Shown here piece by piece: positions 1 through 35,908 of a DNA stretch of 35,908 nucleotides. Each line of letters opens with the position of its first letter. Positions within the stretch are counted from its first letter, which is position 1. The notes beneath the pieces were generated by a model that saw nothing but the letters and a program-made list of their open reading frames with translations, searched no databases and had not been told where the DNA came from. A program made the translations under genes and the position numbers. The stretch comes from Planctomycetota bacterium (GTDB taxonomy: Bacteria; Planctomycetota; Planctomycetia; Planctomycetales; Planctomycetaceae). Location of the stretch: assembly GCA_003671275.1 (NCBI GenBank), contig QWPB01000073.1, positions 1 through 35,908 of the forward strand, read 5' to 3'.

Positions 1-582
1 AATTCCACCTTCGCGGTTCGGCCCCCCCATCACGTAACCCACAATGGCCCGCTGGGCGACTTCACTGACCGCCAACCCCTTGGTCCCTTCAAAGAAGTCA
101 GTCTTGGGAGGCAGTGCGACCGGCTTGGGCGTGTGTCCCAATCCCGGATGGGCCCCCACTTCGGTTTGCCACGTTCCCTCAGCCTGAAGCAGGATCGTCT
201 CCGCATCGTCCCAGCGGATTTGGACTGTCCGCTCTTCCGCCGTCCCGGGTTCCGAATCCTTCTCCATCGCCGGGGCATCCCCCGGAGCTTCGAACGGATT
301 ATCGCTTGGAGCGGACTCCTTGAACGGGTTGTCTTCCATCGAGGCGACGTAATCCTGATCGGCCTGACTAAGCTTCGACAGTTCAATCTCCACTGTTTTT
401 CCGGTCTTCTGCTTCAGCTTGACCTTGGTTCCCGTCGTGCTGAGGAAGGTGGCCTCGATCTTGTACTTGCCGCTGGCGTCGCTCCATTCGCGAAGTTCTT
501 CCGCAGCGTGCAATGGTAAGGTCCACCCGAGAAGACCACAGAGCAGGCAGCCCCAGACGCAGATGGTGAGCAGTCGAGACAT
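1..582 (-). CDS. SHD1-domain exported protein, 3' end outside window (partial)
   Basis: The frame is open from an ATG at 580-582 to the window edge, giving 194 codons with no stop, so the C-terminus is missing. A strong Shine-Dalgarno (GAGGAGG on the minus strand) lies just upstream of the ATG and fixes the start. Residues 1-27 look like a Sec signal peptide (hydrophobic 5-21, then LPLHA-A). Residues 31-84 match the SHD1 (SLA1 homology domain 1) pattern, starting REWSD and ending in DQDYVASM. About 30 of 57 aligned residues are identical, without gaps, to the protein encoded at 17990-19846. Two NPF tripeptides follow (residues 85-87 and 95-97), then an acidic Pro/Glu-rich linker and a region of unknown fold. 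In yeast Sla1, SHD1 binds NPFxD peptides. The bacterial role is unknown, and an extracytoplasmic location is inferred from the signal peptide. Confidence 0.85.
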   Translation of the reverse strand, partial: MSRLLTICVWGCLLCGLLGWTLPLHAAEELREWSDASGKYKIEATFLSTTGTKVKLKQKTGKTVEIELSKLSQADQDYVASMEDNPFKESAPSDNPFEAPGDAPAMEKDSEPGTAEERTVQIRWDDAETILLQAEGTWQTEVGAHPGLGHTPKPVALPPKTDFFEGTKGLAVSEVAQRAIVGYVMGGPNREGGI

Positions 583-883
583 GAAATCCTCCTCGGATGT
601 AGTTCCGCAGATCGATCCGCCGGATTCCGGCGAGTATGTGCTTACACGGGTAAGTGCATTCTGTGCAGGCCGGATTCACGTTTGCAAGTGATTTTGGCAG
701 TAAGTCCGGAGGGAGGGGTGATTCACCGACGATTGAGACGCCGGCACTCATCGCTTGATTGACTTAAAACGCATTGCAATTGGAGCACAAATCCAGCTAC
801 ACTAATGCGAAGGTGTTCGCCGATATGAGAGATGTTCGGACGAGCATTCGCAGCGCGGTCCCTGTCTGTGTGCGAGATTTGTC
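583..883. other. Divergent intergenic region
   Basis: This 301-bp stretch separates the minus-strand SHD1 gene from the plus-strand DUF1501 gene and must hold both promoters. I see no convincing -35/-10 pair. A perfect 6-bp inverted repeat with a 3-nt loop (CGCCGG/CCGGCG, 618-632) lies in what would be the leader of the SHD1 gene. A weaker CTTAC/GTAAG dyad lies at 641-654. The part near 760-810 is more AT-rich. No credible ORF was found. Confidence 0.5.
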
Positions 884-2242
884 ATGCTGACCATTCTTGG
901 CAACCCTCATTCCCGGCGTTCGGCGTTTTGTGATGGGGTCTCTCGCCGTAACTTCTTGACCATTGGGGGGTTTGCGCTCGGCGGCCTGGGGTTGTCATCG
1001 GTGTTGCGTGCGGAACCCAACAATCGTTCGCATAAGGCAATCATCAATATCTATTTGCCAGGTGGTCCATCGCACATGGACATGTGGGACTTGAAGCCCG
1101 ATGCGCCCCGCGAAGTCCGTGGTGAGTTCAACCCCATCCAGACGAATGTCCCTGGAATCGAGATCTGTGAGCTGTTCCCCAAGATCGCTCAGATGATGGA
1201 CAAGTTTGTTCTGGTGCGGGGACTCTCCGACTCAGATGGTGCCCATGATGCCTACCAGTGCATGACAGGTCGCAAGAAGGGGGACCGTCAGCCGCCGGGA
1301 GGCTGGCCATCTGCGGGAGCATGGGTGTCTCATCAGCTGGGTGCGGTCAGCCCGTCGATTCCGCCGCACATCGGACTGATGTATCCTGTCGGTCCGTGGG
1401 GCCAGCCGGGGACTGGGGGCTTTGTCGGTGTCTCGCATGCCCCCTTTAATGTTCTGGGGCGGACAGCCCGCAGTTCGAACGAAGGCATGGTCCTGCAGGG
1501 CGTGACTCTCGAACACCTGCGGGATCGAGTCCAGCTTCGCGGGGCACTGGATTCCCTGAAACGCGGATTCGACACACACGGCACCATGGAAAGCGTTGAC
1601 GTTTCGGTGCAGAAGGCGATGGGGATTCTGACCAGTTCCAAGCTGGCGGATGCCCTCGATCTGTCGAAAGAAGATCCGCAGGTGGTGGCCCGATACGGTC
1701 AGAGCAATGAAGAGTTCCAGCGGGATGGCGCGCCGCAGATGGTGGAGAATTTCTGCGTGGCCCGTCGTCTGGTCGAAGCCGGAGCCCGTTTCGTTTCGAT
1801 GAACTACAGCCGATGGGACTGGCACGGCGGTGATGGAATGAATTTCATTAAATCCCGCGAAGAGTTCCCCAAGCTCGACCAGGCGCTGGCGACGTTGATC
1901 ACGGATCTGCACGAGCGTGGCATGGAACGCGATGTTTCGGTTGTCATGTGGGGCGAGTTTGGCCGTACGCCGCGCATCAACAGTATGAACAGCCGCGATC
2001 ATTGGCCGCAGGCGAATTGCGCCGTGATGGCGGGCGGTGGAATGCGCACTGGTCAGGTCGTCGGGCGAACCAACCGGAATGGCGAGCATCCAGAAGACCG
2101 TCCGGTCAAGTTTCAGGAAGTCTTTGCCACACTCTATAAGAATGCCGGGATCGACGTGGAAAACATCCGTGTCTTTGATCAGGCGGGCGTCCCGCAGTAC
2201 CTCGTTGAGCAGGACTGCAAGCCAATGCGAGAGCTGGTGTAG
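884..2242 (+). CDS. DUF1501 family protein with twin-arginine signal
   Basis: This 452-residue protein matches the DUF1501 family, which is very abundant in Planctomycetes and related to the alkaline phosphatase/sulfatase fold; no reaction is established. The N-terminus carries a twin-arginine motif (SRRNFLT, residues 20-26), then a hydrophobic Gly-rich stretch and a cleavage-like LRAEP near 41-45, so export by Tat is likely. Family hallmarks are visible: LPGGPSHMDMWDLKPD after the signal, LVRGLSDSDGAHDA, a central SMNYSRWDWHGGD segment, and VVMWGEFGRTPRINS followed by RDHWP near the C-terminus. The length is normal for the family. The start is the first ATG of the frame; no clear Shine-Dalgarno precedes it. 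In many planctomycetes DUF1501 genes sit next to DUF1549/DUF1553 genes, but here that partner lies about 22 kb away and this gene stands alone. Confidence 0.93.
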   Translation: MLTILGNPHSRRSAFCDGVSRRNFLTIGGFALGGLGLSSVLRAEPNNRSHKAIINIYLPGGPSHMDMWDLKPDAPREVRGEFNPIQTNVPGIEICELFPKIAQMMDKFVLVRGLSDSDGAHDAYQCMTGRKKGDRQPPGGWPSAGAWVSHQLGAVSPSIPPHIGLMYPVGPWGQPGTGGFVGVSHAPFNVLGRTARSSNEGMVLQGVTLEHLRDRVQLRGALDSLKRGFDTHGTMESVDVSVQKAMGILTSSKLADALDLSKEDPQVVARYGQSNEEFQRDGAPQMVENFCVARRLVEAGARFVSMNYSRWDWHGGDGMNFIKSREEFPKLDQALATLITDLHERGMERDVSVVMWGEFGRTPRINSMNSRDHWPQANCAVMAGGGMRTGQVVGRTNRNGEHPEDRPVKFQEVFATLYKNAGIDVENIRVFDQAGVPQYLVEQDCKPMRELV

Positions 2243-2326
2243 CTGGACGGATCACGGTTCTCGTCGCAAGGACAGGCTTCGCATAATCCGTTCCGTGGAA
2301 AGCATTCGCCAGCTCTTCAGGTGGCA

Positions 2327-3655
2327 TCATGGCTTCGGAGGGTATATCGGAAGTTCGCGACGCCACGTTCGCAGTGAGGCTTTCATCCGGGTAGCCACTT
2401 CCGGCTGAGTGTCGATCAGGTTTTGCGTCTCCCGAGTATCCTGCAAGATGTCATAGAGTTCGGCGGCACTGCCATCGGCGTTCATCAACAACTTCCAGGG
2501 GCCATCACGCATGGCCAGGTTCGGGCTCCGGTCGTGGCCTTCGGGATATTTGAACGCGTCGGCGTTGCGTCCGTATTCCCAGAAGATCGGCTGGTCACGC
2601 GAGAGCGACTTTCCCTGGAAAGCAGTGGTCATGTCGAGGCCATCTCTGCGGTAATCGGGCGGCAGCTGTGCCTCGCCGATCCGGGTCAGGGTTGGGAAGA
2701 TGTCGACCGCACAGAGGACGGTACTGTCGTCGACTCGTCCCGCGGGAATCTGCCCCGGCCAGCGGGCAATGAACGGCAGACGAATCCCACCCTCATACAA
2801 GCTCAGCTTACTGCCTCGTAGACCACCATTGCGGGCTCCCTGAAAGGTGGGCAAGGCCCCGTTGTCCGTGGTAAAAATCAGCAGAGTGTTCGGTGGAACA
2901 TGGTCCATCAGCCGACCGATCTGCCGGTCCATCTCGATGATGACCTGCTTCAGATTGTTTCCCGGATTTCCGGGCAGGGCATCCTCGGGAACCCAGGGAG
3001 TGTGCGTGTCATCGAGCCAGAGATTAACGAAACAGGGCTGAGTCGAATGCTGCTGAAGGAATGCCAGTGTGGCATCGACCATCCACCGGGTTCGGGCGTG
3101 GCGGGGCACCTGCTGGGGTTCGATCGCCTTGTCCCACGGAGCCAGTTTCAGCCCCAATCCGGCAGCTGGTTCGGGGCTTTCATAGGTTCCCAGTCCCAGA
3201 CCATAGCCATAGGCGACGAACTTCGGGGGATCGACAACATCGCGACCACCCCCGAGGTGCCACTTGCCGACATGTGCTGTGGCGTAACCGGAAGCCTGCA
3301 ATTGTCGAGGCAATGATGGTGCTCGAGGGTCGAGAAAGTCGACTTGTTCGCACTGTCGATTGCCATCGCGAGTCTGCAGGTAACTGGTGATTTGCCATCG
3401 GGCAGGAAACTGCCCCGTGATCAGACCGCAACGCGATGGCGAACAGATGGGCGAGACGCTGTAGTACCGTGTAAAACGGATGCCTTCCGCGGCCAGCCGA
3501 TCGATATTGGGCGTTGGGGCGCTCTTTCCTCCATAACAGCCGACATCACCCAGCCCCATGTCATCCGCATAGACGAACACCATGTGGGGACGTTCTGCCA
3601 ACAATGGCATGGTTCCACCGAAGACGCAGCAGACCAGATAAAACCAGCGGAACAT
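2327..3655 (-). CDS. Sulfatase (formylglycine-dependent, secreted)
   Basis: This 442-residue type I sulfatase hydrolyses sulfate esters, probably on polysaccharides; the substrate cannot be told from sequence. A signal peptide covers about residues 1-20 (hydrophobic, ending PLLA-E). The active-site signature CSPSRCGLITG begins at Cys71, the residue that a formylglycine-generating enzyme would convert. Asp31 and Asp32 in YADDMG fit the calcium ligands, and HVGKWHLGG and FTTDNGALP are the other conserved blocks. The length is typical and no key residue is missing. The start is ATG with GAGG five bases upstream. The gene follows the HD-domain gene by 32 bp on the same strand and may be its operon partner. 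It is convergent with the DUF1501 gene, with 84 bp between the two stops and no obvious terminator hairpin. Confidence 0.95.
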   Translation of the reverse strand: MFRWFYLVCCVFGGTMPLLAERPHMVFVYADDMGLGDVGCYGGKSAPTPNIDRLAAEGIRFTRYYSVSPICSPSRCGLITGQFPARWQITSYLQTRDGNRQCEQVDFLDPRAPSLPRQLQASGYATAHVGKWHLGGGRDVVDPPKFVAYGYGLGLGTYESPEPAAGLGLKLAPWDKAIEPQQVPRHARTRWMVDATLAFLQQHSTQPCFVNLWLDDTHTPWVPEDALPGNPGNNLKQVIIEMDRQIGRLMDHVPPNTLLIFTTDNGALPTFQGARNGGLRGSKLSLYEGGIRLPFIARWPGQIPAGRVDDSTVLCAVDIFPTLTRIGEAQLPPDYRRDGLDMTTAFQGKSLSRDQPIFWEYGRNADAFKYPEGHDRSPNLAMRDGPWKLLMNADGSAAELYDILQDTRETQNLIDTQPEVATRMKASLRTWRRELPIYPPKP

Positions 3656-3687
3656 GGCATCCTCATCAGGAGAGGCAGGCGAACGAA

Positions 3688-5088
3688 CTACATGTTGGTT
3701 TTGGCATCGGTCGTGTCACCCAGCACGGCATTGAGAGCAGCATGCAGTTCCCGATCGTGGGTATGCCCCTGGGCGTAGATCCGAAAGATGATGAAACTCA
3801 CGGGCAAGGCCCGAAACAGATCGTCATCATTGAGTTCGGTCGGTGCTGGCTGACCGGGATCGAACAAGAAGTTTTGCCCCCCGGTGGGAAGCCGGCCACT
3901 GGGGCGGTGATAGTGCTTGGCCACATCGATCCGGAGCGGGATGTCGGCGATCGCCTTCGGCAAGCGAGCCCGCACGCGTTTCATGACCAAGTCCGGCTCC
4001 GAGAAGATCGACATCCGCTCCGCCCCGGTTGTGTGAAAGTTGATCGTCTTTTCGACCGACATCTTCCAGCCCGCCTCGCGGCAGAGAATCTTCTGCCAGC
4101 GCTCGCCGAGACTCTTCAACCCGGGATCGGTCGAGTCCGGCCAGCGGCTGATGTCGACCAGCAGTGACGACTCGGTCAGCTTGCGGTAGGCCGAGAGGTT
4201 CTCGATCGGGTTGCCCTGGAACAGGTGCGGCATCGTTTCGCCGAAGATCTCTTCGAGAGCCAAGTCGAGGGCCCGCACCGTCCGGTGAAAGTACACCGTG
4301 CGGAACATGTTGGCCCGCGTCTCGATAAAGTGAATCAGCGACGGCAACCCGCGCCCATGAATCGTCAGCCCCTGTGGCGTGAAGAAGCTGTAGTGGATCA
4401 AGCGGGAGATGTCGAACGCCTTGGTATTGAACCCGGTCATGAAGGCGTCGCGGAGGACGAAGTCCATGTTGTCGACCGTGTAGATGCCGCTGAACAGCGA
4501 CAGCATCTTCCGCAGCCAGTCGGGGTGGCCGGTGTGGTCGCTCGACTTGGGCCGGCGGATCAGGAAGGCGATCTGCTTCGGGTCGATCTCTTCGAGCGGT
4601 TGCAGGCTGCCGCTGGGGTTGCGGCGGATGCGGCGAAGGAGTTCGCCGAGTTCCTGCTCGATCACGCGGGCTCCGATGTCCTCGTGCGTGATGCCGTACT
4701 GGTCGAGGAACTGATCGTCAAAGAAGTGCCCGAACGGCCCGTGGCCGACATCGTGGAGCAGAGCTGCCATGCGGGCGAGAGACTCGACATAGGCCCGAGA
4801 CGGGACGTTCGCACACGACTCTCGCAGCGAGTCGTACCACTGTTCCATGACGCGCGACGCAAGGTGCATGGCCCCCAGCACATGCTGAAACCGGTTGTGT
4901 TCCGCTGACGGAAAGACCCACCACGCGGTCTGCAACTGGTGAATGTGCCGCATCCGCTGGACCCACGGATGGTCGATGATCTCCTGTTCGGAGACCTCGC
5001 CCTTGGGCAGTCCGGACTTCGACACGAACGGGATGTACCCATGAATCGGGTCGTGGGCGAGGCTTTCTGTGGCAAAATCACGAGGCAT
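3688..5088 (-). CDS. HD-domain phosphohydrolase (dGTPase/SAMHD1-like)
   Basis: The protein has 466 residues from the ATG at 5088. A GTG at 5118 would add ten residues (MPPPLGTDPT). Neither start has a good Shine-Dalgarno; I prefer ATG because conserved sequence begins just after it (AHDPIHGYIPF). Metal ligands of the HD superfamily are visible: the His in RFQHVLG (about 69), the pair in LLHDVGHGPFGH (His112, Asp113), and an Asp in VDNMDFVLRD (about 206-209). This order and the opening DPIHGY motif are typical of SAMHD1/YwfO-type HD proteins, which dephosphorylate (deoxy)nucleoside triphosphates, often under allosteric control. The exact substrate is inference. It is cytoplasmic, with no signal or membrane segment. 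It lies between an M50-like gene and a sulfatase on the same strand. Confidence 0.9.
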   Translation of the reverse strand: MPRDFATESLAHDPIHGYIPFVSKSGLPKGEVSEQEIIDHPWVQRMRHIHQLQTAWWVFPSAEHNRFQHVLGAMHLASRVMEQWYDSLRESCANVPSRAYVESLARMAALLHDVGHGPFGHFFDDQFLDQYGITHEDIGARVIEQELGELLRRIRRNPSGSLQPLEEIDPKQIAFLIRRPKSSDHTGHPDWLRKMLSLFSGIYTVDNMDFVLRDAFMTGFNTKAFDISRLIHYSFFTPQGLTIHGRGLPSLIHFIETRANMFRTVYFHRTVRALDLALEEIFGETMPHLFQGNPIENLSAYRKLTESSLLVDISRWPDSTDPGLKSLGERWQKILCREAGWKMSVEKTINFHTTGAERMSIFSEPDLVMKRVRARLPKAIADIPLRIDVAKHYHRPSGRLPTGGQNFLFDPGQPAPTELNDDDLFRALPVSFIIFRIYAQGHTHDRELHAALNAVLGDTTDAKTNM

Positions 5089-5193
5089 CGTAGGGTCCGT
5101 TCCGAGAGGTGGCGGCACACATCGCCGCGACCGTACTGCTAGTGGCCCGCACGTAGTGGCCCGTACGGACTTTCGGGCGGAAGCCGCTGACTG

Positions 5194-5727
5194 TCAATCG
5201 GAAGTCTGAGAGATCGTTGTTTTCGGGGATGGCTCGGCACGGGGCTGCCCTGACAACGAGGCGAGAGACGCGTCTGAACGCAGGATTGCCAGGCAACTCT
5301 TTCGAAAAATCGGATAGGCAATCAGCACCGTGACGAGGCAAAACAGGGTGATTTCCACCAGGGAGGCCCCCGCTTCGAGCAGTCGCTGGGTATCCAGAAA
5401 TCGGTCGCCCGTGAACCAGGCAGTGGCCAGATAAAGCCCGTTGGTCAGACCACAAAAGCTGGCCATGAAACGTGTGCTGACGCGGCGGATCAGCAGTGCC
5501 ACGACACCCGGTCCCATGACCCCCAGCAGGGGCCCCGCCCACAACGTAACCAGCGGGTGCGGGTCGGGAGAAAAATGGCTATGGGGCAAGCGCCAGGGCC
5601 GCAGCTCGGCTTGCACCAGTGTCGCCCCGCTGGCCCAACCTCCGATGAGGTGGCCGCACTCATGCGTGACTGCCATGACGCACCAGCTGACTAGCAGGAG
5701 CCCCCCCAGCTGTGGCCAGCGGCGCAT
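5194..5727 (-). CDS. M50-like membrane metalloprotease, small
   Basis: This 177-residue integral membrane protein has a zinc-metalloprotease signature HECGH at residues 22-26, placed at the end of the first hydrophobic segment as in site-2-protease-type (M50) peptidases. A second candidate metal site is the Asp in LDTQRLLEAG (Asp112), in the position of the LDG-type motif of M50 enzymes. Hydrophobic segments lie at about 8-21, 58-81, 88-106 and 122-140. Conserved-looking Gly/Pro motifs (WAGPLLGVMGPGV) follow the second. It is shorter than classical site-2 proteases (about 350-450 residues) and has no PDZ domain. The Ser/Thr-rich tail (151-177) looks disordered. The substrate is unknown. It begins 33 bp after the diguanylate cyclase stop on the same strand. 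Assignment to M50 rests on motifs and topology only. Confidence 0.75.
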   Translation of the reverse strand: MRRWPQLGGLLLVSWCVMAVTHECGHLIGGWASGATLVQAELRPWRLPHSHFSPDPHPLVTLWAGPLLGVMGPGVVALLIRRVSTRFMASFCGLTNGLYLATAWFTGDRFLDTQRLLEAGASLVEITLFCLVTVLIAYPIFRKSCLAILRSDASLASLSGQPRAEPSPKTTISQTSD

Positions 5728-5760
5728 GATGAACCTATCGCAGAGTGCTTGTCATCGGGA

Positions 5761-6663
5761 TCAGTAGAAGCAGACCTGATTTCGTCCGCTCGATTTCGCA
5801 AGATACATCTGATGGTCAGCGGACGCAAACAGATCCTGATCCGTAATTGGTTCCAGGCCACTAGTGAAGGCTCCCCCCACACTGATCGTAATCGTAAGAT
5901 CAGGGCGGTGTGGCAGTAGTGGGCTTTCCGCGACGAGGGACCGCAGATCATTGGCGATTTCTCGAGCGGCATTGCGTGTGGTTTCGATTAACACCACGGC
6001 GAACTCTTCGCCGCCAATCCGGGCGAAGATCTCGTCGCGACGCACTCGCAACCTGATACGCTGACACAAAGCCTTCAGCACTTCATCGCCCAGCAGATGA
6101 CCATGCTGGTCGTTGATCGACTTAAAGTGGTCGATATCGAACATAATCAGCGCCAGTGAGCGGCCATGGCGTTGCGAGCGGAGCACTTCGCGTCGAAAGG
6201 CATCCTCAAAGTACCGGCGGTTGTAGACCTGGGTCAGGGCGTCCACGGTCATCATCTCGTAGACGGCTTCGTGGTAGAGCGCTTCGACGTGGTCGGATGA
6301 CAGGTACTTGAAGATGTGGTTGCCCATCCGGATCTGGTCGCCAGGCCGCAGTGCATGTGTCGTCACACGTTCATCATTCACAAACGTTCCGTTACGGCTT
6401 TGGCAATCGGTAATGCGATATCCGTCTTCTGTCAGATCCAGAATGGCATGGGTTCGTGACAAAAAGTCATCGGGTATTTCGATCGTGCATCCCTGATCAC
6501 GCCCAATCGTCATCCGGCGAAATGCTAACGGCAACAGGCTTCCTGTGACGCCCGGCGGATAGATTCGAACCAGGCAACACTGTTGGTCGTGCTCTACCGG
6601 CTTCGCCATCAAGGCGGAAGACTTCGTGTCCGAAAGTTCAAATTGGGGAAGCGTGTTGTGCAT
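5761..6663 (-). CDS. FHA-GGDEF diguanylate cyclase
   Basis: This 300-residue cytoplasmic protein has an N-terminal FHA domain (about 30-120; motifs TIGRDQGC, LSRTHAIL, SRNGTFVN) and a GGDEF domain (about 137-300). The GGDEF domain makes cyclic di-GMP from two GTP. Its active-site loop is intact (GGEEF, 217-221). The opening DALTQVYNRRYFE (141-153) and the metal-binding FDIDHFKSIND (175-185) are also intact. At the inhibitory I-site, where RxxD is usual five residues before GGEEF, it has RRDE, so product inhibition may be altered. FHA domains bind phosphothreonine, so activity may depend on a Ser/Thr kinase. Met19 is an alternative start; neither has a clear Shine-Dalgarno. It is the first gene of a minus-strand run that continues with the M50-like, HD and sulfatase genes. 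Confidence 0.95.
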   Translation of the reverse strand: MHNTLPQFELSDTKSSALMAKPVEHDQQCCLVRIYPPGVTGSLLPLAFRRMTIGRDQGCTIEIPDDFLSRTHAILDLTEDGYRITDCQSRNGTFVNDERVTTHALRPGDQIRMGNHIFKYLSSDHVEALYHEAVYEMMTVDALTQVYNRRYFEDAFRREVLRSQRHGRSLALIMFDIDHFKSINDQHGHLLGDEVLKALCQRIRLRVRRDEIFARIGGEEFAVVLIETTRNAAREIANDLRSLVAESPLLPHRPDLTITISVGGAFTSGLEPITDQDLFASADHQMYLAKSSGRNQVCFY

Positions 6664-7010
6664 GGCAAAGTGTCAAATCGTGATCCACGGGATGACCGGT
6701 CTGGTCAACCTGAAGGAACCCTAGCTTTCCCTCTCGGCATGTTGCGACAAACGAACATCATCGTGCTGAAACGGATCGACTAAAGTGACGGTTGTGCCTA
6801 CTTTTCAGGCCGAGTCCCAGTCGGTCCTGCCCTAGGTGCCGCAAATGCGTACGCTGCTGTGGCACGGTTTACTGTTCGCGTGTTCACAAGATATTGTATT
6901 TGTCCTCAACAAATCGTATGATGGCTGCGTATACAAATCATCGACGCCATTTCATCACTGTGATATCCACCGTGGGTGAAGGGGGTTGGTCTTTGTAATC
7001 CGGGTGTGTC
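6664..7010. other. Divergent intergenic region with AT-rich island
   Basis: This 347-bp region lies between the diguanylate cyclase (minus) and the coiled-coil protein (plus). No credible gene is seen. An AT-rich island at about 6885-6960 contrasts with the GC-rich surroundings. It holds a candidate plus-strand promoter and a small inverted repeat, listed separately. Confidence 0.5.
6894..6922 (+). promoter_or_regulatory. Candidate promoter with embedded inverted repeat
   Basis: A TTGTAT box (6894-6899) and a TATGAT box (6917-6922, one mismatch to TATAAT) are separated by 17 bp. The spacer contains the perfect inverted repeat ATTTGT-5 nt-ACAAAT (6898-6914), a possible operator. It would drive the coiled-coil gene at 7011 with an untranslated leader of about 80 nt. 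The -35 match is poor, so this is a candidate only. Confidence 0.35.
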
Positions 7011-8684
7011 ATGACCAATTGTCCGCAGTCTGCCGCATTGCTTCAAAAAGTGGGAAAGCGGATTTACTTCGCCCAGCTGGCATGGCGGACGTATCTTGGT
7101 TTTCTAGGGACGGCGGCCGTCGCCTTGGCGTTTACACTCTTTGTCCGGTTGACCAGTTTGGTTCCGGAGGGGGACTGGTGGATTCGAGCGGTGTTGGTTG
7201 CCGCTCCGGTGCTGGCCCTGTTGCTGGGGATTGTTCTGACGCGGCGGCCCGCGCTGGTGGAAGCGGCCCGCAGGGTGGATGCGGCCTGTGAGACACACGA
7301 TCTGTTTCTGACTGTCACAAAAATTGCCTCAACCGCGGGAGACTATCAACCGCTCGTTACGGGAGACGCGGAGCAAACCGCTCCACGGATTCAACCCGAG
7401 AAGGTACGCACACTGAATCCCCGTGAGATCCCCGGCTGGGGACGCCGCCTGGGAAAGGCTGGTACGCTGGTCTCCCTGGCCTTGCTGGCGATGCTGATCC
7501 CACCGCAAGATCCGTTCGGGAAAGAAGCGGAGGCCAAGGAACAGGCGATCCTCGTCAAGCAGTTGGAGCAGACCCGGAAGGCCACCGAGCTTCGCAAGGA
7601 AACCCTGGCCAAGGTCGATTCCGAATCCGAACTGTCGCAAGAAGTGGAAGCGTCGCTTCACAAGCTGCTTCAGGATCTGAAGGTGATGAAGAAGGCGGAG
7701 CCACTGAAGAACGATCAGGCCCTGAACACCAATCAGCGGAATATCGGCGAGCAGTTTCGCAATACCAGCAAGACGTTGCAGGAGATGATGAAGAATATGG
7801 CCAGCCAGCAGGAGTTCGGCCAGCAGACTTCCGACGAAATGCGGAAGATGGCCGAGGAACTCCACAACGGCAAGGCCGAATCGATGGCCAAAAAAATGCA
7901 GGAAACGCAGGAAAAACTCGAACGTCTGATGAAGGAGGAGGACCCGCTCAAACGCTCGGAGATGGTCCAGCAGCTGAAAAAAGAGTTGGACCAGATGTCC
8001 AAGTTTGCCGGTAAGCAGGCCGGTTCGCCAGGGATGAAGGCTGCTCTCGAACGGGCCTTGGACCAGTTGGAGCAGTCCAAGGGGAATCCCGAACTGGCCG
8101 CCGATGCGCTGCAAGCGGCACAGCAGTCGATGGAACTGGCCCAAATGGAACTCAAGGAACTCGAACAGTCTGTCCGCGATTTACAGTCCCTGGAAGAAGC
8201 CCTGAAAACGATCGCCGATGCCAAGAAGCGAAACAGCGAAGGCGAACTCGATGGGGAAATGGCCGCCGATGCTTCGACATTGGAAGAGTATCAACAGCTG
8301 TATGAAGACCTGATGGCGCAGATGAACGGTGAAGGAGAAGGTGAGGGCGAAGGTCAGGGAGAGGGCGAAGGCAACGGCCTTGGCGGGGAAGGCATGGGAC
8401 GCGGTTCGAAGGCTCCGGAAGATCCGAATGCCAAAACTGGGTTCAAGGGAGAAAAGTCCCAGACGGCGATCAAGAAGGGTAAAATCCTTCTTTCCATGAA
8501 GACCAAGGATGCCCCGAACGCGAAGGAGGAGGATCGCGAAGCAACCTACTCGCGGATCATTACCGACATCAAGCAGGCCACTGACGAGGCGATCATCCGC
8601 GAGCAGGCTCCGCCCGGATATCACGATCGCATCAAGAAGTATTTTGACACTCTCGATCGGACCCCTGAGTCGGCCAAGCCGTAG
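7011..8684 (+). CDS. Membrane-anchored coiled-coil protein (DUF4175-like)
   Basis: This 557-residue protein has no enzyme motif. Two hydrophobic segments (about 29-50 and 60-77) are followed by a short domain (RRVDAACETHDLFLT), a third hydrophobic segment (about 151-164) and a long charged region rich in Glu, Lys, Gln and Met (170-410) with strong coiled-coil character. Residues 440-462 are a low-complexity run of Gly-Glu dipeptides. The C-terminus (533-547, PPGYHDRIKKYFDTL) looks folded and resembles the end of DUF4175-type and aerotolerance-cluster membrane proteins of Planctomycetes; that link is from memory of the family and not certain. An in-frame TAA at 6996-6998, with no start codon after it, restricts the start to this ATG. 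It is transcribed alone. A scaffolding or envelope role is the most that can be inferred. Confidence 0.8.
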   Translation: MTNCPQSAALLQKVGKRIYFAQLAWRTYLGFLGTAAVALAFTLFVRLTSLVPEGDWWIRAVLVAAPVLALLLGIVLTRRPALVEAARRVDAACETHDLFLTVTKIASTAGDYQPLVTGDAEQTAPRIQPEKVRTLNPREIPGWGRRLGKAGTLVSLALLAMLIPPQDPFGKEAEAKEQAILVKQLEQTRKATELRKETLAKVDSESELSQEVEASLHKLLQDLKVMKKAEPLKNDQALNTNQRNIGEQFRNTSKTLQEMMKNMASQQEFGQQTSDEMRKMAEELHNGKAESMAKKMQETQEKLERLMKEEDPLKRSEMVQQLKKELDQMSKFAGKQAGSPGMKAALERALDQLEQSKGNPELAADALQAAQQSMELAQMELKELEQSVRDLQSLEEALKTIADAKKRNSEGELDGEMAADASTLEEYQQLYEDLMAQMNGEGEGEGEGQGEGEGNGLGGEGMGRGSKAPEDPNAKTGFKGEKSQTAIKKGKILLSMKTKDAPNAKEEDREATYSRIITDIKQATDEAIIREQAPPGYHDRIKKYFDTLDRTPESAKP

Positions 8685-8798
8685 CAGCCTGTTGAAGAAC
8701 GCCGTGGGATAGGCTTCCAGCCTGTCAATCCCTTCAGAATATCGACAGGCTGGAAGCCTATACAACGGTTTTCAACGGGCTTGTAGGGTTCCCCCTGC
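8685..8798. repeat. REP-like palindromic intergenic repeat
   Basis: The 114-bp gap between two convergent genes is almost entirely an inverted-repeat element. The core is a perfect 18-bp inverted repeat, ATAGGCTTCCAGCCTGTC (8709-8726) and its complement (8744-8761), with a 17-nt loop. The flanks also pair imperfectly (GTTGAAGAACGCCGTGGG at 8691-8708 against ACAACGGTTTTCAACGGG at 8762-8779). The left end (8685-8709) matches 17822-17846 at 23 of 25 positions. Similar palindromes are common between genes in Planctomycetes as I recall. It could serve as a bidirectional terminator for the coiled-coil gene and murJ. Confidence 0.85.
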
Positions 8799-10442
8799 TT
8801 ATTCCGTACGATCTTCGCGGGGGTGCGGTGAGTCGAGCCGCCCACCGAGCAGCCACCACGGTTCCGGGAGCCCCACGAGATGGGCCGCCACGAGATAGGC
8901 AACTCCGCCAAGCAGGCATTGCCCTGCCAGGGTCAGTCCGCGTTGCAGGATACCGCCCCCCGGAATCAGGACCGATTGCAGTCCGAATACCACGGTCACC
9001 ATCACACTAGTGGCCACAGCCACCCGTACAGTTGTTCGCCATAAGCTGCCGCGATCGAGTCCGCCTGTCGCACTGGCCAGTTGGCGAAGCGACCAGACAG
9101 CTTGAATCATCGTGGCGATGGAGGTGCCCCACGCCAGTCCCGGCCCCCCCAGTGGAACGATCAGCAGCAGACTGATCGTCAGATTCCCCGCGATGGACCA
9201 CTGACCGATGGTCACTGGCGTCCGCCGGTCTCCCAGGGCATAGAAACCGCGATTCACAATCAATAATAGAATGAACGCCCACGCTGCTGATCCGTAGGCC
9301 CGAATCATCTCGGCGGTCAGCTGCGCATCCTGTTCGTCGAATTTGCCGTACTGAAAGAGGGCTTTCGTTAGCGGTTCCGCCACGAGGATCAGCCCCGCGC
9401 TGGCCGGTACTCCGATGGCCAACGCCAGTCGCACTCCCAGGCCGAGATCCTGGCGAAATCGCGGGCGATCGCCTTGTTCGGCATGGCGAGTCAGGATGGG
9501 AAAGAGCACTGTCCCAAGAGCCACGCCAAACACTCCCAGCGGAAACTGGTACATGCGCTGCCCCAGATACATGGCCGAGGCTGTCCCCACTTCCAGCCGG
9601 GGAAGCCATGTGACGCGTTGTCCAAGCTCCGGCAGCGAGAGCCCCCATGCCAGCAGCCGGTCGACCAGGGCGTTCAACTGGGTTAGCACCACCCCAGCCA
9701 CCACCGGCCCCATGGAATAAAACACGGTACGGGTTTCTTTCCGAGCTTCCCGCCAGTCCGGCGATCCCTGGAATCCGATCGATCGAAGGACCAGTCCTGG
9801 AGCCAGTAACTGACCGGTTCCTGCCACCATCAGGCTGAGCGCGATCAGTCGGATCTGCGTTTCGGAATCTCCACTGATGAGAGGGACCAGTCCGACGGCA
9901 GCCAGCCAGACGAGATTTAGGAAAACGGGCAGAATGGCGGGCCAGAAGTATCGTCCCAGTGATTGCAGCACGGCACACAGGAGCGCCGTCAGGCACACCA
10001 GAATCAGGTACGGGGCAAACAGTGCCAGCAGGTGCAGCAGGCGTCGCGTGTCCTCTCCCAGCGGGGCATACCAGAGTCCCAGTGCGATGACGATCTCACT
10101 GATCGCGACGATGGCTATCAAGATCTGGGCCAGCGAGACGGCTGTCGCGGTCGTCAGTCGCCGGGCACCGGCCTCGCCCTGTTCCCGGCGTGCTCGGACG
10201 AAGGCTGGCAGAAAAGCTGCCGTGAGCGCCCCTTCACCCAGCAGTTGCCTCGCAAGATTCGGGATTTGAAAGGCGACCGTAAATGTATCCAGAATCGGTC
10301 CCGCACCGAATAACGCAGCCATGGCCGTGTCCCGAAACAGTCCCAGTACTCGGCTGGCCAGCGTGCAGAGACTTACGATTCGCAGTCCACCCAGCAGGCT
10401 GCGATTCTCGGGGAGCGGCGATGATGGACTTTCGGTCGTCAA
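8799..10442 (-). CDS. murJ: Lipid II flippase MurJ (MviN family)
   Basis: This 547-residue polytopic membrane protein of the MurJ/MviN branch of the MOP superfamily moves lipid II across the cytoplasmic membrane for peptidoglycan synthesis. The N-terminal signature is clear: SRVLGLFRDTAMAALFGAG (30-48), then FQIPNLARQLLGEGALTAAF (58-77). The arginines at 31, 37 and 65 fall where essential arginines lie in E. coli MurJ. About 14 hydrophobic segments can be seen. The length is slightly above the usual 510-530 because of a polar N-terminal extension of about 18 residues. The ATG overlaps the stop of the upstream CinA-like gene (ATGA, 10439-10442), so the two are translationally coupled. Its presence supports a peptidoglycan-containing planctomycete. 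Confidence 0.96.
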   Translation of the reverse strand: MTTESPSSPLPENRSLLGGLRIVSLCTLASRVLGLFRDTAMAALFGAGPILDTFTVAFQIPNLARQLLGEGALTAAFLPAFVRARREQGEAGARRLTTATAVSLAQILIAIVAISEIVIALGLWYAPLGEDTRRLLHLLALFAPYLILVCLTALLCAVLQSLGRYFWPAILPVFLNLVWLAAVGLVPLISGDSETQIRLIALSLMVAGTGQLLAPGLVLRSIGFQGSPDWREARKETRTVFYSMGPVVAGVVLTQLNALVDRLLAWGLSLPELGQRVTWLPRLEVGTASAMYLGQRMYQFPLGVFGVALGTVLFPILTRHAEQGDRPRFRQDLGLGVRLALAIGVPASAGLILVAEPLTKALFQYGKFDEQDAQLTAEMIRAYGSAAWAFILLLIVNRGFYALGDRRTPVTIGQWSIAGNLTISLLLIVPLGGPGLAWGTSIATMIQAVWSLRQLASATGGLDRGSLWRTTVRVAVATSVMVTVVFGLQSVLIPGGGILQRGLTLAGQCLLGGVAYLVAAHLVGLPEPWWLLGGRLDSPHPREDRTE

Positions 10443-10993
10443 GACGTGGAGGTCGCTTCCAGTTGCTGAAGTACAAAGAGGAGGGCCATGGCCACGGCCT
10501 CCTGTTGCCGTTTCAGGCGACGCTCCATCTGTAATGCCAGTGGGGTGGTTTCATCCGGAGGGGAAGACGTGAGCAGTCTGTGTTGCGAGCGGGATTCGAG
10601 TCCTGTGGCCGTCCGGATGGCCCAGCCGAGTACGGCCACACCATCCAGTCCCCTGGGGGCCCCGGGGCCCAGATGGCCGGTGATGGACAAGGCCACATCC
10701 GCCTCGGGGGTTTTTGCCAGAACGCCGTTTGCCATCCATTGGGCGGTCTCCAGACAAACCGCTCCCCTTGTGGGATCGTCAAGAATTGCGGGCGGCACCC
10801 CCAGCCACAGAATTTTAGTGTCATTGCGATAGACGACCTGGGAACCGCAGAAATGCCGTGACGCTCCGGGGACCGCCGCCAGCGTGGCAGCGATCATCCC
10901 CGCCGTACAGCTCTCGGCACAGACGATCCGCTGACCGCGTATTGCGAGAGCAGCCAGGACATTCTGTGCCAATATTGCCAGCTGACGATCCAC
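10439..10993 (-). CDS. CinA C-terminal domain / PncC-type nicotinamide-nucleotide amidohydrolase
   Basis: This 184-residue stand-alone CinA-C domain, the size of E. coli PncC, would deamidate nicotinamide mononucleotide to nicotinic acid mononucleotide in pyridine-nucleotide salvage. The AESCTAG motif (26-32) carries the catalytic serine (Ser28). It is followed by AATLAAVPGAS and FCGSQVVYRNDTK, matching the family blocks for substrate binding. A central block reads SITGHLGPGAPRGLDG, where typical members have SGxAGPGGG, so the loop is divergent. The C-terminal helix is charged, with QMERRLKRQQEAV. The gene starts 34 bp after the LOG-family stop and overlaps murJ by 4 bp. Activity is inferred from the family; the loop change leaves some doubt. 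Confidence 0.88.
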   Translation of the reverse strand: MDRQLAILAQNVLAALAIRGQRIVCAESCTAGMIAATLAAVPGASRHFCGSQVVYRNDTKILWLGVPPAILDDPTRGAVCLETAQWMANGVLAKTPEADVALSITGHLGPGAPRGLDGVAVLGWAIRTATGLESRSQHRLLTSSPPDETTPLALQMERRLKRQQEAVAMALLFVLQQLEATSTS

Positions 10994-11027
10994 AATCCCT
11001 CCGAATCACACTCTGGTTGGGTTCACT

Positions 11028-12110
11028 TCACACGCGACAGCGGATGCAATCCGGATCATCCACGGAGCATTTGTTTGCCAGCATGTCGTTAATTAGATCG
11101 ATCATTTGTCGTAATCGGGAGAGGCCCCGTCGATTGAACTGGAATGCGATTCGGGGCAGATTCGCCAGATGGGGTTCATCAGCCTCATACGGATGTGTGG
11201 GGACGCACTCGATGCGCCCCTCGGTAATGATGTCCTGGAAGTCCGTGTTCAGCTGCTCTAGAAGTTCTGGCGTGGGGGCAAAGTGCAGACGCAGATAGAG
11301 TTGGTTCTTGATGTAGCGCATGCTGTTGTAGACCGTGTAGAAGTCGATGATTTCGTTGAAAGCCTCCTGCACGTTGCTGGTAACTTTGAGCAGAGAAAGA
11401 TCGTCGGTGGAGATCAACTTCGTTTTGAGAAGATGTTTTTTCATGTACTCCACGAGATCGGCATAGTAGCTGTCGCCGGGGGCATCGATCGCGACGATCG
11501 GCATCAGGTCACGTTTTCCGGTCTGAATGAGTGTGATGGTTTCAAAGAACTCGTCCAGAGTCCCATAGCCCCCGGGAAACAAGGCGATCGCGTGGACTTC
11601 CTTCACGAACATCAGTTTTCGGGTGAAGAAGTACTTGAGATTAACTAGCTTTTTGTCGTCGTTGATGATGCGGTTGGCTTCCTGCTCAAAGGGCAGGATG
11701 ATATTTAGCCCCATCGACATCTCGCGGCCCGCCCCGACATGGGCCGCTTCCATGATGCCGCCCCCGGCACCGGTGACAACGTACCACCCCGCCTGGGCCA
11801 TCTCACGCCCGAATTCGACGGCCTGCTGGTAGGACGGGTGATCCGGTTGCATTCGCGCTGAACCGAATACGGTAATCTTTCGCATCCGCCGATACGGGGT
11901 GAAGACCTTGAACGCGTATCGTAGCTCCTTAATCGCGCGGGCCAGTATCCGCAGGTCGCCGGGGACCGTGTTGTCACGGTCCAGCTTCAGGATGGTCTCC
12001 CGCATCTCGTCCAGCAGTTGGGTCGCGCGGACATCGTCGAAGGCGGCGGATTCGGTGGGAAAAGGCGATCCCTCCGAAGCCTGCGGACGACTGATACGTT
12101 GTTTGGCCAT
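11028..12110 (-). CDS. LOG family protein (TIGR00730-type Rossmann fold), long form
   Basis: This 360-residue cytoplasmic protein has the LOG (lysine-decarboxylase-like) signature: [12 protein letters not shown] (112-123) and PGGYGTLDE (179-187). Characterised LOG proteins are phosphoribohydrolases that cleave nucleoside 5'-monophosphates such as cytokinin ribotides or AMP. Here the Rossmann core is flanked by an N-terminal extension of about 75 residues and a C-terminal one of about 130, making it roughly twice the minimal length. The tail ends with a Cys pattern (Cys348, Cys355, Cys358). The substrate is not predictable. The start is ATG without an evident Shine-Dalgarno. It follows the RND permease by 78 bp and precedes the cinA-like gene by 34 bp, so it may be read from the efflux operon or from its own promoter. 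Confidence 0.92.
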
Positions 12111-12188
12111 ACGAACACCAGGACAAAAGAGAGAGTCAGTTCTCGAAGTTTAGGTCGATTCGGACAGATCGCCAACGCCGGTTTTCCG

Positions 12189-15100
12189 TTACGGTATCCA
12201 TAGGGCTTGAGCCTCCTCGTGATCGGCCTGCTGTGACAGGCGGACGGCGTCTTGTCCGCTGAACGTCCAGAACAGGCCGGGATGGATCAAGAACTCACAG
12301 AACGTGGAGGTCACCAGGCCACCCAGAATGACGGTAGCCACGGGGTACAGGATCTCCCGCCCCGGGGCCTGTCCTCCAATGACCAGCGGGATCAGCCCGA
12401 TGCCTGCGGTTAACGCGGTCATCAAGACCGGAGCCAATCGCTCCAGGCTGCCCCGTACGACCATCGCCTCAGAGAACGATTCACCCTCCGATTGCATCAG
12501 GTGGAAGTAGTGTGTCACCAGCAGAATTCCGTTCCGCACGGCGATCCCTCCCAATGAAATAAACCCAACGAGGCTGGCCACCGTCAGGGACTGGCCCGTC
12601 AGAACCAGAGCCAGGACGCCGCCCACAAACGCGGTCGGCAGGGCATTCAGAATCTGCAAAACGACTCGCACCGAAGGGAAGAGGATCATCAGGACAATAA
12701 ACATTCCCACCACCGACAACCCGGCGAGCAGACTAATGAGCGCGGTGGCCCGTTGCTGACTTTCGAACTGACCGCCGTACTCAATGAAGTATCCCTCGGG
12801 CAGGGGGACCGCTCGGGAGATCTTTTGCTGGATCTCAGCCACGGCGCTGGCCAGATCCCGGTCCTGGGTGTTGCATCGGACCACGACCCGGCGGCGGGCA
12901 TTGTCGTGGTTGACCGAATTCGGCCCCATGCCTTCGCCGATGTCGGCCAGTTCACGTAACTCGATCTGCCCACGTCCATGGGGCAGATCGATTCGCAACC
13001 GTCCCAGGTGGGCGTAGTCTGTCCGATAGCTCTCCTCCAGTCGGACCAGCAGATCGTAGCGCCGCTGGCCCTCCAGAATCTGGGAGACCACTTCGCCTTG
13101 CAGGGCGGTCTCCACAATCCGCGCCACATAGCCGCGTGTGACACCGTGAAAGGCCAGATCATCCGCACGCAAACGGATATGCAGCTCATCGGTGGCGCGA
13201 GCTGACTCGATCACGGGCGGGGTCACGCCCGGGACGGTCTGCACGCTGGACTTGATCTGTTCGGCCAACTGGGTCAGAACGTCCAGGTCATCCCCATGCA
13301 CTTTGATTGCAATCTGGGCATACACCCCGGAGACCATATGACTGATCAGGTGGGCCAGTGGCTGTTCGACTTCGATGTCGACCCCCGGCACTTCCTCGCG
13401 AAGTTCGTGAAGTAATTGCTGCAGGATTTCTTCGCGATGCCGGCCACAATCCGGATTGATACTGACGATGTATTCGCTCACGTTGACTGGCGAAGCGTGT
13501 TCGTCCATTTCTGCCCGCCCGGTGCGCCGGACAAAGTGCAGGATCTCACCTTGTGGGTTTGCCGAGGTTTTCTGCATCTGCTGGAATTTGGTATCGATCA
13601 GCTGCGCCGATTGATTCGATGCCTGCAGTGATGACCCCGGTGGCAGGGTGACATTGACTTGCACGCTGCCCTCATCGAATTGTGGCAGGAAGTTCCGCCC
13701 CAACTGAGACAGCTGCCACCCGGCAATACCAACGCCCAGCCATGTCGCCAGGAGTAACCCCCTGGGGAATCGCATGCTCAACCGAATGAGAACCGCAGCC
13801 AGGATTTTCAGTCCTCGTAGCAGCCAGCCATCATGAGCTGTGTGAGCTGCCCGCGATTGCGGTAACAGGTAGTACGACAGAACGGGAGTGACGGTGAGTG
13901 ACACGACGAGCGAAGCCAGAATCGACACGATATAGGCCACCCCTAGCGGCGAAAACAATCGTCCTTCCACCCCGGACAAGGCAAACAAGGGAAGAAACAC
14001 GAGGATGACAACCGCCGTTCCGAAGACGATGGCACTGCGGATTTCCCGGCTGGCCTCGTAAACCACTCGCAGTGCAGGCCGGGGTTGAGCGGAGGAATGG
14101 TTTTCCTTCAGCCGACGGAAGATATTTTCCACATCGACAATCGCATCATCCACCAGCTCGCCCATCGCCACGGCGATCCCGCCGAGTGTCATCACGTTAA
14201 TGGAAAGATGCGATCCCGTGACCCATCCAATCATGCGAAACACCAGAGTCGTGATGACCAGCGATAACGGGATCGCGGTCAGTGTGATGAACGTTGTGCG
14301 GAAGTTCAGCAGGAACAGAAACAGCACGATAATGACCAGCACCGCCCCGATCACGAGGGCTTCGGCCACATTGAAGATCCCCCGATCGATGAAGTTCTTC
14401 AGACGAAACAATTCGGAATTCACGACGAGGTCAGCGGGCAAGGCGGTCTCGATCTCCTGAAAGGCTTGTTCGATCAGGAGTGTCAGCTCTCGTGTATCCA
14501 CATGAGGCTGCTTGGCCAGTGTAAACACTGAGGCCGCATGCCCATTGACCCCGCCATCGCCCCGCTTGAATTGCGGGCCTTCGACAACCTGGGCGACCTG
14601 ACCGAGCAGGATGGTCCGATCACGGTAAACCTGAACGGGTACCTTCCGCAGGTCATCCACGACTTGCCGCGAGTCCGGCCCCAGCCGCCCCAGCACGCGA
14701 ATGGGACGTTCCGTCTCGCCCTGAACGGCGAAGCCGCCACTGGTGTTGATGTTGCTTTCCTGCAGCGCTTGCTCCACTTGCTGCAATGTGACGCCGTACT
14801 CCAGCAGGGCTTCGGGATCGACGAGGATCTGGTACTGCTTGCGATCCCCTCCCTGAATAAACACTTCCGCAATACCTGGAATCTTCAGCAGCCGGGGCCG
14901 CACCACCCAGTCGGCAATTGTCCGTAATGCCATTGACTGTTCTTCGGCTGTGGGGAACGTCACCGTGTGTACTTTTCCACCGATGGTTACGGAAACCGTC
15001 TGTCGCGTCGCATCATCGAGAGACCACTGCGTAGACTCCACCGCAACTGGCTTCCAGGTCTGCGGCTGATGTCGCTGGGTGACCTGCCAGACAGCCAGCT

Positions 15101-15626
15101 GGGGGACGCCATCGGCGAACACGGTCCGCTCGGCCATGAGCGTGGATTTGGAAAGAGGCGTCAGGTCACCGCCTTGTGGTCCCGGCTGGCGCAGGATGCC
15201 AGCGATCACGATCTGTCCCATAATGGAAGCGGTCGGTGTCATCTGCGGCTGGATCCCGTCCGGCAGACTGCTGGCGATCGTGGTCAGCCGTTCCTGAACC
15301 GTCTGCCTGGCCGCCCGGACATCGGTCGTCCAGTTGAACTCGACATAGATCACATTCAACCCAGCCGTGGTCTGGCTGCGTACCGCCTCCACACCATTGG
15401 CCCCCAGCAGGGCAATCTCGATCGGCTGGGTAACGAGTGTCTCGACTTCTTCCGTGGCCAGTCCCGGACATTCGGTGATGATGACCACCCGAGGCCGATC
15501 CAGATCGGGAAAGACATCGATCGGCATTTCGGTGGCGAGGTAGCTGCCGTAAACCAGCAGTGCCAGGCTGATGACCACCACCAGCAGGCGATATTGCAAA
15601 GCCAGTCGAATGACGGCATTGAGCAT
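12189..15626 (-). CDS. RND efflux permease, CusA/CzcA (heavy-metal) type
   Basis: This 1145-residue inner-membrane proton-driven pump belongs to the HME-RND family. I place the start at the ATG of MLNAVIRLALQYR; a TTG at 15671 would add 15 residues before the natural first helix. Typical blocks include MPIDVFPDLDRPRV, ASIMGQIVIAG, LRTIADWVVRPRLLKIPG, and AMGELVDDAIVDVENIFRR in the fourth transmembrane helix, whose acidic residues mark metal exporters. GYFIEYGGQFESQ and GFISLGGIAVRNGILLV lie near the C-terminus. Compared with E. coli CusA, about 85 extra residues sit in the first periplasmic loop (about 146-232). The adaptor gene is 69 bp upstream. No outer-membrane channel gene is in the window. 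Confidence 0.95.
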   Translation of the reverse strand: MLNAVIRLALQYRLLVVVISLALLVYGSYLATEMPIDVFPDLDRPRVVIITECPGLATEEVETLVTQPIEIALLGANGVEAVRSQTTAGLNVIYVEFNWTTDVRAARQTVQERLTTIASSLPDGIQPQMTPTASIMGQIVIAGILRQPGPQGGDLTPLSKSTLMAERTVFADGVPQLAVWQVTQRHQPQTWKPVAVESTQWSLDDATRQTVSVTIGGKVHTVTFPTAEEQSMALRTIADWVVRPRLLKIPGIAEVFIQGGDRKQYQILVDPEALLEYGVTLQQVEQALQESNINTSGGFAVQGETERPIRVLGRLGPDSRQVVDDLRKVPVQVYRDRTILLGQVAQVVEGPQFKRGDGGVNGHAASVFTLAKQPHVDTRELTLLIEQAFQEIETALPADLVVNSELFRLKNFIDRGIFNVAEALVIGAVLVIIVLFLFLLNFRTTFITLTAIPLSLVITTLVFRMIGWVTGSHLSINVMTLGGIAVAMGELVDDAIVDVENIFRRLKENHSSAQPRPALRVVYEASREIRSAIVFGTAVVILVFLPLFALSGVEGRLFSPLGVAYIVSILASLVVSLTVTPVLSYYLLPQSRAAHTAHDGWLLRGLKILAAVLIRLSMRFPRGLLLATWLGVGIAGWQLSQLGRNFLPQFDEGSVQVNVTLPPGSSLQASNQSAQLIDTKFQQMQKTSANPQGEILHFVRRTGRAEMDEHASPVNVSEYIVSINPDCGRHREEILQQLLHELREEVPGVDIEVEQPLAHLISHMVSGVYAQIAIKVHGDDLDVLTQLAEQIKSSVQTVPGVTPPVIESARATDELHIRLRADDLAFHGVTRGYVARIVETALQGEVVSQILEGQRRYDLLVRLEESYRTDYAHLGRLRIDLPHGRGQIELRELADIGEGMGPNSVNHDNARRRVVVRCNTQDRDLASAVAEIQQKISRAVPLPEGYFIEYGGQFESQQRATALISLLAGLSVVGMFIVLMILFPSVRVVLQILNALPTAFVGGVLALVLTGQSLTVASLVGFISLGGIAVRNGILLVTHYFHLMQSEGESFSEAMVVRGSLERLAPVLMTALTAGIGLIPLVIGGQAPGREILYPVATVILGGLVTSTFCEFLIHPGLFWTFSGQDAVRLSQQADHEEAQALWIP

Positions 15627-15695
15627 GACAGGTCTCGATCCGGGGGGCAGAGAAGAGATAGGGAAGAACAACCAGTGCCGTCATCCACATCCCCA

Positions 15696-17141
15696 TCAAT
15701 GGGAGGTGTGTACCGAACCATCGGCGTGGACATGAACGCCCGCAGGGGCTCCCCCGGCGGCCTGGGCCTTAAGAACTCGGTTTAACGAAGCGGCCCCGCT
15801 TTGAGCCACATTCACTCCCGGTACGACACTCCCGTCATTGGCAATCACGACGTGAAGTCGATCCTCGTGCAGCACTTGCACCGGACGGCGATTCAGCAGT
15901 TCGCCATTCTGCCGAAAGACGTAGGCTTCGGGGCCTTCCCGGACAATCGCTGTCGCGGGCAATACGATCACCTGCGGAAACTCTTCGACCGGCACCTGCA
16001 TGCGGACTCGCTGTCCCGGGCGGAATCGCCAGACCACAAACGTCCGCCCGGACTTCTCATAGGGGCGCGACTGGTTCGTAAGCGGAATGAAGAAATCGAA
16101 CGTCCGGCTTTCGCGGTCGATCGAGTTGGCCAGGTGGCGAATCTCAAAAACTTGCTCCAATGGAGGCCAGCGCTCGGCGGCGTCTTCGGCAAACTCGATC
16201 TCGACGGGCCAGCTATTCTGGGTCGCCACTTCCAGTGAGGCGGCCTCCCGCTTGAAGGCGTGTCCCTCGACGTAGAGCGAATGGTGGTTGGACAATACTC
16301 CCAGCAATTGCCCCGCCTGAACCTGTGTCCCCAGGTCGACCTTCAGCTCCTGCAGTTCGTAGGCCGGGATGGCCGAATCCAGGGCTCCAGGTGTCGTGTC
16401 GATCATGGGGACGGCAGTTCCCGTCGTCAGCGAGGCGGGAGCCACCACATCAATCGTCGACACGAATTTCCCTTCGGTCACTTCGCTGAGCTGGGCCGGA
16501 GTCAGTCCGCGAGTCAGCAGATCCTGGCGGTATCCCTGAATCGCAGCCTCTTGCCGTCGCAGTTGCTGATCCAACTCAATCAGCCGCGTCTTGGGGATTG
16601 CCCCGCTTTCGACAGCCTCCTTGATCCGCGTCTGCTGTTCCTGGATCAGGTCGATTTCGCGAGTGGCGCGGAAGAGTTCCGATTGCGTGTTCTGGATATA
16701 TTCACTGATGAGTCGCAGCGTAAATAGTCGGTCGCCCGGTCGGACAGTGTCACCAGGGAATGCGGCGATCTGTGTGACGACGCCGACTGCAGGGGCGGTC
16801 ACGCCGCGATCCGACAGACCCGGTCGATCCACGATCTCGCCGGGGATCAGTACCCGCCTCCAGTACGATTGCAGCGTCACCGGCAGCATCACCAGTCCGA
16901 GATTCTTCCGGGCCTGGGGGCTCAGACGCAGGGTTTGGCTGACGGCCGCTCCGGCGACGGATTCGTGGGGATGATCGTGTTCGTCGACCGGCTCCTCGAC
17001 ATCACCGGGACTTGCGGGAGATGTGATCGAACGGCCCCAGTCCTCCAAGCGATCACGATACCGAACCACGAATACTCCGGAGCTGATAATCAGTCCCAGG
17101 AGGATCCCCCACTTTAGGAACGAACGAAGTGAGTCAGACAT
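15696..17141 (-). CDS. RND efflux periplasmic adaptor (HlyD/CusB type)
   Basis: This 481-residue membrane-fusion protein would bridge the RND pump to an outer-membrane channel. The start chosen is the ATG of MSDSLRSFLKWG, which has AGGT six bases upstream and leads straight into the membrane anchor (about 9-27). An upstream in-frame start at 17198 is less likely. The order is: anchor; acidic His-rich linker (DEHDHPHES); lipoyl half-motif (APAVGVVTQIAAFPGDTVRPGD); alpha-helical hairpin; second lipoyl half (KVDLGTQVQAGQLLG); beta-barrel; and a membrane-proximal domain (LPATAIVREGPEAYVF). The C-terminus ends in another His-rich stretch (VHVHADGSVHTSH). The His clusters suggest divalent-metal binding, such as Zn, Co, Ni or Cu; the ion itself is inference. 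Confidence 0.94.
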   Translation of the reverse strand: MSDSLRSFLKWGILLGLIISSGVFVVRYRDRLEDWGRSITSPASPGDVEEPVDEHDHPHESVAGAAVSQTLRLSPQARKNLGLVMLPVTLQSYWRRVLIPGEIVDRPGLSDRGVTAPAVGVVTQIAAFPGDTVRPGDRLFTLRLISEYIQNTQSELFRATREIDLIQEQQTRIKEAVESGAIPKTRLIELDQQLRRQEAAIQGYRQDLLTRGLTPAQLSEVTEGKFVSTIDVVAPASLTTGTAVPMIDTTPGALDSAIPAYELQELKVDLGTQVQAGQLLGVLSNHHSLYVEGHAFKREAASLEVATQNSWPVEIEFAEDAAERWPPLEQVFEIRHLANSIDRESRTFDFFIPLTNQSRPYEKSGRTFVVWRFRPGQRVRMQVPVEEFPQVIVLPATAIVREGPEAYVFRQNGELLNRRPVQVLHEDRLHVVIANDGSVVPGVNVAQSGAASLNRVLKAQAAGGAPAGVHVHADGSVHTSH

Positions 17142-17277
17142 GCGGGCACCTGGGCCTGAAAAAAAGGGAGCCTTGCTTGGCGGGTGCAGCCACTGCACGC
17201 ATGGCAGTCAGCTGCGGTGAAATCCGGGCCGCGTAAAAACCAATTTCGCAAGGCCCGTAAACGACACACCCGGCCGT

Positions 17278-17700
17278 CTACACTCGCAATACTTGCGGAC
17301 GGAGCGCGCGCGGGCCGCCGCATAACTGTCGGTCATCGGCCTCGGAATTCCACGCCGCCATCAGTCCGCGCGTTCCAGAAATTGAATCATCCAGAACCGA
17401 GATTTCCCCAGTGACCACCCGCTCGGGAACCATGACGCGGCTGACGGGAAGATGTCCCCATTCACTACTGACGTAGACCACATCGTCTTCGTGATCGACG
17501 GGTAATGGAGAATCGTCCGACGGGGGGCCATGCTTCGGCCCATGAGCGTGATGCGCATCAGCCATCCCCCCCCAATGCACATGCGGCTGGCAGTTTGGAT
17601 TCGGAGATTCCTGGCAAGCGGTCAGTGCATGGCAATGCTGCACCGCCACTCCTTGAAGGAGAAGCTGCATCATCAACCAGAATGCCATGGCCCAACGCAT
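17278..17700 (-). CDS. Small His-rich exported protein of the efflux operon
   Basis: This 140-residue protein has no family I recognise. A signal peptide spans about 1-25 (hydrophobic core, then HCHALTA). Residues 38-57 are strikingly His-rich (HVHWGG, then DAHHAHGPKH), and ten His lie within the first 85 residues. Cys23, Cys29 and Cys37 could add thiolate ligands. The second half (85-140) is less biased. It is the first gene before the adaptor and permease, all on the minus strand, with 136 bp to the adaptor start. A role as periplasmic metal buffer or chaperone, analogous to CusF but not homologous by eye, is inferred from composition and position. An AGGAG lies upstream of the ATG at longer than usual spacing. 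Confidence 0.72.
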   Translation of the reverse strand: MRWAMAFWLMMQLLLQGVAVQHCHALTACQESPNPNCQPHVHWGGMADAHHAHGPKHGPPSDDSPLPVDHEDDVVYVSSEWGHLPVSRVMVPERVVTGEISVLDDSISGTRGLMAAWNSEADDRQLCGGPRALRPQVLRV

Positions 17701-17721
17701 CGCGAGAGAACTCCTGCCGTT

Positions 17722-17750
17722 ATCCTAGCCCTGGAAACCCGGGTGAGCAA
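17722..17750 (-). promoter_or_regulatory. Weak candidate promoter of the efflux operon
   Basis: Read on the minus strand, TTGCTC (17750-17745) and TAGGAT (17727-17722) are 17 bp apart and end about 22 bp before the ATG of the His-rich gene. Each box has only three or four consensus matches. The spacer contains a CCCGGG palindrome. Confidence 0.25.
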
Positions 17751-17821
17751 TAGGTGTTCAAACTGGAATGGAGAAGGTCCCCTGCTTGTGGATGTCATGG
17801 GATCATGAGCTTGTCCCTTAC

Positions 17822-17846
17822 CAGCCTGTTAAAGAATGCCGTGGGA
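17822..17846 (+). repeat. Second copy of dispersed intergenic repeat (end fragment)
   Basis: These 25 bases match 8685-8709 at 23 positions (CAGCCTGTT and GCCGTGGGA are identical). The central 18-bp palindrome of the first copy is absent here. Directly after it, CGTGGGAA-C-TTCCCGCG can form a small hairpin. This looks like a decayed or truncated member of the same repeat family. Confidence 0.75.
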
Positions 17847-17926
17847 ACTTCCCGCGTGTACATCAGGAATTTCTGCCGAACCTGCTTTCCGGACGTACGC
17901 ATGCCTCTGGGAAGCACTGCAAATAC

Positions 17927-17956
17927 TTGACACATCGGCCACCGTTGGCGCAAGAT
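17927..17956 (+). promoter_or_regulatory. Candidate promoter for SHD1/propeller gene
   Basis: A perfect -35 box TTGACA (17927-17932) is followed, 18 bp later, by a poor -10 CAAGAT (17951-17956). It lies 34 bp before the ATG at 17990. The -10 is weak, so the call depends on the -35 alone. Confidence 0.3.
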
Positions 17957-17989
17957 CAGGGCAGTTCGAATCACTGAAAGGTGTAAGCC

Positions 17990-19846
17990 ATGATGCGAGC
18001 GGGATTGTGGGCTTGTCTGCTGTGTTTGATCTGCTGCCTGGAAGCCGCAGCACAGTCGGAGATGCGGGAGTGGTCCGATAAGTCGGGCAAGTTCAAAATA
18101 CAGGGCAAATTCGTGGCCCTTGTCGACGGCAAGGTGACTCTTACCAAGCCCGATGGCAAGAAGCTGGAGATTGCTCTCGACAAGCTGTCGGACAACGACC
18201 GGAAGTACGTCGAGGGGATGAATGACAATCCGTTTGAAGCGGGGGCCGCGTCCCCCAGTGACAATCCGTTTGAATCCGGAGCCCAGCTACCTCCCAGGGG
18301 CAAAAAGAAGGGCGATGCCTGGATGGCTCCCGATTTTGCCAAGTTACGAAAAGTGGCGGGACTGACTAAGAAGGACAAAAACGTCTGGCAGATGGTTCCC
18401 GTGCCGCGAGAGGAGGAACTGGCAGCGAGCGTCGAGCTTCCCAAGTTCAGTTTCCACGAGCGCGTCAGTGGATCGGCCATGTCGCCCAATGGCCACTGGA
18501 TGGCATTGTCCGTCAATGACCCCTTTGCGGGTTCACGCATCCATCTCGTGAGCCTGAAGGAGGGGCAGCAGGTGGCCTCGGTGGAGATTCCAAAGCCTGA
18601 AGACCACAAGGCGATACGGCCTCTATTGCTGGCGGTCAGCCCCGACGGCAAATACATCGTCACGGGCAGCGACCATAACGCCTGGGATCGGGCTGGAGCG
18701 ATGAAGACGAAGCTGTGGACCGTTGTGGGAACGGAATTGAAACCCTCCATGGAGTGGGCTCCGTTTGACACCGGATCGACGGAGTGGCACCAGCAGGACA
18801 AATCGCGCGTGACGTGGGGTGCCTTTACTGACCCCAAACGGTTGTTATTGCAAGCCGATGGCTATGTCGTTTCATGGGACATCACCACTGGGAAATCCCA
18901 ATATCAGGCGGGACTGAACGCCGACATGATTAAGTTCACGCCCGATGGGAAGTACGCATTGGCCGCCAGTCGGACCACGGTCGGAGTGATGGACATCACG
19001 GCGGGCAAGATCCTGTTTTACCGGGACATTAACGCTTCCGGTTCGGTGGATTTGAGTCCCGATGGAACACAGATGCTGGTCCATGGCGGAGAAAATATTG
19101 AAATCCTGGATGTGGCCACAGGAGTCTCGAAAAAACAGATCAAGGTTGAACAGCAGGGCCAATCGTTCTGGGCCGGCAACCATCATATCCTGGTGGGTGA
19201 GCACGCCTTACTGGATGTGGAAGAAGAATTCGTCTCCTGGAACTACACCGGACAAAAGGCCACGTACACGGCGGGTGGCAAAATCTGGTTTCTAGGTACC
19301 GATGACGAGAAAGCCGTACTGCGGGCCGAGAGTCTGCCGCACGCGGCTGCCCTTTCGAAGATCGAAGAAGCCAAACGTGATCCGGCCTTCTTCCTGCTTC
19401 AGCCCGGTTCCGCTGTGAACGTTGACGTGCAGGTGCCCGCTGATGGGGAGGCGATTAAGGCGACCTTGATTGCCAAAATCAACGGGGCCGGATTCAAGTA
19501 CGACCCGGCTGCGGCACTCACCTTTGTCGCGACGAAGACCACCGGCCCTTCCGAAGAAATCTCGGTGCGCGACTTCGGCAGCTTTGGAACGGGCGAGAAG
19601 TTCACCTTCACGCCGCAGATTGTCTCGCTGGATCTGATGGAGTCGGGAAAGTCCGTCTGGCAGCGAGCCCGCCGAGGCTATGTGCCGGGGATCTTTGATA
19701 TCCGACAAGGCGAAACGAAACAAACGGCCCTGCTGAGGTATCAGGATCCCGGAATGAGCTTGTTCGAAAATGTCACATTTCCGAAATTCATCGTCCGCCC
19801 CGGCAAAGCCGGGGAGACGACAATCACGACGGAACCGCTGGATTGA
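17990..19846 (+). CDS. SHD1-domain exported protein with propeller-like repeats
   Basis: This 618-residue protein has a signal peptide (1-21, hydrophobic with CLLCLICC, then EAAAQ). An SHD1 domain follows (26-78: REWSD at the start, DRKYVEGM at the end), then two NPF tripeptides (80-82 and 92-94) in an Ala/Ser/Pro linker. From about 150 to 470 there are beta-propeller-like units with SPDGKY, TPDGKY and SPDGTQ motifs and WDI/MDI/LDV strand ends, resembling degenerate WD40 blades. The C-terminal part (about 470-618) has no recognised domain. GAAAGG about eight bases upstream supports the ATG pair at 17990/17993. The SHD1 segment is about 30/57 identical to the partial protein at the left edge. 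It is convergent with ppa, with 18 bp between stops. The function is unknown; an extracytoplasmic binding or scaffold role is inferred. Confidence 0.85.
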   Translation: MMRAGLWACLLCLICCLEAAAQSEMREWSDKSGKFKIQGKFVALVDGKVTLTKPDGKKLEIALDKLSDNDRKYVEGMNDNPFEAGAASPSDNPFESGAQLPPRGKKKGDAWMAPDFAKLRKVAGLTKKDKNVWQMVPVPREEELAASVELPKFSFHERVSGSAMSPNGHWMALSVNDPFAGSRIHLVSLKEGQQVASVEIPKPEDHKAIRPLLLAVSPDGKYIVTGSDHNAWDRAGAMKTKLWTVVGTELKPSMEWAPFDTGSTEWHQQDKSRVTWGAFTDPKRLLLQADGYVVSWDITTGKSQYQAGLNADMIKFTPDGKYALAASRTTVGVMDITAGKILFYRDINASGSVDLSPDGTQMLVHGGENIEILDVATGVSKKQIKVEQQGQSFWAGNHHILVGEHALLDVEEEFVSWNYTGQKATYTAGGKIWFLGTDDEKAVLRAESLPHAAALSKIEEAKRDPAFFLLQPGSAVNVDVQVPADGEAIKATLIAKINGAGFKYDPAAALTFVATKTTGPSEEISVRDFGSFGTGEKFTFTPQIVSLDLMESGKSVWQRARRGYVPGIFDIRQGETKQTALLRYQDPGMSLFENVTFPKFIVRPGKAGETTITTEPLD

Positions 19847-19864
19847 TACCTGACAGGGGGACCA

Positions 19865-20413
19865 CTATCGGGCGATGAACCCACGTCGTCGCCGGGTGCT
19901 GTACTCTTCCAGCGCGGTTTCAATAATCGGCAGGGCATTCTCGCTCGACTGGAAGTCATCGACTTCCACGGCCTTGCCTTCCAGCATTTTGTAGTCCTGG
20001 AAGAACCGCCGCAGCATCATCAATCGATGGGCGGGCATCTCTTCGAACTCTCGCATCTGGCTGTATTCGGGGTCGTGCATCGCCACAGCCAGGATCTTGT
20101 GATCTTTTTTGCCGTTGTCGATCATCGTCATCAGCCCGATTGCGCGAGCCTGAACCAGTGTCAGCGGTGCCACCGGCTCCTGACACATGACCAGCACATC
20201 AAGAGGGTCGTCATCTTCCGCATAAGTCTGCGGAATGAACCCATAGTTTGCCGGGTAGTACACCGCCGAGTACAGCATCCGGTCGAGCTTCAGCAGGCCG
20301 GTTTTCTTGTCCAGTTCGTACTTTACGCTCGATCCCATGGGGATCTCGACCACAGCTGTGAATTCCCGTGGAAGGTTCTCGCCGGGGGTAACGTCGTGCC
20401 ATGGGTGCGTCAT
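19865..20413 (-). CDS. ppa: Inorganic pyrophosphatase, family I
   Basis: This 182-residue cytoplasmic Mg-dependent enzyme hydrolyses pyrophosphate to phosphate. The signature [10 protein letters not shown] (about 67-76) carries the three metal aspartates. The other active-site residues expected from E. coli PPase are visible in order: Glu in VVEIP, Lys and Glu in VKYEL, Arg in LDRML, Tyr in ANYGF, the Asp/Asp/Lys set in DNGKKDHKI, and Tyr-Lys in QDYKML. The start used is the ATG at 20413; the preceding codon is TTG and would add one residue. The length is normal (about 175-180). It is a single gene, convergent with the SHD1 gene and divergent from the large WD40 gene. Confidence 0.95.
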
Positions 20414-20740
20414 CAATCGATCCAGAAAAGGAGCCCGGCACCGTCTCCAAGTGGTACCGCATGCGGCAAATGTAGCTCAGTATCGCCCCGAAACGCGAGA
20501 CTGGAACGCGAGATGAGAAAACTCTCATCCGACGGGCCCCGGTGAGTCCTGGCGTTGGGAAAGACATTTCAGCGGACTTCCTGGTTCGGTCGCGGCAAAG
20601 AGCATGTGTCGGCGGCCCGGAATTCCAGGCTTTCGTTGCATCTATTGCCTCTGATGGGTTGTCCAGTACACTCAGTTCCATGGTCGCGATCACCCGCAGG
20701 GATGGCAAAGGTGATTCCCGCCATTCAACGACGGTAGAAA
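20414..20740. other. Divergent intergenic region
   Basis: This 327-bp region lies between ppa (minus) and the first WD40 giant (plus). It holds a 10-bp palindrome CCGCATGCGG (20457-20466) near the ppa start and a 7-bp perfect hairpin GATGAGA-AAAC-TCTCATC (20512-20529). No convincing promoter boxes and no credible gene were seen. Confidence 0.5.
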
Positions 20741-23700
20741 ATGGTCAGGTGGCTCATGCGTGGAACCCCCCCAGATAACATCCCGCGGCGACACATTCTG
20801 TCACTGATCGTGGGGGGCTTGACGCTATTTGTGGTGGCTTCGGCGGCCCGTGCCCAGCAGGGCGATGGCACGCTCCGGGGGCATGAAGGGGCGATCTTGA
20901 TGGGGGTGTTTACACCCGATGGTCAGCGAGCTGTGACCGCCAGCACGGATCAGACGGCCAGGCTTTGGGATCTGAAATCGGGCCTGGTGTTGCGTCCCTT
21001 CGATCAGCATACCGGACCGCTGTATTGCTTGGGGGTCAGCCAGTCGGGCAGTACCCTGGTCACCGGGAGCCAGGATAATACCCTGCGGGTCTGGGATCTC
21101 CCGCCACTTGTGGCCGCTGAGTCGCTCCCTCTGCTCCCCATGACCGTGCGATGCCTGCAACTGCATCCGGATGGAAATCGGATGCTGGTGGGGGCTGCCG
21201 ACAAATCGTTTTCAATTCATACACTAGCCCCCGCAACCGGGAACCCTGGTCCTGTCGCACCGCCCGAGATCCGCGCTGGCCACACGGGCGAGGTTTTGGC
21301 CATCGGATGTCGCAACGATGGTGTTGCCTATGCGTCGGCGGACTCCACCGGGCAGATCATACTTTGGAATCCGTTCCTGCCGGGCCCGCAACGGACATTG
21401 CGGGGGGGCGATTCGCGTGTGAACGCGGTGCGGTTTCCCGCAAACAATCAGCAGTTGGTGACCAGCGGTGATGATGGCGTGATTCGCGTATGGCAGCTGG
21501 CGGCGGCGGCACCTCGGTCGCTGCCGGCATTTGCTGCGGAGGTCGTGAAGATCGATCTGCTCACCAATCAGACGCAGGCGGTCATCGTACTGGCAGACCA
21601 TACGGCGGCAGTCATCAATCTCGCCGACGATACGGTGGCCCGGCATTTCGCGGCAGTTCCCTATGCGATTCGCGAAGTCACCCACGCTCCCGATAACTCC
21701 TGGATGGCTTTTGGAGGAGAGACCGGGACGGTGGCTCTGGTGAACCCCGTTGACGGGACATCGAGGGGACAAACCATCGGGCATCTGGGGGCTGTCACCG
21801 ATTTGGCCTCGCTCAGTGACAACCTTCAATTCGTGACTGCGGGCATGGACGGAACGATCCGGCAGTGGCAACTGCCGCAGGCCGAGACGGTGGCGGCAGG
21901 GCACACGGCTCCCACCCGGGGCGTGGTGGCATCCCCCAACGGACAATGGTTTGCCACCATTTCGGATGATAAGACCACGCGGCTGTGGGACTCCCAAGGG
22001 GGCGCTCTCCGACAAATGGGAGCCCACGAGCAACCCTTGCGAGCCGTGGCCGTGCGGGATGATGCCGCCCTGTTGGCGACTGGCGATTTGGGAGGAGATG
22101 TCTGGTTATGGAATCCCGCCGATGGTAGTCCGCAGGGTGTTGTGGCGGCCCATCCCGGAGGCGTGACAGCCCTGACTTTCTCCACGGATCGCGCCCAGTT
22201 GATAACGACCGGGGCTGACCAGAAGGTCCGGGCATGGAAACTACCACTTCCCGCCAAGAAGCCCGGTGAGGGAGAGCCTCCTCCGCAGCCCGTTTGGGAA
22301 TATCTGATTCCTGGTGGCCGCCTTGCCACGAGCCTGGTCACTCTCGCGGCAGATCAGGGTTATGCCGGGGTGCAGGGTGGGGTTGGAGAGTTGCTGCGAC
22401 TGAAGCCTGATGGCACAGCGGTGACTCCTGCGCCAGCCGCCGCACGCCCCCTAAAGTCATTGAGTGTCTCCGGGGATGGCCAGCAATGGCTAGGTGTGGA
22501 TGACCAGGGGTTGGCCACCGTGTGGAGTGCCCAGGGAGCGCTGGTTCGCACTCTTCCGCTGGGAGTGAATGTCAGTACTGCCCGTTTTAAGCCCGACGGG
22601 ACCGCACTGATTGTCGCTGACGCCTTGCCCAGAGTTCGTATCTGTGATGCGGTTACCGGGCTCACGCAGGAGGAAATCACGACATCGATTCCGCTGACCG
22701 ATGCCATCTGGGTCGCGGCGGAATTCACACAGCTGGCGGGGGTGGGAGATGCCGTTCACCCGATCGTGATTCGGCGGGCATTGCGAAGGATATTTGCCGA
22801 GGCCCCCGTCCCCAATACGCCACCAGCTGTTCCTGTGCCGATCATGCAACTGGCGGTTGTCGGTGACCAGCAGCATCTGCTCGCCGCCCGCCAGAATGGT
22901 GCTATTGAACAGTGGCGAATAACCGATGGCAGCCTTGTTCGACGATTCGATACCGGGGCTGTGACAATGGTCGATCTGCCTCTCACTGCGCATGGACAGC
23001 TCGTTGCTGGGCTCGGTGCCGATCAGAAGCTCCGGCTCTGGAACTGGAGCGATGGGCTGCTGGCTAAGACGATCGAATTGGGAGTGGCGGCGACCAGTCT
23101 CACGCTTTCGCCGGACAACACGCGAGCTGCTACCGCGCACACAGACGGTAAGATCCGAGTCTGGGGGATTCCCGGCGGACAACTGCTGGAAACCCTGGAA
23201 GGGCATCAGGGGGCAGCCAGCTGCGCCCGGTTTCTCAGCGACAGCCGTACCCTGATTACGGGCTCTGCTGACAAGACGGTCCGGGTGGCCACAAGCACGG
23301 CCTTGCAGGGCTTTGCCGTGAGTCCCGGTCCCTTGCCGCCGTCGGTGCTGTACAACGGAGGCACGCACGCGATCACGGGACGTAACGCGAGTGAGGTCGT
23401 GATGCTGGATCTCAGCACCGGGGCCGAAACTCGCGTGTTTCGAGTGAAGTTGCCAATGCCCGCATTAGCCGCCGCCATCAATCCGGGCGAGGCCGTTCCG
23501 GTAACCTATACGGCGTTTCAGCCAACGGCGGTTGCCAGTCGGGTGGATAATCAACGTGTCGCCGCAGGAACAAAAACGGGAGAACTGTACCTCTGGAATG
23601 CCAACAACGGGGACGAACTGATGGCCACCTTCGCCCTGGCCGCTCCGGTCTCGGCGGTGGCTTTCAGCGCCGATAATCAGAAGCTGGCGGCCGCGACGGC

Positions 23701-24505
23701 TGATGGCCGGGTGCGGATTTATGGTCCCTCGATTCCCGGAGTCCAGCCACCTCGCGAGTGGACCTTGTGGCAAGAAACACAGATGGCTACCCCTGTCACG
23801 GATCTGGCTTTTTCGGCGGATAGTCAGAGTTTTTGGGCGGGGCTTGAAAATGGAGCCACAGAACGCTGGCCGGTCGCGGCCCCCGGTCCGATCCGGCAGT
23901 ATAATCATGGTGGTCCCGTCTACGGAGTGGCCATCAACGGAAGCGGCAAGGTTGTGGTTTCATGTAGCACCGACCAGACGGTTCGCGTCTGGGACAATGT
24001 CACCGGGCAGCAGAAGTTCCAACTCAATGGACACGAAGGGGCGGTTCACGCGGTTGCCATGAGCCGCGATGAAACATTCGCCATCTCCTCGGGAGCCGAC
24101 GGCACCTTGCGGCTCTGGGACATTGTCGGGGGACGCCAGCTCAAGGAGTTGGTCCGTTACAGCTCAACCATGTATTCCGTCGCCATTCATCCCCAGGGGC
24201 AATTCATCGCGGCGGCAGGAGCCGATCGCAAGGTTCATCTGCTTGATATGATCGCGGGCACTGAGGTGCGGACGCTGACGGGTCATACCGACTATATCCA
24301 CAGTGTTCAGTTCAGCCCGGACGGCACCAAACTGGTGTCGTATGGGTACGCGGGACATCTTAAAGTCTGGCGAACGGCGGATGGCGTCCTGCTTCATGAG
24401 TCTCGCCAGGGCCAGATTGGCAACTATGCCGCGTTCTCACCGGACGGGATGCAACTACTCCTCAGCGGGGGGGATGGTCTGGCCCGCACGATCGTGGCCC
24501 CCTGA
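20741..24505 (+). CDS. Giant exported WD40-repeat protein
   Basis: This 1254-residue protein is built almost wholly of WD40 units after an N-terminal signal segment (about 20-39, LSLIVGGLTLFVVASAARAQQ-like). Unit ends are seen as RLWDL, RVWDL, ILWNP, RVWQL, RQWQL, RLWDS, WLWNP, RAWKL, TVWSA, EQWRI, RLWNW, RVWGI, YLWNA, RVWDN, RLWDI and KVWRT, plus degenerate ones. By eye there are about 28 units of roughly 43 residues, which would suit four seven-bladed propellers. There is no catalytic or heme motif, so it is probably a binding scaffold outside the cytoplasm. ATG 20756 (MRGTPPDN) with AGGTGG just upstream is an alternative start. It is the first of four co-oriented genes for large exported proteins. 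Confidence 0.9.
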   Translation: MVRWLMRGTPPDNIPRRHILSLIVGGLTLFVVASAARAQQGDGTLRGHEGAILMGVFTPDGQRAVTASTDQTARLWDLKSGLVLRPFDQHTGPLYCLGVSQSGSTLVTGSQDNTLRVWDLPPLVAAESLPLLPMTVRCLQLHPDGNRMLVGAADKSFSIHTLAPATGNPGPVAPPEIRAGHTGEVLAIGCRNDGVAYASADSTGQIILWNPFLPGPQRTLRGGDSRVNAVRFPANNQQLVTSGDDGVIRVWQLAAAAPRSLPAFAAEVVKIDLLTNQTQAVIVLADHTAAVINLADDTVARHFAAVPYAIREVTHAPDNSWMAFGGETGTVALVNPVDGTSRGQTIGHLGAVTDLASLSDNLQFVTAGMDGTIRQWQLPQAETVAAGHTAPTRGVVASPNGQWFATISDDKTTRLWDSQGGALRQMGAHEQPLRAVAVRDDAALLATGDLGGDVWLWNPADGSPQGVVAAHPGGVTALTFSTDRAQLITTGADQKVRAWKLPLPAKKPGEGEPPPQPVWEYLIPGGRLATSLVTLAADQGYAGVQGGVGELLRLKPDGTAVTPAPAAARPLKSLSVSGDGQQWLGVDDQGLATVWSAQGALVRTLPLGVNVSTARFKPDGTALIVADALPRVRICDAVTGLTQEEITTSIPLTDAIWVAAEFTQLAGVGDAVHPIVIRRALRRIFAEAPVPNTPPAVPVPIMQLAVVGDQQHLLAARQNGAIEQWRITDGSLVRRFDTGAVTMVDLPLTAHGQLVAGLGADQKLRLWNWSDGLLAKTIELGVAATSLTLSPDNTRAATAHTDGKIRVWGIPGGQLLETLEGHQGAASCARFLSDSRTLITGSADKTVRVATSTALQGFAVSPGPLPPSVLYNGGTHAITGRNASEVVMLDLSTGAETRVFRVKLPMPALAAAINPGEAVPVTYTAFQPTAVASRVDNQRVAAGTKTGELYLWNANNGDELMATFALAAPVSAVAFSADNQKLAAATADGRVRIYGPSIPGVQPPREWTLWQETQMATPVTDLAFSADSQSFWAGLENGATERWPVAAPGPIRQYNHGGPVYGVAINGSGKVVVSCSTDQTVRVWDNVTGQQKFQLNGHEGAVHAVAMSRDETFAISSGADGTLRLWDIVGGRQLKELVRYSSTMYSVAIHPQGQFIAAAGADRKVHLLDMIAGTEVRTLTGHTDYIHSVQFSPDGTKLVSYGYAGHLKVWRTADGVLLHESRQGQIGNYAAFSPDGMQLLLSGGDGLARTIVAP

Positions 24506-24538
24506 CAGTGTGCTCAACGATTCGGATGAATATGCCAG

Positions 24539-24564
24539 GATATGCATCAAAAATATTGCATATC
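24539..24564. promoter_or_regulatory. AT-rich palindrome between WD40 and DUF1549 genes
   Basis: The perfect 8-bp inverted repeat GATATGCA (24539-24546) / TGCATATC (24557-24564) has a 10-nt AT-rich spacer. A third half-site-like ATATGCC lies just before it (24530-24536). In this GC-rich genome such a site between co-oriented genes suggests a regulator operator or an internal promoter. No T-tract follows, so an intrinsic terminator is less likely. Confidence 0.4.
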
Positions 24565-24620
24565 ACCTCGCCAATCGTGAGAATCCCATGATGCCGTTCA
24601 ATGTCGGGGAGAGTGTTCGG

Positions 24621-27104
24621 ATGGCGATTCGCATGCTGACGTGGCTAGCCGTGGCTCTCGGGTTAAGCGGGTATTGTCCTTCAGGGCTCTGGGCCGCTCC
24701 TCCGGGACTGGGCCCTCGGGGAGACCTCGTCAAGATTGAAATTGAACCAGCGGGGGGGGCCAGCCTGATCGGAAGCGGGGCTCGCAAACAGCTTGTCGTG
24801 ACCGGGCATTATGCCACAGGACAGAAGCACGATCTGACCCATGAGGTGGCATACACTGTCGACGCTGGTCAGGTGCTGACGGTCAATGCCGAAGGGCTCG
24901 TGTCGCCACACAGTGACGGCGAGGCCACAATCACCGCTCGCGAGCCGGGGGGAAAGACGACGACACTAAAACTCACGTCCGCTCGCTGCCAGGAAGAACT
25001 GCCGGTCAATTTCGAGAACGAAATCGTTCCGATCTTCACCAAGCTGGGCTGTAACGCGGGGGGCTGTCACGGGAAGTCTGATGGCCAGAACGGCTTTAAG
25101 CTGTCGCTGTTGGGGTTCTATCCGAAGGAGGATTATGAGTTCCTCGTCCACGAAGATCGGGGACGACGAATTTTCCCAGCCGATCCGGACTATAGCTTGT
25201 TGCTGCAGAAGCCAGCCAATGTCCTGCCGCACGGGGGCGGGCGACGCATGTCGCCCGGAACATTGGAATGGGACTTGGTCTCCCGCTGGATTCGTCAGGG
25301 AACACCCTATGGTTCCGACACGGACCCCAAGATTGTCCGCATCGAGGTGGTACCGCCCGTGAGGGAAATGCAGTTGGGCTCGCAACAGCAACTGTCGGTG
25401 ATTGCCCATTACAGCGATGCCAGTCTGCGGGATGTCACCCGCTTGTCATCCTATGAGGCCAACCATGTGGAGATGGCTGCGGCGACCAGTACCGGACGGA
25501 TCACCGTCGAGCAGATCCCTGGCGAAGTGGCGATCATGGTCCGTTTTGGTGGCGAGGTGGGTGTCTTCCGGGCGATCATCCCGCAGGGGCTGCCCGTCCC
25601 CGTAACTCCCCCCGAGAAGAACTTCATTGACACGCTCGTTTTCGGTCGGCTGAAGCAGCTGGGGATTCCCCCCGCTCCGTTGTGTAATGATCTGACCTTC
25701 ATCCGCCGGGCGACGATTGACATTACGGGGCGATTCCCCACCTCGGATGAGATTGCCCAGTTTCAGGCTGACACCAGCCCCACGAAGCGGGATGGACTGG
25801 TTAACCGGCTCGTGGATTCACCGGGGTATGCCGACTACTTCGCGAATAAGTGGGCGTCTGTGCTGCGGAATAAACGCCGCAACGGGAACGACATTGCCTA
25901 CACCTATCGCTTCCACCGATGGATTCGCAGCGCCCTCAGTGAGAACATGCCTTACGATCAGTTCGTACGTGGCGTACTCACGGCGACGGGTGATCCCGAA
26001 ACTCATCCGCCTGCGGCCTGGTACCGCGAGGTCAACACCTCGACCGCCCAGATGGAAGACACGGCCCAGTTATTCCTCGGGATGCGGTTGGCCTGTGCCA
26101 AGTGTCATCACCACCCGTTCGAGCGATGGAGCCAGCAGGACTACTATGGCTTCGAGGCATTTTTCACCCAGGTGGGGCTGAAGAACAGCAAGTACAACCA
26201 GCAGGTCAACCTGCCCGACATGGTCTATTTGAAAGGGAACGCCCCCAAGTCGCGTAACCCGCGCACGGGGCTGGAGGTCTTGCCCGCGGGGCTCGGTGGA
26301 AAGACGCTCGAGGTGGCCGGGTATGAGGACGCCCGACATCTCCTCGTCGACTGGATGGCAGCCAGTGATAACCCGTTCTTCGCGAAGGCCCTCGTCAATC
26401 GCTACTGGAAACATTTCCTCGGAAAGGGGATTGTCGACCCGGAAGATGACCTGCGGGTGACCAATCCCCCCTCGAACCCGGAATTGCTCGATGCGTTGGC
26501 CAAGCAGTTTATCGACAGCCGGTTCGACTTGAAGACTCTCGTGCGGACGATCTGTCAATCGAATGTCTATCAGCTCAGCTCGGAGCCCAGCGATGCGAAC
26601 ATCGACGACAAACAGAACTTCTCAAGGTTCTACCCGCGAAGGCTCTCTGCCGAGGTTCTCTACGACGCGGTCAATGCCGTGGCTCAGACTCCTTCGAACT
26701 TCGGGGGGGTCCCCGAGGGAACCGCAGCTGTCCAGCTTCCCGATAACGGATTCAATAATTACTTTCTGCAGGTTTTCGGCAAGCCCGAGGCCGAGAGTGC
26801 TTGCGAGTGTGAGCGATCCGTCGAGGCCAACTTGTCACAGTCGCTGCACCTCTTGAACTCCAGCGATATCCAGGGGCGGCTGCAAAGTGGTACAGGCCGG
26901 GCAGCGAAGTTTGCCCGTGAAGCTGAGCGTCCCAGTGTTGAGAAGATTCGCGAACTTTATCTGGTGGCGATGACCCGCGAACCGACTCCAGACGAGATCG
27001 CGTTTCTGCTGACACAGGTGGCGGAATATCCGAACCCGCAGCAAGCCTGGGAAGATGTGCTGTGGGCGGTGTTCAATGCGAAAGAGTTCCAGTTTGTGAG
27101 GTAA
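24621..27104 (+). CDS. DUF1549/DUF1553 (PSD1-type) exported protein with heme-like motifs
   Basis: This 827-residue protein is taken from the ATG at 24621, which has GGGGAGAG (24606-24613) upstream and opens a signal peptide (MAIRMLTWLAVALGLSG, cleavage near LWAAP). ATG 24588 is an in-frame alternative. The order is: a bacterial Ig-like region; a cytochrome-like segment with GCNAGGCHG (a Cys-x4-Cys-His motif); a second Ig-like stretch; DUF1549 (FIRRATIDITGRFPT, DEIAQF), ending with a canonical CAKCHHHPFERW; then DUF1553 (NPFFAKALVNRYWKHFLGKG, DFSRFYPRRL-like ending). This architecture is a planctomycete hallmark; the activity is unknown, and electron transfer or polysaccharide processing has been suggested for relatives. 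The next gene starts 3 bp after its stop, so the two are coupled. Confidence 0.93.
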   Translation: MAIRMLTWLAVALGLSGYCPSGLWAAPPGLGPRGDLVKIEIEPAGGASLIGSGARKQLVVTGHYATGQKHDLTHEVAYTVDAGQVLTVNAEGLVSPHSDGEATITAREPGGKTTTLKLTSARCQEELPVNFENEIVPIFTKLGCNAGGCHGKSDGQNGFKLSLLGFYPKEDYEFLVHEDRGRRIFPADPDYSLLLQKPANVLPHGGGRRMSPGTLEWDLVSRWIRQGTPYGSDTDPKIVRIEVVPPVREMQLGSQQQLSVIAHYSDASLRDVTRLSSYEANHVEMAAATSTGRITVEQIPGEVAIMVRFGGEVGVFRAIIPQGLPVPVTPPEKNFIDTLVFGRLKQLGIPPAPLCNDLTFIRRATIDITGRFPTSDEIAQFQADTSPTKRDGLVNRLVDSPGYADYFANKWASVLRNKRRNGNDIAYTYRFHRWIRSALSENMPYDQFVRGVLTATGDPETHPPAAWYREVNTSTAQMEDTAQLFLGMRLACAKCHHHPFERWSQQDYYGFEAFFTQVGLKNSKYNQQVNLPDMVYLKGNAPKSRNPRTGLEVLPAGLGGKTLEVAGYEDARHLLVDWMAASDNPFFAKALVNRYWKHFLGKGIVDPEDDLRVTNPPSNPELLDALAKQFIDSRFDLKTLVRTICQSNVYQLSSEPSDANIDDKQNFSRFYPRRLSAEVLYDAVNAVAQTPSNFGGVPEGTAAVQLPDNGFNNYFLQVFGKPEAESACECERSVEANLSQSLHLLNSSDIQGRLQSGTGRAAKFAREAERPSVEKIRELYLVAMTREPTPDEIAFLLTQVAEYPNPQQAWEDVLWAVFNAKEFQFVR

Positions 27105-27107
27105 ACG

Positions 27108-30100
27108 ATGTATTTGGGTAAAACCATCACTCCCCCGCGAGCCGCCGTCCGTCTCCCTGGTGTGCCAGCGGGAGTCGGCTTCTGGATCGACACGGATCTG
27201 CCTGGAACTGCGATCCGGAACTCGGCTGCGGGTGGCATCGCCGGAATGGTTGTCTTGGGGCTCTTGTTTCTTGTTCTGATCGGTTCCTCTGGATTCGCAC
27301 AACTTCCAGCCACACGACTCGATGGACTTTTTCCTGCGGGCGGGGCCCCGGGCGCGACGGTCGAGGTCACGATCTCCGGACTCGATCTCGACGATGTCGA
27401 CCGGTTGCAGTTCTCGCATGAAGGGATCAAAGCCACTCGCAAGATGGCTGATCCAACGAAGTTTGATGACGGACCTCAGCCAGTCGAAAATGTCTTCGTG
27501 ATCACGGTGGACGGCAACGTGCCGCCCGCGAACTATGAGATTCGCGTTCAGGGGAAGTACGGCCTGTCGAATCCGCGTACGTTCGTGGTGGGTTCGTTGC
27601 CTGAAGTGATCGAAAGGGAACCCAACGGAGGCAATGACATCCCCGCGTGGGTTGAGATCACCGACGCTGCCGGACAGAAGACGAAACAGAATCCCGCTGT
27701 CGAAGTGTCCCTCCCGTCCACGGTGAATGGGCAAGCGGTCAACGGTCCCGATGTGGACTGGTATCGGTTCGCGGGGACGGTCGGACAACGCGTACTGATC
27801 GATGGTTATGCCCGCCGCATTGATTCTCGCATGGATCTGGTGGTGACCGTCGTGGATGCGGCCGGTCGGGTTCTCGGAAACAGCCAGCCGGGGCCGTCCG
27901 GTGACCCGCTGGTGGACGTGACCTTGCCTGCGAGTGGGGAGTACTTCGTCAAGGCTCACGATGCGCTCTATCAGCAGGGGCCCGGCTATTACTACCGGCT
28001 CAAACTCGGGGTGCTTCCCCACCTCGATTTCGTCTTTCCGCCCGCGGGGCTTCCCGGATCGAACGAGGAGTATACGCTTTACGGGCGCAATCTCCCCGGC
28101 GGTCAGGCCAGTCCCTATCAACTCGGCGGGCGACCGATCGAGATGGTCAAGCTCCGCATCCCGATGCCGGGAGATGTGATCGACCGACTCAGCTTCACCT
28201 CGCGGCTCGACCCGCACGCCAGCAGTGTTGATGGGATCGAACATCGGGTAACCAGCGGAAATCAGGTCTCAAATCCGGTCCTCATCACGGCAGCTTCGGC
28301 CCCGGTGGTGGTTGAACAGGCCAACGACGCCCCTGCCACGGCCCAGACGCTGAAGCTTCCTTGTGAAGTGGCCGGGCAGTTCTATCCGCAGCGGGATGTC
28401 GACTGGTATCAGTTCGAGGCCAAGGCCGGGGAAAAGTGGGCCATCGATCTGGTCTCGCAACGGCTGAATATTCCGAGCGATCCCTCGCTGCTGGTTCAAC
28501 GGGTCGCGATGGATGCTACCGGGAAGCCGCAAGTCACCGATATCGTCTTTCTCGATGATGTGTCGGAACTGAACGTGAATAACAAAACTCACCGCCACGA
28601 ATTCGACAACCGCTCGTCCGATCCGGTGTACCTGTTTACGGTTCCCGCAGATGGGATCTATCGCATTATGGTCCGCGACAGCAGCAGTTCGGTCCGTAGC
28701 GATCCGCGACTGGTTTACCGTCTGGCCATCCGTCAACCGGCACCGGACTATCGCCTCGTCGCCGTGCCGGGTGAGTCGGTGGCCTCACTCATGCTCCGTA
28801 AGGGAGGTCGTGAGGTCGTGCGAGTTTATGCCGACCGCCGTGATGGTTTCACGGGAGACATTCGCGTGACCGCCACGGGCCTGCCACCCGGTGTGACCAC
28901 CGAGGAGATTACAATTGGCTCCGGGAACATTGTCGGGACTTTCGTGCTGACCGCCACCGAGGCCGCTCCGGTGGGCATCGGAACATTGCAGGTCACATCG
29001 AAGTCCACGATCAACGGACAAGAGGTGACTCGCAAGGCTCGTTATGGTGCGGCGCTGGCTCCCTATCAGTTCGCTCAGCCGCAATCGAACATCGCCAACG
29101 TGTCCGCACGACTGGTCGAGCGAATTCAAGTCTGCGTTACGGACGCGGAACTCTCTCCCCAGATGCTGACGCTCGGGGATGGAAAGCTGATCGAAACGGC
29201 TCGGGGAGGCATTGTGAAACTGCCGTACCAGCTCAAGAGCCAAGAGGGCGTGGGTGGCAACCTGATTGGATTCCCGATCGATTACCCGCCGATGGCCAAC
29301 GTTCCGCAGGTGAGCATCGGGGCGGCAGCGGCAGGAGAATTCCAGTTGAGCCTGACGGCTCAAACTCCCCCAGGGACATATACGTTCTATCTGGCGGGGT
29401 TCAATCAGGGACTCCAGTACAAGCGTAACCCGGAAGCCGCTGTGAAGGCCAAGGCGAGACAGGAGCGGATCGGCAAGATCCTGATGGAGGCTCAGACGAC
29501 CGCTCAGACCACCCAAACCACCGCTCAGACGAAGCAGACGGAACTCACCGCTGCGAATGCTGTCTTCACACAGGCGACCACTCTGAAGCAAACCGCCGAT
29601 CAGATGCTGGCCCCATTGACCGACGCCCACAAGCTGGCCGAAGCGGCCTTGGCCCAGAAGCAGGAACTGGCAAAGGCCAGCCCGACGGATGAGAACCTGA
29701 AGGCGGAGGTCGTCAAGGCTCAGGCCGCTCTCGACGATGCCGCAAAAAAGCTCAAAGAGGCGCAGACCGCCGCCGAAGAAGCCGCCAAAAAACTCGATGA
29801 GGCGACCACGCTCCAGAAAGCCGCGATGGATGCCAAGACATTGGCCGACACTCAGCTCACGATGGCCCAGCAGTTCCAGCAACTGGCCCAGCAGGAGAAA
29901 CAGCGGGCCGATCAGATTGCCACTCAGAGACAAAATGAAGCCAACCCACGGGGGTTTAATGTCAACGTCCCGTCGAACTCCATAACGATCAAAATCGATG
30001 AGTTTCCAATCAAGGTGGACGCCTTGCAGGAAGCCGCATCGATCAAGCAGGGGGATAAAATCGAGATCCCCGTGAAGATTACCCGGCTTTACGGCCTCAC

Positions 30101-30335
30101 CACAGCGATCAGCATCCAGACGCAACCGCTTGGCAGTCTGGGGGGAGTCAGCTTCAGCAGCGTCAACATTCCTGACAATCAGCTGGACGCGAAGTTCGAA
30201 ATTGCAGCCGCCGCGAATGCCACCGTGGGGGATCATACCGCGACGGTGCGACTGGTGATGAACTTCAACGGACAGCAGTTGATCCTGGAGCGACCGCTCA
30301 AGCTGACGGTGATCGAAGTGAAGCCCACCACGTGA
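27108..30335 (+). CDS. PPC-domain exported protein with long Ala/Gln-rich coil
   Basis: This 1075-residue protein has a long basic N-region before a hydrophobic segment (about 44-62, MVVLGLLFLVLIG) ending in GFAQ, read as a signal peptide or anchor. Two bacterial pre-peptidase C-terminal (PPC) domains are recognisable: about 165-305 (DVDWYRFAGTVGQRV, SGEYFVKAHD) and about 400-545 (DVDWYQFEAKAGEKW, DGIYRIMVRD). IPT/TIG-like and Ig-like beta domains lie around them. Residues about 777-945 are a very Ala/Gln/Lys/Glu-rich helical region, beginning with TTAQT repeats, predicted as a coiled coil. The C-terminus is again beta-rich. There is no protease domain. The ATG is 3 bp after the DUF1553 stop with GAGG overlapping that stop. 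PPC domains usually bind or aid export; the role here is unknown. Confidence 0.88.
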   Translation: MYLGKTITPPRAAVRLPGVPAGVGFWIDTDLPGTAIRNSAAGGIAGMVVLGLLFLVLIGSSGFAQLPATRLDGLFPAGGAPGATVEVTISGLDLDDVDRLQFSHEGIKATRKMADPTKFDDGPQPVENVFVITVDGNVPPANYEIRVQGKYGLSNPRTFVVGSLPEVIEREPNGGNDIPAWVEITDAAGQKTKQNPAVEVSLPSTVNGQAVNGPDVDWYRFAGTVGQRVLIDGYARRIDSRMDLVVTVVDAAGRVLGNSQPGPSGDPLVDVTLPASGEYFVKAHDALYQQGPGYYYRLKLGVLPHLDFVFPPAGLPGSNEEYTLYGRNLPGGQASPYQLGGRPIEMVKLRIPMPGDVIDRLSFTSRLDPHASSVDGIEHRVTSGNQVSNPVLITAASAPVVVEQANDAPATAQTLKLPCEVAGQFYPQRDVDWYQFEAKAGEKWAIDLVSQRLNIPSDPSLLVQRVAMDATGKPQVTDIVFLDDVSELNVNNKTHRHEFDNRSSDPVYLFTVPADGIYRIMVRDSSSSVRSDPRLVYRLAIRQPAPDYRLVAVPGESVASLMLRKGGREVVRVYADRRDGFTGDIRVTATGLPPGVTTEEITIGSGNIVGTFVLTATEAAPVGIGTLQVTSKSTINGQEVTRKARYGAALAPYQFAQPQSNIANVSARLVERIQVCVTDAELSPQMLTLGDGKLIETARGGIVKLPYQLKSQEGVGGNLIGFPIDYPPMANVPQVSIGAAAAGEFQLSLTAQTPPGTYTFYLAGFNQGLQYKRNPEAAVKAKARQERIGKILMEAQTTAQTTQTTAQTKQTELTAANAVFTQATTLKQTADQMLAPLTDAHKLAEAALAQKQELAKASPTDENLKAEVVKAQAALDDAAKKLKEAQTAAEEAAKKLDEATTLQKAAMDAKTLADTQLTMAQQFQQLAQQEKQRADQIATQRQNEANPRGFNVNVPSNSITIKIDEFPIKVDALQEAASIKQGDKIEIPVKITRLYGLTTAISIQTQPLGSLGGVSFSSVNIPDNQLDAKFEIAAAANATVGDHTATVRLVMNFNGQQLILERPLKLTVIEVKPTT

Positions 30336-30360
30336 GCGGTCCACGTTCCATGATTTCGGT

Positions 30361-30402
30361 CGGCCTGGTTCAACTCGGATCGCGAGCCGATCGGTCAGGC
30401 CG
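30361..30402. repeat. Inverted repeat in the gap before the cytochrome/WD40 gene
   Basis: In the 200-bp gap 30336-30535, CGGCCTG (30361-30367) and CAGGCCG (30396-30402) form a perfect 7-bp stem. The 28-nt loop can itself fold a short TCGG/CCGA stem. Outside it, ATTTCGG and GAAAT extend the pairing with a 4-nt bulge. No T-tract follows. It may be a weak terminator or transcript-stabilising hairpin after the PPC gene. Confidence 0.4.
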
Positions 30403-30535
30403 AAATGTCTGTCCCGGTCGTCCTTAACTGGAGTTGCAAGGCTTCAGTCGTTCGCCGGAATTCGGATGACTTCCGCTAAGGATTCCCCTGCATTACACCG
30501 GGCTCGGAAAGTCCGCCCCTGTTCGTCGACGCCAC

Positions 30536-33500
30536 ATGGGACCAAGCATGCTTTCTCGTTCTCTGATGTCCCTGATGCTGGTGGCTCTGTCTCTTCCCGT
30601 AGTGGCTGCGCCGATCCCGATTGACCTCATTCAGCGGACCGAACCTGTCTCTTTCGAGCGGGACATCCTGCCGATCCTGCAGCGGAACTGTCTCGCGTGC
30701 CATTCGGCCAGTCAAAAAGATGGCGATCTGATTCTCGAATCGCCTCGTTCAATCCTCACAGGAGGAGATGGCGGTCCCGCCGCCGTGGCCGGAAACGGAG
30801 CCGAGAGCCTGATTCTCAAGGTGGCCGCGCACCAGATCGAGAACAAGGTGATGCCTCCTGCGGGGAATGATGTGGCTGCCAAGCCCCTGACATCTCAGGA
30901 GTTGGGGTTGCTCAAACTGTGGATCGATCAGGGGGCAATCGGGACCGGCGGCGTGGATGCCCTCTCACCACAGAAGTGGCAACCACTTCCCCTGGGCATC
31001 AACCCGGTACAGGCGATCGCACTCACGGACGATGGGCAACTCATTGCCGCCAGTCGGGCGAACCAGATATTCCTCTATCACGGTCCGACCGGGGCGCTGA
31101 TCACGCGGTTGACCGACCCGGCCCTGAAGGCCTTTCTGTCGCCGCCCACTCCGAATGCCGCCCCGGTTGAGGTTCATGGGATCGCTCACCGCGACCTGGT
31201 TCAGTCACTGGCCTTCAACATGGATGGAGATCTGCTGGCCTCGGGCAGCTACCGTGAGGTCAAGCTCTGGCGGCGTCCGCGCGATGTGAGCCGCTGGTCC
31301 GTGGCCCTGGGCGGAAAAGGGGGCACGGCCACCATCAGTCCTGACAGATCATGGATGGCCATCGCCACCGACTTAAAGGAGGTTCGCCTGCTGCGAACGT
31401 CCGATGGTCAGCCCGGTCCGATCCTCACTGGACATACCGATGCGATTACCGGTCTGCGGTTCAGTCGCGATGGGGGAAGGCTCTTTTCCTCATCGCTGGA
31501 TCAGACCGTTCGACAGTGGGATGTCTCCCGGGGAGTGCAGGTCAATCAGATGGCCACCCCCTCTCCCATTCACGCTCTTGAACTGGTCGATGCCGAACCT
31601 CCGACAGACCAAATGCCGCATCCGTCCCAGCTGGTCGTTACGGGACACACGGACAACCTGCTGCGAGTCTGGAAACCGATCCATGAAACGCCTTTGATCA
31701 GTCCCTTGTCTTATATCGAGCGAGCCGTGGTCAGTTCGGATGGGCGGCTGCTGGCGATCACGGACCCGACGGGACTGGTACGAATTGTGTCGCTCGTCGA
31801 GGGTTCGACGCTGGGGCATGAGTTGACCAGCTGGCGTGTACCCCGAGGTGTCACGGCCATGACATTCATCCAACCCGCCTCCCTCGTGGCAGGGGATCCA
31901 GCGGCAGCGGGTATTGAGACGCCCATTCAAGGACACCTGTTAGCAACGGGGGCAACGGATGGCGCGATTCGCCTGTGGAGCCTGCCCGACCATGCACTCC
32001 TTCACGAATGGCGTGGCGACGCTACGGCGGTGACCGCGCTGGCCAGCGATGCCAGCGGGAAGCTGCTGACGAGCGGGCTGGCCAGCGGAGCGATGACGCA
32101 ATGGGATCTGGGACAGCTGCTGGCACCAGTCACCCCTGAGACCAGTCCGGTTCAGGACACGCAGTCACCGATTTCGATCACAGCGTTGAGCCCCTCCCGC
32201 AAGTTGCTCGCGTTTGTCGGAGTGAAGGATGGCCAGCCCGCCGTGCTGATCCGGAACATCGAGACTCATCAGCTCATCGCCACCATGACCGGCCATACGG
32301 GGGCGATCCGCTCGATTGCGTTCTCGGCCAACGAAGCGGTCCTCGTGAGCGGCGGCGAAGATAAAACGATCCGGCGTTGGAACCTGCAAACTCCCGCTCA
32401 GCCGAACATGGGTTTGATCGAGAACCTACCCGCCACGGTGACTGCTGTGGCGGCGAGTGTTGATGGATCGCAAATCCTTGCCGGATTCGCCGACAACGCT
32501 TTGCGGCTCTACAACCCCCAGGGAACCACTCTCCAGGAACAGACCATCAGGGAGTTTGCGGGGCATACCGGACCGATTCTGGCTGCCAGTTTTTTCAATG
32601 GACAGCCGTACTCGATTGCCGCCGACCGGATCGTGCGGTTTTTCAACGCCGCTGACGGCGCCCAGACACGAGTGATCAATCTGCCGGTGGCGATGACAGC
32701 GCTTACTGTCTCGCACGATGGGACACGGATGGCCTTTGCGGGAGACGACAAGCAGATTCGCATCATTCAAACCGACAATGGAGCAGTATTGCAGTCCCTG
32801 CTGCCCCTCACACAACCAGCTGCTGCAATCAGTTTTTCACCGGACCTGCAGCAACTGGCCGTTCTGGCCAGTGGCGGCGAAGTGTCGGTCTGGAATCTCA
32901 CCACGGCGACATTGCGGGAAGCTTCCGTCCAGCCGAATCTGTCGACCGTGCTTTTCGCCAGCGATGCCATCGGGTTGTTAACGGGCGATCTGCAAGGGCG
33001 AATGGCCCAGCGTCCCGGTCGTTATCAACGGAGCTTTGAGGGGAACGTCCAGCCGGTTACTGACATGCTCTATCACCCCAACGGGCAAATGCTGGTTATG
33101 ACAGCTGCGGACGGTTCGCTGAAAGGTTACACCACCTTGACGGGGCAGGCCGCATTTGCAACGGGACATGGGGCCGCCGTCCACGACCTGGCAATATCGG
33201 CGGACGGTAGCCTGCTTGCGACGGCGGGTGAGAATATGCAGGTGCGTCTGTGGAACACCAGCGGGGGAGCCGCCGGACCACAACAAATCGCAGGTTTCAC
33301 TGGACCGGTGACGCGGGTGGCCTTCTCCAGTTCAGGCACCCAGGTGATGGCCAGTTCTACAGGAGAAACACCCGCTACGGCCCTGTTCGATGGCCAGTCC
33401 GGGCAGCTGTTGGAAAAAATCCACTCAGACGGAAGTCCGCTACTGGGGCTGGTTCCCCGTTCCCTGATGGCGGGTGTTGATCCGGCCATGCAGCAGACTC

Positions 33501-35527
33501 GCTCTCTGCTCGTTACCGCCCAGGGGCTGTATCGCTGGGAGAGTTCGTGGGTCCGTTCCATTCCCGGTCACGCGGGGGCGGTCACAGCGTTGACCCCGGT
33601 TCCCGCGAACCCGCGGCAGGTCTACTCCGGCAGCCTCGATGGAACGATCCGCCGCTGGAATCTCGACAATGGCCAGACATTACAGCAGTTCAACCACGGC
33701 GGGCCGGTCCTCTCGGTCGCCGTCGACCCGCGAGGAGAACGCCTGGCCTCCGCCAGTGACAACCACACGTCCAAGCTGTTTCGGATGGATGGTCAGCAGA
33801 TTGCGGAACTGCGAGGAGACATCCGCCGCCGCGTGGCTCAGACGCGGGCCCAGCAACAGCTCGATGCCTCAAATGCCCGTCTCAATATCGTGAAGCAGCT
33901 TCTGCAACAGGCCGAGCAGGACTTACCAATCAAGACGACCGCCGAGATGACGCTAACGACCAGCCTGACCGCTGCCAGTCTGGATGTAACCACCAAGCAG
34001 GCCGCCTTCGACAAGGCCAAGGCCGACAAGACCGTGGCTGAAGCTGCGGCAATCCAGGCGTCCGCCAACTCGAAGACCGCCCAGATGGCAAAGGAGACCG
34101 CCGAACTAGCGGTCAAGGATGCGGTCGCCATTATGCAGACGGCCCAGGCCAAAATGCAGCGATTGCAACAAGTCGCCGCCATCGACACAAAGAACGAAGA
34201 GCTGAAGAAGCTGGTCGCCGCCGCGATGCAAGACCTGACGACCTGTCAGCAGAAGTCTGAGGCTGCGACTGCCGCCGTGACCGCCCCCACCCAGGCGGCG
34301 CAGCAGATGGCCACACTGGCCAACGAGGCGGCACAGAAAGTGACTCAGGCACAGAAGCCGTTCATCGATGCCGCTGCGGCGTTGAAGACCTCGCAGATGA
34401 ATCAGAACCTCCTCGCCCAGCAGCAGGCCCTTGCCGCCAGAGAACTGAAGCTGGCCACGGATTTGGTTCCCCTGCGCAAAGCCGCTGTCACGCGGGACGA
34501 GGCGGTCCAGGTCGCGGCCCAGCAGGCCGTCACCGCTGCGGGAACAATCGCGAACGAGGCCGATCTGGCGATCCGTTCGATCACGTTTGCCCCGGATGGC
34601 CAATTGCTGCTGACTTCCGGGGACTTCGTGAATGCTCATTTGTGGGATGGAACAACCGGCGGTGGGATCGCGGCCTTCGCGGGGCACACGGGAAAGATTG
34701 CCACGGCTCTGTTCGTGAACGCCGCAACGTTCATCACGATCAGTGATGATCAGACGGCCCGCTGTTGGGAAGTGAATCCGGGCTGGAAGCTGGAACGAGT
34801 GCTGGGCTCGGTCGATGATCCCAATCAGATCATCCATCGGGTGAATGCCGTTGACTTCTCGGTGGACTCGACGCAATTGCTGGTGGCGGGTGGTGTCCCC
34901 TCGCGAACGGGTGAACTGGCGATCTTCCGAGTGACCGATGGCGTGCGGACCCTGCATCTGCCCGCAGCACACAACGATGCGATCTATGCCGCGAAGTTCT
35001 CCCCGGATGGTACCCGCATCGCCTCCGGAGGAGCGGACAAGTATCTGCGAACCTTCGACATCGCTTCGGCTCAGCCACTCCGGCGATTCGAGGGGCACAC
35101 GAATTATGTGCTGGGAGTCGACTGGAAAGGGGACGGCCAGACCCTCGTTAGTGCAGGTGCCGACAATGTTGTCAAAGTCTGGGAGGCCGAAACGGCCGAT
35201 CAGAAACTGACGATCGAGAACCAGTTCACACGCCATGTCACAGCCATCCAGTACATTGGTGAGACCGACAGCGTCGTGACCGCTTGTGGCGACAAACTGG
35301 TGCGGATGCACAACGCGTCGAATGGCGGGCTGGAACGGAACTTCGGTGAGATCCAGGCATGGTTGCACTGCGTGGCTTGTACGCCTGACCGCCTGACAGT
35401 CGCGGCAGGGGATGCCCATGGCGGCGTGCTGGTCTGGAACGGGCAGACCGGACAATGGATTCGGACACTCATGCCGCCCCTCTCCATGCCAGGTAAGCCC
35501 GCAAGCCCTGTCAACCGGGCCCCTTGA
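30536..35527 (+). CDS. Planctomycete cytochrome c / WD40 giant with inserted coiled coil
   Basis: This 1663-residue exported protein has a signal peptide at about 1-25 (LMSLMLVALSLPVVAAP); Met5 (30548) is an alternative start. A planctomycete-type cytochrome c domain follows (about 38-135): heme motif CLACH at 52-56 and a candidate Met axial ligand in NKVMPPAGND (about 104). WD40 units run from about 145 to 1095 (for example VKLWRRP, VRQWDVS, IRLWSLP, IRRWNLQ, VSVWNLT, VRLWNTS, IRRWNLD). Residues about 1098-1343 are then a long Ala/Gln/Lys-rich coiled coil without WD signatures. WD40 units resume (AHLWDGT, ARCWEVN, KVWEAET, VLVWNGQ) to the C-terminus. Heme c attachment outside the cytoplasm and a redox or sensing role are inferred; the partner is unknown. 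It is the last of the four giants, 200 bp after the PPC gene. Confidence 0.92.
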   Translation: MGPSMLSRSLMSLMLVALSLPVVAAPIPIDLIQRTEPVSFERDILPILQRNCLACHSASQKDGDLILESPRSILTGGDGGPAAVAGNGAESLILKVAAHQIENKVMPPAGNDVAAKPLTSQELGLLKLWIDQGAIGTGGVDALSPQKWQPLPLGINPVQAIALTDDGQLIAASRANQIFLYHGPTGALITRLTDPALKAFLSPPTPNAAPVEVHGIAHRDLVQSLAFNMDGDLLASGSYREVKLWRRPRDVSRWSVALGGKGGTATISPDRSWMAIATDLKEVRLLRTSDGQPGPILTGHTDAITGLRFSRDGGRLFSSSLDQTVRQWDVSRGVQVNQMATPSPIHALELVDAEPPTDQMPHPSQLVVTGHTDNLLRVWKPIHETPLISPLSYIERAVVSSDGRLLAITDPTGLVRIVSLVEGSTLGHELTSWRVPRGVTAMTFIQPASLVAGDPAAAGIETPIQGHLLATGATDGAIRLWSLPDHALLHEWRGDATAVTALASDASGKLLTSGLASGAMTQWDLGQLLAPVTPETSPVQDTQSPISITALSPSRKLLAFVGVKDGQPAVLIRNIETHQLIATMTGHTGAIRSIAFSANEAVLVSGGEDKTIRRWNLQTPAQPNMGLIENLPATVTAVAASVDGSQILAGFADNALRLYNPQGTTLQEQTIREFAGHTGPILAASFFNGQPYSIAADRIVRFFNAADGAQTRVINLPVAMTALTVSHDGTRMAFAGDDKQIRIIQTDNGAVLQSLLPLTQPAAAISFSPDLQQLAVLASGGEVSVWNLTTATLREASVQPNLSTVLFASDAIGLLTGDLQGRMAQRPGRYQRSFEGNVQPVTDMLYHPNGQMLVMTAADGSLKGYTTLTGQAAFATGHGAAVHDLAISADGSLLATAGENMQVRLWNTSGGAAGPQQIAGFTGPVTRVAFSSSGTQVMASSTGETPATALFDGQSGQLLEKIHSDGSPLLGLVPRSLMAGVDPAMQQTRSLLVTAQGLYRWESSWVRSIPGHAGAVTALTPVPANPRQVYSGSLDGTIRRWNLDNGQTLQQFNHGGPVLSVAVDPRGERLASASDNHTSKLFRMDGQQIAELRGDIRRRVAQTRAQQQLDASNARLNIVKQLLQQAEQDLPIKTTAEMTLTTSLTAASLDVTTKQAAFDKAKADKTVAEAAAIQASANSKTAQMAKETAELAVKDAVAIMQTAQAKMQRLQQVAAIDTKNEELKKLVAAAMQDLTTCQQKSEAATAAVTAPTQAAQQMATLANEAAQKVTQAQKPFIDAAAALKTSQMNQNLLAQQQALAARELKLATDLVPLRKAAVTRDEAVQVAAQQAVTAAGTIANEADLAIRSITFAPDGQLLLTSGDFVNAHLWDGTTGGGIAAFAGHTGKIATALFVNAATFITISDDQTARCWEVNPGWKLERVLGSVDDPNQIIHRVNAVDFSVDSTQLLVAGGVPSRTGELAIFRVTDGVRTLHLPAAHNDAIYAAKFSPDGTRIASGGADKYLRTFDIASAQPLRRFEGHTNYVLGVDWKGDGQTLVSAGADNVVKVWEAETADQKLTIENQFTRHVTAIQYIGETDSVVTACGDKLVRMHNASNGGLERNFGEIQAWLHCVACTPDRLTVAAGDAHGGVLVWNGQTGQWIRTLMPPLSMPGKPASPVNRAP

Positions 35528-35588
35528 TGCATCGCACGGGTCGGTTCATCCAATTTCATGAACAACGTCGCGATACTTTCTGGCTGGT

Positions 35589-35617
35589 TTGACCCGTTCC
35601 CTGCCAAGGACTAACAT
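35589..35617 (+). promoter_or_regulatory. Candidate tRNA promoter
   Basis: TTGACC (35589-35594, five of six consensus) and TAACAT (35612-35617, four of six) are 17 bp apart, ending about 68 bp before the tRNA. The 7-bp inverted repeat GGTGAGT/ACTCACC (35631-35651) lies between promoter and tRNA and may be a leader hairpin or the end signal of the preceding gene. Confidence 0.45.
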
Positions 35618-35685
35618 ACTTATTCGCCATGGTGAGTCCCCAAAACTCACCACAGCGAACAGCGTTGTCACTCCGGTGACGACAT

Positions 35686-35760
<75 letters not shown>

Positions 35761-35776
35761 CTCAACTGGATTTGAG

Positions 35777-35814
35777 GCCGTTTGACGAGTTCGTCAAACG
35801 GCTTTCTCGTTTCT
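35777..35814 (+). terminator. Rho-independent terminator of tRNA-Pro
   Basis: A perfect 11-bp stem, GCCGTTTGACG (35777-35787) and CGTCAAACGGC (35792-35802), has a 4-nt loop and is followed by the T-rich tract TTTCTCGTTTCT. It lies 16 bp after the tRNA end. Confidence 0.88.
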
Positions 35815-35841
35815 AGGACTAGAGTTACGTCGCCGAGGACT

Positions 35842-35895
35842 CGGTTCAAAGATACGGTTACGAGGATGCGCCGTTTTTCGAGCATCTTTGAACCG
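35842..35895. repeat. 12-bp inverted repeat downstream of tRNA
   Basis: CGGTTCAAAGAT (35842-35853) and ATCTTTGAACCG (35884-35895) are perfect complements with 30 bp between them; inside, ACGG and CCGT can pair again. It may be a further terminator, a REP-type element or the border of something beyond the window. No gene is visible in 35815-35908. Confidence 0.6.
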
Positions 35896-35908
35896 CGCCA
35901 GATTTCGG

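Follow-up and report, generated by a model that had tools for sequence, protein, structure and literature searches.

Tandem NPF motifs beside planctomycete SHD1 domains suggest that a reader is carried together with its ligand

Based on translation, Pfam profiles, AlphaFold2 models and comparison of SHD1 proteins, we report that two proteins encoded by a 35,908-nucleotide stretch of a Planctomycetota genome (contig QWPB01000073.1; hereafter the window) carry an SHD1 domain followed directly by two NPF motifs, and that the occurrence of NPF next to SHD1 is not chance. The comparison supports an association of SHD1 with NPF, and the arrangement, as read from the sequences, suggests that the reader comes with a ligand of its own. 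This conserved combination of reader and tag provides a concrete candidate ligand for bacterial SHD1, and is relevant to the question of whether NPF reading by the domain is older than fungal endocytosis or moved between bacteria and fungi.

Results

The main SHD1 protein of the window (618 residues, 17990..19846, forward strand), delineated from its open reading frame, Pfam, an AlphaFold2 model and structure comparison, consists of a putative Sec signal peptide (called by inspection alone), SHD1, two NPF motifs, a WD40-type beta-propeller and a C-terminal alpha/beta domain, in that order. Its SHD1 domain (PF03983, residues 20-78, 18047..18223) scores 60.5 bits and that of the second protein 52.5 bits, as compared to the curated Pfam cut-off of 23.7 bits. 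Yeast Sla1 SHD1 (PDB 2HBP) is the sole solved relative found by sequence (E 7.9e-10) and the only Foldseek match with E <= 0.001 for a model of SHD1 plus tail (E 3.1e-5, rmsd 1.2 over 55 columns, 42% identity), placing the domain in the Sla1-type SH3-like alpha+beta fold. These comparisons show that the window domains are true SHD1 domains, the same domain as yeast Sla1 SHD1 by both sequence and fold. The two motifs, identified by translation and by a pattern search of the genome, both read DNPFE (residues 80-82, 18227..18235, and residues 92-94, 18263..18271) and lie in a linker (residues 79-110, 18224..18319) that is predicted to be disordered (pLDDT < 50). The propeller (18365..19333) is assigned to the WD40 or G-beta kind by structure comparison (best Z 21.6 over 268 residues), the matches being to G-beta chains at Z about 21 over 268 residues, with a WD40 sequence match that is under the Pfam cut-off. 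SHD1 and WD40-type matches are all that Pfam returned for this protein, with no SH3 domains and no further Sla1 architecture.

The second SHD1 protein, defined by an open reading frame and Pfam, is encoded on the reverse strand (1..582) and is cut by the window edge after 194 residues. Here SHD1 (residues 27-83, 334..504) is followed by DNPFK (NPF at residues 85-87, 322..330) and DNPFE (NPF at residues 95-97, 292..300), found by the same translation and pattern search. Translation and Pfam thus bear out the earlier note, which had described two NPF motifs after SHD1 in both window proteins in the context DNPF(E/K), and all residue numbers it gave are correct. A third SHD1 paralog of the same genome, located outside the window (L002), has a single SPF at the equivalent place and no NPF. 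In the whole 5.03-Mb genome, a pattern search for NPF pairs 12-41 bases apart yields three cases, i.e. both SHD1 genes and one out-of-frame match, so that in-frame tandem NPF is confined to the two SHD1 proteins; on this ground, the idea that the genome encodes a dedicated NPF partner was rejected. DNPF[EK] is encoded seven times in that genome, four of them in the two SHD1 genes, and of the other three matches, judged by eye, one lies in what is probably an untranslated leader, one in a protein resembling a Zn-peptidase and one in a questionable reading frame.

The comparison drew on SHD1 proteins of the order and of the phylum, together with those of a neighbouring family and of named genome contigs. 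In the first sample (174 SHD1 domains, 168 tails), with the 30 residues after SHD1 scored, NPF is the top tripeptide, present in 45 of the 168 tails as opposed to 0.8 expected from shuffled tails. It remains so after clustering of the domains at 65% identity (27 of 131 versus 0.5 expected), ranks first among tripeptides at every clustering level, and is 74 times denser in SHD1 tails than in the remainder of the same proteins. When both 30-residue flanks of the domain are considered, NPF is found at 67 of 258 domains (shuffled flanks: mean 1.4, maximum 6) and [NSD]PF at 93 of 258 (mean 6.2, maximum 15); the enrichment over shuffled sequence on which the proposal of the earlier note depended is therefore present. 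Disorder-like SHD1 flanks contain NPF in 56 and [NSD]PF in 82 of 272 cases, as compared to 0 and 5, respectively, of 527 disorder-like 30-residue windows from neighbouring SHD1-less genes, a small control set drawn from gene neighbourhoods rather than whole proteomes.

The consensus beside SHD1 is [D/E]-[N>D,S]-P-F-[K/E/A/Q]. The residue before PF in the flanks is N in 83, D in 30 and S in 27 cases and any other at most twice, with T at 0 despite making up 5.9% of the flanks, and NP is followed by F in 83 cases and never by Y or W. An acid (D or E) directly precedes 91 of 140 motifs (65%, versus 12% expected), and tandem copies are 8 residues apart in 29 of 42 cases. D at F+2 or F+3 occurs in 6 of 140 motifs, less than the roughly 10% expected, and the bacterial motifs accordingly lack the acid 2-3 residues past F of the yeast NPFx(1,2)D ligand. 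According to a review of fungal endocytosis, signals that depend on SHD1 in yeast comprise NPFx(1,2)D, which is read by Sla1 via this domain, and the less effective DPFxD, NPF and DPF (PMC7889276). As these weaker signals include DPF and plain NPF, the N/D degeneracy of the bacterial motif fits yeast recognition by analogy, whereas the position of the acid does not.

Nearly all motif cases stem from two unrelated Planctomycetota families, which have SHD1 alone in common. Family a, to which both window proteins belong, combines SHD1, a tandem motif and a beta-propeller, and carries the motif at 67 of 77 domains, nearly always after SHD1. In family b, SHD1 is located at or near the C-terminus and the motif is present in 20 of 22; the long N-terminal part has no Pfam match above its cut-off and no detected propeller. 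The motif of family b is upstream of SHD1 in 11 cases and downstream in 13, some having both, and is often formed by the final residues of the protein (NPFKLD, NPFEP, NPFE). On a tree built from sequence outside SHD1 and its flanks, in which some branches are weak, the side changes at least four times, with nearness to SHD1 kept. One additional architecture (L011) ends in NPFIKN. The remaining SHD1 architectures (PQQ-like, multi-SHD1 and others) have almost no motif, and the Verrucomicrobiota SHD1 domains are without it except for DPF in 1 of 19. The association is hence not universal and has few independent origins, since two gene families supply nearly all cases: the pairing put forward earlier stands for these families, but does not extend to bacterial SHD1 overall, where many architectures lack NPF. 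Within the domain itself, the columns are similar overall to the yeast sequence, and at no alignment column was a clear residue found that distinguishes SHD1s with a nearby motif from those without.

Among 22 aligned family a homologs that are 23-29% identical to the window protein, the motif proline P62 is unchanged throughout, and F63 and P74 show conservation of at least 90% (model numbering, in which the linker spans residues 60-91), while the linker is elsewhere unalignable. In the full-length AlphaFold2 model (23 sequences) the linker has pLDDT < 50 and is not docked, and in the SHD1-plus-tail model (54 sequences) the tail is without secondary structure and likewise not docked; in the latter, pLDDT is under 50 at residues 64-71 and 77-79 and slightly higher at DNPFE (72-76), a difference too small to weigh. 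Docking of the motif on the SHD1 of the same molecule was thus seen in neither model, and as the linker is disordered in them no stable same-molecule complex is predicted. The autoinhibition by its own NPF tail that had been envisaged for the protein is consequently not supported, both models leaving the linker undocked at low confidence, and the head-to-tail polymers that the earlier note named as the other outcome are conjectural. Being single-chain, the models are informative on docking within one molecule and not on binding between molecules.

Tandem NPF is also found in proteins of the order that lack SHD1. Two exported propeller proteins lacking the domain (L286 from G005 and L297 from G004) have two or three N-terminal NPF repeats right behind the signal peptide, and membrane-anchored helical-repeat proteins (L288-L293) have tandem NPF in the linkers between repeats, e.g. 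NPFGNPGANPFDG. L290-L293 come from G063, G017, G059 and G011, respectively, and no SHD1 was found in the genomes of L290 and L292. The genomes of L286, L297 and L287 contain SHD1 too. L287, a lipoprotein-like protein of G082, has five NPF and one SPF inside about 90 residues, and G082 additionally encodes an SHD1 protein with NPF upstream of the domain (L090). The relative of L286 and L297 in the window's genome (L302) has NPYS only, with no NPF in the N-terminal 170 residues. A propeller of this kind was rejected as a dedicated partner: the repeats were seen in two related genomes (L286, L297), and among the other relatives with a readable N-terminus, that of the window's own genome included, none has them. 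The SHD1-less carriers could represent extra ligands, or be a sign of another NPF reader.

Discussion

We propose, with about even confidence, that the NPF copies are short linear motifs kept beside SHD1 as ligands of this domain, mostly between exported molecules. By analogy to the yeast relative, and in line with the statistics, bacterial SHD1 would bind [DE][NDS]PF, with the DNPFEAGAASPSDNPFESG peptide as a putative ligand. Each chain would then combine a single reader with as many as two tags, spaced by about 8 residues, and binding would probably occur mostly between molecules, i.e. own copies and paralogs, a mode favoured because AlphaFold2 shows no same-molecule complex, although single-chain models speak only to docking within one molecule. 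In this manner, exported propeller proteins may cluster on, or exchange with, other tagged periplasmic proteins, and weak same-molecule binding could compete, serving as a switch.

The main rival to SHD1 as reader is that [NDS]PF is recognized by something else, either the protein's own propeller or a distinct partner in the periplasm, with SHD1 being a neighbour that has a different job. We regard this as rather unlikely, but it draws on several observations, namely the NPF repeats of the SHD1-less exported propellers L286 and L297, the tandem NPF of the helical-repeat membrane proteins L290 and L292 in genomes without detected SHD1, and the lack of a clear difference between SHD1 sequences with and without an adjoining motif. 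It does not readily explain why two families with nothing but this domain in common, of which family b has no detected propeller, both have the motif next to SHD1, be it before or after, nor why the nearest ortholog of the SHD1-less propellers in the window's genome is without NPF (N-terminal 170 residues). That the tag stays beside the reader while switching sides speaks for SHD1 as reader rather than for a fixed structural role of the motif.

The same behaviour bears on two further explanations. N, D and S, like T, serve well as helix N-caps, and proline is favoured beside N, D and S. Rather than a ligand, [NDS]PF could in principle be a structural element, capping a helix or forming a turn at the end of SHD1 or the start of the next segment, in keeping with these preferences and with the position of the first motif, often just 4-10 residues past the last SHD1 helix. 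We consider this improbable, as T never precedes PF (0 at 5.9% background) and F does not vary, as the motif occurs upstream, downstream, in tandem and at the very C-terminus, and as the AlphaFold2 models give the motif region no structure. Even less probable is that the motif is a functionless inherited spacer, retained by chance in two old gene families: nearly all cases do come from two families, but P and F are retained while identity in the remainder of linker and protein has dropped to about 25%, and the motif switches side yet stays near SHD1.

Extending the proposal of SHD1 as reader, planctomycetes may possess a short-linear-motif network outside the cytoplasm, in which SHD1 reads [DE][NDS]PF on SHD1 proteins and on a small number of other exported proteins, with reversible multivalent assemblies as the outcome; we put this forward tentatively, as a possibility with the balance somewhat against it. 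Short linear motif recognition is regarded as chiefly a eukaryotic device. If the network exists, planctomycetes would use outside the cytoplasm a module whose recognition role is otherwise known from endocytosis in fungi.

The window proteins and their relatives share with yeast Sla1, an endocytic adaptor (2HBP), the domain itself and an N-P-F core that tolerates D at the first position. They differ from it in being bacterial and putatively exported, in having reader and tag on one chain, in the acid, which precedes the bacterial motif and follows the yeast one by 2-3 residues, and in having no detected SH3 domains or other Sla1 parts. Other NPF readers, i.e. EH domains, POLE2 and Sec23/24 (PMC12808100), likewise consist of a folded domain that reads NPF in a disordered stretch, but these are eukaryotic, intracellular and unrelated, and that paper does not describe reader and motif packaged together. 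Secreted bacterial proteins that join SHD1 or chromo-like SH3-fold domains to WD40-like propellers, an architecture shared with the window protein, have already been noted (Sci Rep 2018, PMC5906684); in the passages retrieved from that paper SHD1 is mentioned once, and neither NPF nor any ligand appears. The pairing of SHD1 and WD40 is thus known, while no mention of its coupling with [DE][NDS]PF tags turned up in the literature searched. That search, with most subscription journals outside its scope, returned nothing on NPF in planctomycetes or on bacterial SHD1 ligands.

SHD1 itself is widespread: of 150 genomes sampled within the order, 81 have it. Proteins ending in SHD1, without NPF, are also encoded on contigs filed as viral in IMG/VR (L169-L174), and up to five consecutive SHD1 domains with no adjoining NPF are found in L040, L041 and L042. 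In a neighbouring family of the class the domain is heavily multiplied, with 15 to 23 matches per genome in many architectures (G449, G477, G444, G457).
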